Source of the DNA: Halalkalicoccus sp. CGA53
Lineage (GTDB): Archaea > Halobacteriota > Halobacteria > Halobacteriales > Halalkalicoccaceae
Direction: 5' to 3'
Length of the DNA: 64,000 bases
Assembly (NCBI RefSeq): GCF_036429475.1
Contig: NZ_CP144125.1
Coordinates: 558,001-622,000, forward strand
Shown here: piece after piece, positions 1 to 64,000 of the stretch
Layout of the letters: every line of letters begins with the position of its first letter
How positions within the stretch are numbered: position 1 is the first letter of the stretch
Position numbers and translations under genes: made by a program
Notes under the pieces: generated by a model
Told to the model about the DNA's origin: nothing
The model's input: only the letters and a program-made list of their open reading frames with translations
Database searches by the model: none

Positions 1-466
1 AGGCGTAGTCGCCCGTCGCGCGGTGACACTCGTCGAAGGTGAGGTGCGTGACCTCCGAAAGCGACAGACGGCTCCCGACGAGGTCGTTCTCGACGACCTG
101 CGGGGTGGCGATCACCACGGTGGCCTCCTCCCAGAGTTCGGCGCGGTCGTCCGGCCGGACCTCGCCGGTGAAGACGACGATCTCGTCGTCGGGTACGGAG
201 AGGGCGTCGCGGTAGAAGGCCGCGTGCTGTTCGACCAGCGGTTTCGTGGGTGCGAGAAAGAGCACCTTTCCCCCGACGCTCGCGAGGCGTTCGGCTGTGA
301 CGAGCAGGCTCACGGTGGTCTTGCCGAGGCCAGTCGGGAGGCAGACGAGCGTGTGTGCGGTCTTCGCCACGCCGGCGAGCTGGATCTGGTAGAGCCGGCG
401 CTCTACGAACCCCGGAGCCAGCAACGGGTGCTCGACGTAGGCGACGTCGCCCTGCGTGGCGGCCAT
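1..466 (-). CDS. hef: Hef-type helicase/nuclease, N-terminal part (runs off the window)
   Basis: This is the first ~155 residues of a superfamily 2 helicase whose rest lies outside the window. The reading begins MAATQGDVAYVEHPLL, then a Q-motif-like region, Walker A PTGLGKTT near residue 45, motif Ia APTKPLVEQH near 80, TPQVVEND near 120 and the DEAH-type box DECH near 147. This order and the short N-terminus match archaeal Hef (an ERCC4/FANCM relative), which unwinds and cuts stalled replication forks. The nuclease domain that would prove Hef is not visible, so a related Hel308- or Hjm-like enzyme is less likely but possible. The ATG at 464-466 is the first start in frame. The gene follows the MDR reductase by 64 nt on the same strand. 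Confidence 0.85.
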   Translation of the reverse strand, partial: MAATQGDVAYVEHPLLAPGFVERRLYQIQLAGVAKTAHTLVCLPTGLGKTTVSLLVTAERLASVGGKVLFLAPTKPLVEQHAAFYRDALSVPDDEIVVFTGEVRPDDRAELWEEATVVIATPQVVENDLVGSRLSLSEVTHLTFDECHRATGDYA

Positions 467-530
467 CACCCGTCGTTGGCCGCCACCGCGAATAAACGTT
501 GAGTCCGCGGGGTGAAAGTGATCGGCGCCG

Positions 531-1544
531 CTACCGCTCGGCGACCCGCACGACCTGCTTGCCGACGTTCTCGCCCTCGAACAGCCCGATGAACGCCTCG
601 GGCGCGCTCTCGATCCCCTCCGAGACCGTCTCCTCGTAGGTGAGTTCCCCCTCGCTGATCCATCCTGCGAGCCGTTCGGTCACCTCCTCGTATCTCCTCT
701 CGTAGTCGGAGATCAGAAATCCCTCGACGCGGGCGCGCGTCTCGATCAGCTTCCAGAGTTTGCGGGGGCCGGTCGACGGCCCCTCCTCGTTGTAGAGGGC
801 GATCTGTCCGCAGACGGTCACGCGAGCGCGCTCGTTGAGTTGGTGAAAGACCGCGTCGGTGATCTCGCCGCCGACGTTGTCGTAGTAGACGTCGACGCCG
901 TCGGGACACGCCTCGGCGATAGCAGTGTACATGTCCTCCGACTCCCGGTAGTTCACCGCCTCGTCGAGACCCAACTCCCCGGTGAGCCAGTCGCACTTCC
1001 GATCGGAGCCGGCGATCCCCACCACGCGAGCGCCACAGAGTTTGGCGATCTGCCCGACGACCGATCCGACCGCGCCGGCTGCCGCGGAGACGACCATCGT
1101 GTCGCCCGGCTTCGGCTCCGCGACGTCGAGCGTCCCGAAATAAGCGGTCCGGCCGGGCATCCCGAGCACGCCGAGCGCCGTGGAAATCGGCGCTAGCTCC
1201 GGATCCACCGGCTGAACCTCGTGACCCGGTGCCGTCGCGTACTCCGCCCACCGGAACGGTCCGACGACCACCTCGCCTTCTCTGTACTCCGGATGGGCGG
1301 ACTCCACCACCTCGCCGACGGCTCTCGCCTGCATCGGCTCTCCCACATCCCAGGACTCCGCGTAGGAGTCGCGATCGCGCATCCGCCCGCGCATGTACGG
1401 GTCTACCGAGAGCACGAGAACCCTGACGAGCACCTCGCCTGCCCTAGGCTCCGGAACCTCGGTCTCGACCAGTTCGAAGTCCTCGGTACGTGGTTTTCCC
1501 TCCGGTCGGCTCGCGAGCACCCACTCGCGGTTCGTCCTCTCCAT
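531..1544 (-). CDS. NADP-dependent MDR oxidoreductase (CurA / leukotriene B4 12-hydroxydehydrogenase-like)
   Basis: A 337-residue protein of the zinc-independent medium-chain dehydrogenase/reductase superfamily. Family members reduce alpha,beta double bonds of enones with NADPH. The N-terminal GroES-like half contains LSVDPYMRGRM near 46-56, typical of the CurA/PTGR group. The Rossmann nucleotide fold starts at SAAAGAVGSVVGQIAK near 153, followed by VVGIAGS and the YYDNVGG motif near 222 that is diagnostic of this group. The length is normal for the family. The start MERTNREWVL matches homologues, which begin NRQWVLASRPEG. Cytosolic; substrate unknown. Confidence 0.88.
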   Translation of the reverse strand: MERTNREWVLASRPEGKPRTEDFELVETEVPEPRAGEVLVRVLVLSVDPYMRGRMRDRDSYAESWDVGEPMQARAVGEVVESAHPEYREGEVVVGPFRWAEYATAPGHEVQPVDPELAPISTALGVLGMPGRTAYFGTLDVAEPKPGDTMVVSAAAGAVGSVVGQIAKLCGARVVGIAGSDRKCDWLTGELGLDEAVNYRESEDMYTAIAEACPDGVDVYYDNVGGEITDAVFHQLNERARVTVCGQIALYNEEGPSTGPRKLWKLIETRARVEGFLISDYERRYEEVTERLAGWISEGELTYEETVSEGIESAPEAFIGLFEGENVGKQVVRVAER

Positions 1545-1648
1545 GTCCGATCTGGTGGGGCCACGCTCAAGAACGTTCGGCGATCGAGCGGGCGGAGTCC
1601 GATTCCTCGGATCCCCCGGGCGGGAATCGACCCCGATCTACGAACCGG

Positions 1649-2083
1649 CTACAGTCTGAGGTGTGCCGGCGGATCGAGGACCTCGAGCTGTTCGAGCAGC
1701 CCCAGGCGATCTTCCTCGATCCAGATCTCCGCGATCTCGTCGCCCTCGATCCGGTACATCGCTATCCCGGACCACTCGACCGTCCGACCGCTCGGCTCGA
1801 CGTCCAGGTACTCGCCCGTGTGCGTTCCGCTGACGGTGTAGCGGACCGCGACCGTATCGTCCTCGGAGATCAACACGTCGGTCCGCCCCGAGTAGTCGGG
1901 AAACGTCTCGAAGTGCGCGTCGAGAAACTCCTCGATCTCCTCGTATCCGTGGAGCTCCCTGCCGAGGCCGTGTTCGACGACGTCATCGGCGAGCAGCTCC
2001 GACATCGTCTCCCTGTCCCGCTCGTTGAACGCGTTCAGGTAGCGCCTGATCAGTTCCTCGTGTTCGTTCGCTCGCTCTGTCAT
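1649..2083 (-). CDS. SnoaL-like ester cyclase / NTF2-fold protein
   Basis: A 144-residue protein with the SnoaL-like polyketide cyclase (NTF2-like) fold. It begins with an N-terminal helix (EELIRRYLNAFNERD), followed by the strand set VEHGLG, FPDYSGRTDVLISEDDTVAVRYTVSGTHTGEYLDVEPSGRTVEWSGIAMYRI. The last block is characteristic of haloarchaeal 'ester cyclase' annotations. These proteins act as small hydrolases, isomerases or unknown-ligand binders, so substrate cannot be assigned. The ORF stays open 66 nt further upstream, but ATG 2081-2083 (MTERANEHEE) is where the fold begins. Monocistronic in appearance. Confidence 0.75.
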   Translation of the reverse strand: MTERANEHEELIRRYLNAFNERDRETMSELLADDVVEHGLGRELHGYEEIEEFLDAHFETFPDYSGRTDVLISEDDTVAVRYTVSGTHTGEYLDVEPSGRTVEWSGIAMYRIEGDEIAEIWIEEDRLGLLEQLEVLDPPAHLRL

Positions 2084-2197
2084 GGTGTCTCCGATCGGCG
2101 CCCGGAGCGCCGGTCGTCCTTCATCGGCCACAGTGTTAGTTGTTACCACATCGTCGGTGCCGCACTACCCGAGTTCGAGGATCGGCCGCGATCGGAC

Positions 2198-2818
2198 TCA
2201 CAGCACCACGAACGCGAGCCACATCGCCACGCCCGCGCCGACCGGGATCGAGATGTTGTCGTCGACTACGTAATCACGGACGATCAGGGGGACCCCGTCG
2301 GCGAGCGTCGCGACGAGCGCGCCGGCCGCCGCGACGGCGAATGCGGTCGCTGCGACGGCAGTCGCGCCGGGGACGGTCGGGTCGATTCCGGCCCAGACGA
2401 ACGGTACCGCGAGGACGAAACAGACGACGAACGTCGCGACGAGGACGGGCACCGGCTTTCGTGAGAGTCCGCCGTCGCCGAACGTCTTCCCCAGAAAGCC
2501 ACTGACCGGATCGCCGATCGCGAGCATCAACATTCCGGGGATGGCGATCGCCGGCGCGAAGAGCAACGCGAGGAACGCGAAGCCGACCATGTAGAGCGCG
2601 TAGCCCGCGACCTTCTCCTGTTCGTACTCGCGGGTGAGGTTCTCGTAGATCCACCAGTCGAGCCCGTGTCTGAGTCGAACGACCTCGAGGACGGCTGCGA
2701 CCCCGACGCCCAGCACGAGCAGCGCGATGAGCTGGTCCCAGGTGAGGATCCCGAGGAGGTAGGCGGCCGGCGCTAGTACTCCGGAGGAGTGGACCAGCCG
2801 CCTGCCGATCTCGGTCAC
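2198..2818 (-). CDS. Dolichol kinase / polyprenol kinase-like membrane protein
   Basis: A 206-residue integral membrane protein with about six hydrophobic segments. It carries the motif AIGDPVSGFLGKTFG (about residues 100-115), characteristic of the CTP-dependent dolichol/phytol/diacylglycerol kinase family, and LATLADGVPLIVRDYVVDDNISIPVGAG near the C-terminus, where homologues have E-x-DNLTIP. The likely role is phosphorylation of dolichol or another polyprenol used as lipid carrier in glycosylation. The predicted start overlaps the end of glyS by 4 nt, so it is probably translated with glyS as the last gene of a CBS-glyS-kinase operon. Substrate is inferred from the family only. Confidence 0.75.
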   Translation of the reverse strand: MTEIGRRLVHSSGVLAPAAYLLGILTWDQLIALLVLGVGVAAVLEVVRLRHGLDWWIYENLTREYEQEKVAGYALYMVGFAFLALLFAPAIAIPGMLMLAIGDPVSGFLGKTFGDGGLSRKPVPVLVATFVVCFVLAVPFVWAGIDPTVPGATAVAATAFAVAAAGALVATLADGVPLIVRDYVVDDNISIPVGAGVAMWLAFVVL

Positions 2819-4608
2819 GTCTCCGCCGTGGTCTCGGCTCGCTCTGTTAGCTCTTCGTACTCCTCGACCAGGTCGACGAACGTCGCCCGGCCGTACCGCA
2901 GCTCGTGCAGGCGACCGATCAACTCGTCGCGGGGCAACCGGACCTGCCGCGTCGAGTCGCGGTCCCTGAGGGTGACGGTGTCGTCCTCGATGCTCTCGTA
3001 GTCGACGGTGACGCCGAACGGCGTCCCAACCTCGTCCTGTCTCCTGTACCGGCGGCCGATGTTCCCCGAGTCGTCGTAGCTGACCGAGAAACCGCTCTCG
3101 CGCAGCTGCCGGGCGAGCGCGCTCGCACGTTCGCCCATCCCGTCCCGATCCATCAGCGGGAAGACGCCGACGAACGTGGGCGCGACCGCGGGCTCGAACG
3201 CGAGGAACCGTCTCGACTCGTCGTCGACCTCGTCCTCCCGGTATCCGTGGTCGATCAGCGTGTAGACGGTCCTGTCGACGCCGAAGGAGGGTTCGACCAC
3301 GTGCGGGACGACGTGCTCACCGGACTCCGTCACCTCCTCGACCGAAAAGCCCGTCCTCTCCGTGGGTATCTCGTAGAGCTCTCCGTCGACCTCGACCGTC
3401 ACGGTCTCGCCCGCGAACGCCTCGCGGTCCCGGGCGGCGAGGGCCGCGAGTTCGTCGGCGATCCCCGCCGCGGCACCGCCGAACTCCGGTCCCAAGAAAC
3501 TCATGTCGGGGTCGACCGTCGCGCGCTCGACCGTCACGGGTTCGTCGTACTGCCGGAAGACCGTGAACTCCTCGTCGGCGTGTTCGGCGTGCTTCGAGAG
3601 ATCGTAGTCCCCACGGTAGGCGAAACCCGCGATCTCGATCCAGTTTCCACCCACTTCGGCCTCGGCGTCCCAGCAGTCGGCGGCGTAGTGCGCCCGTTCG
3701 CCGGGCAAGTGCTGTCGGAACCGGAACCGGTCCATGTCGACGCCGATCCGCTCGTACCACTCCGCAGCGATCCCCAGGTAGTAGGCGATCCACTCGTTCT
3801 CGAGGACGCCCTCGGAGACGGCCGCTCCGAGGGTCATCTCGACGGGGCCGCCCTCTCCATCCTGGGCTTCCACGGAGTAGAGTGGCAGGGTGGTGTCCGC
3901 GACCCCCGAGAGATTCGGCCTGTCCGTCTCCGGATCGACGAACAGCTCTAGCTCCGCCTGCGTCAGTTCGCGAACCCGGACGATCGCCCGGCGAGGGCTG
4001 ATCTCGTTCCGGTACGCCCGACCGATCTGCGTCACGCCGAACGGGAGCTGGTTCCTCGCGTACTCCCTGAGGAGGGGAAATTCGACGAAGATCCCCTGGG
4101 CGGTCTCCGGCCTGAGATAGCCCGGACTCCCTGTCCCTGGCCCGATCGCCGTCTCGAACATCAGGTTGAACTCGGTGACCTGCTCGCCCGCGAGCGCCGC
4201 GCCGCAGGCGGGACAGTCGATCCCCTCCTCGCGGATGATCGTCTCGACCTCCGGGATCGGGAGCGCTTCGGCGTCCTCGATCCCGATCGCATCCTCGACG
4301 AGGTGGTCGGCTCGGTGGCTCTCGCCGCACTCCGCACACTCGACGAGCATGTCGTCGAACGTGTCGAGGTGGCCCGACGCCTCGAAGACCGGTTCGGGCA
4401 TGATCGTCGGCGCGTCGAGTTCGAGGTTGTCTTCCCGTACCGTAAAGCGCTCGCGCCAGGTGTCCTCCACGTGGCGTTTGAGTGCCGCGCCCTGCGGGCC
4501 GTAGGTGTAGAAGCCGGCGACGCCGCCGTAAGCCCCCGACGACGGGAAGAAGAAGCCCCGACGTTTCGCGAGTTCGACGACGTCTTCGTCCGTCGGACCC
4601 TCACTCAT
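2815..4608 (-). CDS. glyS: Glycyl-tRNA synthetase (class II, alpha2 type)
   Basis: A 597-residue glycyl-tRNA synthetase that charges tRNA-Gly. The N-terminus has VELAKRRGFFFPSSGAYGG..GFYTYGPQGAALK, the archaeal/eukaryotic alpha2 GlyRS signature. Two CxxC pairs (VECAECGESH near 90 and CPACGAAL near 135) form a zinc-binding insertion. Motif 2 follows in GSPGYLRPETAQGIFVEF, with RNEISPRRA and the class II catalytic residues after it. The C-terminal anticodon-binding domain ends with GTPFGVTVDYES and VTLRDRDSTRQVR, a hallmark of the family. Length is normal. It overlaps the CBS gene upstream by 8 nt and the kinase-like gene downstream by 4 nt, so the three form an operon. Confidence 0.97.
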   Translation of the reverse strand: MSEGPTDEDVVELAKRRGFFFPSSGAYGGVAGFYTYGPQGAALKRHVEDTWRERFTVREDNLELDAPTIMPEPVFEASGHLDTFDDMLVECAECGESHRADHLVEDAIGIEDAEALPIPEVETIIREEGIDCPACGAALAGEQVTEFNLMFETAIGPGTGSPGYLRPETAQGIFVEFPLLREYARNQLPFGVTQIGRAYRNEISPRRAIVRVRELTQAELELFVDPETDRPNLSGVADTTLPLYSVEAQDGEGGPVEMTLGAAVSEGVLENEWIAYYLGIAAEWYERIGVDMDRFRFRQHLPGERAHYAADCWDAEAEVGGNWIEIAGFAYRGDYDLSKHAEHADEEFTVFRQYDEPVTVERATVDPDMSFLGPEFGGAAAGIADELAALAARDREAFAGETVTVEVDGELYEIPTERTGFSVEEVTESGEHVVPHVVEPSFGVDRTVYTLIDHGYREDEVDDESRRFLAFEPAVAPTFVGVFPLMDRDGMGERASALARQLRESGFSVSYDDSGNIGRRYRRQDEVGTPFGVTVDYESIEDDTVTLRDRDSTRQVRLPRDELIGRLHELRYGRATFVDLVEEYEELTERAETTAET

Positions 4609-5452
4609 AGATCGCCTCGAGCAGGTGGACGTCCTTCAGGATACCGACGAGGTCGTCGCCCGAGACCATCGGGATCTGTTCGATGTCGTGGCGGATCATC
4701 TGCTGGGCGGCCTCCTCGGCGCTCCGACGACGGGTCACCGTCACCACGTCTTCGGTCATGAACTCCCCGACTGGCGTCTCGGGGATCACGACGTTTCGCG
4801 TGGGAACCGACCGGCTCGCGACCGCCTTGATCCCCTCCCAGGCCCACTCGCTGTCCTGTCCGGCGACGGCGTCACCCGGGTTCTCCTCGCCGTCGACGAC
4901 CTCCGCGACCGCGATCACGTCGACGGCGGTGATGATCCCACACATCTTCCCCTCGCCGTCGAGGACGACGGCGTACGGCTCGTCGGCGTAGTAGAGCTCG
5001 CGCTCGGCGACCGGCAGCGGCGTCTCTCGGTAGGTGGAGTTGACGTGGCGGTCCTCGAGCCCGCCGACCTCGGTCTCGCCGTCGATCCTCCCCTCCGCGA
5101 CCGCCCTGATCACGTCCGTGATCGTGACGATCCCCTCCAGTTCGCCGTCGACGACCGGCACTCTTCGGGCCCCTTCCTCGACGATCAACCGCGAGAGCTC
5201 CGCGATCGAGGCCTCCTTCCCGATCGTCGGCACCTCCTCCAGCAGGAGCGCGAGCTGGTTCTCGTCGGGGTTCTCGATCAGTCCCTCGCGCGTGACGAGC
5301 CCCCGGAAGACCTCCGTGCCCGCTTCCTCTTTCACGACGGGGACCGAGGAGAACCGGCGTTCCTGCAGGTACTCGAGGGCGTCGTCGCGCGTACCGGGGA
5401 GTTCCACCGTGACGAGCTCCGAGCGAGGCGTCATCGCGTCCGCGACGTTCAT
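4601..5452 (-). CDS. CBS-domain protein with four CBS motifs
   Basis: A 283-residue soluble protein built of two Bateman modules. CBS repeats start at MNVADAMTPRSELVTVELPGT, near LVTREGLI..LLLEEVPTIGKEASIAELSRL, near the middle (DRHVNSTYRETPLPVAERELY), and at VGEFMTEDVVTVTRRRSAEEAAQQM. Each repeat ends in the usual GILKDVH/GIVTITDVI pattern. CBS pairs bind adenosyl ligands and act as sensors; the ligand here is unknown. ATG 5450-5452 is preferred over the longer open frame because the CBS fold begins there. The stop overlaps the glyS start (ATGAGTGA arrangement), so translational coupling with glyS is likely, and a link to translation or energy state is an inference. Confidence 0.88.
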   Translation of the reverse strand: MNVADAMTPRSELVTVELPGTRDDALEYLQERRFSSVPVVKEEAGTEVFRGLVTREGLIENPDENQLALLLEEVPTIGKEASIAELSRLIVEEGARRVPVVDGELEGIVTITDVIRAVAEGRIDGETEVGGLEDRHVNSTYRETPLPVAERELYYADEPYAVVLDGEGKMCGIITAVDVIAVAEVVDGEENPGDAVAGQDSEWAWEGIKAVASRSVPTRNVVIPETPVGEFMTEDVVTVTRRRSAEEAAQQMIRHDIEQIPMVSGDDLVGILKDVHLLEAIYE

Positions 5453-5574
5453 ACTCGGCGCGTTCGCCCCCCGCGCTCTTGTACCCTCCGACGGCGATCG
5501 TCTGGACGAACGGTCGGTGTGAACGCGCCACACGGAGTGGATCCGAATGATTGTCCGGTTGTCGTTTCGACGGG

Positions 5575-5583
5575 CTTATAAAC
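5575..5583 (+). promoter_or_regulatory. TATA box of the DUF7556-like gene
   Basis: CTTATAAAC lies 22-30 nt before ATG 5605. This is the spacing of an archaeal TATA box to a transcription start at or next to the start codon, so the mRNA is probably leaderless. This supports the shorter start of the downstream gene over the upstream in-frame ATG at 5551. Confidence 0.65.
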
Positions 5584-5604
5584 GATGGTACGCATTGTCA
5601 AAGT

Positions 5605-5775
5605 ATGTCCACGAGGGCGACGCGACTGCCGGACGTGGCTCGCGAATCGGAGGTGATGGCGGCCGTCGACGAGGGCGAGCGGTGTAGCCGCTACGTCATC
5701 GCCGACGTGTCGATCGACGACGCGTGGCTCTCGATGCCGGTAGCGGAGGCGGCGTCGCTCCGCGACTGGCGATAG
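5605..5775 (+). CDS. Small haloarchaeal protein, DUF7556-like
   Basis: A 56-residue protein. It contains the pattern EVMAAVDEG....RYVIADVSIDDAWLSMPVAEAASLRDWR, which resembles the small haloarchaeal DUF7556 family; function unknown. The frame is open to 5551, but the TATA box at 5575-5583 would be inside the coding region of the longer form, so ATG 5605 is chosen. It is divergent from the CBS-glyS operon and about 140 nt before the PPC-domain gene on the same strand. No motif, membrane segment or cysteine pair is present. The family name is from memory and moderate in certainty. Confidence 0.65.
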   Translation: MSTRATRLPDVARESEVMAAVDEGERCSRYVIADVSIDDAWLSMPVAEAASLRDWR

Positions 5776-5913
5776 CGGGTCGGTCGGTAGAGGGTTTCTC
5801 GGCCCGTATCTCCCCGATCGAGCGACACCACCTCGCGACCGGCGACCGAGTTCGGTCGCTCGAACCGACGGGACCCAGTGTATTTTTGTAAACGCCCGTC
5901 CTCGGTCAGAGAC

Positions 5914-6426
5914 ATGAAACATCGGGCGGTGGAGACGACCCGGGAGTTCGTCGCTCGGTTCGAGCGGGGTGCCGAGTGGCGGGCGGAGATCGAGACGCTC
6001 GCCGTCGCCGAGGCGGTTGACGCCGGGGTCTTTTTCGCCTACGGGACGGTCTCCGACGCGGAGGTCCTCTTCTACGACCAGCGAGACGAGCGCCACGAGC
6101 GGGTGGTCTTCGACGAGCCGCTCACCGTCACCGGCTGTGTCGGGAGCATCTCCTGGATCGAACGCGAGGATACGCGGACGAGCGACCGGCGTGAAGGCGA
6201 CGAGGCCGAGGACGACGGACATGAGGAGACGAACGAACCGCCCAGAACCGGCCGTCGCGAGCGGGAGGTCCGGACCTACGCGACGTTCGCCCGGCCGAGC
6301 GGCCAGGCGCTCGCGGGTCGGCTCCAGGGCGCGACGGTCCTCACTGGCGAGTGTTACCTCCGGGCGTTCGACGACTCGTTCGAGCGAGTCGCGGAGGAAA
6401 CCGGCCTCGACACGCTCGATCTCTGA
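5914..6426 (+). CDS. PPC-domain (DUF296) DNA-binding-like protein
   Basis: A 170-residue protein with the PPC (plant and prokaryote conserved, DUF296) fold: VDAGVFFAYGTVSDAEVLFYDQ near residue 35, then FDEPLTVTGCVGSISWIE, and after an insertion REVRTYATFARPSGQALAGRLQGATVLTGECYL. Prokaryotic members form trimers and are annotated as DNA-binding. The middle carries about 35 polar, mostly acidic residues (DTRTSDRREGDEAEDDG...) that are not part of the usual fold. It starts at ATG 5914; the ORF extends 36 nt upstream but homologues begin near this Met. The stop overlaps the polC start (TGATG), indicating translational coupling with the replicative polymerase. Confidence 0.8.
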   Translation: MKHRAVETTREFVARFERGAEWRAEIETLAVAEAVDAGVFFAYGTVSDAEVLFYDQRDERHERVVFDEPLTVTGCVGSISWIEREDTRTSDRREGDEAEDDGHEETNEPPRTGRREREVRTYATFARPSGQALAGRLQGATVLTGECYLRAFDDSFERVAEETGLDTLDL

Positions 6427-9400
6427 TGCGGCCGGCCGACGAGCGGTACTTCGAGCGGCTCGAAACGCGGCTCGAGGAGGCGATGGACGTCGCGAGCGAG
6501 GCGAGGAGACGCGGCGAGGACCCCTCGCCCGAGGTCGAGATTCCGATCGCGAAGGACATGGCCGACCGCGTCGAGAACATCCTCGGGATCGAGGGGGTCG
6601 CGGAGCGAGTTCGGGAGCTCGAGGGGCAGATGAGCCGCGAGGAGGCGGCGCTCTCGCTCGCGACGGACTTCGCCGAGGAGCGCGTCGGCGAGTTCGAAAC
6701 CCGCGAGGGACGGATCGAGGGGGCAGTGAGAACGGCGGTCGCGCTACTGACCGAGGGCGTCGTCGCCGCGCCGATCGAGGGGATCGACGGCGTCGAGATC
6801 CTCACGAACGACGACGGCACCGAGTTCGTCAACGTCTACTACGCCGGGCCGATCCGCTCGGCGGGTGGCACCGCCCAGGCGCTCTCGGTGCTGGTCGCCG
6901 ACTACACGCGCGCGTTGCTCGGTATCGACGAGTACGACGCGAGGGACGACGAGGTCGAACGTTACGCCGAGGAGATCGCGCTCTACGACGGCGAGACGGG
7001 CCTGCAGTACACGCCGAAGGACGAGGAGACGAAGTTCATCGCGCGGAACCTCCCGGTGATGCTCGACGGGGAGGCGACCGGCGACGACGAGGTTTCGGGC
7101 TTTCGGGACCTCGATCGGGTGGATACGAACAACGCCCGCGGCGGGATGTGTCTCGTCCTCGCCGAGGGGATCGCCCAGAAAGCCCCGAAGATCGAGCGCT
7201 ACACCTCCCAGCTCGACGAGATCGACTGGCCCTGGCTCGACGACCTGATCGAGGGGACGATCGGGGAGCCCGAGGGCCCGTCCGCCCCCTCCGAGGTCGA
7301 ACCCGACGAGGAGGACGGAAGCGAAACGGAACCCGAGGTCGACGAGGACGACGGAGACGAGTCCGAGGGACCGGTCCGGGTCGAACCCGCCGACAAGTTC
7401 CTCCGGGACCTGATCGCGGGCCGGCCGGTGTTCAGCCACCCCTCGCGGGCGGGGGGCTTTCGCCTCCGGTACGGCCGGGCGCGCAACCACGGCTTCGCGA
7501 CGGCGGGCGTCCACCCGGCGACGATGCACGTCGTGGACGACTTCCTCGCGACCGGGACCCAGATCAAGACCGAGCGGCCGGGGAAGGCGGCGGGCGTGAT
7601 CCCGGTCGACTCGATCGAGGGGCCGACCGTCCGGCTGGCCAACGGCGTCGTCAAACGGATCGACGATCCCGAGGAGGGGCTCGAACTCAGGAACGGCGTG
7701 GACGCGATCCTCGACGTCGGCGAGTACCTCGTGAACTACGGCGAGTTCGTCGAGAACAACCACGCGCTCGCACCGGCGTCGTACGTGTACGAGTGGTGGA
7801 TCCAGGAGTTTTCGACGACCGAAGCACCCGTCGAGGCGATGGCGGACGACCCGCGGATCGACCTCGACGACCCCTCTCCGGAGGAAGCGATCGAGTGGGC
7901 GATCGAGTACGACGCGCCGCTGCATCCGAGCTACACCTACCTCTGGCACGATCTCTCCGTATCCGAGTTCCGCACGCTGGCCGACGCGGTCGACGGCGCG
8001 AAGATCGCACAGACCGACGGCGCCGTCGAGCCGGGTCGTTCCGGCACCGCGGTCGGCCGGGGTGGGACGCTCGTGATCGAACGCACCGAGGAAACGAGGC
8101 GAGCGCTCGAATCGCTGCTCGTCCCCCACGTCCAGGAGGAGTCCGAACTCCACGTCGAGGAGTGGAAGCCCCTGGTTCGCTCGCTCGGCCTCAACGAGAC
8201 GCTCTCGCGCACGTGGAAGACGCTGAGCGACCGTGCGGAGGGGTGGCCGAACGCGATGCGGGCGGTGAACGAGGTCGCCCCCTTCACCGTCCGAGAGCGC
8301 GCGCCGACGCGGATCGGCAACCGGATGGGCCGGCCCGAGAAGTCCGAGTCCCGCGACCTGAGCCCGGCAGTCCACACGCTCTTCCCGATCGGCGAGGCGG
8401 GCGGGACCCAGCGGGACGTGACGAAGGCGACCCACCACGCCCCGGAGATGAACTCGACGCCCGGTCTGATCTCCGCCCTGGTCGGCCGCCGAGAGTGTGT
8501 CGACTGCGACGACTTCACCTACCGGAACCGCTGTCCCTCCTGTGACGGGCGGACCGAACCGAGCTACTTCTGTGAGGACTGCGAGATCGACCTCGACCCG
8601 GACGAGGCCGGCCGCGTCGTCTGCCCGCGCTGCGAACGGGAGGGGACGACGCTTCGCTGGGAGACGATCGACCTGGACGCGATCTACCACGAAGCGCTCA
8701 CCTCGATCGGCGAACGCGAGGGGTCGTTCGAGATCCTGAAAGGGGTGAAGGGGCTCACCTCGGAGTTCAAGACCCCAGAACCGATGGCGAAGGGCGTCCT
8801 CCGGGCGAAACACGGCGTCTCGACGTTCAAGGACGGCACCGTCCGCTACGACATGACCGACCTGCCCGTCACCGCCGTGAAGCCGGAGGAGCTCTCGGTC
8901 ACGGTCGACGAGTTCCGCGAACTCGGCTACCACGAGGACATCGACGGCGAGCCGCTCCGTCACGACGACCAGCTGGTCGAGCTACGAGTCCAGGACGTCG
9001 TCCTCTCGGACGGCGCCGCAGAACACATGATGAAGACCGCGGATTTCGTCGACGATCTTCTGAAACGATACTACGGACTGGAGCCGTTCTACGCGGTCGA
9101 CGAGCGCGAGGACCTGGTGGGAGAGCTCGTCTTCGGGATGGCACCGCACACCTCCGCAGCGGTCGTCGGCCGCGTGATCGGCTTCACGAGCGCGGCTGTT
9201 GGATATGCCCACCCATATTTTCACGCAGCAAAGCGTAGGAATTGTGACGGGGATGAGGATTGTATCATGCTTCTCATGGACGGCCTGCTCAACTTCAGCA
9301 AGTCCTACCTGCCCGACAAACGTGGCGGACAGATGGACGCCCCGCTCGTGATGAGTTCGCGGATCGACCCGACGGAGATCGACGACGAGGCGCACAACAT

Positions 9401-9989
9401 GGACGTCGTCGACCGCTACCCCCTCGAGTTCTACGAGGCCACCACGAGAATGGCCGATCCCGGGGAGGTCGAGATCCAGATCGCCGAGGAGAGCCTGGGG
9501 ACGGACAAGGAGTATACGGGCTTCCGCCACACCCACGAGACGAGGGACATCCACATGGGGCCGGCGCTCTCTGCGTACAAGACGCTCGGGCCGATGATGG
9601 AGAAGATGGACGCACAGCTCGAACTCGCCCGCAAGCTGCGGGCCGTCGACGAGACCGACGTCGCCGAGCGCGTCATCGAGTACCACTTCCTCCCCGACCT
9701 GATCGGCAACCTCCGGGCCTTTTCCAGCCAGACGACGCGCTGTCTCGGCTGCGGGGAGAAGTTCCGGCGGATGCCGCTATCTGGCGACTGCCCCGAGTGT
9801 GGCGGGGACGTCACCCTCACGGTGCACCAGGGCTCGGTCTCGAAGTACATGGACCACGCGATCAGGGTCGCCGAACAGTACGACTGCCGGGAGTACACGA
9901 AACAGCGCCTCTACATCCTCGAGAAGACGTTGGAGAGCGTCTTCGAAGACGACACGAACAAGCAGTCGGGTATCGCGGACTTCATGTGA
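6426..9989 (+). CDS. polC: DNA polymerase D (family D) large subunit DP2
   Basis: A 1187-residue catalytic subunit of the archaeal replicative polymerase D. The N-terminus ([25 protein letters not shown]) and [28 protein letters not shown] near 138-165 are invariant in the family. An acidic linker (about 280-315) follows, then the double-psi beta-barrel region with [37 protein letters not shown] near 939-975, containing the catalytic acidic residues. A CxxC..CxxC zinc module is near 700-740 (CVDCDDF, CPSCDG, CEDCEID, CPRCE), and a C-terminal one is [14 protein letters not shown]. No intein is present. The GC and codon use of codons 926-950 differ sharply from the rest (see the separate entry). 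Confidence 0.97.
   Translation: [1187 protein letters not shown]
9199..9275 (+). other. AT-rich atypical-codon tract at the polC intein insertion site
   Basis: About 25 codons of polC use GCT, GTT, GGA, TAT, CCA, TTT, GCA, CGT, AGG, AAT, TGT and CTT, which the rest of the gene almost never uses. The encoded protein remains perfectly typical ([13 protein letters not shown] then CDGDEDC). The tract is centred on the N/C junction at 9242/9243, where, as I recall, inteins are inserted in polymerase D of Pyrococcus and of several haloarchaea. It is intein-free here. The contrast is directly visible; the history of intein homing or loss is inferred. Confidence 0.6.
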
Positions 9990-10077
9990 GCCGATACGGG
10001 TCGATCGTCGGATCGTTCCCGAAACCACACGGCGGGCGAGCGTAACAGATACGATACCGCGTCACAATCTAGCACGT

Positions 10078-11049
10078 ATGAGCACCGAGAGCGAGGCGAC
10101 CCCTCGGTACCACGGGCTCTCGTACGAGGAGTTCGGCGAGCGGATCGCCCACCTGAAAGCGCGTTACGCCGACTGCGACCTCTGTGCGTACGACTGTCGG
10201 GTCGACCGCACCGCGGGGAACGTCGGGACGTGCCAGGTCGACGATACGGTGTACGTCTCCTCGTACTTCCCACACTTCGGCGAGGAAGAGCCCCTCAAAG
10301 GCTGGAACGGGAGCGGGACGATCTTCCTCGCGAACTGTAACATGAAGTGTGTCTTCTGCCAGAACTTCGAGACGAGCCACGAGGCCCGCGGCGAGCCGGC
10401 GACGGCCGAGGAGATCGCCGAGATGGCGCTCTCGCTCCAGGCCCGCGGGTGCCACAACGTCAACTTCGTCTCGCCGACGCACCACTCGCCGCACCTGGTC
10501 GAGGCGGTCTGGATCGCCCGCGAACGCGGGCTCGACGTGCCGGTCGTCTGGAACTGCGGCGGCTACGAGCGGCGGGAGATCCTCGAACGCCTCGAGGGGA
10601 TCGTCGATATCTACATGCCGGACGTGAAGTGGTCGGACGACCGATCGGCCGCGCTCTACTCGAAGGCGCCGGGGTACTGGGAGAACGTGAAGAGGTCGTT
10701 GCGGGAGATGCACCGGCAGGTCGGCGACCTCCGCATCGACGATCGCGGGCTCGCGACCGGCGGCCTGCTCGTCCGACACCTCGTGATGCCGAACCACGTC
10801 GAGAGCGCGAAGGGCGTGATGGAGTTCGTCGTGGAGGGGCTCTCCGAGGACACGTTCGTCGATGTCATGGCGCAGTACCAGCCGTACTACAAGGCCGAGA
10901 GCGAGGAGTTCTACGACGACATAAACCGTCGGATCACGGCCGAGGAGTACCGCGAGGTGGTCGAACACGCCCGCACGGTCGGCTTGGAGCGCCTCTACCT
11001 CGACGAGTCGATGCTCGCCGATCGACCCGGTTTCTTCGATCTCTTCTGA
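10078..11049 (+). CDS. Radical SAM protein, PflA-like (COG1313-type)
   Basis: A 323-residue radical SAM enzyme. The CxxxCxxC cluster motif is CNMKCVFCQNFE near residues 91-98, preceded by FLAN. An N-terminal cysteine group (CDLCAYDCRVDRTAGNVGTC, about 37-56) may bind a further metal. Downstream are VSPTHHSP, VVWNCGGYER, VDIYMPDVKW and RHLVMPNHVESAKGVM, the conserved blocks of the pyruvate-formate-lyase-activase-related family found in archaea. The substrate is not known. It starts at ATG 10078, about 90 nt after polC on the same strand, with an independent promoter possible. Length is normal for the family. Confidence 0.88.
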   Translation: MSTESEATPRYHGLSYEEFGERIAHLKARYADCDLCAYDCRVDRTAGNVGTCQVDDTVYVSSYFPHFGEEEPLKGWNGSGTIFLANCNMKCVFCQNFETSHEARGEPATAEEIAEMALSLQARGCHNVNFVSPTHHSPHLVEAVWIARERGLDVPVVWNCGGYERREILERLEGIVDIYMPDVKWSDDRSAALYSKAPGYWENVKRSLREMHRQVGDLRIDDRGLATGGLLVRHLVMPNHVESAKGVMEFVVEGLSEDTFVDVMAQYQPYYKAESEEFYDDINRRITAEEYREVVEHARTVGLERLYLDESMLADRPGFFDLF

Positions 11050-11125
11050 CGGGACGGTGCTAACCGAGACGGTTCTCCGGCGTTCGCGGTCCAGAGTTAA
11101 TAGCTCACGCGTCGTCTCGCTCCCC

Positions 11126-11416
11126 ATGGCGGGAGAACGCTCGGAGGTGAAGATCGGTGCAACGCTCTACGACGAAGAGGGGAACGAAGTCGGGAGGGTG
11201 CGGGGGTTCGATCAGGACGGGATCTACGTCACGACGCGGGAGGGGATCGCCTCGCTCTCGGTCGAACACGAACGATCGGTGCCCGAGTTCGGCGAGGCGG
11301 AGCTGGTCTGGCGCTGTGGGATCTGCGGGGAGATGGGCGAGATAGTGGCGCTTCCCGATTCGTGTCCGTCCTGTGGCGCCGAGCGGGAGGAGCTGTACTA
11401 CTGGACCGAGGACTGA
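11126..11416 (+). CDS. Small rubredoxin-like zinc-ribbon protein (haloarchaeal DUF7130-like)
   Basis: A 96-residue protein with two parts. Residues 1-55 look like a PRC-barrel-like strand set (VKIGATLYDEEGNEVGRVRGFDQDGIYVTTREG). Residues 60-96 form a zinc ribbon or rubredoxin knuckle pair: WRCGICGEMGEIVALPDSCPSCGAEREELYYW. Homologues are annotated as rubredoxin-like in haloarchaea. Rubredoxin proper uses CxxCG..CPxCG to bind iron; here zinc is equally possible, so electron transfer is not proven. ATG 11126 is chosen because the fold starts there, although the frame is open to 11057. Confidence 0.75.
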   Translation: MAGERSEVKIGATLYDEEGNEVGRVRGFDQDGIYVTTREGIASLSVEHERSVPEFGEAELVWRCGICGEMGEIVALPDSCPSCGAEREELYYWTED

Positions 11417-11441
11417 TCCCTTCCCCGTGCGACCATCGGGT

Positions 11442-12332
11442 ATGGAGGTCGTCGTCCTCGGCGCGGGGAGCCTCGGGAGCCTCGTCGGAGGGCTGCTCGC
11501 GCGCGAGCACCGGGTGACGCTCGTCGGCCGCGACCCGCACGTCTCGGCGGTCGAGCGCGATGGGCTCCGGGTCGTCGGCGAGGTGGAGCGCGAGGTGAAC
11601 CCGCGCGCGACGACCGACGGCACCGGTCTCTCCGGGGATCTCGCGATCGTGACGGTGAAGGCGTTCGATACCCCGGAAGCGGCGCGGGTTCTCGCGACCG
11701 GCTCGTTTCGAACCACGCTCTCGCTGCAGAACGGGATGGGAAACGAATCGGCCCTGACCGACGCGCTCGATTCCGCGGTCCTCGCGGGGACGGCCAGCTA
11801 CGGGGCCGTACTCCGCGAACCGGGACTCGTCGAGTGTACCGGGATCGGCGAGGTAGCGATCGGCCCTCCTGGGGGTGGCGAGAGTCCCGTCGCGGAGCGG
11901 GTCGGGGCGGCGTTTCGTGAGAGCGGGATCGGCTGCGAGGCGTCAATGGAGATGCCGCGTCGACTCTGGGAGAAGCTCGCGGTGAACGCCGCGATCAACC
12001 CGGTGACTGCCCTCTCCGGTGCCGAAAACGGAGCCGTGATCGACGGACCGCTCGCCCCTGTGGCGGAAGCGGCCGCCCGGGAGACGGCGGCGGTCGCGCG
12101 CGACGATGGCATCGACCTCCCGGAGGAACGAACGCTCGACGCATTCACACGAGTCGCTGGCGACACCGCACGGAACACCTCTTCGATGGCACAGGACGTG
12201 GCCAACGGGAGCGAAACCGAGATCGACGCGATCAACGGCTACGTCGTGGATCGGGCGAACGGACCGGTACCAGTGAACGAGACGCTGACGGCGCTCGTCA
12301 GGGGCTGGGAACGGGAAAAGGGACTTCGTTAG
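11442..12332 (+). CDS. panE: 2-dehydropantoate 2-reductase family protein
   Basis: A 296-residue ketopantoate-reductase family enzyme; the family reduces 2-dehydropantoate to pantoate with NADPH in coenzyme A synthesis. It begins with the Rossmann motif VVVLGAGSLGSLVGG, followed by VTVKAFDT, the LSLQNGMGNE block near 90 and LWEKLAVNAAINPVTALSGAENGAV near 175-200, which holds the catalytic lysine and asparagine of the family. The C-terminal part includes NTSSMAQDVANGSETEIDAINGYVV, the usual active-site segment. It follows the zinc-ribbon gene by 25 nt. Its stop overlaps the convergent NifU gene by 4 nt. Archaea may use other enzymes for pantoate, so the substrate is family-level. Confidence 0.85.
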   Translation: MEVVVLGAGSLGSLVGGLLAREHRVTLVGRDPHVSAVERDGLRVVGEVEREVNPRATTDGTGLSGDLAIVTVKAFDTPEAARVLATGSFRTTLSLQNGMGNESALTDALDSAVLAGTASYGAVLREPGLVECTGIGEVAIGPPGGGESPVAERVGAAFRESGIGCEASMEMPRRLWEKLAVNAAINPVTALSGAENGAVIDGPLAPVAEAAARETAAVARDDGIDLPEERTLDAFTRVAGDTARNTSSMAQDVANGSETEIDAINGYVVDRANGPVPVNETLTALVRGWEREKGLR

Positions 12333-12685
12333 AACGGGGCCTGCGGACCTTCGTCGTCGTCGCTGGTCTCGCCGGGGAACGAGGGGCTCATACCGCCGCC
12401 ACCCATCCCGTCCATGCCGCCGCCCATCCCCGTGTCGGCGTGGACACGGTTGATCTCGGGGATCTCCTTCACCATCCGGCTCTTGATCGCCTGGATCGTC
12501 ATCGGGGAGATACCACAGCCCGAACAGGCGCCGCCGAGCATGATCGTGACCTCGCCGTTCTCCCGATCGAGGTCCTGAATCGCCGCGCTACCGCCGTGCA
12601 TCTGGATCTGCGGGAAGTTCCGGCGCAGGAAGTTCATCACGCGCTGTTCGAGGTCGTCCTCCGGCTCCTGGGATTCCGTGCTCAT
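12329..12685 (-). CDS. NifU C-terminal-domain iron-sulfur scaffold protein
   Basis: A 118-residue protein with the NifU C-terminal (Nfu) fold. VMNFLRRNFPQIQMHGGSAAIQDLDRENGEVTIMLGGACSGCGISPMTIQAIKSRM contains the CxxC of Nfu scaffolds, which receive and pass on [4Fe-4S] clusters. The C-terminus is a Gly/Met-rich tail (repeats of GMGGG) followed by an acidic end; such a tail is frequent in haloarchaeal copies. ATG 12683-12685 begins the conserved part. It is convergent with panE. Given the many FeS proteins encoded in the window, a role in cluster delivery fits but is general. Confidence 0.88.
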   Translation of the reverse strand: MSTESQEPEDDLEQRVMNFLRRNFPQIQMHGGSAAIQDLDRENGEVTIMLGGACSGCGISPMTIQAIKSRMVKEIPEINRVHADTGMGGGMDGMGGGGMSPSFPGETSDDDEGPQAPF

Positions 12686-12734
12686 GGGTGCGGGTAGGGT
12701 GCGGGCACTCTTAGCCCTTTGGACCGGTTCGAGA

Positions 12735-13052
12735 TCAGCCCTCGAATCCAAAGACGCGACGGTGTTCGCGTTCGAGCCGGTCGACGTAGGTATCCAGTAC
12801 CTCCTCGAACCGGTCGCGATCGACCGCGATTCCCATCCGCTCGTAGGGATCGTCCGGGAGGTCGATGCTGAACTCGCCGTCGCCCTCGTAGCGGGGCTCG
12901 CTCTCGTTCAACACGAACTGGTCGATGCCGTGGATCAGTTCGGAGTCGTAGCGCTCGTTCATGTACTCGAACGCCTGCTTGTACGCCCGCTGTAGCTCGT
13001 TGAAGTAGTGGACGTACTTCTCCTCGAACTTCTCGGGGTCGAACTCGGCCAT
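12735..13052 (-). CDS. Conserved haloarchaeal protein (DUF5783-like)
   Basis: A 105-residue soluble acidic protein: AEFDPEKFEEKYVHYFNELQRAYKQAFEYMNERYDSELIHGIDQFVLNESEP, then DDPYERMGIAVDRDRFEEVLDTYVDRLEREHRRVFGFEG. It is mostly helical by composition. It resembles the haloarchaea-wide DUF5783 family; function unknown. The reading frame is open to 13133, but ATG 13050-13052 is where conservation begins. It is the gene upstream of the NifU protein on the same strand (50 nt). Confidence 0.75.
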   Translation of the reverse strand: MAEFDPEKFEEKYVHYFNELQRAYKQAFEYMNERYDSELIHGIDQFVLNESEPRYEGDGEFSIDLPDDPYERMGIAVDRDRFEEVLDTYVDRLEREHRRVFGFEG

Positions 13053-13427
13053 ACACGGGACTCTCGGCCGTCGTGAGCATAAGTCGGACGAAGTTCGCCA
13101 CGACGTTCGAACCCCCGGATGGCGGGAACGCACGGTATGGGATCGATCGTCCCCTAGACCGATCCGACAGAAGCCTCCGTGGTGACGACGAGGGAACGAC
13201 TGTCATAAACCGAATGTGGAGATACAGAATCGCAGTCGAAGGTCGCGGACCTTACCGTTCGTCCAACCGCGGTGGTCGTCGAGAGGGTTCGATCCACGAA
13301 TCCATCGAAACCAGAGGCGACGGTCGAGTGGGCCGATCACAAGCGGTCGAGGCTGGGAGCTCGTGTAACAGACTGCGCCCCGTTGGACAGGAGTATACGT
13401 CTGCGAGAGTGTCACACGACACACCCA
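13053..13427. other. Intergenic region between divergent genes
   Basis: About 375 nt between the DUF5783-like gene and the broken hydrolase. Open frames here are only extensions of the hydrolase frame or its antisense. No RNA gene, repeat or clear terminator was seen. Confidence 0.5.
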
Positions 13428-14343
13428 ATGACGACTCCAGAACGAAGTCCGTTCTCCGGGTTCACGCGGCACCGGGCCGATCGACGGACCGAGGCGATAT
13501 CGCTCGCAGACGGCCGGACCGTGTCGTACGTGGACTGCGGGGATCCCGGCGGCGAGGTCCTCTTTTACTTTCACGGAAGTCCCGGGAGCCGGTACGAGGG
13601 CTGGTTCTTCGACCGCCCAGCCAGGACCCAAGGCTACCGCGTAATCGCCCCGGATCGGCCCGGAATGGGGTGGAGCGACTACGACCCGGGCTACGCTTCT
13701 CGGATACACCGCCGACGTCACCGAGATTGCGGATGCGCTCGGCGTCGAGCGCTTCGGTCTCCTCGGACTCTCGGGCGGCGGGACGACCGCGCTCTCGTGT
13801 GCGAGTGCGCTGGCACACCGCGTCACGACGCTCGGACTGGTCTGCAGTTGGGCACCTGTCGGTGTCGAGTCGGATCTGGCCGCTCGACTCGCACCGCTCG
13901 ACCGAGCGTACATGCAACTCTCGAGGCTAGGTCCGGTCCCCTTCGTCCCGGCGTTCGCGGTCGTCGGCCTCGCGGCCCGGTATCTGTCGGCCGAGACGTT
14001 CACACGGAAACTCCTCTCGAGATCGCTCTCGAAGGCCGATCGACGCCTGCTGAGCGACCCCGACCTCCGGCGCGTTCTGAGCGAGGACACGCGCGAATCG
14101 TTTCGGACGGGGTTCCGTGGTCCCGCTCGTAACGCGTATCTCAGGTACCGACCGTGGGGCTTCGACGTCGCCACCGTGGAGTGTCCGGCCGTCGTTCACC
14201 ACGGTACCGACGATAGCTTCGCTCCGTACCTGTTCGGCGAGTACCTCGGTGACGAGTTACCGGACGCGACGCTGTATCCGTATCCATGGGGTCATCTGCA
14301 GTTTTTCACCGAACAGGAAACCGTGCTAGCCTCGCTTCGGTAG
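13428..14343 (+). pseudogene. Alpha/beta hydrolase broken by a single frameshift
   Basis: The N-terminal frame reads MTTPERSPFSGFTRHRADRR..ADGRTVSYVDCGDPGGEVLFYFHGSPGSRYE..YRVIAPDRPGMGWSDYDPGYA. The rest lies in the +1 frame: LGYTADVTEIADALGVERFGLLGLSGGGTTALSCA, then the lid, HHGTDDSFAP and PWGHLQFF. Together they give a ~305-residue hydrolase with oxyanion HGSPGS, nucleophile elbow GLSGGG, catalytic Asp in HGTDD and His in GHLQ. The shift is near 13694-13702 (one extra base, 916 nt in total). All catalytic residues are intact, so the break is recent, programmed or a sequencing error. Confidence 0.8.
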
Positions 14344-14594
14344 AACCGCTCCTGGGGTCGTGTCGACAACCGTTTCGACCGGTATCGCTGGGTATCACGG
14401 CGAGTCAACCTCGTCGCGGTAGTCGTCACAGTCGTACTCCCGGACCACGACTTCCCTCAGGGAGCGATTCTCTATCGTCGTATCCAGTTTATCGTGGGAC
14501 ATGTATCGACCGGAGGATCGATCCGCGTCGTGATGGAGTACGACAGAAACACACCTCCGGCGGGTCCTCCGTACCGGAAACCGCGAAAACGGAC

Positions 14595-14957
14595 TCAGCT
14601 CGACGTGCGATAGAGGTAGACCAGGACGAGAATCAGCCCGACCTGTGCGACCTTGTCACCCAGGTGTGAGGGCGGGATCTCGCCAGCCGAGATCCGCTCC
14701 AAGTTGAGCGCGATCCAGAGGACGATCTGGACGCCGGTGTAGGGGATTCCGACGAGGTAGAGCAGCCGTCGCCGGTAGTCGATGAGGAGGAGTACGACCG
14801 CGCCGGCGAACCCCGTCCCCGCGAGGATGAAGAGGATACCCATGGGATGGGGGAGGAACCCGACACCGAGAACGAGGTGGACGCCCGCGCTGACGAGCGC
14901 GAGCGCGATACCAAGCCAATGCACTGTCGAGAGCGTGCCGAGCGAGAGCGACACCAT
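14595..14957 (-). CDS. Small four-helix membrane protein, haloarchaeal
   Basis: A 120-residue protein with four predicted transmembrane segments: VHWLGIALALVSAGVHLVLG, MGILFILAGTGFAGAVVLLL, LLYLVGIPYTGVQIVLWIAL and VAQVGLILVLVYLY. The motif RRRLLYLVGIPYTGVQIVLW recurs in haloarchaeal proteins of unknown function (possibly DUF7475). ATG 14955-14957 is preferred to the GTG two codons upstream. No neighbour suggests a role. The 250 nt between it and the broken hydrolase hold nothing recognisable. Confidence 0.7.
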   Translation of the reverse strand: MVSLSLGTLSTVHWLGIALALVSAGVHLVLGVGFLPHPMGILFILAGTGFAGAVVLLLIDYRRRLLYLVGIPYTGVQIVLWIALNLERISAGEIPPSHLGDKVAQVGLILVLVYLYRTSS

Positions 14958-15021
14958 GTCCACTCATTCGTGGCGATCGGACATCAACCCGGGCACGGAA
15001 GGGTCCCGACGAGGGACGCCG

Positions 15022-16431
15022 CTACCGCAACTGCTCGCCGACGAGTCGATCCAAATGGCCGACGAACTCGCGCTCGCGTCCCGTCGGGATCGTCGCGCCG
15101 GCGGCCACGTCGTGACCGCCTCCGTCACCCTCCACCGCCCGGGCGGCCTCACCGACCGCCGCCGAGAGGTCGAGGCCACGGCCGACGAGCCCGCGCGTGC
15201 CACGGGTGGAGACCTTCGTCTCCTCCTCGGACTTCGCCGCGAACGCCACGATCGGCTTCCCGTAGCTGATCCCGCCGCTTCCCATCGCCATGCCGGCGAC
15301 GATACCGACGATCGTGTCCGGGATCTCGGTACCTGCATCGAACCACTGGACGTACTCTTCGTGGGTGACGCCGGTCTCCTCGACGAGGCGGACCCCCGAC
15401 GAGAGGTTCCGGCGGTGTTCTCCGAGAAGTTTCCGAGCCGCCGCGAGCGCCCCGTCACGGTCGCCCAGACAGACCGCGAGGCCGACGTCCGCCCGATCGT
15501 ACCGCGCCGTCGCGTTCAGCAGCGTGGAGAACTCGCTCGCGTCGCGCAGCTCCGTTCCCGCTTCTTCCTCACTGAGGGTGTACGTCGTCCCGACGAGCGT
15601 CTCGATCTTCTCGGAGGGGACGCCGCGCGTGATCGCGTGTCGTAACAGCGCGCTCACGACCCGCTGTCGTTCGTCTCCGCCCAGGTCGACCCAGCAGCGC
15701 CACCCGTCCCCCGCTTTCAGATCGAGCCCGAGACCGTCGAGAAAGCGGATCGTCCCCGCCGGATCGTTCGAGACCCCGGGGATACCGAGGTCACCAGTGT
15801 ACTCGAGCAGTTTCGGCAGCGGACGGGTCTGCGTGCCGTAGAGCGCGAGGTCGGTGCCGGCGTCGATCACGCCCGCCTCGACCGCCTCGGCGACGATTCC
15901 CGCGTTCGCGCCGTGGAGTTCGCCGTCGCTCGCCTGCATGTCGCCGACCGCGCCGACGATCGCGAGGGCGGCGAGGTCCCGGTTGTCGTGGCCGTTCTCG
16001 AGCGCGCGTGCGAGCACGTAGCTCGCGCCCGCCCCCGAGAGCTCCGACGCCCCGTCGATCCCCTCCAGGAGCGGGTTGAGGTGACAGTCGGTGTCGGCCT
16101 CTGCAGGCTGGTGGTGATCGCAGATCACGGGTGTGAACGCTCCCTCTCGCTCGTACTCCGCGATGAGGTCTAGCTGGCCGCTGCCGAAGTCGGTGAACAG
16201 CACCGTCTCGTACTCGCTCGCGGCGATGCCCTCGATCACCTCGCTATCGAGCTGTTTCGCGAACGTCGCCTCGAAGTCGATTCCCGCCCGCGAGAGCGCC
16301 CCCGCGGCGACGCCCGCGCTCGTCAGCCCGTCGGCGTCGATGTGCGAGGCGAGCAGCACCTCGTCGGCTGCGCGGAGCGCCTCCGCACAGCGATCGGCGC
16401 GCTCTCGGAGTTCGGGAACCGGACCGTCCAT
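15022..16431 (-). CDS. DHH/DHHA1 phosphoesterase, archaeal RecJ-like (GAN-type) exonuclease
   Basis: A 469-residue DHH-superfamily protein. Motif I is LLASHIDADGLTSAGV near 25-40, motif II VLFTDFGSGQLD near 80, motif III VICDHHQPAE near 105 and motif IV IVGAVGDMQA near 160. The DHHA1 domain includes GSGGISYGKPIVAFAAKS, VSTRGTRGLVGRGLDLSAAV and the substrate-binding EGDGGGHDVAAGA near the C-terminus. Archaeal RecJ homologues degrade single-stranded nucleic acid 5'-3' or 3'-5', and one type binds GINS in the replisome. Which type this is cannot be decided. The frame is open to 16500; ATG 16429-16431 (MDGPVPELRERAD) is chosen from the position of the fold. Confidence 0.88.
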   Translation of the reverse strand: MDGPVPELRERADRCAEALRAADEVLLASHIDADGLTSAGVAAGALSRAGIDFEATFAKQLDSEVIEGIAASEYETVLFTDFGSGQLDLIAEYEREGAFTPVICDHHQPAEADTDCHLNPLLEGIDGASELSGAGASYVLARALENGHDNRDLAALAIVGAVGDMQASDGELHGANAGIVAEAVEAGVIDAGTDLALYGTQTRPLPKLLEYTGDLGIPGVSNDPAGTIRFLDGLGLDLKAGDGWRCWVDLGGDERQRVVSALLRHAITRGVPSEKIETLVGTTYTLSEEEAGTELRDASEFSTLLNATARYDRADVGLAVCLGDRDGALAAARKLLGEHRRNLSSGVRLVEETGVTHEEYVQWFDAGTEIPDTIVGIVAGMAMGSGGISYGKPIVAFAAKSEEETKVSTRGTRGLVGRGLDLSAAVGEAARAVEGDGGGHDVAAGATIPTGREREFVGHLDRLVGEQLR

Positions 16432-16517
16432 CTGGCGGATCTGGGGCGCGCTCGTATGTAAACTCCCGCATCGGCGCGGACCGGACGGGTTTTTTCCCAC
16501 CCCTCCGAACGGGTGGT

Positions 16518-16853
16518 ATGAGCGACTCCGCAGAGTCGAGTCTGATCCCGACGCTCGCGCGCGTCGGCTCGGTCGCGCTCGCCGTCGCGCTCGTCCTCTC
16601 GACCGGCTTCCTCCTCTCTGAGGGCGGTCTCGCCGCGGCGGTTCCGGGACTGCTCGCGACGGCGATGGCGCTCGTACTCGTCTACGGCGTCTTCACCGGG
16701 CAGCTGTTCGAGCCGCGGGTGCAGGTCGCCTTCTTCGTCGGCGTCGGCGCCTGGGCGGGCTACAACTACCTCGTCGCCGATGGCGGCGCGATCGACCTGC
16801 TCCTGCTCGCGCTCGCGACCCTCGTCGTCGCCCAGCAGGCCAGAAAGCTCTAG
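16518..16853 (+). CDS. Small membrane protein, function unknown
   Basis: A 111-residue protein with four hydrophobic segments (VGSVALAVALVLSTGFLL, AAVPGLLATAMALVLVYGVF, QVAFFVGVGAWAGYNYLV, AIDLLLLALATLVVAQQA). It starts at ATG 16518, divergent from the RecJ-like gene, and is convergent with hemD with a 4-nt overlap of the stops. No family was recognised. The ~86 nt upstream intergenic region would hold both promoters. Confidence 0.65.
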   Translation: MSDSAESSLIPTLARVGSVALAVALVLSTGFLLSEGGLAAAVPGLLATAMALVLVYGVFTGQLFEPRVQVAFFVGVGAWAGYNYLVADGGAIDLLLLALATLVVAQQARKL

Positions 16854-17596
16854 CCGTAGTACGTCGGCGCGGCGCGTTCGACCGCCTCGCAGGCAAGTGC
16901 CTCGAACGTCGCCCGTTCCGGGACGACGTCCACCGCGATCCCCAGCCCCTCTGCCGTCTCCCGCGTCGGCTCGCCGATCACCCCGATGACGGCGCGCTCC
17001 AGTCCGGCGAGCGCGTCCTCTCTCACTCCCCGTTCCTCCGCCGATTCGAGGAAGTGTTCGACCGTGAGCGAGGAGGTGAACAGCGCCGCCTCCAGTTCGC
17101 CCGTCGCGGCGCGTTCGGCCGAGACGCCCGCACCCTCCGGCACGACGAGTTCGTAGAGGACGGTCTCGTGGACGTAGCCGCCACACTCGTTCACCCCGTC
17201 GGTGAGGACGGGGCTCCCGTGGTCGCTCCTCGCGACCTCCACCGTCCGTCCCGGAACCCGGTCGCAGAGCGCGTTGACGAGGCCCGTCGAGGAGAACACG
17301 TCGGGGACCAGATCGACCCGGTATCCCGCCTCGCGGAGCGTCCGGGAGGTCCGCTCGCCGATCGCACAGACCGACGTTTCGCCTGCGTCCCACTCGGCAT
17401 CCGAAGCGAGTTCGACGCCCGTCTGGCTCGTGAATATCGTGTACGCCGCGTCCTCTCGCGGACTCGACCCGGTCGGACGTACTTCGAGCATCGGGTCCGG
17501 GACGGGGATCGCGCCGAGCGATTCGAGCAGGTCGATCCCCTCGGCGAGGCGCTCGTCGTCCGGGCGGAAGAGCGCGACGCGCACCTCCTGACTCAT
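16850..17596 (-). CDS. hemD: Uroporphyrinogen-III synthase
   Basis: A 248-residue enzyme that closes and inverts ring D of hydroxymethylbilane to give uroporphyrinogen III. Sequence is poorly conserved in this family; visible marks are VRVALFRPDDERLAEGIDLLESLGA at the start, AYTIFTSQTGVE near 52, CAIGERTSRTLREAGYRVD near 75, ALFTSSLTVEHFLESAEERG near 155 and VIGVIGEPTRETAEGLGI near 185, matching the two-domain HemD pattern. It is third in the hemC-cobA-hemD operon; its ATG overlaps the cobA stop (ATGA). Position and order make the call much safer than sequence alone. Confidence 0.92.
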   Translation of the reverse strand: MSQEVRVALFRPDDERLAEGIDLLESLGAIPVPDPMLEVRPTGSSPREDAAYTIFTSQTGVELASDAEWDAGETSVCAIGERTSRTLREAGYRVDLVPDVFSSTGLVNALCDRVPGRTVEVARSDHGSPVLTDGVNECGGYVHETVLYELVVPEGAGVSAERAATGELEAALFTSSLTVEHFLESAEERGVREDALAGLERAVIGVIGEPTRETAEGLGIAVDVVPERATFEALACEAVERAAPTYYG

Positions 17597-18342
17597 TCGA
17601 GCGCCCCCTTCGCGGCCTCCCGAACCGAGACGACGTCACCGATGACGGTCACCGCCGGGGGTTCGATCCGCTCTCGGTCCCTGACCTCGACGATCGTTTC
17701 GAGGGTCCCGGTGGCGATCCGTCCCTCCGACCAGGTGCCGCGTTCGACGAGCGCGACGGGCGTCTCCGGGTCCATGCCGGCCTCCCGGAGCGCCGCGGTG
17801 TACTCGCCGAGTTTGCCGACGCCCATCAGGACGACGATCGTTCCACCCGTCTCCGCGAGCGCCGCCCAGTCGACCGTCGACTCCGTTTTTGCTGGATCTT
17901 CGTGACCGGTGACGACGCTCACCGACGAGGCGTGATCCCGGTGGGTGATCGGCACGCCGAAGACGGCGGGGGCGGCCATCGCCGAGGTGACGCCGGGGAC
18001 GATTTCCACAGGAACGCCGTGTTCCGCCAGGTACTCCAGTTCCTCGCCGCCACGTCCGAAGACGAACGGGTCGCCGCCTTTCAGCCGGAGGACGCTCTTT
18101 CCCGCACGCGCGAGGGAGACGAGTCGCTCGTTGATCTCGGACTGGGAGGTGCGCTCGCCGCCCGCGCGCTTGCCGACGTCCTCGCGTTTCCCGTCGGGGA
18201 TCAGCTCGATGATCGCCGGTCCCGGGAGTTTGTCGTGGAGGACGACGTCGCACTCGTCGAACAGCCGGCGGGCCTTCACCGTCAGGAGTTCCGGATCGCC
18301 GGGGCCGCTCCCGACGAGGTAGACGGTACCGGGCTCAGCCAT
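17593..18342 (-). CDS. cobA: Uroporphyrinogen-III C-methyltransferase
   Basis: A 249-residue SAM-dependent methyltransferase that makes precorrin-2 from uroporphyrinogen III, the branch to siroheme, cobalamin and, in archaea, the siroheme-based haem route. Signatures: GTVYLVGSGPGDPELLTVKARRLFDECDVVLHDKL at the start, VLRLKGGDPFVFGRGGEELEYL near 85-105, VEIVPGVTSAMAAPAVFGVPITHR near 115-135 and VVLMGVGKL near 175. It overlaps hemC (8 nt) and hemD (4 nt). Length is that of a single-domain SUMT without CysG fusion. Confidence 0.96.
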   Translation of the reverse strand: MAEPGTVYLVGSGPGDPELLTVKARRLFDECDVVLHDKLPGPAIIELIPDGKREDVGKRAGGERTSQSEINERLVSLARAGKSVLRLKGGDPFVFGRGGEELEYLAEHGVPVEIVPGVTSAMAAPAVFGVPITHRDHASSVSVVTGHEDPAKTESTVDWAALAETGGTIVVLMGVGKLGEYTAALREAGMDPETPVALVERGTWSEGRIATGTLETIVEVRDRERIEPPAVTVIGDVVSVREAAKGALE

Positions 18343-19447
18343 CCGTCCCCCCGACGTCCTCGCGTCTGGCCGCCTCGATCAGCTCGCGAGCACCGCGGTC
18401 GGCCAGTTCGTCGGCGAGCCGGCGGGCGGCGCTCGCGTGGCTCTCGATCGGCAGGTCGCGGGTCGCCCCGATCCGCTCGGTGCCGTCGCGGCTGAGCGCC
18501 TGCACGCGCGTCGCGACGTACGATCCCTGCACCCGTGCGCTGATGCCGAGCGGAGCGACACAGCCCCCACCGAGTGCGGCGAGGACGGTCCGCTCGACGG
18601 TCGTCTCGACCCGGCTCCTGGGGTGGTCGATCCGGTCGTGGATCGTCTCCGCGACCTCGCCCTCCAGGGCGATCACGCAGAGTGCGCCCTGACCCGGCGC
18701 GGGGACGAACTCGGGTACAGTAAGCGACTGCACACCGACCTCCCCGAGCAGTTCCGCGCGTTCGAGTCCCGCACGAGCGAGGATGAGCGCGTCGTACTCG
18801 ACCTCGACGTCACGGTCGAGTGCGGCCCTCCGAAGCGGCGAGAGTCCCTCGTGCCACTCCTCCAGCCGTCGGTCGAACGCCGGCTCGAACTCCTCGTTCC
18901 CGGTGTTCGCCCGCCGTTCGGCCTCGTCCTCGCGCCGACGCTCGTGTTCCGCGTCCATCCACGGGGCGAGCAGCTTCTCGATCCGCGTATCGACGTTGCC
19001 ACGGACGGGCTCGACTACGAGGTCCGGTCGGGCCGCGAGCAGCTGTGCCCCTCGCCGCAAGCTCGCGGTGCCGACGGTCGCACCCTCCGGGAGCTCCGAG
19101 AGCGTTCTCCCCTGTGGAGTGACCAGCAGATCCTCGCGCGAACCGCGCTCCGGGACCCCCGCGACGACGAGTTCGTCCGGCATCTCCGTCGGCACGTCCT
19201 TCATCGAGTGGATCGCGGCGTCGGCGTCGCCCTCGAGCACCCGTTCGTCGAGCGCGCGGACGAACGCCCCGGTGGTGCCGAGACGGTGGATCAGTTCGTC
19301 GGTGATCCGGTCGCCCTCGGTCTCGACGGTGACGACCTCGACGTCGTATCGTCGCCCCGAGAGCGCCCGTTCGACCGTCCGCGCCTGGGCGAGCGCCAGG
19401 TCGGATCCGCGCGTCGCGAGGCGGATCGACCTCGGTCGTCGTGTCAT
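18335..19447 (-). CDS. hemC: Hydroxymethylbilane synthase (porphobilinogen deaminase)
   Basis: A 370-residue enzyme that joins four porphobilinogens. It has IRLATRGSDLALAQA at the start, EGDRITDELIHRLGTTGAFVRALDERVLEGDADAAIHSMKDVPTEMPDEL near 45-95 and VGTASLRRGAQLLAARPDL near 130. The cofactor cysteine is in LAALGGGCVAPLG near 295 and the PGQGAL motif near 258. It is about 50 residues longer than bacterial HemC; the extra sequence is an acidic/arginine-rich insertion around 165-205 (DAEHERRREDEAERRANTGNEE...), probably a surface loop. First gene of the hemCcobAhemD operon. ATG 19445-19447 is chosen over the open upstream frame. Confidence 0.96.
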   Translation of the reverse strand: MTRRPRSIRLATRGSDLALAQARTVERALSGRRYDVEVVTVETEGDRITDELIHRLGTTGAFVRALDERVLEGDADAAIHSMKDVPTEMPDELVVAGVPERGSREDLLVTPQGRTLSELPEGATVGTASLRRGAQLLAARPDLVVEPVRGNVDTRIEKLLAPWMDAEHERRREDEAERRANTGNEEFEPAFDRRLEEWHEGLSPLRRAALDRDVEVEYDALILARAGLERAELLGEVGVQSLTVPEFVPAPGQGALCVIALEGEVAETIHDRIDHPRSRVETTVERTVLAALGGGCVAPLGISARVQGSYVATRVQALSRDGTERIGATRDLPIESHASAARRLADELADRGARELIEAARREDVGGTDG

Positions 19448-19543
19448 ACACATCCCTCGGCGATGGGGGTTGAAACCCGCTTCGCTCGCCGTGCGCATGC
19501 AAGCACAATCGGCATCCGCACTCCGGCTGTCAATCGGTTGAAT

Positions 19544-19948
19544 ATGATGGACGACTCGACGCTCGTTACGGGGGACGGGTCACGGATACCGCCGGAGGTG
19601 CACGACCGCCTCGCGGAGGGCTCGCGGTGGCATTCGCTCTGTCACTGGACGGTCCATCGGAGTACGGACGCGGCGCTCGCGTTCGAGCACGAGCGCGGCC
19701 GGACCGTGCTCGAGGTCGTCCCGGACCGGGACGACCGCCCCGGATCGGAGCCGCTCACGCGCTGGAAGCTCCGCTGTCGCCGCAGCGCCGGCGAGGCGAC
19801 GAGTACGGCGACCGTCGACCGGTACACGACGATCGATCGCGCCGTCGACGACCTGCTGGAACGGGTCACACGCCTCGATTGCGAGGAGTACGCGAGGGGC
19901 GTGCCCCTCGCCGAGGTGTTCGGACGCGGCGGTGAGCGAAGCGGATGA
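19544..19948 (+). CDS. Haloarchaeal hypothetical protein before otsA
   Basis: A 134-residue soluble protein: LVTGDGSRIPPEVHDRLAEGSRWHSLCHWTVHRSTDAALAFEHERGRTVLEVVP, then TRWKLRCRRSAGEATSTATVDRYTTIDRAVDDLLERVTRLDCEEYARGVPLAEVF. It looks like one mixed alpha/beta domain with two conserved-looking tryptophans; no family recognised. Two successive ATGs (19544, 19547) are possible starts. The stop overlaps the otsA start by 4 nt, so it is probably co-translated with trehalose synthesis genes; a role there is only suggested by this coupling. It is divergent from hemC. Confidence 0.7.
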   Translation: MMDDSTLVTGDGSRIPPEVHDRLAEGSRWHSLCHWTVHRSTDAALAFEHERGRTVLEVVPDRDDRPGSEPLTRWKLRCRRSAGEATSTATVDRYTTIDRAVDDLLERVTRLDCEEYARGVPLAEVFGRGGERSG

Positions 19949-21420
19949 GCGGCTCGATCGAGTCAAGCGAGGCCGTAAAGCGCGCCGAGGAGGCCGCGCG
20001 ACCGGAGTCGCTCGTCGTCGTCTCGAACCGCCAGCCCTACAGTCACGACCGTCAGGGCGACGAGATCTCGGTCGACGAACCCGCCGGAGGGCTCACCGCC
20101 GGGCTCGACCCGGTGATGCAGACAACCGACGGGACGTGGATCGCGTGGGGCGACGGCGCCGCCGACGAGTGCGTCACCGACGAGAAGGGGCGGGTCCGGG
20201 TGCCGCCCGACGACCCCTCGTACACGCTCAGACGGCTCTGGCTCACCGAGCGGGATGTAGAGCGATACTACGCCGGTTACAGCAACCAGGTGCTCTGGCC
20301 GGTCTGTCACGGCGCGAACTGGAAGGTCGAGCACGCGGAGACCTACTTCGACCGGTACCGAGAGGTGAACGAGCGTTTCGCCGAGGCCGTCGTCGACGCG
20401 GCCGACGAGGGGACGACGGTCTGGTTCCAGGACTACCACCTCGCGCTCGCGCCACGACGGGTGACGGGCCAGCGCGATTCCTTCTGTATGCAGTTCTGGC
20501 ACATCCCGTGGCCGAGCTGGGACGGCTACCGGCGGCTCCCACAGCGCGAGGAGCTGCTCGACGGTCTGCTCTCGAACGACCTGCTCGGCTTTCACCTCCC
20601 CAGCTACGCCGAGCGCTTTCTCGACTGCGCGGAGCGAGCGCTTGGCGCGACGGTCGACAGGGGATCCGACAGGGTGTGGTACCGCGGGGAGGAGACGACC
20701 GTCGGGGCGTTCCCGCTCGGGGTCGACGCCGAGCGTCGCCACGAGCGGGCGCTCACCGTGGGAGACGAGTTCTGGACGTCGTTCAGGAAGGAACACGGGA
20801 TCGGGCCGGACGAGCAGGTCGTCGTGGGTGTCGACCGGCTGGACTACACGAAGGGGATCCCCGAACGGCTGGCCGCGCTCGAACGGCTCTTCGAGCGTCA
20901 CCCCGAACGGCGTGGCCGGCTCACCTACGTCCAGAAGGCGGCGGAGAGCCGGACGTCGATCCCCGCCTACCGGCGCCTCGGCCGCACGGTGCGCGACGAG
21001 GTCGACCGGATCAACCACCGGTTCGGGACCGCCGACTGGAAACCGATCGTCCACGTCGAGGAGTACCTCGACGAACGGGAGATCGCCGGGCTGTATCGCC
21101 ACGCCGACTGCGCGCTGGTGAGCCCGGTCTGCGACGGGATGAACCTCGTCGCCATGGAGTACGTCGCCTCGCAGGTCGACAGCCCGGGCGTGCTCGTGCT
21201 GAGCGAGCTCGCGGGCGCACACGAACTGCTCGGCGATCACGCGGTGTCGATCAACCCGTACGCGACCGAGGCGTTCGCCGACGCGATCGACTATGCGCTC
21301 GAGATGGATGTGTGGGAACGACGCGAGCGGATGGACGCGCTCCGTCGGGTCGTCTTCGAGAACGATCTCGAGGGCTGGATGAACGATATCTTCCGAGCGG
21401 CCGCGACGATCCGGGGCTGA
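19945..21420 (+). CDS. otsA: Trehalose-6-phosphate synthase (GT20)
   Basis: A 491-residue retaining glycosyltransferase that joins UDP- or other NDP-glucose to glucose-6-phosphate. Visible GT20 blocks: VVSNRQPYS near 30, [13 protein letters not shown] near 52, [13 protein letters not shown] near 158, [17 protein letters not shown] near 180, [17 protein letters not shown] near 295, and [19 protein letters not shown] near 395 with [22 protein letters not shown]. All key residues are present and the length is normal. It is followed by otsB after 3 nt. Trehalose serves as a compatible solute in several haloarchaea; that role is inferred. Confidence 0.95.
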
Positions 21421-21423
21421 GAC

Positions 21424-22206
21424 GTGCGGGGACGGTTCGCCGACGAGGTCACCGACGCGTTCGCGCGGACGCTCACCGGGAACGACGGCCTCCTGTTCTG
21501 CACGGACTTCGACGGGACGCTCTCGCCGATCGAGACGGACCCCGACGCCCCGACGCTCCCCCCGGAGAACGAGCGGGCGCTCCGCCGGCTCCGGGATCGG
21601 GAGCGGGTTCGCGTCGGCGTCGTCAGCGGACGCGGGCTCTCGGACCTGCGAGAACGGGTCGGGATCGACGGGATCGCCTACGCCGGGAACCACGGCCTCG
21701 AACTCGCCCTCGACGGTGAGCGGATCGTCCACCCGATCGCGGAACGGCGAGAGCGGGAGATCGGCCGGCTCTGTGACGCGATCGAGCGCGAGGTCGGGGA
21801 ACGGGTGCTCGTCGAACGGAAGGGGCTCACGGCGACGGTCCACTACCGGAAGGCGAACGAGGGGGCCTCCCGGGCGGTGAGAGCGCTCGTCCGGCGCGAG
21901 GCCGGGACGAAAGACGGGATCAGGACGGTCTCCGGGAAGCAGTCGGTCGAACTCCGGCCGGCGGTCGAGTGGGACAAGGGACGGGCGGTGTCGCTGCTCC
22001 GGGAGCGGGTGCCCAGCACTTGGACGGCCGCGTATCTCGGCGACGACACGACCGACGAGTCGGTCTTTCGGACGCTCGGGACGGGACTCTCGGTCCACGT
22101 CGGCGAGGGTGAGACCGACGCCGAGCACCGGCTTCCCGACACCGACGCGGTGAGCGAGCTGCTCGACTGGCTCGCCGACGGCGCGGGCGGACGGCTCGTC
22201 GACTGA
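21424..22206 (+). CDS. otsB: Trehalose-6-phosphate phosphatase
   Basis: A 260-residue HAD-superfamily phosphatase completing the OtsAB pathway. Motif I is LFCTDFDGTLSPIETDPD near 26-40 with the nucleophile Asp. VGVVSGRGLSDLRERVG is near 65, IAYAGNHGLEL near 85, and the metal-binding motif YLGDDTTDESVF is near 205. Start is GTG 21424, directly after the otsA stop; no ATG gives an equally complete HAD domain. The gene is the last of the hypothetical-otsA-otsB operon, followed by 150 nt before the sulfatase. Confidence 0.93.
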   Translation: MRGRFADEVTDAFARTLTGNDGLLFCTDFDGTLSPIETDPDAPTLPPENERALRRLRDRERVRVGVVSGRGLSDLRERVGIDGIAYAGNHGLELALDGERIVHPIAERREREIGRLCDAIEREVGERVLVERKGLTATVHYRKANEGASRAVRALVRREAGTKDGIRTVSGKQSVELRPAVEWDKGRAVSLLRERVPSTWTAAYLGDDTTDESVFRTLGTGLSVHVGEGETDAEHRLPDTDAVSELLDWLADGAGGRLVD

Positions 22207-22357
22207 GAGCCCTGCACACGCCAGCAGTCCCGGTATCCCCGTACGTGTCGTTCGATCGAGCTATGCACGCTCTCTGTGCGAGGACGGGACGTGATAGCGG
22301 CTGGTGGAACCGGGGCGGTCGGGGTGAACCGGGACGCGAGGACGGTCCGAGAGGACG

Positions 22358-23806
22358 ATGACGGGGAAGAACGTCGTCGTCGTGGTGATGGACACCACGA
22401 GAGCCGAGGAGACGGTCCCGGCGTCGGGGCTGACGCCGACGCTCTCGCGGCTCGCGAGCGAGGGATCCGAGTTCACGCGCGCCTTCGCGACCGCGCCGTG
22501 GACGCTCCCCTCGCACGCCTCGCTGTTCACGGGGACCTACCCGTCGAGACACGGCGCCCACGGCGGGCACACCTACCTCGACGCGGAGTTCGAGACGCTC
22601 GCGGAGACGTTCTCGAACGCGGGTTACGAGACGGTCGGCTTCTCGAACAACACCTGGATCACCGCGGAGTTCGGCTTCGACCGGGGGTTCGAGGCGCTGA
22701 GAAAGGGCTGGCAGCTCACCGAGGGGGGCGCTGACTTCGGCGACGTGATCCGCCAGAAGACGCTCGCGGGGAAGGCGCAGGCGGTCCGTCGGGAACTGTT
22801 CTCCGGCAACCCCGTACGGAACGCGCTCAACGCCGCCTACGCGCAGTACACTCACCGCTACGGCGACGACGGCGCGAAGCGGACCGTGAAGCGCTTCGGG
22901 AACTGGCTCGATTCGAGGACCGACGACCGGCCCTTCTTCGCGTTCGTCAACTGTATCGAACCTCACATCGACTACCGGCCGCCGCGCGAGTACGTCGAGG
23001 ACCGTCTCCCAGAGGGGACGAGCTACGAGGAGGCGCTCGCGGTCCGTCAGGACCCGCGAGCGTTCGACGTGGAGGAGTACGTGCTCACCGAGCGCGAGTT
23101 CCGGATCCTCAGGGCGCTCTACCGCGGCGAGATCGCCTACCTCGACGACCGGATCGGCGAGCTCCGTGAAGCGCTCACCTCGGCGGGGGAGTGGGAGGAC
23201 ACCCTGTTCGTACTGACGAGCGACCACGGCGAGAACGTCGGCGAGCACGGGCTGTTCGGCCACCAGTACAACCTCTACGAGACGACGATCCACGTCCCGC
23301 TCGTGATCGCGGGCGGGGCGTTCGACGGCGGCCGCCGCAGGGACGACCTCGTCCAGCTGGTCGATCTGCCGCCGACGCTCGCGGACGAGACCGGGATCGA
23401 CGCCCCGCACGAGCAGTACCAGGGTCGGTCGGTCCACCCGGAGAGCGACGTCGAACCCAGGACCGAGGTCATCGCGGAGTACGTCGCGCCACAGCCCGAC
23501 CGGGCGACGCTCGAAGCGCGCTTCGGGTCGGTCCCGGAGAAGGGGATGTTCGACCGGTCGCTCCGCGCGATCCGGGCCGGGGACCACAAACTGGTCCGTG
23601 GCTCCGACGGCCTGCTCGAACTCTACGACCTCAGCGAGGACCCCGCGGAGCGACTGAACCTCGCGGACGAGGAGCGGGGGGTTGCCCGCGGCCTCGGCGA
23701 CGCGCTCGACGTCTGGGCGGACTCGTTCGAGCACGCCGCGAGCGACGGCTCGGTCGAGATGGGCGAGGCGACCGAACGGCGCCTGCGGGAACTCGGGTAT
23801 CTTTGA
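22358..23806 (+). CDS. Sulfatase-fold hydrolase with Thr at the nucleophile position
   Basis: A 482-residue alkaline-phosphatase-superfamily protein. The N-terminal metal site is VVVVMDTTRAEE. At the formylglycine position it has APWTLPSHASLFTGTYPSRHG, i.e. TLPSH in place of CxPSR, so the usual Cys is replaced by Thr, as in LTA-synthase or phosphoglycerol-transferase-like members. FVLTSDHGENVGEHGLFGHQ near 285-305 and IHVPLVIAG supply the second metal site. A C-terminal degradation-like domain ends in RLRELGYL. It could cleave phosphate or sulfate esters, or transfer phosphoglycerol groups. No signal peptide was seen, so it is probably cytosolic. Confidence 0.82.
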   Translation: MTGKNVVVVVMDTTRAEETVPASGLTPTLSRLASEGSEFTRAFATAPWTLPSHASLFTGTYPSRHGAHGGHTYLDAEFETLAETFSNAGYETVGFSNNTWITAEFGFDRGFEALRKGWQLTEGGADFGDVIRQKTLAGKAQAVRRELFSGNPVRNALNAAYAQYTHRYGDDGAKRTVKRFGNWLDSRTDDRPFFAFVNCIEPHIDYRPPREYVEDRLPEGTSYEEALAVRQDPRAFDVEEYVLTEREFRILRALYRGEIAYLDDRIGELREALTSAGEWEDTLFVLTSDHGENVGEHGLFGHQYNLYETTIHVPLVIAGGAFDGGRRRDDLVQLVDLPPTLADETGIDAPHEQYQGRSVHPESDVEPRTEVIAEYVAPQPDRATLEARFGSVPEKGMFDRSLRAIRAGDHKLVRGSDGLLELYDLSEDPAERLNLADEERGVARGLGDALDVWADSFEHAASDGSVEMGEATERRLRELGYL

Positions 23807-23828
23807 ACCGGGATCCGAACGTCGGAAC

Positions 23829-25256
23829 ATGCTCGACCGACCGAACGTCCTGCTGTTGCTCACCGACCAGGAGCGCTACGACCTCACCGCGCCCGGAGCG
23901 CTCCCGGTGGAGACGCCGAACCTCGACCGGATCGCCGAGGATGGGACCCGGTTCACGCGCGCGTACACGCCGATCGGCATCTGCACGAGCGCGCGCGCCT
24001 CCTTGCTCTCCGGACTCTTCCCGCACGCCCACGGGATGCTCAACAACTCCCACGAGGCGGACGCGCTCCAGCCGAACTTCCCTCCCGACCTCCCCACGTT
24101 CGGCGAGGGGCTTGCCCAGGTCGGCTACGAGAACACGTATCTGGGGAAGTGGCACGTCGGGCGGGATCAGGTCCCGGGGGAGTTCGGCTTTCGCTACCTC
24201 GGCGGAAGCGACACCCACCACGACGACATCGACCGGGCGTTCCGTGCCTACCGCGACCGGCTCGGTGTCGACCGAGAGGTCGACCTGATCGACCCGATCA
24301 CGACCGACTACGAGGACGACCCGACGCTGATCGCGGCCGAGACGCCCGTCCCTGTGGAGGCGACCCGGGCGTACTACCTCGCCGAACGGACGATCGAGCG
24401 GATCGAGGGGCTGGCGGCGGGCAGTGGTGAACAGCCGTTCTTCCACCGGACCGACTTCCTCGGCCCGCACCACCCCTACGTCGTCCCGGAGCCCTACGCC
24501 TCGATGTACGACCCGGACGACGTCGACCCGTGGCCGACGTTCACGGAGACGTTCGACGGCAAGCCGCAGGTCCACGAGAACTACCTCAGGTACAGAGGAG
24601 TCGCCAACTTCGACTGGGAGACGTGGTCTCGGGCCGTCGCGCGCTACTTCGGCTTCGTGACGATGATCGACGACCAGGTCGGGCGGATCCTCGACGCGCT
24701 CGCCGAGCACGGCATGGAGGAGACGCTCGTCGTCCACACCTCGGATCACGGTGATTTCACGGGCAGTCACCGCCAGTTCAACAAGGGCCCGCTGATGTAC
24801 GAGGAGACCTACCACGTCCCGCTCGCCGCGATGGGGGCCGGCGTCGAACGAGGTACCTGTGACGCGTTCGTCTCGCTCGTCGACCTGATGCCGACGTTCC
24901 TCGACCTCGCGGGTGCGGAGGTCCCCGAGGTCCACGGTCGGAGCCTCGGACCGCTGCTCGACGGCGACGTCCCGGAGGACTGGCGCGAGTCGATCACCGC
25001 CCAGTACCACGGCGACGAGTTCGGCCTCTACAGCCAGCGGATGATCCGCTCCGAACGGTACAAGTTCGTCTACAACGCGCCGGACGTGAACGAGTTCTAC
25101 GACCTCCACGACGACCCACACGAGCTACGAAACCTCGTCTCGCACCCCGAGTACGAGGAGGTGCGACGGGAGCACGAGCGACGGCTGCTCGGGTGGATGG
25201 AACGGACGGACGATCCGATCACCCGATGGACGAGGAACGTCCTCGGGCAGGGGTAG
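23829..25256 (+). CDS. Type I sulfatase (formylglycine-dependent arylsulfatase-like)
   Basis: A 475-residue sulfatase. It has the metal-binding start RPNVLLLLTDQERYD, and ICTSARASLLSGLFPHAHGM near 54-73 carries the CxSAR formylglycine motif with the modifiable Cys. YLGKWHVG near 108 is the LGKWH-type motif, VHTSDHGDFTGSHRQFNKGP near 305 has the second metal site, and YHVPLAA follows. It lies 22 nt after the Thr-type sulfatase and likely forms an operon with it. A formylglycine-generating enzyme is not in this window. Substrate cannot be read. ATG 23829 starts the fold; the open frame continues upstream through antisense-like sequence. Confidence 0.88.
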   Translation: MLDRPNVLLLLTDQERYDLTAPGALPVETPNLDRIAEDGTRFTRAYTPIGICTSARASLLSGLFPHAHGMLNNSHEADALQPNFPPDLPTFGEGLAQVGYENTYLGKWHVGRDQVPGEFGFRYLGGSDTHHDDIDRAFRAYRDRLGVDREVDLIDPITTDYEDDPTLIAAETPVPVEATRAYYLAERTIERIEGLAAGSGEQPFFHRTDFLGPHHPYVVPEPYASMYDPDDVDPWPTFTETFDGKPQVHENYLRYRGVANFDWETWSRAVARYFGFVTMIDDQVGRILDALAEHGMEETLVVHTSDHGDFTGSHRQFNKGPLMYEETYHVPLAAMGAGVERGTCDAFVSLVDLMPTFLDLAGAEVPEVHGRSLGPLLDGDVPEDWRESITAQYHGDEFGLYSQRMIRSERYKFVYNAPDVNEFYDLHDDPHELRNLVSHPEYEEVRREHERRLLGWMERTDDPITRWTRNVLGQG

Positions 25257-25315
25257 TGCGACCGATCGTTCTCGCGAACTCACCTCTCGAAAAACCGTCT
25301 CCGCGGCGCGATAGC

Positions 25316-25588
25316 CTAGTGGGTGCCGGCCGTTCCGGTCGTCCCTGTGTCGAGCGAGCCGAGTCGGATCTCGTCGTCGGTGACCGCCTCGACCGACTCC
25401 TCCTGCAGCGGGTACGTGTCCTCGTCGCGGTCACCCCAGCCGAGTTTGGCGCTGATCGTGTCGGTGATCCCGGGGTCGGGTTCGACGTGTACGGTGCCGT
25501 GTTCGACACTCGTTACGACGCCGACTTCCTCGCCGGTCTCGTCGACGACTTTCTTGCCTTCGTCGTCCTCGGTGAAGTTGTGTGCCAT
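25316..25588 (-). CDS. PRC-barrel-like haloarchaeal protein (or C-terminal domain of a fusion)
   Basis: From ATG 25586-25588 the frame encodes 90 residues: MAHNFTEDDEGKKVVDETG, EEVGVVTSVEHGTVHVEPDPG, ITDTISAKLGWGDRDEDTYPL and a Thr/Gly-rich tail. This is the typical length and sequence of stand-alone haloarchaeal PRC-barrel proteins, whose role is unknown. In this window the frame continues upstream without a stop into a membrane protein, so the product may also be made as the C-terminal part of a 339-residue protein. A separate start is more likely, since this ATG and its family length fit exactly. Confidence 0.75.
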   Translation of the reverse strand: MAHNFTEDDEGKKVVDETGEEVGVVTSVEHGTVHVEPDPGITDTISAKLGWGDRDEDTYPLQEESVEAVTDDEIRLGSLDTGTTGTAGTH

Positions 25589-26335
25589 CGCACCCGTGTG
25601 TTCGGCGTTCGGACACTTGGTCGTCGCACTTGCGTATGCGGGCCTCGTGCGTGACGCCGAGCGGGAGACGTCCGAGCGGGAGACGTCCGAGCGGCGACGC
25701 CGGGCGAGGTAGTAGAACGCGAGCGGTGGGTGAAGCGGCGCGATCGTGAGCCCGACGAACGCGAGAGCGAGGTAGGTCGCCGGGTTCGGCGTCCAGCCGT
25801 CGCCCGCCCTCGACCGGACGTACGCGGCGTCCTCGTAGATCGCGGCGGGAAAGACCCCCAGACCGACCGCGGCGGCGAGCGCCGGAACCGCGACGGCCGT
25901 CGATGGCACCTCGATCGCGACGGCGATCACCGCCACCAGGCTCCCGACGAGCGCGACAACCAGCGAACCGGCGACGAGGACCCACCAGTACCCCTCCCGG
26001 GCGTCGATCGGAACCCGCCGGTGACGTCGGTGGAGGTAGACGAGCCCGACGAGCGGGGCCGAGAGGAGGAGCGCCGCGAGGGCGTAGAGCGAGCCACGGG
26101 GTCCCCAGCCGGTGGCCCGGACGCGACGTGCGTCGAGGAGGAGACAGGCGGGAACGCCGAGGCGGACACAGAGCCCCGCGGCCGTCGCCACGAGGAGGAG
26201 TCCCGAGTCGAGCGTCGGGTCGCCTCGTTCGGCGAGCACACCGGCGATCCCGACCCCGACGATCAGCGGGAGCGAGAAGAGCAGCCGCTCGAGGACGCGG
26301 TGTGGAGCGAGTCCGACTCCCCGAACCGACGCCAT
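25589..26335 (-). CDS. Six-helix membrane protein without its own stop codon
   Basis: The coding frame begins at ATG 26333-26335, directly after the hemL stop, and codes for ~249 residues before running in frame into the PRC-barrel gene. Six hydrophobic segments are visible (LLFSLPLIVGVGIAGVL, LLLVATAAGLCVRLGVPACLLL, LYALAALLLSAPLVGLVYL, WWVLVAGSLVVALVGSLVAV, VAVPALAAAVGLGVFPAAIY, LALAFVGLTIAPLHPPLAFYYL). After the last helix come RRRR and two copies of SDVSR from a 15-bp tandem repeat, then about 25 residues of low-quality sequence. Either the original stop was lost or this is a true fusion. Function unknown. Confidence 0.65.
25659..25694. repeat. 15-bp tandem duplication
   Basis: The unit GAGCGGGAGACGTCC occurs twice in direct succession (25659-25673 and 25674-25688), followed by the first six bases again. 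It adds five residues in frame at the join between the membrane protein and the PRC-barrel gene. Confidence 0.9.
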
Positions 26336-27673
26336 CTACAGCGCGTGTTTGTACGCTTCGAGCGTCGTCTCGACGTCCTCGTCGGTGTGGCCGTAGCCGA
26401 CGAACTGGGACTCGAACTGGTTCTGGCTCAGCAACACCCCCCGCTCGCGCATCTCGTGGTAGAAGAGCCGACGCCACCGGTCGGTTTCGGCACGCGCAGT
26501 CGCCGTCCCCGTCTTCGGGCACGCCTCGTAACACGCACAGTCGGGGTCCTGAACACAGCCAGCGGTACAGGAGCCGTCCTGTGCAGCGCCTTCACGCGTG
26601 AAGAGCACCTTGAACATGCTGTCGGTCCCCGCGACGGTGTAGGAGGGTGCCTGGTCCGCGACGATCTCGACGAGCCCCGAGCGAAGGCGCTCGCCCAGCG
26701 CGTTCACGTGCTCGAAGACGTCGTTCTCGGCGGCGAATTTCAGGGTTTCGAGGCCGGCAGTCATCGTCACCGGGTGGCCCGAGAACGTCCCCGCCTGGAA
26801 GACCTCTCCGATAGGCGTGAAGCCCTCGATCAGTTCGGTCTTGCCGCCGATCGCCCCCACCGGGAAGCCGCCGCCGATGATCTTCCCGAACGTCGTGATA
26901 TCGGGGTCGAGATCGAACCGACTCTGCGCGCAGCCGAGGCCGCCGACCCGGAAGCCCGTGATCACCTCGTCGAGGACGAACAGCGCGCCGTTCGCGCGAC
27001 AGGTCTCCTGGACGGTCTCGAGATAGCCCTCCACCGGGGTCACGATCCCGTAGTTCGCGAGGATCGGCTCGGTGAGGACGGCCGCGATCTCGTCGCCGTG
27101 GCGCTCGAACACTCGCTCTATAGCCTCGCGATCGTTGAACGGAACGGGCAGGGTGTGTTCCGCGAACGACTGGGGGATGCCCGCCGAGCTCGGCCGGGGG
27201 TGTTCGGCGTCGCCCTCGACGAGCGTCGACTCCTGGGCGCCGTGGTAGCCGCCCTGCATCACAACGATCTTGTTTCGTCCGGTGATCCCACGGGCGAGAC
27301 GAACGGCGGAGACGGTCGCTTCGGTGCCCGAGTTCACGAACCGGATCATCTCCACGGAAGGGACGTGACGGACGACGAACTCCGCGAGGTCGACCTCCAC
27401 TTCGGTCGGCATCCCGTACATCGGGCCGTCGGCTACCTGCGACTGGATCGCGGCGATCGCAGGTTCAGGGAGATCGTGGCCGAACAGCAGCGGGCCGAGG
27501 CCCATCACCCAGTCGACGTACCGGTTGCCGTCGGCGTCGATCGCGTGGCCGCCGTCGCCGCGAGCGACGAAGTTCGGGTAGGGTTCGACCGCGGCCCGGA
27601 CCGTCGAGTTGACACCGCCGGGCAACACCGAGAGCGCACGACCGTAGAGGTCGCGCGAGGCCTCCTCGTTCAT
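26336..27673 (-). CDS. hemL: Glutamate-1-semialdehyde 2,1-aminomutase
   Basis: A 445-residue PLP enzyme that converts glutamate-1-semialdehyde to 5-aminolevulinate, the entry to tetrapyrroles. Visible: [11 protein letters not shown] at 20, [24 protein letters not shown] near 50, [41 protein letters not shown] near 110-150, [14 protein letters not shown] near 235 and the PLP lysine in [20 protein letters not shown] near 265. Unusual is a cysteine-rich insertion near 365-390 ([23 protein letters not shown], with six Cys), possibly metal-binding. ATG 27671-27673 is preferred to the upstream Met. hemA is not in the window. Confidence 0.95.
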
Positions 27674-27784
27674 GGCCCGGCGTTCGTGAGGGGACGGCAA
27701 AGTAGTACCGAGGCGTGCCCGGTCGACTCCCCCTGCAGGGGGTCATCGAAACAGTCAACCGGCGGAGATGACTGTCCCAGAACG

Positions 27785-28186
27785 ATGGAGTTCGACCGCC
27801 GACCCGTCGTCGCCGGCGCGCTCGTCCAGGCCGCCGTTCTCGGGGGCTACCTCGTTACGATCGAGGGGATGTCGCCGCTCGCATTCGCACTCGGGCTGGT
27901 CGGCGGGGCGGTCGCCGGCGGGCTGACACGCGGGGACGGAGCGTGGGTGAACGGGAGCGTGGCGAGCGCCGTCGGGTGTCTCTGCTACCTCGTGGGCCTG
28001 TTCGTCGTCGGCTCCGCGGTCGGGATCTGGACGACCGAACTCCGCGTCACGGACGTTTTCGCGGTCTACCTCACCCACGTCGTCGTCCAGGGCGTCTTCT
28101 TCCTCCCGGCATTCCTCGTCCTGGGGATGGGTGCGGGGGCGGTCGGTGGAGCGGTCCGTCGGTGGGTCGCACATCGACGTTCGTAA
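27785..28186 (+). CDS. Four-helix membrane protein, haloarchaeal (DUF5518-like)
   Basis: A 133-residue hydrophobic protein: VVAGALVQAAVLGGYLVTI, PLAFALGLVGGAVAGGLT, VNGSVASAVGCLCYLVGLFVVGSAVGIW and VVVQGVFFLPAFLVLGMGAGAVGG, with an Arg/His-rich end. The glycine-zipper-like pattern GLVGGAVAGGL is common in small haloarchaeal membrane proteins of the DUF5518 type. It starts at ATG 27785, divergent from hemL. No function can be assigned. Confidence 0.65.
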   Translation: MEFDRRPVVAGALVQAAVLGGYLVTIEGMSPLAFALGLVGGAVAGGLTRGDGAWVNGSVASAVGCLCYLVGLFVVGSAVGIWTTELRVTDVFAVYLTHVVVQGVFFLPAFLVLGMGAGAVGGAVRRWVAHRRS

Positions 28187-28217
28187 CGTCCATGCCCGTC
28201 GGCCGGTAACGAGGACT

Positions 28218-28616
28218 ATGCGAATGGAACTGCGGGTCTGCCGGCAGTGTCACACCGGCGAACACGGGGACGACCGGAAGACGGCGATCACGAGGGACAT
28301 GGTCGCCTGCGCCGAGGCGATCCGCGAGTACAAGGACCTCATCTCGCTCGAGGCGGTCTACATCTCGAAGGTCGAGGAGGGCGACGCCGGCGGGGCGGAG
28401 GCACTCAGCGTGATCGTCGCGGGGATCGAAGGGGACACCGTGACGCTCCAGGACACCCAGCTCGTGATCGAGGACGACGACGGGAACATGCTCGTCTACC
28501 CCGAGCCGGCGGATATCCTCGAGGTGCTCACCCGCAACCTCGATCAGATCAGCGGGGGGACCCGCCAGGACGTCGCGGTCGAGCTCTCGGCCGAGAGTGC
28601 CGAGCTGATCACCTGA
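28218..28616 (+). CDS. Conserved acidic hypothetical protein with N-terminal CxxC
   Basis: A 132-residue acidic soluble protein. It opens with MRMELRVCRQCHTGEHGDDRKT, where CRQCH may bind metal, continues with a helical part (MVACAEAIREYKDLISLEAVYISKVEEG) and then a strand-rich domain (ALSVIVAGIEGDTVTLQDTQLVIEDDDGNMLVYPEPADILEVLTRNLDQI). I do not recognise the family. ATG 28218 or 28224 could be the start. It lies ~30 nt after the membrane protein and ~90 nt before the HdrA-like gene on the same strand. Confidence 0.65.
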   Translation: MRMELRVCRQCHTGEHGDDRKTAITRDMVACAEAIREYKDLISLEAVYISKVEEGDAGGAEALSVIVAGIEGDTVTLQDTQLVIEDDDGNMLVYPEPADILEVLTRNLDQISGGTRQDVAVELSAESAELIT

Positions 28617-28707
28617 GGCGGCTCGGGTCGCGAACCGGCGAGACCCCGACGGATCACCGATATCCCGCGCGACAGGTTTAGGGGTACGGTGTCGTTAGAG
28701 GGAGGAG

Positions 28708-30840
28708 ATGGACACGGGAGCGTTCTTCTGTTCGTGTGCCGGCACCTGCGACATCGACCTCGCCGAGGTACGAGAACGGGTCGACGGCGTCGAGGTGGCG
28801 GCGAGTTCGCAGCTGCTCTGCGGGGAGAAACTCGCCGCGGTCGAGCAGGTCGTCGAGGAGTACGACCTGAACGAGATGATCGTCACCTGTCCGGAGGCGA
28901 GCGCTCAGGGGCGGATACGCGAGACCGCCGAAGGGGCGGGTCTCCATCCCGACGACCTGACGTTCGTCGACCAGCGCGAGGGTGCGGGCTGGGTCCACGA
29001 CCGCGAGGGGGCGACCGAGAAGACCGCACGGCTCGTCAACGCCGCCCACGCCGCCCGGCAGACGGAGACGATGCCCACCTCGAGCATCCACCGGGCCGGG
29101 TACGACGTGGTCGTCGTCGGCGACGCGGCGACCGCCGCCGCGCTCTCGGCCTCGGCGGAGGTCACATTGATCGCGGACGGAGAGGAGTTCGCGATCGTCG
29201 ACGCCGACCTCGACGGCGTGACGGTCGAGCGCGGTGTCGTCACCGATGTTTCGGGGACCTACGGCGAGTTCGAGGTGGCGGTCGAGGCGTGCGTGACCGA
29301 CGACTGTATCTCCTGTATGCTCTGCGTCGAGGAGGGTCCCGACGGGATGGTGACGCGCTACCCGGTCGACATCGACCCCGACGCCCCGCGGGGCGAGTGG
29401 GTCGACGTCTGTCCGACCGACGCGATCGAGATGGACGGCGTCTCCCGTACGATCGAGTGCGACCAGGTGATCTATCCGGAGGGCGACGACGGCACCGTCG
29501 GGGGCCAGCGCGGCTTTCACACCTCGGTCGACGCGGCGACGATCGACGCGGTCGAACGGCTGCTCGGCGGGTTCGAGGGGCCGGACTTCCTCGACCTGGA
29601 GATGGACGTCTGTGCCGCCGGGACGGCGGGAGAGCAGGGCTGTAACGAGTGCGTCGAGGCCTGTCCGCACGGCGCGGTCGAACGGACGGCGGTCGACGAG
29701 GTCGAGTTCCACCTCGACAGCTGTCTGAACTGCGGGGCCTGCACCAGCTCCTGTCCGACCGGCGCGGTGATGCTCTCCGAGCCGAGCAACGAGCGGATCG
29801 CCCGTGAGGTCGAGGCGCTGCTCTCGCCCGGTGCGGACGACGGCGGCCTCGTGAGCGGGCTGCTCGGCGGATCCTCGTCGGGCATCGAGACGCCGATCGT
29901 CGCGTTCGCCTGTTCCGAGCGCGCGAGCCACGCGCTCCGCGAGTACGGCCGACTCGCGGCCGCGGGCCGTGCGGAGGTCGAGTATCCCCCGATCCTTCCC
30001 GTCTCGGTCAACTGCGCGGACACGGTAGGAGAGGCCCACGTGATGCACGCGCTGGCCGCGGGCGCCGACGGCGTCGCGATCCTCGGCTGCGGCCGGAGCT
30101 GTCTCCACTCCGGACCGGACCCGAAGGAGGCGTTCGTTGAACGGATCAACCGCGCGACGACGGATCTCGGCCTGGGCGAGCGCGTCGCGTTCTTCGCGCC
30201 CGATCCGACGGACCCAGAGGTGTTCGCCGACGAACTCGCCCACTTCGCCGAGAGTACCCTCGACGAGTCGCCGATGCCCGCCGGCGAGCACGAGGCGACC
30301 GGGGAGATAGCGGATCCGGGTCGGGAGAACCCCGCGTTCGACAGCCACGGCTGGACGTTGGAGAGCGTTCGTGCGATCCTCGAGCACGTCGAGCCCGAGC
30401 GCGAGGTGATCCGCGGGCTCTCGGACTTCGGCGTCGTCGAGGTGGGCGAGGGCTGTACGCTCACCCCGACCTGTTCGAACTACTGTCCGACCGACGCGCT
30501 CCGTCGGACCGGGATGGGCCTGGAGTTCAACCACGAACGCTGTGTCAACTGCGGCCTCTGCGAGGAGGTCTGCGTCGAGGACGTGATCACCGTCGAGGAG
30601 GGGCTGGACCTCTCATTGCTCCCGGAAAACGGGGACGGCGAGGAGCCGGCGTGGAGCCGGGTGTTCGAGGGTTCGATGCTCGCCTGTGCGGGCTGTGGCC
30701 GGGAGTTCACGAGCGAGGCGACCGCCGCCGCGGTCGAGGAACGGGTCGGCGACCGCGTCGCAGAGCTCGCACCCGACGCGGAGGAGAGTATCTTCCAGTA
30801 CTGTCCCGAGTGTCGTGCCCGGCTGCTCCACGAGTTCTGA
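28708..30840 (+). CDS. HdrA/MvhD-like multi-[4Fe-4S] protein without a recognisable FAD domain
   Basis: A 710-residue iron-sulfur protein. Residues 1-120 resemble the HdrA N-terminus (GAFFCSCAGTCDIDLAEV..). About 128-160 (AGYDVVVVGDAATAAALSASAEVTLIAD) is a Rossmann-like strand-helix-strand lacking GxGxxG and most of the FAD domain. Then come ferredoxin motifs: DDCISCMLCVEEG..VDVCPTDA near 195-240, CNECVEACPHGA near 312, CLNCGACTSSCPTGA near 338. An MvhD-like domain follows (VAFACSERASHALREYGR..ADGVAILGCGRSCLHSG, 395-475), then CSNYCPTDA/CVNCGLCEEVC near 590-620 and a zinc-ribbon-like end (CAGCGREF..CPECRARLL). It probably passes electrons between soluble donors and acceptors; partners are not adjacent. 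Confidence 0.85.
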   Translation: MDTGAFFCSCAGTCDIDLAEVRERVDGVEVAASSQLLCGEKLAAVEQVVEEYDLNEMIVTCPEASAQGRIRETAEGAGLHPDDLTFVDQREGAGWVHDREGATEKTARLVNAAHAARQTETMPTSSIHRAGYDVVVVGDAATAAALSASAEVTLIADGEEFAIVDADLDGVTVERGVVTDVSGTYGEFEVAVEACVTDDCISCMLCVEEGPDGMVTRYPVDIDPDAPRGEWVDVCPTDAIEMDGVSRTIECDQVIYPEGDDGTVGGQRGFHTSVDAATIDAVERLLGGFEGPDFLDLEMDVCAAGTAGEQGCNECVEACPHGAVERTAVDEVEFHLDSCLNCGACTSSCPTGAVMLSEPSNERIAREVEALLSPGADDGGLVSGLLGGSSSGIETPIVAFACSERASHALREYGRLAAAGRAEVEYPPILPVSVNCADTVGEAHVMHALAAGADGVAILGCGRSCLHSGPDPKEAFVERINRATTDLGLGERVAFFAPDPTDPEVFADELAHFAESTLDESPMPAGEHEATGEIADPGRENPAFDSHGWTLESVRAILEHVEPEREVIRGLSDFGVVEVGEGCTLTPTCSNYCPTDALRRTGMGLEFNHERCVNCGLCEEVCVEDVITVEEGLDLSLLPENGDGEEPAWSRVFEGSMLACAGCGREFTSEATAAAVEERVGDRVAELAPDAEESIFQYCPECRARLLHEF

Positions 30841-30957
30841 TCTCCCGTCGCCAGGCGTTCGATGTCCCGTGCGTCCGTGGTATCGAGGATGATAGAGACC
30901 GACTTCAGTATTCAAAGATTTGGTTCTCGTCGTCCCGTTTGCGTGAACCAATGTTCC

Positions 30958-30984
30958 TGCTGAATAGAGGGCGCATATACAGCA
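30958..30984 (+). repeat. Palindromic island motif, copy 1
   Basis: A 27-bp imperfect palindrome: TGCTGAATA, then GAGGGCGCA, then TATACAGCA (8 of 9 arm positions pair). Related copies are at 37281-37308, 42262-42289 and 45899-45925, and inverted at 46841-46867. This copy marks the left edge of the AT-richer island. Confidence 0.6.
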
Positions 30985-31049
30985 CGGAGGTGAATTGTTA
31001 CCCGTACTGTCGCCCCGCGTGAATCGTCCACCAGGCGACGACGTAGCTG

Positions 31050-31169
31050 ATGGGAGATTCGCTCGATCACACCGACTGGGAGGACAACGACAAGCAGTTC
31101 CTCGAGATCGTGGAGTCGGGCGAGCCGCCGGAGTTGAACACGGTCACGTACGATCTGACGGTCGGCTGA
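31050..31169 (+). CDS. Possible truncated 39-residue protein
   Basis: ATG 31050 opens a 39-codon frame with good codon use: MGDSLDHTDWEDNDKQFL, then EIVESGEPPELNTVTYDLTVG, then stop. The composition and the ending TVTYDLTVG look like the N-terminal part of a small haloarchaeal HTH or antitoxin-like protein that has been cut off. It could be a remnant rather than an active gene. It lies convergent with the downstream membrane-protein gene (38 nt apart). Confidence 0.35.
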   Translation: MGDSLDHTDWEDNDKQFLEIVESGEPPELNTVTYDLTVG

Positions 31170-31206
31170 GGCAAAAACGTCGGTGTCGGTCGAGTAGCTT
31201 CCGATC

Positions 31207-32229
31207 TCAGCCCTGGGAATCCCGTAGGATCAGCGGACCGATCGCGAGGGTCCGCTTCGCGGCCGTCGCGATCCGCAGTATATACGAAGTTAGCAGGAAG
31301 AACGGAACGAGCGTGATCGTGAAGGTGATCGCGACGACCCAGAGCATCGTCTCGATCCCGAGGATCACCCCGGTGAACGTCGTCGTGTCGACGAACGTAA
31401 TCATCATCCCCGAGACCAGCAGCGCCGGGATCGCGGCGTAAAGAATGTACCGCGAGAGATTTATCAGCTCCCACTGGAAGTACAGCGTCTTGATGTGCTC
31501 GCGAGCCGGCCCGAACATCGCGAAAGACATCCGGAGATCCTCGAGGGCGTCGCGTTGTTCCTCATCGATGTCGTCCTCGTAGTCGGCCAGCAGGCGCTCG
31601 ATCTGAAAGATGTTCCAGGAGTAGTTGTAGTCAATCGAGGCATGGACGACATCGAACGTGCCGAATTTCGCGCCCTCGAGCTTGTCACGGACGGTCTCGG
31701 CGTTACCGGTGATGCTGTCGACGAACTCGTCGACCTCGTCTCCGAGGTCATCGTTGTCCGTCGACTCCATGGTCTCGTCGAGGGTATTGGCGCGTTGCTG
31801 TGTCGCGTCGATGATCTCCTGAATGAACGCCGACGGATCGGCCGGTGCCGGCTTGTCGGTAAGCTCTTTGATGTAGTTCCGAAAATCGAGCGTCTCGCTC
31901 ATCCGCGTTCGCTGTTCGCCGAGCGGGCCGTTCTGCTGTGATATTATCAGCTGACTGATGGTTACGACGAGGATGACACCGGTGATCAGCGCGCCGATCA
32001 TCTGCGAGTACAGCGACTCGATGACGCCCCGAGTCTGCACCAGATCCGAGAGCGTCGGTTCGAGGAGGCTCCCGAGCATAAACAGCCCGAAAAACGATCC
32101 CGCGAGCACGCCGGTGACGAGCTGTCGGTTCGCCCCCATGAGCAGCCAGAGCTTGATCCGACTCTCGTCGGCCCGCTCGCGCATCGTGTTCTGAGTGCTG
32201 ACTTCATCCTCGTTCGTGTCATCACTCAT
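31207..32229 (-). CDS. Membrane protein with long cytosolic coiled loop, function unknown
   Basis: A 340-residue protein. Two hydrophobic segments near the N-terminus (LVTGVLAGSFFGLFMLGSLL, SQMIGALITGVILVVTISQLII) are followed by about 160 polar residues rich in Asp/Glu and helix formers (SETLDFRNYIKELTDKPAP..NTLDETMESTDNDDLGDEVDEFVDSI). Two or three C-terminal segments follow (YILYAAIPALLVSGMMITFV, TMLWVVAITFTITLVPFFLLTSYIL). This layout suggests a sensor or channel-like protein, but no family was recognised. ATG 32227-32229 overlaps the end of the DUF4177-like gene by 8 nt, so the two are co-translated. Confidence 0.7.
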   Translation of the reverse strand: MSDDTNEDEVSTQNTMRERADESRIKLWLLMGANRQLVTGVLAGSFFGLFMLGSLLEPTLSDLVQTRGVIESLYSQMIGALITGVILVVTISQLIISQQNGPLGEQRTRMSETLDFRNYIKELTDKPAPADPSAFIQEIIDATQQRANTLDETMESTDNDDLGDEVDEFVDSITGNAETVRDKLEGAKFGTFDVVHASIDYNYSWNIFQIERLLADYEDDIDEEQRDALEDLRMSFAMFGPAREHIKTLYFQWELINLSRYILYAAIPALLVSGMMITFVDTTTFTGVILGIETMLWVVAITFTITLVPFFLLTSYILRIATAAKRTLAIGPLILRDSQG

Positions 32230-32428
32230 CGGCGTCACCACCCGCCTGCCGTTTGAACACGAGGTACTTGGTACCGCCGCCAGTATAGTCGATCGTATTG
32301 ACGAATTCCCAGCCCTCTCGCCCGTATTCGTTGAGAAGTTCCTGGGGATCGGTTGCTTCCTCCATCGTCGCCTCGCGGGGTGGCCGGACCGTCTCGTACT
32401 CCCAGGCGGTCCCCTGGTCCGTTGTCAT
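32222..32428 (-). CDS. Small DUF4177-like protein
   Basis: A 68-residue protein: MTTDQGTAWEYETVRPP, REATMEEATDPQELLNEYGR, EGWEFVNTIDYTGGGTKYLVFKR. The pattern W-E-Y-x(n)-LNEYGREGWEFV..YLVFKR is the DUF4177 fold. Function is unknown. The stop overlaps the start of the membrane-protein gene (8 nt), so they form a two-gene operon. ATG 32426-32428 is chosen; the frame stays open to 32692 but the upstream part is not conserved-looking and spans the hairpin at 32584. Confidence 0.75.
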   Translation of the reverse strand: MTTDQGTAWEYETVRPPREATMEEATDPQELLNEYGREGWEFVNTIDYTGGGTKYLVFKRQAGGDADE

Positions 32429-32583
32429 ACTCGTATCTCGACGATTCACCGAAAAAGGGTTCGCGTTGCCATTCCGGATCGGCGACTCGAGAATCGGCCA
32501 ATGGTCGCGAGAACAAGCCACGCAAAATAAAGCAATCGCGATTCCTCCGCGACCCGCTGTTCCAAGAACGGTCTGTTCGCCAT

Positions 32584-32606
32584 CAGCATGGTAGACCCCC
32601 ATGCTG
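32584..32606. repeat. Perfect 8-bp inverted repeat
   Basis: CAGCATGG and CCATGCTG flank a 7-nt spacer (TAGACCC). It lies ~156 nt upstream of the DUF4177-like start on the minus strand, between that operon and the glycerophosphodiesterase relic. It could be an operator, an element end or a terminator of the relic gene. Confidence 0.6.
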
Positions 32607-32639
32607 CTAATAGGTATCAACATATCCACTCGTAGATTT

Positions 32640-32910
32640 GCGGTGAGGTGAGCGTCGGGAGAGTGTTCTTGTGCGCGAGCGTCGAGACCCACCAGGCCTC
32701 CACCTTTAGGTCGTGCTCCGCGGCGCGGTCGACAATATCCCCTTTTAAACAGAGTTCATACTCCGGGTGGACCGTGATCGCGTCGAGCTCGATCGCCAGG
32801 TCGAGGTACTCATCGGGCTAGTCGACGAAGATTGGCGCGAGCCCCACGGAGTTGTTCCGGTCGCGTACCTCCCACAGCGCGTCCGGGACGAACGAGGGGA
32901 GGACGAGTTC
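32640..32910 (-). pseudogene. Glycerophosphodiester phosphodiesterase relic
   Basis: Reading the minus strand in one frame gives ELVLPSFVPDALWEVRDR, NNSVGLAPIFVD, stop (TAG at 32818-32820), PDEYLDLAIELDAITVHPEY, ELCLKGDIVDRAAEHDLKVEAWWVST. The block AVTVHPEY-x(9)-IVDRAAEHDLKVEAW corresponds to the C-terminal barrel strands of GDPD-family enzymes (usual form VHPHY...VxxAHxxGLxVxAWTVN). The N-terminal half with the catalytic HxxR and ExD is missing or shifted, and the end is degraded. It is therefore a non-functional remnant. Confidence 0.6.
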
Positions 32911-33076
32911 GTTTCAGATCCTTCGTAGAGAGCACTGTAAAGCGCTCGATGACTTGGGCTCCGAGGTAGTGAACTCATCACTGGAGACGAACCATTCGCG
33001 GCATGTAAAATAATTCGTGGTAGACATCCAGATATGAACCTCCATTCTATTAAATTGCCACTAAATTATTACAAGT

Positions 33077-33084
33077 ATTTAAGA
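33077..33084 (+). promoter_or_regulatory. TATA box of the gene at 33107
   Basis: TATTTAAG lies 23-30 nt before GTG 33107, the usual distance for a leaderless archaeal transcript. It supports the GTG as the start. Confidence 0.55.
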
Positions 33085-33106
33085 GTCCTGGGGCCGTAAC
33101 GAATAA

Positions 33107-33424
33107 GTGAACAATCAAACCATCGACTCACACCCGAGAGAAAGTAAAATCTCGTCCAACGGTACAGAGCCGGAATCAACTGGTCTTGGGAGCTCCGACT
33201 GGAAGATTCGATTCGTTGATATCGACGGTACAGAAGGGAGAATCACGAACTCGAAAACCGTTATCTACGACGGAGCCTACAGAGATGAAGTTCGGTCGTT
33301 TCTGAATGAAAAACGGGGAAGCTACCTTTCAGACACCGATCAAAGCCATCTCCTCATAGACCTCTACGCGTCACTTCCTCTCAAAGAGATCGAAGCCCAG
33401 CAAACCACGGTGGAGGAACACTAG
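33107..33424 (+). CDS. Hypothetical protein upstream of a HalOD1 gene
   Basis: A 105-residue protein starting with GTG: MNNQTIDSHPRESKISSN, then DWKIRFVDIDGTEGRITNSKTVIYDGAYRDEVRSFLNEKRGSYLSDTDQSHLLIDLYASLPLKEIEAQQ. The second half looks like a compact alpha/beta domain; no family recognised. GC and codon use are lower than in the flanking core genome. It precedes the HalOD1 gene by 10 nt, so they probably form one transcript. Confidence 0.6.
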   Translation: MNNQTIDSHPRESKISSNGTEPESTGLGSSDWKIRFVDIDGTEGRITNSKTVIYDGAYRDEVRSFLNEKRGSYLSDTDQSHLLIDLYASLPLKEIEAQQTTVEEH

Positions 33425-33434
33425 CCTACCTGCT

Positions 33435-33722
33435 ATGGTGATTGATTCTGATCCCACAGACAGCGAGGCACAGCTAATCGAGTACGCCCGCCGAACGGAC
33501 GTCCCGATGAGTACCGAGTTGGTGGGCGCGATTACTGAAATCGACGGCAGAAAGCCGACAGAAATCGATCCGATTGGGTGGTCGATCGATCTAGATGCAG
33601 TCGATGCACTCACCGTAGATGAAAACGATGACCTTCGTATTACGTTCTCTACGAACGGGTATCAGGTGCAGATCGAGGGCTCACGTCGAATCCTCGTTCG
33701 AAAAGCCTCTCAGGAAGACTGA
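33435..33722 (+). CDS. HalOD1 output-domain protein
   Basis: A 95-residue stand-alone HalOD1 domain, a haloarchaeal output domain often attached to response regulators. The pattern is STELVGAITEIDGRKPTEIDPIGWSIDLDAVDALT..DDLRITFSTNGYQVQIEGSRRILV, matching the usual form (V.AIAE..G.DP.EL.PL...ID.DALD.LF...V.F.Y.GY.V.V). The molecular role of HalOD1 is not known, but genes with it are thought to be regulatory. Two other stand-alone copies are in this island (35985, 41678). Confidence 0.8.
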   Translation: MVIDSDPTDSEAQLIEYARRTDVPMSTELVGAITEIDGRKPTEIDPIGWSIDLDAVDALTVDENDDLRITFSTNGYQVQIEGSRRILVRKASQED

Positions 33723-33886
33723 AGACTGCTACATATTCGCGGCCACTAATAGGGATCATCGTAGAAGTTCATAGATTTCCCAATTCGGGACCGAGAGACG
33801 GGGTCAGTTGATCGGCCACCGAGATCTCTGGGTGGCTACGATGATCCCTATGAATGGATGGATCGTGTCTATCGCTCAAAAGCCCG

Positions 33887-34573
33887 CTATCTCACTTGCG
33901 TCAGTAGTTCTGCGGAATCGTCCTGTTCGGACCTCACGAGGAGCGTGTTCGAATTGAGCGTGTGCTGTCCTCGTCGAAGTCGCTCCGAGAGCGACTGATG
34001 CGAGATCTCCATCTTCTCGGATAGATCCATGAGGGTAGCCTCTCGTGGGACTCTGTAGAAGCCGCGTTCGGTCGCGAGTGTGAGTGCCTCCGTTTGCTCC
34101 TCGGTCAGACCGAACCGGCCTGATCGCTTGTCGCTCATCTCGTAGATCGCGGCTACCGTGAGTGACATACCCTTGTCGTTCGCATACTTGAAGGTCTCCG
34201 AAACGGACGTTCGGGTTGGAAAGAGTACTCGTACGCTCCATCTATCGGACGTTGCATCCGCCGAGAGGACCGTCCCCTCGTATTCGACTAGTATTGTCAT
34301 CAAGAAGTGAATGTTCTCGGTCCAGTTCATCCGATAGAGAAGCCACTCCTCCGTCTCGCTTATCCGCTCGAACGCTTCGACACTCGGATCCGTCTCGAGT
34401 GCCCGATCGAACGCCTCGAAATCGTCACATTCGACCCAGACGTACGGCATCACCGACCCTTCAGCCTGAGCAACGACACGCTCGATATCGAGTTCGATCC
34501 CGTCTCGCTCCGTGAGCGTCTGACTCATCGCGAAATCCTCGAGAGAGATCTCGAACTCAGCGATCGTTGCCAT
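33887..34573 (-). CDS. Bacterio-opsin-activator-type HTH-10 regulator
   Basis: A 228-residue regulator. The C-terminal HTH-10 domain reads GLTEEQTEALTLATERGFYRVPREATLMDLSEKMEISHQSLSERLRRGQHTL (about 165-215), the signature of haloarchaeal bat-type regulators. Residues 1-150 form the bat-associated GAF-like/HTH N-terminal domain (MATIAEFEISLEDFAMSQTL..). Such proteins activate or repress nearby genes in response to unknown signals. A second HTH-10 gene lies at 37874 with the same layout. Codon use is island-like. Confidence 0.88.
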   Translation of the reverse strand: MATIAEFEISLEDFAMSQTLTERDGIELDIERVVAQAEGSVMPYVWVECDDFEAFDRALETDPSVEAFERISETEEWLLYRMNWTENIHFLMTILVEYEGTVLSADATSDRWSVRVLFPTRTSVSETFKYANDKGMSLTVAAIYEMSDKRSGRFGLTEEQTEALTLATERGFYRVPREATLMDLSEKMEISHQSLSERLRRGQHTLNSNTLLVRSEQDDSAELLTQVR

Positions 34574-34709
34574 GGATTCCGGACACAGGCAAGTCGGAAA
34601 TGGATATGGTAGACATTCAAACAGGTGAAGAGGGTGATCAAAGTGGAGATCTGTTGTAGGATGAAGATGCTCTGATATATTGGCTTAGCGAGTTTTGTGT
34701 GAGTGGTCA

Positions 34710-35045
34710 TCACTTCCGATGTATCAGTTCTAGAATCTCGTTTCGGGCGTCATCGGCGGTATCGAAGGTCTCGGCGTCGCTTGTAGCGAGTACCTCGTCG
34801 AGAGATGTCCACCCCTCCTGTGTTTCGACCTCCCGGTCGCCATATGCGCTGATCAATTCATCCGATGTCGTCGGATAGTCATGGGCATCAAGTATCCTAT
34901 CGAGCGTCCCGAGCTCTCTGTCTGGATCGTCGTGTATCGGTTCAGCTTCATCGCCTCGTTCGCGCGCCTCCTTGAGCTCGCGTTCTCGCTGACGTTGGTG
35001 CTCGTTATCGGCTTGCTTGTCACGGCCTCGTTTGTTGTCTGCCAT
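34710..35045 (-). CDS. DUF5789-like haloarchaeal protein
   Basis: A 111-residue charged protein: a Lys/Arg/Gln-rich N-terminus (NKRGRDKQADNEHQRQRERELKEARERGDEAEP), then LGTLDRILDAHDYPTTSDELISAYGDREVETQEGWTSLDEVLATSDAETFDTADDARNEILELIHRK. The second part resembles the DUF5789 family (related to DUF2795), widespread in haloarchaea with unknown role. A long hairpin-forming sequence lies 21 nt upstream of the start. Confidence 0.75.
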   Translation of the reverse strand: MADNKRGRDKQADNEHQRQRERELKEARERGDEAEPIHDDPDRELGTLDRILDAHDYPTTSDELISAYGDREVETQEGWTSLDEVLATSDAETFDTADDARNEILELIHRK

Positions 35046-35417
35046 CCATTACCCTAAAAGAGCAAGCGGGTTAACGGTGTGGTTGGAATCGGCCCAACCA
35101 CCAAGCTTCTCTGCTAACCCGCGTTACAGTATCGATTCCGTCATTATGTCTTCTGTAGTAATCGATCCAGGATGGTGGAAAACAGAGTATATGATCCGCG
35201 GTCGATTCAGGCGACGTTCTGTACACGATGTAACGTTAGGATTACCTCAGGTGTGTTTGGGACGAAGAAACGGGGAATGCACCTGTGAACTAAGCATTGT
35301 TATTTTTATCATGTCACATATGAACCTGTTTCCAATTCAACACGCTATATTTAGACGCAGTCAGCGTCTGTTGATTACGCGGGAAAGCATCTTTTGGCTC
35401 GGCCGTTAACGGTACAT
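35046..35417. other. Divergent intergenic region
   Basis: About 370 nt between the DUF5789-like gene and the Lrp-type gene. It holds the nested inverted repeat at 35066-35122 and AT-rich sequence with several possible TATA boxes; no coding region was recognised. Confidence 0.5.
35066..35122. repeat. Nested inverted repeat (possible structured RNA or operator)
   Basis: GCGGGTTA (35066-35073) pairs with TAACCCGC (35115-35122), and inside it TGGTTGG (35080-35086) pairs with CCAACCA (35094-35100) around a 7-nt loop. The two perfect stems are separated by asymmetric internal loops of 6 and 14 nt. It could be a binding site, part of a 5' leader of the DUF5789-like gene, or a small RNA. Confidence 0.55.
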
Positions 35418-35906
35418 ATGGCTCCCGATGAGATCGACAATGTAGACAAAGGAATCATCTACCTGCTGCAGCAGGACGCCCGGAAGCGAACAGTCGCCGA
35501 TATCGGTGAACAGGTCGGTGTCTCCTCCAGCACGGTCACCAATCGGATTGAGAGGCTACAAGAGCAGGGCGTTATCAAGGGGTATCACACAATCGTTGAC
35601 TACACGAAAGCTGGACTCAGTCATCATCTGCTTGTAACTGCGACAGTCCCTATTCCAGAGAGAGAAGAACTAGCGAATGAAATTATGGACATATCCGGTG
35701 TCGTAAGCGTGCGGGAATTGTTATCAAACGTAGCGAATCTGTCGTTAGAACTGGTTGGGCACAGCCAAGAAGACATAGAGGAGAGCCTTACAGAACTGGA
35801 TGCGCGGGGTGTTCATATAGAACGTGTAGAGATAATGAAACAGGAACGAGCCCAACCGTACAATCACTTTGGCCAAGAATTCGCTGAGGAGGATGATGTT
35901 GGTTGA
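35418..35906 (+). CDS. Lrp/AsnC-type regulator
   Basis: A 162-residue protein. The N-terminal winged helix reads DEIDNVDKGIIYLLQQDARKRTVADIGEQVGVSSSTVTNRIERLQEQGVIKGYHTIVDY, the classic Lrp pattern. A RAM/ACT-like effector domain follows (LLVTATVPIPEREELANEIMDISGVVSVRELLSNVANLSLELVGHSQEDIEESLTELDARGVHIERVEI). Cytosolic DNA-binding dimer or octamer; the ligand is unknown. ATG 35418 is chosen; the frame extends 24 nt upstream. It precedes a HalOD1 gene on the same strand by 78 nt. Confidence 0.88.
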   Translation: MAPDEIDNVDKGIIYLLQQDARKRTVADIGEQVGVSSSTVTNRIERLQEQGVIKGYHTIVDYTKAGLSHHLLVTATVPIPEREELANEIMDISGVVSVRELLSNVANLSLELVGHSQEDIEESLTELDARGVHIERVEIMKQERAQPYNHFGQEFAEEDDVG

Positions 35907-35955
35907 TTTCCAGACCGGTTTAAGTACCGCTGGTTATTGTTTAATATTCGACATG

Positions 35956-35961
35956 TTTAAG
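35956..35961 (+). promoter_or_regulatory. TATA box of the HalOD1 gene at 35985
   Basis: TTTAAG about 24-29 nt before ATG 35985, the spacing expected for a leaderless haloarchaeal transcript. It indicates that this gene has its own promoter apart from the Lrp-type gene. Confidence 0.5.
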
Positions 35962-35984
35962 AAGGTCGGTAGGCTATAGGAGAT

Positions 35985-36236
35985 ATGAGCACTATTACGG
36001 CCGAAGTAGCTGATGAAAGTTATATCACTCAGGCAGTAATTGGGTCGATTGCCGAAGCAGAAGGAACCGATCCGCTTGAACTCACTCCCCCTCTGTATGA
36101 AGTCATAGATCTCAGCGCTCTGGAGAGCCTCTTCACCGACGGCAAGACACTTGGAAAGGTCGTTTTCAACTACAACGATTACGAGGTCAGCGTGTTCTCT
36201 GATGGGTATATTTCGGTTGAAAACAACGGTGTATAA
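35985..36236 (+). CDS. HalOD1 output-domain protein
   Basis: An 83-residue HalOD1 protein: ITQAVIGSIAEAEGTDPLELTPPLYEVIDLSALESLF..KVVFNYNDYEVSVFSDGYISV. It is closer to the usual consensus than the copy at 33435. Stand-alone HalOD1 domains are taken as regulatory, with unknown partners. About 280 nt of non-coding sequence follow before the recombinase relic. Confidence 0.85.
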   Translation: MSTITAEVADESYITQAVIGSIAEAEGTDPLELTPPLYEVIDLSALESLFTDGKTLGKVVFNYNDYEVSVFSDGYISVENNGV

Positions 36237-36514
36237 CTGAATTCGATCTTCTGTAGCACATTATTGATGGATCGCCCTCTTGCGATTTTGCTCGCAGATC
36301 ACTGAATCGAGAACTGGCTAAAGAGCTGGTCACTCAACTGATTGTGGTTCTCCGTTTGAGCCGACGATCCGGATCAACAATCTCCGCTAGAAGAGCGAAC
36401 TGAATTTACTTACTGGTTGCCTTGGTTGAGCTGGTCAGATTAGAGCGCAATCGTATGCTGGAGTCAATCTCTCGATACAGTACTGAGTGATTTGCCAGCA
36501 CACCGATTATTGGG

Positions 36515-37242
36515 CTATCGGTGATGAGCTCGTCGGAGGGCATCAGCGGTTGCAGTCCCGGAAATCCGGATGTACTTCTGGGCTGTTGCAAGGTCGCTCC
36601 ACCCCATCAGTGCTTGGAGTAGGACGGGGGCGACGCCTTTGTACGCGTGGTGGCTGGCCGCGGTAGCACGCAGGCAGTGCGGATAGATACGACCAGTGGG
36701 TCGACTGTCGGCGACTTCCTGGACGCGTCGGTTGATCGTTGACCGCAACCGTGGGAAGCCATCGTTGCGATTCGCAAACCGCTCGACACAGAGCTCAATC
36801 CGCAGCGATAGGTCGAAGGGAATTGATCGAGCTGAGGCGACGGTCTTGGGGTGCTAACGGGAGGCGATGGCGTCGGCTTCAGTGAGCACGTCGTTATGGG
36901 CAGCTTCTTGCCGGGCCTGTCGCTAGCAGTATCCACACTCACAGGGCTCATGCCTTGGGATGCGGATGAGCTTACGATTCCAATCCACCAAGCGATCCGG
37001 AAGTGCGCGATTTCGCCGGCCCGAAGACCGAGGCGATCACTGAGCAGACAGATGAACCGCGCCTCAAAGTCCCTCGGGGCCGGTAGGTCCCAACAGGCCT
37101 CCAGTAGGAGGTCGAACTCGCGGTCGTTCAGAACATCCTCGTGGGAGTGACGGGTGGTCAACGCCTGACGATGCCGGTCAGCCCATTCATCATTCGACGT
37201 TTGGTGATGGTCCATCCAACCCTGACGAGGGGTCAGGAACAA
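36515..37242 (-). pseudogene. Tyrosine recombinase (XerC/D-like) relic, copy 1
   Basis: The N-terminal frame gives DHHQTSNDEWADRHRQALTTRHSHEDVLNDREFDLLLEACWDLP..FICLLSDRLGLRAGEIAHF. One missing base near 36988-36992 shifts the frame; the rest continues with two in-frame TAG codons (36923-36925, 36854-36856) and ends PHCLRATAASHHAYKGVAPVLLQALMGWSDLATAQKYIRIS..RRAHHR. The catalytic set is visible: R in GLRAGEI, HCLR, GW at the third-histidine position, and Y in QKYIRIS. It is dead by three lesions. A homologous copy with the same orientation lies at 45149-45859. Confidence 0.85.
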
Positions 37243-37280
37243 GGTAGTCCCGTCAGAATGTCGGCAACAAATAGCATACG

Positions 37281-37308
37281 TCCTGCATAGAGGGCGCGTA
37301 TCACGCAG
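37281..37308 (+). repeat. Palindromic island motif, copy 2
   Basis: CCTGCATA, GAGGGCGCG, then TATCACGCAG: the same centre as copy 1 (ATAGAGGGCGC is identical). It lies 39 nt outside the start of recombinase relic 1. Confidence 0.55.
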
Positions 37309-37528
37309 TCAAATTAACGATACATAGTAACTCCATCTTCGTAATTATCGTCGGGGTTGGACATTCGAAGAATTCCTGAATGGGTTTGCATAGATCCTGA
37401 TAGGGCCTCTTGACAAATCCTCTCAGCGAGGTCGTCATAGCTATCAAGTGGTGTCACTCACTTAATGAAAAGCCCAGTCCGTGTGAAAATGTCGTACGGT
37501 GATGTAGGCAGAGGCCTTATGAGGTACC

Positions 37529-37870
37529 ATGTCAGCCACCGATCTCGACGTGTGTCTCGAACTGGTAGCCGATCGACGCCGACGGAATCTCATTCATCAG
37601 CTCCGGCACAATGGCAACGGACTGACGACGATCGATACCCTGGTCGACCGATTGGACCGGGGGGAACAAGGTGTCAGTAAGGACCGGCCCCCGAATCGAG
37701 AGGAACTCGCCATCCAGGTGTACCATACCCACCTACCCAAGCTAGCCGATCACGGCGTCGTCGAATACGATCCCGAACGCGGAACCGTTCAGTATCTGTC
37801 CGACGAGCGACTCGAAGCCGTTGTGGACTCGCTCCCAGGGAAGTGCCGCGACCGGAGCCGTAACTCCTAG
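37529..37870 (+). CDS. DUF7344-type winged-helix protein
   Basis: A 113-residue predicted winged-helix protein: LDVCLELVADRRRRNLIHQLRHNGNGLTTIDTLVDRL, then NREELAIQVYHTHLPKLADHGVVEYDPERGTVQYLSDERLEAVVDSLP. This is the haloarchaeal DUF7344 pattern (A-x-RRR-x-L..L..L..LPKL-x-D-x-GVVEYD). Probably a transcription regulator or a DNA-binding partner. It is followed after 3 nt by an HTH-10 gene, a common pairing in haloarchaea. Confidence 0.82.
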   Translation: MSATDLDVCLELVADRRRRNLIHQLRHNGNGLTTIDTLVDRLDRGEQGVSKDRPPNREELAIQVYHTHLPKLADHGVVEYDPERGTVQYLSDERLEAVVDSLPGKCRDRSRNS

Positions 37871-37873
37871 ACC

Positions 37874-38533
37874 ATGGTCACGATAGTAGAACTCCAAATC
37901 CCAGCAACGGAGACACTGTTCGCGGAAGCCGTCGAGTGTGAACCATCTCTCGAACTGGAACTCGAACAGGTAGTAATGACGACGGGAATCCCGCTTCGAA
38001 TCCGAGGACCGTCGAGAGAAGACGTAGAGAGGGCTCTCAGTTCGACGAGGTCTATCGAAAGATACGATCTGATCTCGAATCACGACAAAGAGTGGATCTA
38101 CTCGATCCAGTGTGAGGAGGACTTTCAGATCTTGTCGTGGATCGTCGAGACAGGGGGAACGGTCCTCACAGCCACGCTTTCGGATGGGATCTGGTCGGTT
38201 CGATTGCGCTATACCGATCACGATAACGTCGAGGAGACAGTAAATCAGGTAAAGAGAAACGGTATAGAGATAGATATTACCGCGATCAGGAACATTTCAG
38301 GAGACGATCAAACTGAGGCCGGCCTCACGGATGAACAGTACGAAGCACTCAAGGTAGCGGTCGAATACGGCTATTTCGAGATTCCCCGACGGACTACTCT
38401 GATGGAGCTATCGGAACATCTCGATATCTCACATCAATCCCTTTCAGAGCGGCTCCGTCGCGCACAGAAAGGGTTACTGGCCACGAATTTACCCCAAGCA
38501 GGTACGGCTTCGGCTTCGGAAAGGGCCATCTAG
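37874..38533 (+). CDS. Bacterio-opsin-activator-type HTH-10 regulator
   Basis: A 219-residue regulator with the same architecture as the one at 33887: an N-terminal bat-type domain (MVTIVELQIPATETLFAEAVECEP..) and C-terminal HTH-10 with GLTDEQYEALKVAVEYGYFEIPRRTTLMELSEHLDISHQSLSERLRRAQKGLL near 160-210. It is coupled to the DUF7344 gene (3-nt gap). Its end overlaps the truncated TrmB relic on the opposite strand by 45 nt. Targets unknown. Confidence 0.88.
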   Translation: MVTIVELQIPATETLFAEAVECEPSLELELEQVVMTTGIPLRIRGPSREDVERALSSTRSIERYDLISNHDKEWIYSIQCEEDFQILSWIVETGGTVLTATLSDGIWSVRLRYTDHDNVEETVNQVKRNGIEIDITAIRNISGDDQTEAGLTDEQYEALKVAVEYGYFEIPRRTTLMELSEHLDISHQSLSERLRRAQKGLLATNLPQAGTASASERAI

Positions 38534-38782
38534 TGTCGCTTCAGACCTGAATTGCTTGGGCGACGATCGGAGAACGTCCATCGGCCCACGGTCGTGCAAT
38601 TCGTCGATGGCGTCGTACGCCCTGGTACGGGGCACCTCGGACACTTGGCTCACATCCCTCGCTGTTCCCGATCCAAGGCTTGCAAGTGCCACGTATGTCC
38701 GGGCGACATAGGTACTCAGCCCAAAGTGCTCGAGCTGCTCGATCGCAACGGACTGTGGGTCTTCGGAAGTATCGTTACTCAT
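38489..38782 (-). pseudogene. Truncated TrmB-family regulator (HTH only)
   Basis: Starts MSNDTSEDPQSVAIEQLEHFGLSTYVARTYVALASLGSGTARDVSQVSEVPRTRAYDAIDELHDRGPMDVLRSSPKQFRS, a TrmB N-terminal winged helix. After about 78 residues homology stops and the frame ends. The intact relative at 40861 continues for 190 more residues with an effector domain. The truncation runs into the convergent HTH-10 gene. It might still make a DNA-binding fragment, but it looks like a remnant. Confidence 0.7.
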
Positions 38783-38861
38783 CTATCTGGTGGGTGTCGG
38801 CCCCGCTCGAACCCATCACGCGAGGTGGCGGGTCAGCACGCAAACAGTAATGTGGTTGGGA

Positions 38862-38882
38862 CCATTCGTGTTCAGTTAACAC
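38862..38882 (-). repeat. 21-bp motif, copy A
   Basis: On the minus strand it reads GTGTTAAC followed by TGAACACGAATGG. It differs from copy D (40525-40545) at only two positions. It lies 80-100 nt upstream of the truncated TrmB start. Confidence 0.65.
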
Positions 38883-38932
38883 TACCAGTAATATTCGTCG
38901 GTCAGGCCTTGCGCCAAACTCACCAGGTGAAA

Positions 38933-38951
38933 GGCCGATTTCGGCCGTTTT
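38933..38951 (+). terminator. Hairpin followed by a T-run
   Basis: GGCCGA and TCGGCC pair around a TT loop and are followed by GTTTT. This looks like an intrinsic-type terminator on the plus strand; no plus-strand gene ends directly before it, so its purpose is unclear. Confidence 0.4.
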
Positions 38952-38995
38952 ATCCACCCGGTCAGAGCACGAGACTCGGCAATTTGCCACACAGG

Positions 38996-39016
38996 GTCTT
39001 AACCGGACACAAATGG
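38996..39016 (+). repeat. 21-bp motif, copy B
   Basis: Reads GTCTTAACC then GGACACAAATGG. It is inverted relative to copy A, with 113 nt between them. Confidence 0.55.
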
Positions 39017-39155
39017 ATCGGTGAGGTAAGCGTGTTTTCTACAACGACATTGCCGCACTGTTTAGCCTCTCAGAAGACCTTCACTGACGGACGGTGCAAA
39101 ACACTCGCACTTCGTATCCAGAGCGGTCGATGCCCGCCGAAACAAAGACGGATCG

Positions 39156-39989
39156 CTACCTTTTCCGTGCCTTGATCATGAACTCCCTGTCGCGATCGAT
39201 CAGTCGGCGCGACTCGAACCTGAGTCGCTCCAGCGTACCCTCTATATCGGACGGCACACCGCCATAATCCTCGACGGAGCGGCGACGCTCGCTCGATCGG
39301 TGGACCTCACAGTAGACGAGCCGGCAGCGATCGTCCACAAGCGCCTCTTCCATTCCCTCGATGACGAGTCCTTCAGCACCCTCGACGTCTATCTTGACGA
39401 CCGTTGGTGGCGGGATGTCGTCGTTTGCGATCAGTTCGTTCCCGGTTCGAGTTGGGACAGTTATCGCACTCTCTCCGGGATCGGTTGCGAGCGACGCTTT
39501 CCCATCCCATTCCGTACGCGAGAACCACTGGTTGTCGAACTGCGCGGTGCCGGAGTCGTTCGATAGCGCACAGTCCAGCACGAAAGGGTTGGCGTCATTG
39601 TACGCGAGATTGGTTCGAAGCCGCGTTAGATTATCCGGCAACGGTTCGAAGGCGACGACCTGGTCCTCGGGCAGGACGTTGACGGCGAAACAACTGTAGA
39701 GCCCAATGTGCGCGCCGACATCCCAGAACACATCATCGGACTCGAACTCTGAGAGAACATCCTCAAGCATCGGTGACTCAAGCCGGAGAGATCGGTGAAC
39801 GGTGCTCGCTTCGTCGGCAGTGCGGGTCGGAAACGTGGCGTTGACGCCATCAACTGTGACCGTCTGGGACCGACGAACGACCCAGTATGCATCGACCAGC
39901 CGCTTCGAAACGCGTCGCCTCCCCTTAACTCTCAAACTGCGTGCACCCTCATTACGAATGATCTGTATGGGACGGCGACCTACCCCCAT
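39156..39989 (-). CDS. FkbM-family SAM methyltransferase
   Basis: A 277-residue class I methyltransferase. The SAM site is DDVFWDVGAHIGLYSCFAVNVL near 85-105, then VVAFEPLPDNLTRLRTNL near 115 and the FkbM hallmark PPTVVKIDVEGAEGLVIEGMEEAL near 193-217. FkbM enzymes O-methylate sugars or lipids; in archaea they often go with surface glycan genes. No glycosyltransferase is adjacent here, which fits an isolated gene in an island. GC content is nearer to the core genome than that of its neighbours. Confidence 0.88.
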   Translation of the reverse strand: MGVGRRPIQIIRNEGARSLRVKGRRRVSKRLVDAYWVVRRSQTVTVDGVNATFPTRTADEASTVHRSLRLESPMLEDVLSEFESDDVFWDVGAHIGLYSCFAVNVLPEDQVVAFEPLPDNLTRLRTNLAYNDANPFVLDCALSNDSGTAQFDNQWFSRTEWDGKASLATDPGESAITVPTRTGNELIANDDIPPPTVVKIDVEGAEGLVIEGMEEALVDDRCRLVYCEVHRSSERRRSVEDYGGVPSDIEGTLERLRFESRRLIDRDREFMIKARKR

Positions 39990-40100
39990 AGATGAGTAGT
40001 CAACGAGATGCCGGATAAGTCTGAGTGGTTTCTCTCATCGCGTTCTAGATAGAGATCTATAAGCTACGAAAGCGATTCAATTTATTAGTTAATCTCTCAA

Positions 40101-40355
40101 CTATTCGGTATTGGAGGTTTCATACCCCAATTCTCGGATACTGATCATAATCCGCTCTTCGGCGAGTAAATCAACATCGTAATTGATGTTCGCTTCACCG
40201 CTTTCCTGGTCGATTTCCGTTCCCAATATCCCATCTACCTCCTCTAACGTTTCCTTGATAGCGTTCACATCGTCTTCGGATTCGATCCCCTGTATGACGA
40301 ACGACGCATTTCCTACAGCCATGATCCTGACTGTCCTCATACGCGCAAACGACAT
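40101..40355 (-). CDS. HMA-fold protein without the metal-binding cysteines
   Basis: An 84-residue protein (73 if ATG 40322 is used) with the beta-alpha-beta-beta-alpha-beta layout of heavy-metal-associated domains: ASFVIQGIESEDDVNAIKETLEEVDGILGTEIDQESGEANINYDVDLLAEERIMISIRELGYE. At the position of the usual GMTCxxC loop it has GIESEDD, so both cysteines are absent and copper-chaperone function is unlikely. It may be a structural or regulatory derivative. The 21-bp motif lies 35-55 nt upstream. MAVGNASF may be the true start. Confidence 0.65.
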   Translation of the reverse strand: MSFARMRTVRIMAVGNASFVIQGIESEDDVNAIKETLEEVDGILGTEIDQESGEANINYDVDLLAEERIMISIRELGYETSNTE

Positions 40356-40389
40356 AACGGCTCGTGTCTTGATTAGTAGTGATGTAGGT

Positions 40390-40410
40390 CCAGTCGTGTT
40401 CAGTAAAGGT
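40390..40410 (-). repeat. 21-bp motif, copy C
   Basis: On the minus strand: CCTTTAC followed by TGAACACGACTGG, 16 of 21 positions as in copy A. It sits directly upstream of the HMA-like gene. Confidence 0.5.
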
Positions 40411-40524
40411 CATGAGTCCCGAATTGTCGGGTTTCGGACTCCGACCCAAGTTGTTCAAATGGTCAGTTTCTCCCTCTAAGCTGATCGGTCCGGACTAACG
40501 TGTTACCTACGAATATTACTGGCA

Positions 40525-40545
40525 GTGTTATCCGAACACGAATGG
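40525..40545 (+). repeat. 21-bp motif, copy D
   Basis: Reads GTGTTATC followed by CGAACACGAATGG, 19 of 21 positions as in copy A. It lies about 315 nt upstream of the intact TrmB gene on the same strand. Confidence 0.65.
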
Positions 40546-40860
40546 GGTAGAACACAGCACCGAGTCGCGTGCTGGTAGAGTGATTGACCTCCGCCGCGTA
40601 TATCGGTATTTTGATTAATCGAGTGACCCTGGATATCGTCCCTACAACCGGTTTGACTACACTTGATAGTCCTATTCAAATGTTGTCACTGGAATTATCA
40701 CGGGTGGTAGTAGCCGTTCAGCGATTCGTTATCGACTTTCGCCACTCATCGATCGTGGCATACCTATCCTTACTTCGGGGTATGGGAGGAGTCCCAATAC
40801 CTATCCGCCACGGTGCGCTATCTCGAGTTAATTCCTGGGCTATCCAGGAGGTTGGGACAG

Positions 40861-41664
40861 ATGGATACGAACGCGAATTTGGAGGAAGCGATCGAGGTCC
40901 TTCAGCAACTCGGCTTGAAGGAGTACGAGGCGCGATGCTTCGTAGGGTTGTCACGCCTGCACAACGGGACGGCAAAGCAGCTCAGCGAGATGACCGATGT
41001 TCCGCGAACGCGGATCTACGACGCGATCCGGGTGCTGGAGGCACAAGGGCTGGTTGAGATTCAACATTCGAGTCCCCAGCAGTTTCGCGCCGTTCCGCTC
41101 GAGGAAGCGACCGAGACGCTCCGCGACCAGTACGAGGCCCGGGTCGAACGGCTTCACGATGCCCTGGACACGGTCGAGATCGTCGATACGGACGACGAGG
41201 AACCAGTCCAGCAGGTCTGGGCGATGTCCGGACGGGATGCGATCGAAAATCGGACGAACGACCTGATCGGGAAGGCCACGGACGAGATCGTACTCGTCAT
41301 CGGCGATGACTTACTCATGACACCGGACCTCGTGGACGCCCTCAACGAAGTCAGTAATGGAGCGGACCTGCTCGTCGGTGCGTTGAGCGATTCGCTCCAA
41401 GACGAGATTCAAATGGCTGTGCCCGACGCCACGACATTCATCTCGGGGCTCGAGTGGTTGCACGGTGAGAACGCTACAATGGACGATACGGCGATCGGTC
41501 GACTCCTCCTGATCGATCGATCGACGATCCTAGTGAGTTCGATCATACCCGACACCAAGAAGGAACAGGCGGTCTTCGGGGAGGGATTCGGGAACGGCCT
41601 CGTCGTGATCGCCCGTCGTCTCATGGCTCAGGGGCTATTACTCGCTCGTGATCCGGGTCCGTAA
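40861..41664 (+). CDS. TrmB-family transcription regulator
   Basis: A 267-residue regulator. The N-terminal winged helix is EEAIEVLQQLGLKEYEARCFVGLSRLHNGTAKQLSEMTDVPRTRIYDAIRVLEAQGLVEIQHSSPQQFRAVPLEEA. The rest is a PLD-like or sugar-sensing effector domain (IGKATDEIVLVIGDDLLMTPDLVDALNEVSNGADLLVGAL..). TrmB proteins sense sugars or other metabolites and control transport and metabolism; the ligand here is unknown. ATG 40861 has an AGGAGG at a 9-nt distance. A truncated relative lies at 38489. Confidence 0.85.
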   Translation: MDTNANLEEAIEVLQQLGLKEYEARCFVGLSRLHNGTAKQLSEMTDVPRTRIYDAIRVLEAQGLVEIQHSSPQQFRAVPLEEATETLRDQYEARVERLHDALDTVEIVDTDDEEPVQQVWAMSGRDAIENRTNDLIGKATDEIVLVIGDDLLMTPDLVDALNEVSNGADLLVGALSDSLQDEIQMAVPDATTFISGLEWLHGENATMDDTAIGRLLLIDRSTILVSSIIPDTKKEQAVFGEGFGNGLVVIARRLMAQGLLLARDPGP

Positions 41665-41677
41665 TCCCCCGGGATCG

Positions 41678-42067
41678 TCACCTGACAGAACTACTCTCTT
41701 CTTCACTTCCGCTCGTGTCACAGAGACGGGTTTCGAGTAACTGAAGTGTGAGATATTCTCCGTTGTCGATGGTGATTCGACACGTGCTATAGACGAACGA
41801 GAGTCGGCCTCCAATACGTGGCGTCCCATCACACCGGCAGGCGAACAAGACATCCAACGCTTCCGTATTGATGACGTTCGTCAGCGGTTGGAGGGACTGT
41901 GGTTTACGGCCTTCAACTGCGCCCACCGCCCGCACTACGGCCGTGCTCACTGTTTCGTCCGTACCTATCTCGTACTCCACATTGTGGTATAGCGCTGGAG
42001 AAGTAAACACGTATTGTATTTCACTCGAATAATCAAAACAACACTCGACCGAGCGTCGAGAGTTCAC
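41678..42067 (-). CDS. HalOD1 output-domain protein, divergent
   Basis: A 129-residue ORF whose residues 38-110 match HalOD1: TVSTAVVRAVGAVEGRKPQSLQPLTNVINTEALDVLF....GRLSFVYSTCRITIDNGEYLTLQ. The ~35 residues before it (SRRSVECCFDYSSEIQYVFTSP) do not look conserved, so the true start may be an internal GTG. It is convergent with TrmB (13 nt apart). It differs from the usual consensus at the end (TCRITID in place of GYxVxV). Confidence 0.65.
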   Translation of the reverse strand: MNSRRSVECCFDYSSEIQYVFTSPALYHNVEYEIGTDETVSTAVVRAVGAVEGRKPQSLQPLTNVINTEALDVLFACRCDGTPRIGGRLSFVYSTCRITIDNGEYLTLQLLETRLCDTSGSEEESSSVR

Positions 42068-42261
42068 TGTACGTTGTTCGCGTGTAACGATTGATGCTAG
42101 AAGTATCCGCGGTGGTGGTTAATCGAGACGTGTTGATTCTCCGTTTGATCGGGAAAGCGGTGCGTGATGTTAAAGGGCAAACGGGTAGAAGATCACGGGG
42201 GCTACGCAGTTCTATCGGTCGGATTTTCAGTGCAAATGGATTGAAAGAAGTGAGCCCCACA

Positions 42262-42289
42262 TGCTGAATAGAGCCTCTAAGTCTTGCAC
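42262..42289 (+). repeat. Palindromic island motif, copy 3 (half conserved)
   Basis: The left half TGCTGAATAGAG matches copy 1 exactly; the right half (CCTCTAAGTCTTGCAC) has diverged. Confidence 0.5.
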
Positions 42290-42329
42290 GCCCGTTCTGC
42301 CAGCTGCTGGATAAATCACGTGCAACGTG

Positions 42330-42352
42330 CAAGATACACAACGCGTATCTTG
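42330..42352. repeat. Perfect 8-bp inverted repeat
   Basis: CAAGATAC and GTATCTTG flank a 7-nt spacer. Possible operator between the HalOD1 gene and the M14 deacylase gene; no terminator T-run follows. Confidence 0.5.
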
Positions 42353-42646
42353 TACCAAATTCTAAACAAACCGAGACAGTCGAATCGGTTCGTATTGGTC
42401 ACGAGTGGAGACAGAGTTCAGTGGGGGTGACAGTGACGCTTTCGTGAACGCCAGGGGAGACATATGTGCTTAAACCAGAATCGGTCGATCGATTGTACCA
42501 ACGAGGTAAACTCGTCGGGATTTGTCGACTTTGTCAAGCAGGCATTGGCCGGTGCATAGAGATTACCGGAGAGCTCCATCACGACCTCCCGGACCGATCT
42601 GCCGGGATGTCTTTACCCGTTTCCACCCATATGTTACGGTTGTAGT

Positions 42647-43498
42647 ATGACGGATGACTTCGGTCCACTCGACGTGACTATTCGCGGTCCAGGAGAGCCC
42701 GAGGTCGTGGTTGTCGGCGGTGTCCACGGCAGCGAAAAAAGCGGCGTTCGAGCGGTACGCCGCCTGTGGGAGGCCGACCTCGATCTCCAACGGGGTGTCG
42801 CGTTCGTGCTCGCCAATCCGGCTGCGATCGAAGCCGGCGAGCGCTACCTCGATTCGGATCTCAACCGCGTATTCCCCGGCGACCCGAACGGGGATCGAGA
42901 GGAGCGGATCGCGGCCCACCTCTGTGAGTTCGTCGAAGGTCGTACCACGCTCTCGCTGCACGGTACCGAGGCCAAACCGACGCCGTTCGCACTCATACAC
43001 AGCGCCCAGGAGCGCGAGTTTGAACTGGCCGCGGGGCTGCCCGTGCCGCACGTCGTCGATCACTGGGGGGTGAACGAGCAGACGATCACGACGTGCGGCT
43101 TCAGCGTCGAGATCGAACTCGCCTCGGAAGACTCAGAGGAAGCTGCCGCAGCCGCCGAATATCAGGCTTGCGCGTTCCTCAAGCGAGTGGACGCACTCCC
43201 CGGCGATCCGCCCGATGCCGATCCGGACTTCTTCCACATGGGCGACCCCGTTCCCAAGGACGCCGAGCGCTCCTACGAGCTATACGTCGAGAACTTCGAA
43301 CACGTTTCCGCAGGAACTGTCTACGCGAGTGTGGACGGGCAAGATCTGATCGCCGACGAGTCGTTTTGGCCGATCATGATGTCCGAGCACGGCTCGCCAG
43401 ACCTCCTCGGCTACAAGGGACGTAAGATCGGCGAATCGCTCGAGGATATCAAAGACACGTGGCTCGGCGACGACCGAGAACCGCGAAATTCTGAGTGA
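42647..43498 (+). CDS. Succinylglutamate desuccinylase/aspartoacylase-family deacylase (M14)
   Basis: A 283-residue zinc carboxypeptidase-fold enzyme of the AstE/AspA type. Metal ligands are in VVVVGGVHGSEKSG (HxxE, near 27-31) and LSLHGTEAKP (His near 106). The substrate Arg/Asn site is in DSDLNRVFPGDPNGDREERIAAHL near 68-90. The catalytic Glu is probably in CGFSVEIELAS near 150, and the C-terminal beta domain carries the usual insertion. Family members cleave N-acyl amino acids or act on lipid-linked groups. Substrate cannot be inferred, and no neighbouring pathway gene is present. Codon use is closer to the core genome. Confidence 0.85.
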   Translation: MTDDFGPLDVTIRGPGEPEVVVVGGVHGSEKSGVRAVRRLWEADLDLQRGVAFVLANPAAIEAGERYLDSDLNRVFPGDPNGDREERIAAHLCEFVEGRTTLSLHGTEAKPTPFALIHSAQEREFELAAGLPVPHVVDHWGVNEQTITTCGFSVEIELASEDSEEAAAAAEYQACAFLKRVDALPGDPPDADPDFFHMGDPVPKDAERSYELYVENFEHVSAGTVYASVDGQDLIADESFWPIMMSEHGSPDLLGYKGRKIGESLEDIKDTWLGDDREPRNSE

Positions 43499-43919
43499 AG
43501 CCGGCGAACAACAGTCAGTGGTATGTCTCTACGCTGGATATCTGTAAATGCTTTACACTGGTTCGGATACGCATTTCGAACCGTTACTTCTGTAGCTGTC
43601 GTATTCTGCTACTTCGTAGAGTTTCTTTGCGTATTCAGCGATGGTATCACATCGTTCAGACATATCTACGGCATCTGTATCGGGTTGTTGAGACCGGGCA
43701 GCCGTTCTCCAAGACTGAGTGGGTACCTAGCTCGTCCTCCTGCTGAATTCTCCCTCTGTATCGGTCACGTCGTTTCTGACATTAGTCTGGGGACTCATCG
43801 AATGAGTGCTGCATACACAGTGCGCCGTTCAGCAGTTACTCCCTGTTCAGCCCGTGCAGATTCGTCACCAGATGACACTATGTGAGTGTGTCACAACGGT
43901 ACTAAGGGTGATACATCTC
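43499..43919. other. Gene-poor stretch before the MBL gene
   Basis: About 420 nt. The ORFs present (e.g. 43523-43885) have no coding character. A sequence starting TGCTGAATTC at 43741 resembles the island motif on its left side, and CTCTGTATCGG just after it is repeated near 45098. Confidence 0.45.
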
Positions 43920-44003
43920 ATGGCAGAAGTAACACCACCAGACACAGACGAGGAAACGGAAATTCATCGAACTATTTCGGATGATGAGGTGAAAGAACGA
44001 TGA
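43920..44003 (+). CDS. 27-residue ORF coupled to the MBL gene
   Basis: MAEVTPPDTDEETEIHRT then ISDDEVKER and stop. It is highly acidic like a haloarchaeal protein. Its TGA overlaps the ATG of the MBL gene (ATGA), the usual sign of translational coupling. It could be a small partner protein or a leader peptide. Very short, so uncertain. Confidence 0.4.
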   Translation: MAEVTPPDTDEETEIHRTISDDEVKER

Positions 44004-44770
44004 GAATCCCCTGGAACATAGAATCCCGACTCAGGGAAGAGCACGTGGCCACGGAAGTGGCCGATGGTGTCTACCAGCTCTGTTCAACCATGACCAATAT
44101 GTACCTTATCGAGGACGATGGCGGACTGACATTGGTCGATGCGGGAGTACCTGCTCACATGGAACTGCTGCAGGCCGGGCTCGAACGAATTGGGGCCGAA
44201 ATAGCCGACATTGAGGCGTTAATTCTAACGCACGTAGATCCGGATCATATAGGACTGGCTGAACCACTTCGCAAGGAGGGAATCCCCGTTTGGGTCCCCG
44301 AAGATGGGTACGAAGCAGCGTTGGAAGGCTTAGGCAAGCCACCTATCGGATTCTACTTCTTCATGTGGCGACCCGCTTATGCGCGATTTATCCGCGCTCT
44401 GATGCAGGATGGCATGCTCGACGTGGAACCGATTACTGAGGCCCACACGTTCACGGACGGTCAGGTATTGGACGTCCCCGGTCGGCCTGAGGTGATCCAA
44501 ACACCCGGACATAGGAAGGAGCACTGTTCGTTCTGGTTGGAGAACTCTCGAATCCTCTTCGCTGGCGACGCGCTATTAACGTTTGATATAATGAGTGGGA
44601 AGGCCGTGGATCCCGAGCCCGTGCGGGGAGGGGATCTGTTTAACTTTGATAAAGGGCAACAAACGGACTCCGCACGAAAACTGGCCACGCTCGGCCAAGT
44701 CACCCTGCTCCCTGGACATGTCGATCCATGGGTGGGAGATGTCGGGGAGCTTCATTCTCCACCTGATTAA
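44000..44770 (+). CDS. Metallo-beta-lactamase-fold hydrolase
   Basis: A 256-residue MBL protein. VADGVYQLCSTMTNMYLIEDDGGLTLVDAGVPAHM (about 20-54) is the usual start. The metal motif is ALILTHVDPDHIGLAEPL near 73-90, with Asp at the second histidine position (HxDxDH) as in a recognised subgroup. IQTPGHRKEHCSFWLENSRILFAGDALLTF (about 165-195) and LLPGHVDPW near 237 give further ligands. A Phe/Trp-rich insertion (FYFFMWRPAYARFI) lies at 115-130 and may bind a lipid or the membrane. The substrate is unknown; thioesterase, lactonase and glyoxalase-like activities are all possible. Confidence 0.85.
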   Translation: MRIPWNIESRLREEHVATEVADGVYQLCSTMTNMYLIEDDGGLTLVDAGVPAHMELLQAGLERIGAEIADIEALILTHVDPDHIGLAEPLRKEGIPVWVPEDGYEAALEGLGKPPIGFYFFMWRPAYARFIRALMQDGMLDVEPITEAHTFTDGQVLDVPGRPEVIQTPGHRKEHCSFWLENSRILFAGDALLTFDIMSGKAVDPEPVRGGDLFNFDKGQQTDSARKLATLGQVTLLPGHVDPWVGDVGELHSPPD

Positions 44771-45148
44771 TGACCTCGCTCTAGACAAGAAATTTGTTTC
44801 CCTACATGGCTAAATCAGAGTTGTGGAATGACGCGCTGTTTCGTCACCCGGTATGAAACATTTTTCCAATACGTATTAGAAGTCGCGATGTTTGAACCCT
44901 CTACATCTCGCACTGGTTTAGCAGAAGCTTGGTGGGGTTGTCACGACTGAAGTGATAATCTCGGGCAGTTTCTCCATGCTGCCCCCGATAGGTCTATCGT
45001 ATGTATCGGTATGTTTGGCGTGAGGCATACGCCCCCTGTACACATCAGACTGTTTGTGACAGTCTAATACCAAGAGAATACCAGCCTGCAACATTCACAC
45101 TCTGTATCGGGCACGCAGTTCCAAAAAGAAATTTGATTCGAGGAGCGC
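44771..45148. other. Intergenic stretch before recombinase relic 2
   Basis: About 380 nt of AT-richer sequence. It shares CTCTGTATCGG-N-CACG (around 45098-45113) with 43752-43767. No ORF, RNA gene or full copy of the island motif was seen. Confidence 0.45.
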
Positions 45149-45859
45149 CTACCGGTGGTGGACTCGACGCAGCGCATCAGCGGTTGCCGTGCCCGAGATA
45201 CGGATGTACTTCTGAGCAGTCGCCAGATCGCTCCATCCCAGTAGCGCCTGTAGCGGTAGGGGTGCGACGCCTTTGTACGCGTGATAGCTGGCGGCGGTCG
45301 CTCGCAGACAATGTGGGCAGACGCGACCAGCGATGTCAGCTTCGTCGGCTGCCGCTTGCACACGTCTATCGATCGTTGTCCGTGAGCGTGGGAATTCGTC
45401 GTACCGGGCAGCAAAACGTTCGAAACACAACTCAAGCCGAAGCGAGAGGTCGAACAGAATAAGTCGAGCCGAGGCTACCGTCTTCGGGTGCCACCGGGAT
45501 GCGACGGTATCAGTGACGAACAGGTCGTCATTGTGTGCGGCCCCTTGGCGAGCTTGCCGACAGCAGTATCCACACCGACACGGTTCGTGCTGGGGTGTTC
45601 GAATCGTTCGCCGGTTCCAATTCACCCACGCAGTCTGAAAATGTGCGATCTCGCCTGCCCACAATCCGAGTCAACCTGCGGCGAGACAAATGAATCGAGC
45701 CTCGAAGTCGTCTGGTTCGGAAAGTTCTGAGCATGCTTCCAGTAAGAGTTCGAATTTCCGATCTGTGAGCACATCCTGGTGAGTGTGCCGGGTGGTCAGT
45801 GTCCCTCGGTACCGGTCGGCCCACTCAGTAGCAGGTTGGTTGTGGTGAGACACCAACAA
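45149..45859 (-). pseudogene. Tyrosine recombinase (XerC/D-like) relic, copy 2
   Basis: It begins MLVSHHNQPATEWADRYRGTLTTRHTHQDVLTDRKFELLLEACSEL..ARFICLAAG, then a TGA (45671-45673) where copy 1 has Arg (CGA to TGA), then LGLWAGEIAHFQTAWVNWNRR and onward without further breaks to PHCLRATAASYHAYKGVAPLPLQALLGWSDLATAQKYIRIS..RRVHHR. The first catalytic Arg position reads W (LGLWAGE against LGLRAGE in copy 1). It keeps HCLR and the nucleophile Tyr. The ~236-residue length is short for an integrase. Inactivated by one stop and one active-site change. Confidence 0.85.
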
Positions 45860-45898
45860 TCGTCTTCGTGCTATTGAGATGGGAGTATCGTCCGGTGG

Positions 45899-45925
45899 TG
45901 CTGTATAGAAAGCACGAATGTGGCA
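45899..45925 (+). repeat. Palindromic island motif, copy 4 (half conserved)
   Basis: TGCTGTATAGAAAGCACG then AATGTGGCA. The left arm matches copy 1 with one change. It lies 40 nt outside the start of recombinase relic 2, the same place that copy 2 has relative to relic 1 (39 nt). Confidence 0.5.
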
Positions 45926-45978
45926 CGAGGCTCAGCCCAATTTGCGAAGGTAGTGATCGTTCAATACAGAGAACGGAT

Positions 45979-46698
45979 CTATCGGTCTGTCCCTTTCCAG
46001 TCGTCCGGGTCCCCTTCACGGAATTCACCCTTGGCATGGCGCTCGCGGGGCCAGAAGCTGACGCCCAGCAGTACGACGTAGAACACACCCACAACGCTAA
46101 CCACAGCAATCCCGGGGATACGGGCGATTCCAGCGGTTGTCAGCCAGTCTTGGCGCGGCGCGAACGCTGTAATCCTGAAGACCCACGCGACCAATAGAAC
46201 ACTAAGCAGAGCAAGGTACACACGCCGGAGCCGGTTTACGAGTGCTTCGTATAACGAGACTTTCAGCGTCGGCCTGCGATAGTCCTTGCTCAGTTCCGCT
46301 CGCCAGTCATGACTTTCAGTGCCTTGGGACGGATCGAGGGCGTTTGCGAACAGGTTCTCTTGGATGACTCGAGCACGAGAGCGAAAGACATCGTAGTCCC
46401 GGTACCGCCGTGCTTCGATGCCCAGAAAGATGGTGACGACAACGATCCCGATCAGTAAGATGTAGTGTGGGTTATCGGTACTCGAAAACGCCCACGTCAA
46501 GATTGCTGCCATCAGCGTCACCGCCCACGTCGTCGTCTCGTCGAGGCGCTGGCGCCACGTCCCCACTCGGTCTATCTCTCCGCGATAGGCGTGGGCCATC
46601 ACCGAACCGAGTCCCGTACTGTCGTCAACCATTTCGCGGCCGATCTCCCGTTGGTCTGGTGCAGTTGGGTCGAACTCGTCGCTACTCGAATCGGTCAT
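45979..46698 (-). CDS. DUF2270 membrane protein
   Basis: A 239-residue protein with a cytosolic N-terminus (SSDEFDPTAPDQREIGREMVDDSTGLGSVMAHAYRGEIDRVGTWRQRLDETTTWAV). Four membrane segments follow (TLMAAILTWAFSS, YILLIGIVVVTIFLGIEARRYRDYDVFRSRARVIQ, VYLALLSVLLVAWVFRITAF, GIAVVSVVGVFYVVLLGVSFW). The block RGEIDRVGTWRQRLDETTTWAV and EARRYRDYDVFRSRARVIQEN are typical of DUF2270, an uncharacterised family in haloarchaea and bacteria. It is the last gene before the right edge of the island. Confidence 0.88.
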   Translation of the reverse strand: MTDSSSDEFDPTAPDQREIGREMVDDSTGLGSVMAHAYRGEIDRVGTWRQRLDETTTWAVTLMAAILTWAFSSTDNPHYILLIGIVVVTIFLGIEARRYRDYDVFRSRARVIQENLFANALDPSQGTESHDWRAELSKDYRRPTLKVSLYEALVNRLRRVYLALLSVLLVAWVFRITAFAPRQDWLTTAGIARIPGIAVVSVVGVFYVVLLGVSFWPRERHAKGEFREGDPDDWKGTDR

Positions 46699-46840
46699 AG
46701 AGGAGAGACATCTCCTCGCTCCATAAGCAGTTATGGTGACAGCGTAATCTGAGTGTCATCTACTGGGGAACATCGAACAGTACGCACCCACAATGATCGG
46801 CTGATTCAACGCAATCCGACCGAAACAAACGAAGTGACCT

Positions 46841-46867
46841 TGCTAAATAGATGCTCTCTATTCATCA
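46841..46867 (-). repeat. Palindromic island motif, copy 5 (inverted)
   Basis: The reverse complement reads TGATGAATAGAGAGCATC then TATTTAGCA, the same layout as copy 1 in the opposite orientation. It marks the right edge of the AT-richer island, about 100 nt before GC-rich coding sequence resumes. Confidence 0.55.
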
Positions 46868-46964
46868 CCCAAATTGGAATCGGTTACCGATTCGTGCAAA
46901 CAGAACATTATAAAGACTTCCGCTCATCCCTCCCCTCGTTTCAATGACACAGTCGCTGCTGGAA

Positions 46965-47771
46965 TCACTCCTCGTGTTCGATCGTCCAGCCGGCCTTCTC
47001 CGCAGCCTCCGCGAGGGGGACGAACTCCCAGCCCGCGGCCTCGGCGATCGGCTCGTCGCTCACCGCCCCCACGAGCACCATCCGCTCGGCGTAGAACATC
47101 GTCTCGGGCGTCACATCGGCGAGCCGTCTCTCGGGACCGTCCTCCGAGCCGCCGAAGAAGTCGATCTCGAGGCCCTCCCTTCGCTGGAACCCCTTGATCG
47201 CCGGTGTGGAGACTTTCCCGACGACACCGATCCAGTCCGCCCAGCCGCGGGCGTCGGCGATCACGAACCGGGGGTCGGAAAGCCGGTTGAGCGCCTCGTA
47301 GGTGATCGCGAGCGTCATCTCGCTCGCCGCCCCGGTGTCGTCAGCGCTCGATGAGGTGGATTCGGACGGTTCGGCCGCCGAATCGCCCCCAGAAGAACTC
47401 CCCGCCCCAGCGCCGCCCTGCTCCGCGGGCAGCCCCACCGGACCGGTCGGGATACGCGGAATTCCCGGTGGCCGTTCGGAACTCTCGGGCCCACTCCCGC
47501 TCGTCTCGGAGGTGTCCTCCGGACCCTCGTCCTCCTGCGTCTCAGCCCCGTCGTCCGAGGTCTCGCCGGCCTCGTCCGTTCCACCGCCCGGGCCGTCTAT
47601 CGGTTCCTCCGGTCCCTCGTCGGCCGGCTCCCTCTCCGAGGACGACCAGACGGGTTCCGGTTCGTCCTCCGGGTCGCCCTCGCCGCGCCAGAGCCAGTCG
47701 CCGTGGTTCGCCTCCGACTCCTCGTCGGGCTCCTCGACGTCCATCTCGTCGAGGTCGATGCTGTCAGCCAT
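46965..47771 (-). CDS. Acidic haloarchaeal protein (DUF7124-like), downstream of AOR
   Basis: A 268-residue protein. Residues 1-150 are disordered and very rich in Asp, Glu, Ser, Gly and Pro. The C-terminal ~115 residues are folded: MTLAITYEALNRLSDPRFVIADARGWADWIGVVGKVSTPAIKGFQRREGLEIDFFGGSEDGPERRLADVTPETMFYAERMVLVG and GWEFVPLAEAAEKAGWTIE. This matches my memory of the haloarchaeal DUF7124 domain; function unknown. It overlaps the AOR gene by 8 nt (ATGGCTGA), so the two are translationally coupled. Confidence 0.7.
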   Translation of the reverse strand: MADSIDLDEMDVEEPDEESEANHGDWLWRGEGDPEDEPEPVWSSSEREPADEGPEEPIDGPGGGTDEAGETSDDGAETQEDEGPEDTSETSGSGPESSERPPGIPRIPTGPVGLPAEQGGAGAGSSSGGDSAAEPSESTSSSADDTGAASEMTLAITYEALNRLSDPRFVIADARGWADWIGVVGKVSTPAIKGFQRREGLEIDFFGGSEDGPERRLADVTPETMFYAERMVLVGAVSDEPIAEAAGWEFVPLAEAAEKAGWTIEHEE

Positions 47772-49563
47772 CCTCCGTCACCCCCGATGATCGATCATCC
47801 TCGTTCGTCCCCCTCGCACCCTCCCCGTCGGTGAGGTGGTCCAGATCGAGCCGCAGGAGGAGGTCGTCCGTCGGCCGACCCTCCCGGTCCCAGCCGCGGA
47901 GGGAGTAGTACGCGTCGAGCAGCCGCCCGAACGACGCCCGATCGACGACGCTTCCCGCATCCGCCTCGCCGTCGAGCGGCTCGGTCAGCGCCGCCGGGAG
48001 TTCGTCGTCGTGCCTCGAAAAGCCCTCGCGGACGTTGAACAGACGGACGAGCGTCCAGATCCGTTCCCCGACGAGGGCGAGCTCCTCGGCGTCGTGGTCG
48101 TGCCCGACGGCCGAGAGCCACTCGACACAGCGCTCGCCGCGGAACGTCTCCTCGAGGAAGTCGTCGGCGATCAGGCTCCAGAGCAACGCCCGGCGGTTCT
48201 GTTCGGCGATCACTGCCCCGACGCGCTCTTCGGGGCTACGAGTCTCGCCCGAGACCGCCTCGACCTCGACCGGCCGGGCGCGGCGGTGACAGCCGCCCCG
48301 GTCGCTCGTGGCATACGCCAGCGCCATCGTCTCGGTGCGTCGGGGGTCGTACGAGGAGAGCTCCATCCCCTTCACCGTCGGGATCAGCCCCTCGCCGCCG
48401 AAGCGCTCGGCGGCGCTCTTGACGCCGTCGGCGAGTGCGTCGCCGAGCGGCGTCGACCGGTCGGCGATCTCCTCGATCAGCGTCCGGGCGGCCGTCTCGT
48501 CGCCGAATCCGATCTCGCGATCGATCAGCCCCCGCTCGCTCGCGCGGGCGGCCCACGCGACCGCGTTGCCCGCGGTGATCACGTCCAGGGCGAGCCGATC
48601 GCAGACCGCGCCGAGCGTCGCGACCGCGTCGAAGTCGTCGATACCGAGGCCTGCACCGAGGACGATCGGCGTCGCCCCCCGGGGAACGCTCTCGCCCTCG
48701 TCGGTGTCGACCCGGAACCCGCCCGGGACGGCGTCCTCGGGCCGTTCCCGGCCGACGGCCGCCTCGCGGACCCGCTCGATGCCGATCCCCGAGGTTCCCT
48801 CGAAGCGACCCTCCTGCCAGCCGCGGGTCGGGAGTGCTCCCACCTCGTTGGCGAAGTCGACCGTCTCCAGCGTGTCGCTCGCGGCCAGCCACCGCCCGGC
48901 GTCGCTCCCGGCGAACGTCTCCTCGGTACGCTCGCGCAGGTCGACCAGCCCCTCCGGCTCGGGGCCGCGAGCGACGACTGCCTTCAGGTTCTTCGAACCC
49001 ATCACCGCGCCCGCGCCGCCGCGGCCCGCGTGGTGGTCGCCGCCGTCGGAGGCGATCGTCGCGTAGGCCACGCCGTTCTCCCCCGCGGGCCCGATACAGG
49101 CCACCGCGCTCACCGGAAACCGCTCACACGTCTCCGCGGCGTCGAGCCCCCGAAGATCGTCGGCGGGTTCGATCGTCACCCCGTCGTCGCTCGCGTGGAG
49201 TGCGACCGGTTCGTCGGCCGCGCCCGTGACAAGCACGTCCAGGTGGCTCGGGAGCGACCCCGCCAGCCGACCGGGGAACGAGCCGCCGCCGTAGGAGTCG
49301 AGGAACGCGCCGGTGAGCGGCGACTTCGTGATCGCCGCGTAGCGCTGCTCGCCGGGGGTGTAGCCGGTCAGCGGGCCGAGCACGAAGAGGAGAGCGTTCG
49401 ACGGGGCCAGCGGATCGGTTCCCGCGTCGATCTCGTCGTAGAGGGTGCGAGCGCCGAGTCCCTTCCCCCCGACGAACCGATCGAGCCACTCGGGAGGGAT
49501 GGCTTCGCTTCTCACGCGCCCCGTGGAGAGGTCGACCCGTAACAGCCGGTCCCTGGTGGGCAT
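47764..49563 (-). CDS. Aldehyde:ferredoxin oxidoreductase-family protein lacking cluster cysteines
   Basis: A 599-residue tungstopterin-oxidoreductase family member. Domain 1 has LLRVDLSTGRVRSEAIPPEWLDRFVGGKGLGARTLYDEI, ALLFVLGPLTGYTPGEQRYAAITKSPLTGAFLDSYGGGSFPGRL and HHAGRGGAGAVMGSKNLKAVVARG, all typical AOR blocks. LPTRGWQEGRFEG is followed, where CxxCxxxC should stand, by a stretch (REAAVGRERPEDAVPGGFRVDTDEGESV) without any Cys; the distal ligand near the C-terminus is also not seen. CDRLALDVITAGN is kept. The cofactor site may exist without the FeS relay. It is divergent from the formate dehydrogenase operon and coupled to the downstream acidic protein. Confidence 0.85.
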   Translation of the reverse strand: MPTRDRLLRVDLSTGRVRSEAIPPEWLDRFVGGKGLGARTLYDEIDAGTDPLAPSNALLFVLGPLTGYTPGEQRYAAITKSPLTGAFLDSYGGGSFPGRLAGSLPSHLDVLVTGAADEPVALHASDDGVTIEPADDLRGLDAAETCERFPVSAVACIGPAGENGVAYATIASDGGDHHAGRGGAGAVMGSKNLKAVVARGPEPEGLVDLRERTEETFAGSDAGRWLAASDTLETVDFANEVGALPTRGWQEGRFEGTSGIGIERVREAAVGRERPEDAVPGGFRVDTDEGESVPRGATPIVLGAGLGIDDFDAVATLGAVCDRLALDVITAGNAVAWAARASERGLIDREIGFGDETAARTLIEEIADRSTPLGDALADGVKSAAERFGGEGLIPTVKGMELSSYDPRRTETMALAYATSDRGGCHRRARPVEVEAVSGETRSPEERVGAVIAEQNRRALLWSLIADDFLEETFRGERCVEWLSAVGHDHDAEELALVGERIWTLVRLFNVREGFSRHDDELPAALTEPLDGEADAGSVVDRASFGRLLDAYYSLRGWDREGRPTDDLLLRLDLDHLTDGEGARGTNEDDRSSGVTEDG

Positions 49564-49690
49564 CCTACACCTCCTGACGGACCGAGGGGGGTAAACGTCA
49601 CGGTACGCGAGGGCGGGCCACGCGTATTCGGGGTAAATAGTACCGGGTGGTTGAACACTGTACAACAGAACGAATTATAGTCTAACGGAA

Positions 49691-49700
49691 CTTTTTTAAG
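49691..49700 (+). promoter_or_regulatory. TATA box of the formate dehydrogenase operon
   Basis: CTTTTTTAAG lies 23-32 nt before ATG 49723, consistent with a leaderless mRNA. The 159-nt region also serves the divergent AOR gene. Confidence 0.6.
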
Positions 49701-49722
49701 GAGATACCACGCTTGCCAATAT

Positions 49723-52722
49723 ATGTCAGGGTCAATCATCGACCTCGACCGACGTGGGTTCCTCAAGGTCGGTGCCGCGGGGGCGCTCGCGACGGCCGTC
49801 GGGGGCCGGACGCTCCTCAAGCGCGCGGAGGCACAGGACGACGATGACGGCCCGGTCGACCCGGGGGCGGGCGAGGAGCTGGTGAAGACCGTCTGCACGC
49901 ACTGCTCGGTCGGCTGTGGGCTGAAGATGCGCGTCGAGGAGGACACGATCGTCGGCCAGGAGACCTGGGACGACAACCCGGTCAACATGGGCGGGCTCTG
50001 CTCGAAGGGCTCCGCGCTCACCCAGACCGAGAACTCCCCTCAGCGGCTGAAAGAGCCGTTAAAGCTCGAAGACGGCGAGTGGGTCCGGATGGACTGGGAC
50101 GAGATCTTAGAGGAGATCACGGGCCGTCTGAACGAGATCCGCGAGGAGACGGGGCCACACTCGACGTTCTGGTGTGGGTCGGCGTGTCACTCGAACGAGG
50201 CGGCGTACCTGATCCGGAAGCTGTCGGCGCTCTACGGCACGAACAACATCGACCACCAGGCACGGATCTGTCACTCGACGACGGTGACGGGGATCGCGAA
50301 CACCTGGGGCGTCGGCGCGATGACGAACAACGCCAACGACATGCGGAACGTCGACGTGAACCTGATCATCGGGCACAACCCGCTCGAGAGCCACCCGGTG
50401 GCGTGGCAGCACTTCCAGGAAGCCCAGCGACGCGGCGGCGAACACATCGTCGCCGAGCCCCGGTACACGAAGACCGCAGCCGCCGCCGACGACTACTACC
50501 AGTTCCGCTCGGGCACCGACGTCGCCTTCATCTACGGACTGATCTACCACATCGTCTTCAACCTCGAAGCGCACGACGAGGAGTTCATCGAGAGCCGCGT
50601 GATGGTCCCCACCTGGGAGGAGTTCAGGGACGAGGTCCTGCCCGACTACGACCTGGAGACGGTCTCGGACATCACCGGCACGTCCGTCGAGGACTTAGAG
50701 GAGCTCGCAGAGCGCCTGGCCGACGCCGAGGTGAGCTGCGTCGAGTGGGCGATGGGCGGCACCCAGCACAACAACGCGACCGGAAACGTCCGCGCGTACG
50801 CGATGTTGAACCTGACGCTCGGCCACGCCGCACAGTCCGGCGGCGGCACGCCGATCTTCCGCGGCCACGACAACGTCCAGGGCGCGACGGACCTCGGCGT
50901 CGACGCGAGCCAGACGCCCGGCTACTACGGGCTCGGGCCGACCGCCTGGGAGCACTGGGCGAACGTCTGGTCGGAGACCCAGAGCACCTCCGGCGAGATC
51001 AACTACGACGAGCTGGTCGATCGGTTCCACTCGACGGAGCTGATGGAGAAGAACGGCTTCACGGTCGCGCGGTGGTTCGAGGGCGTCCTAGACGACGAGT
51101 GGGAGCTGTACAACGCCGGCGACAGCCTCCGGGCGGCGGTCTTCTGGGGCCACGGCCTCGGCTCGCTCAGCGAGTACAAGAAGGTCCGACGGGCGGTCAA
51201 CGAGCTCGACTTCATCGTCAACGTCGACGTCTTCCCGAACCAGGTCGCGGAGCTGGCGGAGGCGGACACGGACGTCTACATGCTGCCGGCGGCGACGAAC
51301 CTGGAGGAGGCGGGCAGCGTCACCAACACCGGCCGGAGCGTCCAGTGGCGGTACAAGGCGGTCGAGCCGAAGCACAACGCCCGCGAGGACTGGAAACTGA
51401 TGTGCGATTTCGCCGAGTACCTCGGCTTCGGCGAGCACTTCGACTACGACGAGGTCGAGGACGTTACCCGGGAGATCAACCTCGGGGTGCGCTCGATCGG
51501 CTACATCGGCCAGACACCCGAGCGGCTGAAGGCGCACATGGAGAACTCGGAGCTGTTCGACCCCGAGGACCTCCGGGCAGACCTCGACGGGGAGGAGGAG
51601 GTGAACGGGGTCAGGGACGGCGACTTCTACGGCCTGCCGTGGCCGTGCTGGCACGACGAACACCCCGGGACGCCGATCCTCTACGACGCCTCGCTTCACC
51701 CGTCGGAGGGCGGGATGGACTTCCGGGCGAACTGGTGGAGCGAGGAGGACCCGGACGTCGCTCCGGAGGACCAGCTCAGAAATCCCTTCGAGCCGGAGTG
51801 GTGGGACGGCGAGGTCGAGGGCGTCCCGCAGTACCCGCTGTTCTCGACGGTACTGCCGGACCCCGAGACCCCGGCCGCGGCGACGATCCCGATGGAGTAC
51901 GCCGAGGACGAGGAGCGATCCGTCTACGACACCGCGCAGGCGCTCGCCGAGGAGGGCTACGACGTCGACGTCGAGCAGTACGAGGAGTTCGACAACCCCC
52001 AGCCCGACGCGGTGTGGGGCCGCGGTCGTGCCCGGATGAAGGCCTGGAACCTGGAGGACCAGATACCGGTCCACCGCGAGCCGGCGGTCACCCCCAGGCC
52101 GGACCTCGCGGAGACGTTCCCGTGTAACGAACGCGTCGAGGACCACTGGCGGGTCGAACTCGACAACTTGGGCGTCCAGGAGGCGAACATCGACGCGGTC
52201 GAGGAGCTCGTCGAGATGGGCGACGTCGACCCGATGGTGCTCACCTCGGGTCGACAGGTCGAACACACCGGCGCGGGCGCGAAGACCCGGAGCACGCTCG
52301 GGACCGCCTCGCGCTCGCCGATGATGTACCTCGAGATCCACCCGGAGGTCGGCGAGGAGCTCGGCGTCGACGAGGGCGACTGGATCGTCGTCACGACGCC
52401 GCACGCGGAGATGGTCGTCCAGGCGCGGCCGACCGGGCGCGTCCCGCGCGACCACGCGTTCGCGCCGTACCACTGGAGCGGAATCCTCGAGGGGGAGAAG
52501 CTAACGGGCAACTACGAGGGCGAACTCGACGGGCTGGCGCCGCTGGTGATCGGCGAGTCGATCAACGCCGGAACCGCCCCCGCCTACGACCGGGAGACGC
52601 AGATGCAGGAGACGAAGTCGACGCTCTGTAACGTCCGGGTGGCGGAGACCGACGAGATCCCGGAACTCTCGGAGACGCAGCTCGCGTGGCAGGAACAGCG
52701 GATGACGCGGCACAAGCGATAG
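49723..52722 (+). CDS. Molybdopterin formate-dehydrogenase-like catalytic subunit
   Basis: A 999-residue DMSO-reductase-family protein. It has a Tat signal (DRRGFLKVGAAGALATAV, about 10-28), a [4Fe-4S] motif VCTHCSVGCGLKM..GGLCSKG (about 58-95), and QARICHSTTV with Cys183-His184 at the position of formate dehydrogenase Sec/Cys-His. GGTQHNNATGNVRAYAMLNL and RGHDNVQGATDLG (about 344-390) match FdnG-type enzymes. The C-terminal molybdopterin domain holds SGRQVEHTGAGAKTRS. It oxidises formate to CO2 at the outer face of the membrane and passes electrons to the next two subunits. The nearest alternative is another dehydrogenase of the same subgroup. Confidence 0.88.
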   Translation: MSGSIIDLDRRGFLKVGAAGALATAVGGRTLLKRAEAQDDDDGPVDPGAGEELVKTVCTHCSVGCGLKMRVEEDTIVGQETWDDNPVNMGGLCSKGSALTQTENSPQRLKEPLKLEDGEWVRMDWDEILEEITGRLNEIREETGPHSTFWCGSACHSNEAAYLIRKLSALYGTNNIDHQARICHSTTVTGIANTWGVGAMTNNANDMRNVDVNLIIGHNPLESHPVAWQHFQEAQRRGGEHIVAEPRYTKTAAAADDYYQFRSGTDVAFIYGLIYHIVFNLEAHDEEFIESRVMVPTWEEFRDEVLPDYDLETVSDITGTSVEDLEELAERLADAEVSCVEWAMGGTQHNNATGNVRAYAMLNLTLGHAAQSGGGTPIFRGHDNVQGATDLGVDASQTPGYYGLGPTAWEHWANVWSETQSTSGEINYDELVDRFHSTELMEKNGFTVARWFEGVLDDEWELYNAGDSLRAAVFWGHGLGSLSEYKKVRRAVNELDFIVNVDVFPNQVAELAEADTDVYMLPAATNLEEAGSVTNTGRSVQWRYKAVEPKHNAREDWKLMCDFAEYLGFGEHFDYDEVEDVTREINLGVRSIGYIGQTPERLKAHMENSELFDPEDLRADLDGEEEVNGVRDGDFYGLPWPCWHDEHPGTPILYDASLHPSEGGMDFRANWWSEEDPDVAPEDQLRNPFEPEWWDGEVEGVPQYPLFSTVLPDPETPAAATIPMEYAEDEERSVYDTAQALAEEGYDVDVEQYEEFDNPQPDAVWGRGRARMKAWNLEDQIPVHREPAVTPRPDLAETFPCNERVEDHWRVELDNLGVQEANIDAVEELVEMGDVDPMVLTSGRQVEHTGAGAKTRSTLGTASRSPMMYLEIHPEVGEELGVDEGDWIVVTTPHAEMVVQARPTGRVPRDHAFAPYHWSGILEGEKLTGNYEGELDGLAPLVIGESINAGTAPAYDRETQMQETKSTLCNVRVAETDEIPELSETQLAWQEQRMTRHKR

Positions 52723-52731
52723 GAGACACGA

Positions 52732-53337
52732 ATGAGCACACAAGAATCCAGCGGACCGGCGCGGGTGGTTCCCAACTGGGAGTCGTGTATCGACTGTGGC
52801 GCCTGCGAGGTCGCCTGCCAGCGGACGTGGAACCTCCCGCCGGAGAGCGACCGGATCAAGGTCGTCGCCATGGCCCACGGTACCGAGGACGAGACGAACA
52901 AGCCGATGCAGTGTTACAACTGCTCGGAGGCGCCCTGCGTCGAGGTCTGTCCGACCGAAGCGCTGTTCTTCCGCGACGACGGCACCGTCCGGGTGAGCGG
53001 GGACATGTGTATTGGCTGTCATTACTGTGGTGTCGGCTGTCCGTTCGGCGCGCCGCAGTACCCGGACGCGGAGGTGCCCGAGGCGGCCGAGTCCGAGCCG
53101 GTCGGTGCCCGAGGCAACGGGCTGATGGACAAGTGTACGACCTGCGAGCCGCGACAGGAACATGACCTCGAACCGGCCTGTGCCTCCGAGTGTCCGACCG
53201 ACGCGCTGCTCTACGGCACGCCTGACGAGCTCTCGGAGAAGCTCGCCGAAGACGGCGTCTCGACCCCGTTCAACGACGAGGCGGCACGGATAGTCTTCGG
53301 GGACGACGCCGACGCGGTGATGGGGGAGGGGCCATGA
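52732..53337 (+). CDS. Four-cluster ferredoxin-type electron-transfer subunit
   Basis: A 201-residue protein with four [4Fe-4S] motifs: CIDCGACEVACQRTW near 19, CYNCSEAPCVEVCPTEAL near 62, CIGCHYCGVGCPFGAPQ near 94, and CTTCEPRQE..PACASECPTDAL near 134. This is the FdnH/DmsB/PsrB layout. It would relay electrons between the catalytic subunit and the membrane anchor. No signal peptide is seen; it is likely exported with the Tat substrate. It begins 9 nt after the catalytic-subunit gene and overlaps the NrfD gene by 4 nt. Confidence 0.93.
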   Translation: MSTQESSGPARVVPNWESCIDCGACEVACQRTWNLPPESDRIKVVAMAHGTEDETNKPMQCYNCSEAPCVEVCPTEALFFRDDGTVRVSGDMCIGCHYCGVGCPFGAPQYPDAEVPEAAESEPVGARGNGLMDKCTTCEPRQEHDLEPACASECPTDALLYGTPDELSEKLAEDGVSTPFNDEAARIVFGDDADAVMGEGP

Positions 53338-54452
53338 CAGCGGAGATCGTCTTCAACGAACCGATAACGGAGTGGGGCTGGAAGGTCGGCGTCTACGTCG
53401 CGCTCATCGGGATCGCTGGCGGGGCGTACCTCGCTGGCTACGCCGCCGACGTCGTCTCGTACCGGAGGGGCTCGGCCGGCCACGGGGCGATCGCGAAGTG
53501 GGCCTACCTCGTCGGCCTCGGCGGCCTGGTGATCGGCCCGCCGATCCTGTTGAGCCACCTCGCGACCCCCCTCAGGGCGATGCTCATCCCGCTCACGATG
53601 ACGAACCTCGGCTCGTGGATGACCATCGGGGCGTACATGCTCGGCGGGCTGGGGATCGGGAGCACGCTGATGTTCCTCTGGCTCGCGTTCGGGACCGAGC
53701 GACCGCACGCCCGTGCGGCCGGGCGGGAGTCTGCGGTCGCGGACGGCGGTCGCGACGTCGCCTCCGACGGCGGCCCCGCACGGGCGGCGACCGGCGACCG
53801 GACCGTCGGCGGGTTCCGCGGCGTCGCCGACCGCGTCGGCCTCCTGGGAGCCGTCGATTCGGTCGCCGACGTCACCCGGCCGTCCGAGAAGACCCGACTC
53901 CTACTCGGTGCGCTGTTCGGGGTCTTCGCCGCGGGCGTCCTCCTCTACTCGGCGATGGCCTACGGGGAGGGCTCCGCCCAGCGCGTCGCGCTCTGGGAGA
54001 AGACGTTCCTCGTCCCGGTCCAGATCTTCAGCGGGCTCGGCGTCGGACTGGTCACCGCACTCGCGCTCGCGGCGGTCTTCGACCGCACACCGGGTGCCGT
54101 CCTTCGAACGTACGCGACCGCGGCCGTCGGCCTGCTCGGGGCGACCGCGCTCGCGCTCGCGGCGACCGTGGTGCTCTTGCCCGGGCAGCGTCCGGCGGCG
54201 ACCGCCGGCGTCGAGAACCTCCTCGGGACGCACGCCCTCGCGTTCGTCGGCGTGAGCGTCGTGCTCGGGCTGCTCGTCCCGGTCGCCCTGCTCGTCGCCG
54301 CCGTTCTCGGCGAACGGCGCGGGTCGCTCTCGGAGACGGCGGTCGTCTCGTCGTACGTGACCGCGGCGGCGCTCGCCACTGTCGGGAAGGTGACGCTCGC
54401 GATCACCTACCTCATGGCCGCGGAGTTCGCCCCGATGCCGCTGCCGGTGTAG
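53334..54452 (+). CDS. NrfD/PsrC-type membrane anchor
   Basis: A 372-residue membrane protein with eight or so segments; the first are WKVGVYVALIGIAGGAYLAGYAADVV and WAYLVGLGGLVIGPPILLSHLATPLRAML. The NrfD fold binds quinone and exchanges electrons with the FeS subunit. An unusual soluble loop of about 65 residues (ARAAGRESAVADGGRDVASDGGPARAATGDRT..DVTRPSEKTR) lies after the fourth helix. The C-terminal helices end in VTLAITYLMAAEFAPMPLPV. Together with the upstream subunits it makes a membrane formate:quinone oxidoreductase. Confidence 0.88.
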   Translation: MTAEIVFNEPITEWGWKVGVYVALIGIAGGAYLAGYAADVVSYRRGSAGHGAIAKWAYLVGLGGLVIGPPILLSHLATPLRAMLIPLTMTNLGSWMTIGAYMLGGLGIGSTLMFLWLAFGTERPHARAAGRESAVADGGRDVASDGGPARAATGDRTVGGFRGVADRVGLLGAVDSVADVTRPSEKTRLLLGALFGVFAAGVLLYSAMAYGEGSAQRVALWEKTFLVPVQIFSGLGVGLVTALALAAVFDRTPGAVLRTYATAAVGLLGATALALAATVVLLPGQRPAATAGVENLLGTHALAFVGVSVVLGLLVPVALLVAAVLGERRGSLSETAVVSSYVTAAALATVGKVTLAITYLMAAEFAPMPLPV

Positions 54453-54504
54453 CCGACTCGATCCAACCGATTTACCCCCGCAGGCCCAGTACCCGACTAC
54501 GATA

Positions 54505-55146
54505 ATGACGCGTACGGACGACACGACGACCGAACTCGCGGACCTCTACGCCTTCGTCTCCGGCGTGGTCGCCGACCCGCCGGACGAGGCGGCGATCGAG
54601 CGTCTCGCCGCCGAACCGTTTCCCGCCGACGCGCGGCCGCAGGCGCTCGAGAACGGCTTTCGGTTGCTAGAACAGTGGCGGACCGGCGTCGACGATCCGG
54701 CGACGGCCGCCGACGAGCTCAGACGGGCGCACACCAAGCTGTTCGTCGGTCCCCGGCCGAAGATGCAGGCGTACGAGTCGTGGTACGCCGACGACTACCT
54801 GGGCAAGCCGCTCGCGGCGGTCAAGGCCAGCTACCGCGACCTCGAGATCCACCCGTCGGCAGAGCTCAGGGAGGAGGGCGATCACGCAGCCGTCGAACTC
54901 GCCGCGCTGGAGATACTCGCGCGCGATGGGGACGACGAGCACCGCCGGGCGTTCCTCGCGGCACACGGCTGGTGGCTGCCGAAGCTCGCCGACGACGTCC
55001 GGGAGCTGGCCGAGGGCCCGTTCTACGAGGGCGTGGGCTGGCTGATCGATGGCCTCGTCGAGATAGACACCTACCTGCTCAGCCTCGATTCGGACGAGCT
55101 CTCGCCGGGCTACGACCGGTCCTCCGCTACCACCAGCGGCGGGTGA
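54505..55146 (+). CDS. TorD/DmsD-family molybdoenzyme chaperone
   Basis: A 213-residue helical protein: LADLYAFVSGVVADPPDEAAIERLAAEPF, RAHTKLFVGPRPKMQAYESWYADDYLGKPLAAVKASYRDLEIHPS and LREEGDHAAVELAALEILARDGDDEHRRAFLAAHGWWLPKLADDVRE. YESWYADDYLGKP.....Y is typical of TorD proteins (Y-E-S-x-Y). They bind the Tat signal and the apo-enzyme and help insert the molybdopterin cofactor before export. Its place as last gene of the operon fits this role for the catalytic subunit at 49723. Confidence 0.88.
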   Translation: MTRTDDTTTELADLYAFVSGVVADPPDEAAIERLAAEPFPADARPQALENGFRLLEQWRTGVDDPATAADELRRAHTKLFVGPRPKMQAYESWYADDYLGKPLAAVKASYRDLEIHPSAELREEGDHAAVELAALEILARDGDDEHRRAFLAAHGWWLPKLADDVRELAEGPFYEGVGWLIDGLVEIDTYLLSLDSDELSPGYDRSSATTSGG

Positions 55147-55155
55147 GAGAAGAGG

Positions 55156-56868
55156 TCAGACCGCTTCGATGCCGCTCTCGCCGGTCCGGACCTGGAGCGC
55201 CCCCTCGACCGGGATGACGAAGACCTTGCCGTCGCCGGGTTCACCGGTCGACGCCGCCTCGCGGATCGCCGCCGCGACCTCGGTCGCGGGGACCTCCGCG
55301 ACGACGCACTCGACTTTCACCTTCTGGTGGAGGTCGACGACGTACTCCTCGCCGCGCCACTGGCCCTTCTTCGCGGCCTGGCTCCCCCTGCCCGAGACGT
55401 TCGTCACGGTGAGCGAGGGCGCGCCGACCTCCGCGAGCGCGGTCTTCACGGCCGCGAGCTTCTCCGGCCGGATGATCGCGGTGACCATCTTGATCGCGGC
55501 ACCGCCGTCGGCGACGTAGCTCTCGAAGCCGCCGTCGGTCCGGTAGCGCCCGCCGTCGGTGACGACCTCCGGCGAGGCGAACTCGGGGTAGGTGTCGACG
55601 CCGTGTTCGGTCACGTCGAGGCCGTCGCGCTCGTCTTCGGGCGTCACACGGGCCTGTCCGACCGCCTTGAACGCGCCCCAGACGGCGGCGGTCGCGGCCA
55701 CGGTCCATATCGTGATGACGGCGACGCCGACGATCTGTGGGGCGAACGCGCCCGCCTCGATCGAGAGGATCCCGCCGGCGACGACGCTCCCGCCGATCAC
55801 CGCTGCACCCTCAGCGTTCGACCAGAGCGGGAAGAGGATCAGTCCGAGCATCCCCGCGCTCCCGTGGACCGGGAAGACCGCACAGACGTCGTCGATCTTC
55901 AACCGTTTCTCGACGAACCGGAAGACGATCGGGAGCTGTGCGCCCGCGATGAACCCGATCGCCAGCGCGCCCATCGGGGTGAGGAGGTCGGTCGGCCCGG
56001 TGACGCCGACGAGGCCCGCGAGCATCCCGTTCGCGACGTAGAGCGTATCGACTTTCCCGTTCAGGTAGAGCGAGACCGCCGACGCACCGAGCGCACCCAT
56101 CCCCATCCCGAGCGCGGTGACCATCGCGACGCTTCCGACGTAGGCGAAGTCGGCGAGTTCGGCGCCCGCGTCGCCGATCTCGACGACCGTCGCGGCCGTC
56201 CCGACGTTGAAGCCGAACCAGCCGAAACAGAGGATCAGAGTCCCCAGCACCGCGAACGTCATCGAGTGACCGGGGATGACGTTCGTGGAGCCGTCCTCGC
56301 CGTACTTGTCGATCCGGGAACCGAGGATCCAGGCCGCCGTGAGGCCGGCGACACCGCCGACGCCGTGGACGACCATCCCGCCCGCGAAGTCCTGAAAGCC
56401 GAGCACCGCGAGCAGCGGCGTCCCGCCCGGAGCGTACCAGACGAGCGCCGCGACGACCGGGTAGATCACCGCGGCGAGCGCGAACGTGTACGTGACGTAC
56501 GCGCGGAGTTTCGCACGACCGGCGACCGCACCGGAGACGATCGTCGCGGCGGTCATCGCGAAGACCGCACTAAAGAGCCACATCGTCCAGTCGAACGACT
56601 CCGCCCCGAACATCGTCAGCGAGGTCGCCTCGCCACCGCCGAGCGCCGCCCCGACGTTGTTCGAGACGCCCATTCCCACGAGGAAGAAGACGACGATGCC
56701 GACCGCCCAGGTCAGCATGTTCTTCGTCAGCTGGTTCGCGACGTTCTTCGATCTGACCTGCCCGGCCTCGAGCATCGCGAAACCGGCGTGCATGAAGAAA
56801 ATGAGGAACGTGACCGTCAGCGCCCACATCAGGTTCAGCCCCTCCGCCAGCGTCGCGAGGTCGCTCAT
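55156..56868 (-). CDS. amt: Ammonium channel fused to a PII signalling domain
   Basis: A 570-residue single frame. Residues 1-400 are an Amt/Rh-type ammonium channel with 11 segments ([79 protein letters not shown]); the twin-histidine sites are in VVHGVGG and PVHGSAG. A linker of ~55 residues ([20 protein letters not shown]..) leads to a complete PII/GlnK domain: [40 protein letters not shown]-loop [10 protein letters not shown] with Tyr, and [24 protein letters not shown]. Amt and GlnK are normally separate neighbours; here the regulator would be tethered to its channel. Confidence 0.92.
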
Positions 56869-57112
56869 GCGCCCACCTCGCGATCCGCGATCGATGGTCT
56901 CCCCGCTACCCCTGGCGTGTCCTTCGTTGTCATTCCGCTCACAGCCACCACGGCGCGTTCGGGAGACATAGCCTTTCGTACGTACATGTCGATATTCTCC
57001 GGCATCGTACGGCCATACCGGGTACTGTTCGGGGTATATACACGTATTCTGTACTGTATAGCCAGATTAATACGTTCGATCGTCCAGTTCTCAACGGGGC
57101 GAGCCAACAGTA

Positions 57113-57490
57113 ATGACCGTGCGCTCACTACCCACGGCAATGGAGTCGTCGGGCGGAGCGGAGACGGAGCCGCGAGCGAGCGTCGAACTCGAAGCGGGCG
57201 AGTGGTATGCGCTCGTGAACTGGCTCAGGGAGCACGAGAACCGGCTCTACTACGCCTACGGCCCGACGTACGACGAGTGGAAGATCCTCAGAGAGCTCCG
57301 GCGGTCGATCGAGGACGGGGTCGACGAGGCGGAGGGGCCGTTTCCGACCGTCTCGCTCGACCGCTGGCAGTGGGAGGAGCTCTGTTCGCTGCTCTCGCGC
57401 CGGCGCAGGGCGCTGCAGTTGAAGCCGTGGCGCCACGAGGAGTCCCGCGACGTGCGAAACCTGCTGGCACACGTTCGCGATCAGCTCTAA
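57113..57490 (+). CDS. Small conserved hypothetical protein divergent from amt
   Basis: A 125-residue protein (116 if ATG 57140 is used): ASVELEAGEWYALVNWLREHENRLYYAYGPTYDEWKILRELRRSIEDGVDEAEGPFPTVSLDRWQWEELCSLLSRRRRALQLKPWRHEESRDVRNLLAHVRDQL. It looks all-helical with several Trp/Tyr, perhaps a four-helix bundle. No family was recognised. The 244-nt region to amt is AT-rich with TATATA near 57039 and a possible TATA GATTAATACG near 57064. Confidence 0.65.
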   Translation: MTVRSLPTAMESSGGAETEPRASVELEAGEWYALVNWLREHENRLYYAYGPTYDEWKILRELRRSIEDGVDEAEGPFPTVSLDRWQWEELCSLLSRRRRALQLKPWRHEESRDVRNLLAHVRDQL

Positions 57491-57642
57491 GCACCCACTC
57501 GGAAGCCACAGGGGATCGCAGCGGGCGAACTCCGGAGGGCTTCGGATCGGCTCCGCCGGCGAGGAGAGGCGTGTGCTGACCGTCCGAGGATCGGGAGCTC
57601 TGGCGGCCGTAGTGCTGTACTCGTTCGGCGTCATCACGAGGT

Positions 57643-58073
57643 ATGGCACCGATCCCAGACGACAGACTGGACCTGTTCGAGAAGCCCGCGATCGCGACGT
57701 TCGCCTCGATGCTTCCGAACGGGCATCCACAGGTGACGCCGGTGTGGGTGGACTACGATGGGACGTACGTGCTCGTCGTCATTCGAACGGGGACACGCGA
57801 AAACACAGCAACGTCGAATACGATCCCCGCGTCACAGTCACGGTCATCGACCCGGACGACATCTATCGATACGTGGAGATCCGAGGGGAAGTCGAGCGGA
57901 TGCCCGAGGACGGGGCACTGGATTTCAGCGACCGACAGGCCCGACGCTACTGGGGCGTCGACGAGTACCCCTACGAACGCGATACACCGCGCGTGCTTCT
58001 CCACATCCGGCCGGCTCAAGTGGTCGCGCCATCGGTTAGATCACCGGTCCGTGACGACGCCGAGACTGCCTGA
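57643..58073 (+). pseudogene. Pyridoxamine-phosphate-oxidase-fold (PPOX, F420-type) gene with one frameshift
   Basis: The first frame codes MAPIPDDRLDLFEKPAIATFASMLPNGHPQVTPVWVDYDGTYVLV, a PPOX-family F420-dependent oxidoreductase start. Homology continues in another frame from about 57790: RKHSNVEYDPRVTVTVIDPDDIYRYVEIRGEVERM..DFSDRQARRYWGVDEYPYERDTPRVLLHIRPAQV. The total, 431 nt, is one base short of an in-frame gene. All blocks of the ~143-residue family are present, so it is a single deletion or sequencing error. Between the halves VIRTG/GDT replaces the usual NTARGR-like loop. Confidence 0.78.
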
Positions 58074-58171
58074 GAGGGAAGAACGTCCGTACTGGCCGTT
58101 ACCTCACTCCGTGCTGGCCGCCGTCACACTCGAAACGCACCCGCGAACCCGAAACCCCCCGACACCCCGAT

Positions 58172-59152
58172 CTACAGTCGTTCGGCGACCTCTTCGGCGA
58201 AGTAGCTACAGATGAGATCCGCCCCGGCGCGCTTGATCGAGAGCAGCGACTCCATCGCCGTGGTCTCGAGGTCGAGCCAGCCCTTCTCCGCCGCGGCCTG
58301 GAGCATCGCGTACTCCCCCGAGACGTTGTACGCCGCGATCGGGACGTCCGTACTCCTCCTCACGTCGTTCACGATGTCGAGGTAGGGGAGCGCGGGTTTC
58401 ACCATCAGCACGTCCGCGCCCTCCTCGACGTCGAGGCGGGCCTCGCGGAGCGCCTCGCGGGCGTTCGCCGGGTCCATCTGGTAGTGGCGCCGGTCACCGA
58501 AGGCGGGTGCGCCGTCGGCGGCGTCACGGAACGGCCCGTAGAAGGCGCTCGCGTACTTCACCGCGTAGCTCATGATCGAGACGTGTTCGTGGCCGGCCTC
58601 GTCCAGCGCGTCTCGAATGACGCCGACCATCCCGTCGGTCATCCCGCTCGGAGCGATCACGTCCGCGCCGGCATCGGCCTGCGAGACCGCCGTCTTCCGG
58701 ATGATCGAGAGCGTCGCGTCGTTGTCGACGGTCATCGTCCCGCCCTCGCGTGCCCCCTCCGCTAGGATCCCGCAGTGGCCGTGGCTCGTGTACTCGCAGA
58801 AACAGAGGTCGGCGATCACCGTCACGTCGGTCTCGTCGGTGATCGCCCGCGTCGCCCGCTGGATCACGCCGTCGTCGGCCCACGCCCGCGACCCGTGTTC
58901 GTCCTTCTCGTCGGGGATACCGAAGAGCATCACCGCCCGCACGCCGCTCTCGCGCACCTCGTGCACCCGGTCGGCCGCCGCCGCGAGCGGGACGCGTTCG
59001 TGGCCCGGCATCGAGGGGATCGACACGCGTTCGTCGGTCGTCGCGTCGACGAAGACGGGCGCGATGAGGTCCTCGGATGCGAGGCGCGTCTCGCTCACGA
59101 GCGGGCGGAGCCCGTCGCCTCTGAGCCGACGGGGGCGCGTCGTGAGGTCCAT
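58172..59152 (-). CDS. hemB: Porphobilinogen synthase (delta-aminolevulinate dehydratase)
   Basis: A 326-residue enzyme that condenses two 5-aminolevulinates to porphobilinogen. It has RLRGDGLRPLVSETRLASEDLIAPVFVD at the start, the zinc cysteines in CFCEYTSHGHCGIL near 117-130, VIAPSGMTDGMV near 165, the Schiff-base lysines in IMSYAVKYASAFYGPFRDA near 195 and VLMVKPALPYLDIV near 245, and PIAAYNVSGEYAMLQAAAEKGW near 265. Start ATG 59150-59152 (MDLTTRPRRLR). It completes the hem set on this window with hemL and hemCD. Monocistronic. Confidence 0.97.
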   Translation of the reverse strand: MDLTTRPRRLRGDGLRPLVSETRLASEDLIAPVFVDATTDERVSIPSMPGHERVPLAAAADRVHEVRESGVRAVMLFGIPDEKDEHGSRAWADDGVIQRATRAITDETDVTVIADLCFCEYTSHGHCGILAEGAREGGTMTVDNDATLSIIRKTAVSQADAGADVIAPSGMTDGMVGVIRDALDEAGHEHVSIMSYAVKYASAFYGPFRDAADGAPAFGDRRHYQMDPANAREALREARLDVEEGADVLMVKPALPYLDIVNDVRRSTDVPIAAYNVSGEYAMLQAAAEKGWLDLETTAMESLLSIKRAGADLICSYFAEEVAERL

Positions 59153-59230
59153 ACCGGGGGTAGTGGAGAGGGGGGTAAAGGCGCGTCGTTCCGTCGGAAC
59201 GGACTTGATTGCCCGTCGCGAGCCACCCGC

Positions 59231-59677
59231 ATGCGCGTGAGCGTCGTCGGCGGCGGCACGGAGAAACGGGACGAGACGGCGGTCGCGAAACGGGTGGGCC
59301 GGCTGCTCGGGGAGCGAGGTCACACGCTCGTCTGTGGCGGTCGAGGCGGCGTGATGGCGGCCGCGTGTGAGGGCGCGAGCGAGGTCGACGGTCGCACGAT
59401 CGGGATCCTCCCCGGGACCGACGTTCGCGAGGCGAACCCCCACGTCGAGGTCCCGATCGTCACCGGGATCGGCGAGATGCGGAACGTGCTCGTCGTCAGG
59501 AACGGCGAGGCAGTGATCGCGGTCGGCGGCCGCTACGGCACGCTCTCTGAGATCGGTTTCGCGCTCAAGGTCGGTCGACCGGTCGTCGGCCTCGGAACGC
59601 ACGACGTCGAGGGCGTCGAGGCGGTCGAAACACCGGAGGAGGCGGTGAGATACGTCGAATCGAGGGTCGAGGAGTAA
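59231..59677 (+). CDS. TIGR00725/LOG-like nucleotide-binding protein
   Basis: A 148-residue Rossmann-fold protein: RVSVVGGGTEKRDETAVAKRVGRLLGERGHTLVCGGRGGVMAAACEGASEVDGRTIGILPGTDVREANPHVEVPIVTGIGEMRNVLVVRNGEAVIAVGGRYGTLSEIGFALKVGRPVVGL. The GGRGGVMAAACEGA and VGGRYGTLSEI motifs belong to the lysine-decarboxylase-like/LOG superfamily, whose better known members remove ribose-5-phosphate from cytokinin nucleotides. Here GGRYGTLSE replaces PGGxGTxxE, as in the TIGR00725 subgroup of unknown function. ATG 59231, divergent from hemB. Confidence 0.85.
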   Translation: MRVSVVGGGTEKRDETAVAKRVGRLLGERGHTLVCGGRGGVMAAACEGASEVDGRTIGILPGTDVREANPHVEVPIVTGIGEMRNVLVVRNGEAVIAVGGRYGTLSEIGFALKVGRPVVGLGTHDVEGVEAVETPEEAVRYVESRVEE

Positions 59678-59727
59678 CCGTTACGTGGTAGAACCTACTA
59701 CCATGTAGTACGAGTACCTCGGTGAGG

Positions 59728-59998
59728 ATGAGCGAGTCGGCGAAGTCCCGGCTCGAGGAGCTACGGGCGGAGATCAGGTTAGAAGCGGGGGAAGCGAGTC
59801 ACGCGGCAGGAGCTGCTAGATCGGCTCGTGAGCGATGCGTACGCCTCGAGGGAAGAGCTGATCGACTCGTATCGCGACGAGTGGGAGGGGCTCGACGAGG
59901 AGGAGGCCGAGCGGTGGCTCTCGGGGATCACGGCGTCCGGTAACCCCGTCGACGAGGAGGGTATCGACGAGACGTTGTACGGCACCGAGATCGAATGA
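59728..59998 (+). pseudogene. VapB-like antitoxin with a frameshift
   Basis: The first frame reads MSESAKSRLEELRAEIRLEAGEA; from about 59795 a +1 frame continues VTRQELLDRLVSDAYASREELIDSYRDEWEGLDEEEAERWLSGITASGNPVDEEGIDETLYGTEIE. Read together it is an ~89-residue antitoxin-type protein with a N-terminal ribbon-helix-helix-like part and an acidic toxin-binding tail. One extra base lies near 59785-59800 (271 nt in total). Its TGA overlaps the toxin ATG by 4 nt. The lesion would remove the C-terminal half. Confidence 0.65.
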
Positions 59999-60429
59999 GC
60001 GTCTTCGTCGACACCGGGGTCTTCTACGCGCACCACGACCGCGACGTACCCGGGCACGTATCGGCGACGAACGCGCTAGAACACCTCGTATCGGGGCGGC
60101 ACGGTCGCCTCTACACCAGCGACTACGTCTACGACGAGACGGTCACGCTCGCGCGAACGCGAACGGGACGGTCCGACGACGCGAAAGCCGTCGGGGACGG
60201 GATCCGTGGGGCCGATCCGTATCCCGATACGATAGAACTGCTCCACCTCACCGAGGAGCTGTTCGGGCGATCGATCCTGCTCTTCGAGCGCTACGACGAC
60301 CACGCGCTGAGCTTCACCGACGCCTCGACGGTCGCGCTCACGGAGTACCACGGGATCGATCGCGTCCTCTCGTTCGACGAGGACTTCGACGGGCTGGTCG
60401 ATCGGCTCGATCCCACAGAGGTCGTTTAG
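59995..60429 (+). CDS. PIN-domain toxin, VapC-like
   Basis: A 144-residue PIN-domain RNase. Acidic residues at the expected positions are seen in SVFVDTGVFYAHHDRD (Asp6), YVYDETVTLAR (Glu near 45) and LSFTDASTVALTEYHGIDRVLSFDEDF (two Asp near 105-130). It is intact and overlaps the antitoxin gene by 4 nt, the usual antitoxin-first arrangement. VapC toxins cut tRNA or rRNA. It is convergent with the HdrD-like gene, with a 4-nt overlap. Confidence 0.85.
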   Translation: MSVFVDTGVFYAHHDRDVPGHVSATNALEHLVSGRHGRLYTSDYVYDETVTLARTRTGRSDDAKAVGDGIRGADPYPDTIELLHLTEELFGRSILLFERYDDHALSFTDASTVALTEYHGIDRVLSFDEDFDGLVDRLDPTEVV

Positions 60430-62597
60430 TCGGCCGCGGCAGGCGTTTCGTTCGACCTCGACGTCTCACTCACACCGCCCACCTCGACCGCCTCGATCAA
60501 CAGTTCGGCGACGTCGACGATCTCGATCCGATCCTCGAAATTCCCGGTCTTCCGGCCGTCCTCGTACATCGTCATGCACATCGGACAAGCGACGACGAAC
60601 TTCTCGACGGCGTTCCCGGCCTCCGTGTCCTCTAACGCCTCCCGGAGCCGTTCCTCGCTCGGTTTGGGCTCCTCGTCGAACTCCATCCAGAGGCCGCCGC
60701 CGCCGCCACCACAGCAGAAGGAGTTCGCGCGGTTTCTCGGCATCTCGTAGAGCTCGCAGCCCGTCGCCCGGATGAGGTCTCTCGGCGCCTCGTACTCGTC
60801 GTTGAACCGGCCGAGGTGACACGGGTCGTGGTACGTGACCGTGTAGTCGAGTTCGGTACCGGACAGGCCGAGCCGTCCCTCGCGAACCAGCGCCTCGACC
60901 ACCTGCGTCCAGTGCAGTACCTCGATCTCTCCGTCGCTATTCCAGAACCCGTCGTACTCGAACGGCATCACCGGGTCGTCGGCGAACTCCGCGAAGTCGA
61001 TCTCCGGGTACTCGTTCTCGAACGTGTTGTAGCTGTGGGGGTCCGTGCAGACGAGCCTCTCGAACTCGCACTCTTCGAAACTCTCGACGTGGTGGCCGGC
61101 GAGTTCGAGGAAGAGGAACTCCTCGCCCACCCGACGGATGTCGTTGCCGTCGTAGCGCTCCTCCTCGAAGAGGATGCCGACCTCGACGTCCGCGGCGTCG
61201 AACAGCCGGGCGAGCGAGCGGGCGACTTTTTTATTTCTATCGTCGTAGCTCGGGTAGTCCCCCACGTACCAGAGGTACTCGACCTCGGTCTCCTTCGCGT
61301 CGGTCAGTTCGAACTCGAGGTCTTCGGTCCAGTTCGCTCGGTCGGCCGGGCGCTCGCCGAAGGTGTTCCCGCGCTGCATCAGGTTGCCGAAGACGTCCTG
61401 CATGTTCGCGTCGACGTCGCCCTGGTCGGTGAGCTGGCGGTTGAGCCGGGTGAACGAGTTCAGGTGTTCGATCTCGACGGGGCAGGCGTCCATACACGCC
61501 ATACACGCCATGCAGGACTCCATCGTCTCCGCCTGGATGACGCCGCCGCCGTCCGCGATGACCGGGCGTTCGTCGCCACCCGCGTCGAGCTGTTCGCGGT
61601 AGGCCTTGAGGTCCAGGATCACGTCACGCGGGTCGAGCGGGCGACCCGAGGCCTTCGCGGGACAGACAGCCGAACAGCGTCCGCACTTCGTACAGGCGTC
61701 CTGGTCGAGCATGTCCTTCCAGGTGAAGTCGTCGATCGACTCGGCGTTCGTGTGATCCAGGTCGGCGGGCACCGCTGGAAGCCTGAGTCCGGCCTTCTCG
61801 TCGCGGACCACGACGTTCGCGAACGACGAGAGCATGTGAAACGGTTTCGCGTACGGGATCCACGCGATGAAAAAGAGCGAGAGCAGCGCGTGCTGCCACC
61901 AGACGACGGGGTAGATCGCCGCCGCCCCTTCGGCGGTGAGTCCCCCGGCCTCGAGCAGTCCCGCGGTGAAGACGCCGACGAAGCTCACCGTCTCGCCGGC
62001 GCGGATCTCCTGGCCGACCATCGAGACGCCCTGCACCAGAAAGCCCCCGACGCCGATCAGGAAGAGCAGCCAGATGAACAGGTCGTCCTCGCGGCTCGTG
62101 TGCCGCCCCCAGAGCCGGACGTTCTGGACGACGTATCTCCTGTAGATCGCCATTCCGATCCCGACGACGAACAGCAGCCCGAACGCGTCGAGCACGAGCT
62201 GGTAGGCGAGGTAGAAGTCCCCGACCCAGAACGACTCGCCGGTGGCCAGCCCGTAGGCGTCCATGTCGATGAAGAGGATGGTCGTCCCGATCAGCAGGAC
62301 GAGAAAGCCCCAGAAGATGAAGGCGTGCATCAGCCCGCCGTAGAGGTCGCGGTTGAACTGTTTCTCGTTGCTGCCGGCGATCTTCGCGGCGGCGACGACC
62401 CGCTCGGAGAGCTCGGAGAGCCGGTCGATCGGCTCCTCTGCCCCCTCCGTGTAGCGTGCGAAGCGCTCGTAGACGCCGTAGAGGAAGACCACGATCACCA
62501 CGACCGAGAGGAAGTAGAACAACCCCTTCCCGACCGAGCCGATCTGCCAGAACGTCTCGCGGGTCGCCCCGGCCCCCGCCTGCCCGAGAACGTACAT
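60426..62597 (-). CDS. Membrane-bound HdrD-like heterodisulfide reductase-related oxidoreductase
   Basis: A 723-residue protein. Residues 1-290 hold about six membrane segments of NarI/HdrE-like cytochrome type (LFYFLSVVVIVVFLYGVYERF, HAFIFWGFLVLLIGTTILFI, VLDAFGLLFVVGIGMAIYRRYV, LFIWLLFLIGVGGFLVQG, WWQHALLSLFFIAWIPYAKPFHML). Two [4Fe-4S] motifs follow (CTKCGRCSAVCPAKASGRPLDP near 320; CMACMACMDACPVEIEHL near 375), then two CCG domains: CHLGRFNDEYEAPRDLI..NSFCCGGGGGGLW and VACPMCMTMYED. It likely oxidises a soluble substrate or ETF and reduces quinone. Start ATG 62595-62597. Confidence 0.9.
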   Translation of the reverse strand: MYVLGQAGAGATRETFWQIGSVGKGLFYFLSVVVIVVFLYGVYERFARYTEGAEEPIDRLSELSERVVAAAKIAGSNEKQFNRDLYGGLMHAFIFWGFLVLLIGTTILFIDMDAYGLATGESFWVGDFYLAYQLVLDAFGLLFVVGIGMAIYRRYVVQNVRLWGRHTSREDDLFIWLLFLIGVGGFLVQGVSMVGQEIRAGETVSFVGVFTAGLLEAGGLTAEGAAAIYPVVWWQHALLSLFFIAWIPYAKPFHMLSSFANVVVRDEKAGLRLPAVPADLDHTNAESIDDFTWKDMLDQDACTKCGRCSAVCPAKASGRPLDPRDVILDLKAYREQLDAGGDERPVIADGGGVIQAETMESCMACMACMDACPVEIEHLNSFTRLNRQLTDQGDVDANMQDVFGNLMQRGNTFGERPADRANWTEDLEFELTDAKETEVEYLWYVGDYPSYDDRNKKVARSLARLFDAADVEVGILFEEERYDGNDIRRVGEEFLFLELAGHHVESFEECEFERLVCTDPHSYNTFENEYPEIDFAEFADDPVMPFEYDGFWNSDGEIEVLHWTQVVEALVREGRLGLSGTELDYTVTYHDPCHLGRFNDEYEAPRDLIRATGCELYEMPRNRANSFCCGGGGGGLWMEFDEEPKPSEERLREALEDTEAGNAVEKFVVACPMCMTMYEDGRKTGNFEDRIEIVDVAELLIEAVEVGGVSETSRSNETPAAAD

Positions 62598-62838
62598 AAT
62601 CGTTGTGCTGTGTACCGGGCGCTTAACTCTTCTCACCGCGCCCGCGCGCCGCGGGCGTACGCGGTTCGACGACGGAGCGAGGTGAGGAGTTCGGGTCGGA
62701 CGTGGTAGCGGATCGGCCGACAGAGGAGACCGAAACGGTAGCATACCCGCTCGAGTCGGAGCGTCGATCGGTCCCGGGCAGCTATTTCCGGCGTGCAGGG
62801 GGTAAAGCGAAGTAGCGACTGATGGAGGTAGCGATCGG
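62598..62838. other. Divergent intergenic region
   Basis: About 240 nt between the HdrD-like gene and the secreted PPC-repeat protein. It would hold both promoters. No RNA gene or repeat was recognised. Confidence 0.45.
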
Positions 62839-64000
62839 ATGTCGGGGAAGAGGACACTGTCACGACGAGCCGTACTGGGCGCAGGAGCACTCGTTACGAG
62901 CGGGATACCGCTCGCACTCTCACGACCCGCTGTAGCGGAGGACGTCGAGGACGCGGTGCCGATCGAGTGCGGGGAGACGATCGCCGGAGAGCTAACGTCG
63001 GCGGACCCGGACGGGTTTCGCGACGACTCCCATCACTACGACACGTACACGTTCGAGGGCGACGCAGACGAGTTCGTCACCATCGACATGATCGCGGCGG
63101 AACCAGAGGAGGTCGACGCGATCGAGGAGTTCGAGGAGATCGACGAGCACGAGTGGATCGACGAACTCACCGAGGAGGACGTCGTGGAACTGCTCGACGA
63201 GGTCGAAGACGAGGAGGATGCGGTGGCGCTCCTCGACGAGTTCATCGGAGAGTTCGGGGACCCGTACCTCTACCTCCTCGGCCCGGATGGAGCGGTCCTC
63301 GCCGAGGACGACGACAGTGGGTTCTTCCTCAACTCGCGAATCAGACAGCGCATCCCGGAGACGGGAGAGTACACGGTCGTCGCGACGAGTTTCGGGCCCG
63401 AGACCTTCTTCCAGTACGAACTCTCGCTCGAGTGTCGGCAGTTCGCGGAGGTCGTCGGTGACGGAGAGCGAATCGAGTGTGGCGAGACGGTCCGTGGCGA
63501 ACTCACGTCCGAGGACGCCGTCGGCTTCCGGGGACCCGACCACTACCACGACGCCTACGTCTTCGAGGGGGAGGCCGGCGAGCACGTTACGCTCGCTCAC
63601 TCGCCGGTCGTGTTCGAGGACGACCCGTATCTGTACCTCCTCGGTCCCGACGGAGCCATCGTCGCGGAAGACGACGACAGCGGAACCGACCTCGGCTCGC
63701 GTCTCACGGCCGTGCTCCCACAGGACGGGGAGTACGTCGTCATCGCGACGACCTTCGGTCCGGAAGACGTCTTCGAGTACGAACTCTCGCTCGAGTGTCG
63801 GTCGTTTCAGGACGTCCTCGGTCCGCAGCGAACCGTCAGATGTGGCCAGACGGTCGCCGGCGAGCTGACGTCGAACGACGCCGTCGGCTTCCGAGGACCC
63901 GATCACTACCACGACGCGTACTGTTTCCTCGGGCGGGAAGGGGACACGGTGAGGCTCTCGCTTTCGACGGTCGACGGCGACACCTACCTCTACTTGGTCG
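62839..64000 (+). CDS. Tat-secreted PPC-repeat protein (partial; continues past the window)
   Basis: At least 387 residues; the stop lies outside. The start [22 protein letters not shown] is a twin-arginine-type signal. Three repeats of a pre-peptidase C-terminal-like beta domain follow, each beginning [19 protein letters not shown]..HYHDxYxFEG (near 45, 213, 336) and ending [20 protein letters not shown]..GEYxVxATxFGPExxFxYELSLEC. The first repeat carries a ~45-residue acidic helical insertion ([20 protein letters not shown]...). PPC domains occur at the end of secreted proteases and stand alone in haloarchaea; no catalytic domain is visible. Confidence 0.8.

Follow-up and report, generated by a model that had tools for sequence, protein, structure and literature searches.

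Silent diversification around the pol-IIa intein site of haloarchaeal polC and its relation to intein state

In most discussions, resistance to homing drive concerns engineered systems or single cases. In a wild strain of yeast, Gimble (2001) reportedly found the target of an endonuclease to be degenerate. For mobile self-splicing introns of yeast mitochondria, Repar and Warnecke (2017) described gradients of SNP density at exon edges and did not decide between error-prone repair and co-conversion with sequence from outside the population; inteins were not mentioned (PMC5378118). Soucy et al. (2014) list pol-IIa and pol-IIb as inteins of the DNA polymerase II large subunit, with mini-inteins being numerous at pol-IIa (PMC4071816). 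Haloferax endonucleases cut empty alleles and home into them (PMC3024317, PMC10643990), and single synonymous changes of the target are tolerated by endonucleases (PMC3024317). Turgeman-Grott et al. (2023) reported Haloferacales mcm alleles that resist invasion by MCM-d and a proline which blocks splicing; plasmid assays yielded escaper point mutations at the MCM-a target, and the mcm insertion sites were compared as amino-acid logos, MCM-a being called conserved (PMC10643990).

Here, we describe the gene polC of Halalkalicoccus sp. CGA53 (G000; the congeners are labelled G001 and G002), which lies in a window of 64 kb, i. e. the whole stretch of DNA that was analysed. In haloarchaeal polC, synonymous diversity climbs toward the homing site and returns to background on both sides. 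Table 1 lists the features of the gene.

Table 1. Features of polC in the window, with codons numbered according to G000
Feature	Position	Strand	Basis
polC, DNA polymerase II (PolD) large subunit DP2, intein-free, 1187 aa	6426..9989	+	PF03833, PF24844, PF24846; translation
AT3-rich, synonymously recoded tract, codons 923-949	9192..9272	+	GC3 0.41 vs 0.90; top 25- and 27-codon windows in the gene
Core, codons 934-945 (6 codons per side of the junction), roughly as large as a LAGLIDADG footprint	9225..9260	+	AT3 excess by intein state
Empty pol-IIa intein insertion point, N939/C940	9242..9243	+	inserts at the same junction in relatives
Order-wide silent halo, codons ~913-966, measured over relatives	9162..9323	+	run of the joint signature with its centre at codon 939-940
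Likely second (pol-IIb) intein site, codons ~969-971, empty in G000	9330..9336	+	G055 alignment break 968-972; signature run 969-970

The AT3-rich tract and the intein site of polC

The original prediction had claimed a tract of rare, AT-ending codons in polC, centred on an N/C junction described as an intein site of polymerase D. Both parts proved correct. GC3 is 0.90 for the whole gene and 0.41 for codons 923-949, and in a sliding-window check of codon usage, as had been proposed, the 25-codon windows richest in AT3 (15 of 25 codons; polC mean 2.5) start at codons 922-925. AAT and GCT, which occur in the tract, encode none of the 22 asparagines and none of the 98 alanines elsewhere in the gene; TAT and CCA, which are clustered in it, are used elsewhere for one of 35 tyrosines and one of 63 prolines. 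When 38 long ORFs (13,668 codon windows) of the 64-kb window were scanned, the polC tract shared the top score; the other high-scoring stretches appear to lie outside gene bodies, either where an ORF ends or ahead of a likely start. AT-richness at the junction is also found in haloarchaea other than G000. Taken by itself, the tract of G000 is uninformative as to whether its own lineage was ever invaded.

A search of 59 relatives gave many polC matches interrupted near residue 940. The sample analysed in the following consists of 224 haloarchaeal polC alleles, whose extein sequences were placed by motif anchoring at the junction: 107 are empty, 87 contain a full intein (52 of type A with 488-496 aa, 35 of type B with 504-517 aa), and 30 contain a mini-intein. 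The inserts, which are 178-517 aa long, are located in all 117 cases exactly at N939/C940, which is taken to be the pol-IIa site. Both dodecapeptide-like motifs were detected by regular expression in 46 of the 52 type-A and in 33 of the 35 type-B inserts. In G001, a 492-aa type-A intein with LAGLIDADG_3 and intein splicing domains occupies the junction, while the polC of G002 is empty and has a GC-rich, canonical-looking core; neither congener possesses the tract, which is hence not common to all close relatives. Within the G001 intein (L032:1172-2860, minus strand), residues 212-239 of the translated segment match the helix-turn-helix of the phage CI repressor (PF07022, E 7e-6). The polC alignments of G055, G064, and G022 break at about codons 968-972, and these genomes have long ORFs of up to about 2,294 aa; both observations point to a further (pol-IIb) intein, which would lie some 30 codons downstream and sometimes stand alongside pol-IIa.

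Silent diversification and its dependence on intein state

The silent halo extends over about 25-30 codons (about 90 bp) on each side of the junction. For pairs of the same genus, synonymous codon identity is about 0.82 in the flanks and about 0.5-0.7 over most of the positions -30 to +35. Across families, the tract identity of empty pairs falls below the value expected from codon usage (-0.11 to -0.16 in the central bins), and the synonymous deviation is mostly positive in bins farther from the junction. In empty cores, four-fold sites have third-base frequencies of C.34, G.33, T.17, and A.16, compared to a background of C.60, G.34, T.03, and A.03. Codons 913-972 constitute the only well-conserved stretch of several bins in polC which combines a clearly negative synonymous deviation with an AT3 excess; a weaker version was observed in one 12-codon bin (337-348) and in a poorly conserved linker near 289-312. 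The pattern in polC is one of diversification and not that of a single imported sequence.

For the comparison of intein states, AT3 excess was defined as the use of AT-ending codons relative to each gene's own usage and determined for 215 GC-rich alleles. (Family f2 of the same order, with G010, G026, G039, and G048, comprises assemblies of 0.9-1.1 Mb which are 58-78% complete and whose polC has a GC3 of about 0.3.) A bump of AT3 excess covers about -30 to +24 codons around the junction. In the core, its height depends on the state of the site: for the left and right six codons, the values are +0.25/+0.22 in 101 empty alleles, +0.10/+0.04 in 52 type-A alleles, +0.09/+0.13 in 34 type-B alleles, and +0.04/+0.01 in 28 mini-intein alleles, i. 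e. about 0.23 for empty, about 0.07-0.11 for endonuclease-bearing, and about zero for mini-intein alleles overall. Left of the core, empty alleles and those with an endonuclease have a similar excess, and the minis have a weaker one. The core difference between empty and endonuclease-bearing alleles is 0.150 (p<=0.00025, labels shuffled within 10 families); the same family-stratified shuffle gave no difference 37-60 codons upstream. At the level of genera, the core contrast has the same direction in 16 of 21 cases (Wilcoxon p=0.0005) and is absent from the outer-left region and the far flanks. Note that the genus labels were assigned by hand and cover only a part of the sample, and that related alleles retain some dependence on one another, even inside genera. 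These data support the conclusion that presence and strength of the tract follow intein and endonuclease status across the order. Independent of this status, codons -12 (Ala), -11 (His, CAT), and -8 (Phe, TTT) relative to N939/C940 are unusually often AT-ending in all groups, minis included; either an intrinsic signal or a long-standing feature of the target could account for this.

Other genes and a methanogen family

In order to compare genes, a joint rule was applied, under which a window of 24 codons in conserved sequence must have both a synonymous deviation <0 and an AT3 excess >0.05. In polC, this rule selects the run 913-966, with the junction at its centre, as well as a tiny run (969-970) near the likely pol-IIb site. 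For MCM, the result is a run at 400-436 and a single window at 487; the run surrounds K415/S, the Walker A site, which PMC10643990 names MCM-a. For PolB, a run at 667-669 coincides with motif C (YGDTDS), where an intein interrupts the alignments of G069 and G031. Both measures reach their gene-wide extreme four codons away from the junction in polC, on K415/S in MCM, and two to four codons from the motif C site in PolB. MCM-a is, in this sample, the most diversified conserved stretch of MCM at the nucleotide level. In MCM, the secondary sites near 443 and 481 give a weak signal or none, as does the one at motif B of PolB. The joint signature is absent from the other fully conserved motifs of polC, MCM, and PolB and from the P-loop of RadA; neither RadA nor the RNR gene, an uninvaded paralog which was used as a control and not as a replication, contains a run. 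Among the genes compared, the signature is specific to mobile-element sites and not a general mark of conserved motifs: it is present at the main sites of polC, MCM, and PolB and in neither of these two genes. A small run at PolB codons 926-927 (G000 numbering), where no intein site is known, is due either to chance or to an unknown target. In addition to its main MCM, G025 encodes three short (460-480 aa) MCM-domain ORFs with similar scores on contigs C1, C4, and C21.

A methanogen family (f19) served as a further control. DP2 is intein-free in all 11 genomes searched, and the ten that were profiled show no synonymous dip at the corresponding codons. At DP2 codons 901-936 of these methanogens (loci L344-L353), a mild AT3 excess is accompanied by high synonymous identity. 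Because this excess occurs in an empty family, part of the upstream AT signal in haloarchaea may be intrinsic.

Origin of the tract and comparison with known systems

The interpretation to which we give slightly more belief than doubt regards the tract as the scar that repeated attack of homing endonucleases has left at an empty pol-IIa homing site, with escape selection acting in the core. Intein endonucleases circulating in haloarchaea would cut empty polC alleles at N939/C940. Since the protein sequence of the active site is fixed and cannot change, only silent changes would survive; these would build up around the cut by inaccurate break repair. Within the six codons on each side, escape selection would retain those silent changes which prevent recognition, and many of them would be needed, because endonucleases tolerate single synonymous changes (PMC3024317). 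As such changes are kept there, persistently empty alleles would acquire a recoded core, while invaded alleles would have kept or received a cuttable one. Old mini-intein alleles, which are protected and lack an endonuclease, would drift back to the codon usage of the host. The wide halo and the near-uniform third bases presumably reflect the contribution of inaccurate repair, and the core contrast that of blocked recognition. In favour of this view are the position of the tract and its silent nature, its dependence on intein state, the recurrence of the signature at the main sites of MCM and PolB, its absence from RadA and the RNR paralog, the missing synonymous dip in the methanogens, the lack of a donor in the sets searched, and the published cutting of empty alleles and escaper mutations in Haloferax (PMC10643990). 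Escape selection cannot explain the whole halo, because the latter exceeds an endonuclease footprint and because its outer-left part does not differ between empty and endonuclease-bearing alleles. Several observations argue against scarring and escape: G002 is empty and still has a canonical-looking core, the secondary sites of MCM and PolB are weak, the PolB run at 926-927 lies at no known site, endonucleases tolerate single synonymous changes, and, in view of the AT-ending codons at Ala-12, His-11, and Phe-8 in all groups and of the upstream AT3 excess of the methanogens, part of the upstream signal may have an intrinsic cause.

The original prediction had favoured a foreign segment, imported from a present or former intein carrier by co-conversion or left behind by exact intein loss after transfer. 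Inteins do move between these lineages, the tract of G000 is sharply unlike those of both congeners, and 14 of its 24 codons are common to the distant empty allele of G129. As a donor, G129 was nevertheless rejected: its score of z=5.9 dropped to 3.6 after site-specific codon frequencies had been applied, and this value was obtained in 95 comparisons. Under the same frequencies, none of 4,249 cross-family pairs exceeded z=4.5, and empty alleles share no imported haplotype beyond site-specific expectation. The low-GC family f2 was dismissed as a donor as well, as its 12-13 matches in 23 codons are expected from its codon usage. Searches with a 120-aa region around the tract found no match in phage or plasmid records, nor did a 111-bp stretch across it in the plasmid set. 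Moreover, the alignment with intein-bearing alleles, which had been suggested as a check, placed the tract of G000 no closer to them than to other alleles, the cross-family identity stays below codon-usage expectation, and the four-fold composition is unlike that of a GC-rich haloarchaeal donor, which should have brought C.60 and G.34. With no donor in the phage and plasmid sets, no shared haplotype, and the wrong base composition, an import is quite improbable. Selection on the endonuclease target, which had been named as a further option, comes nearest among the earlier proposals; its sign is the opposite, as the changes lead away from the target instead of keeping it.

Inaccurate repair of cuts might also be the only cause; then, no resistance would be selected, and the lower core signal of intein-bearing alleles would be due to short co-conversion of the donor core during homing. 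The width of the halo (about 90 bp per side, more than a LAGLIDADG footprint), the equal outer-left signal in empty and endonuclease-bearing alleles, the near-uniform third bases at four-fold sites, and the precedent of the yeast mitochondrial introns (PMC5378118) are in agreement with such a purely mutational footprint. By itself, it leaves the strongest contrast between empty and bearing alleles in the core unpredicted, unless co-conversion tracts span just about 20-30 bp, and we regard it as rather unlikely. Less credit, comparable to that of an import, is due to an intrinsic nucleotide or codon property of active-site segments (slow codons, an RNA signal, or relaxed codon selection), to which inteins would be unrelated, merely inserting in conserved active sites. 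The AT-ending codons -12, -11, and -8 across all groups and the mild upstream excess in the empty methanogens fit this idea, whereas the joint signature is missing at the other fully conserved motifs and at the RadA P-loop, the core signal varies with intein state within families and genera, the low synonymous identity speaks against a conserved element, and the methanogens lack the synonymous dip.

Building on scarring with escape, we tentatively propose, with more reservation than for the polC tract itself, that empty alleles at the most-invaded haloarchaeal sites have undergone silent recoding in many independent events, which would constitute a protein-neutral resistance to the intein gene drive, and that such scars could map past and present homing-endonuclease targets in any genome. 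An archaeal order seems to record resistance to homing drive at several genes, namely in essential active sites which permit only silent change. If true, this would explain the persistence of intein-free alleles alongside active inteins and qualify the view of protein-conserved sites as conserved targets. It would also offer a sequence-only route to homing targets, and repair mutagenesis could be separated from escape selection in a tractable host.

As in the yeast case attributed to Gimble, a natural homing site is altered, there together with its own endonuclease; unlike that single case, the haloarchaeal pattern is silent and order-wide. With the mcm alleles and MCM-d (PMC10643990), our system shares empty haloarchaeal intein sites, for which resistance to invasion and, in plasmid assays, escaper point mutations were reported; in contrast to the proline found there, the change described here is silent, lies at the nucleotide level, and is strong at MCM-a. 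The literature searched, with partial coverage, contained no report of a silent-halo signature for inteins; the nearest precedent are the SNP gradients of yeast mitochondrial introns (PMC5378118). In both systems, mostly silent diversity is raised toward the homing site of an endonuclease-bearing element, and the same two mechanisms, error-prone repair or co-conversion, are candidates. Whereas the yeast gradients concern introns in mitochondria at the scale of a population, the haloarchaeal halo concerns inteins in archaeal genes, is order-wide and found in empty alleles, and adds a shift of codon composition as well as a core contrast that depends on endonuclease status.
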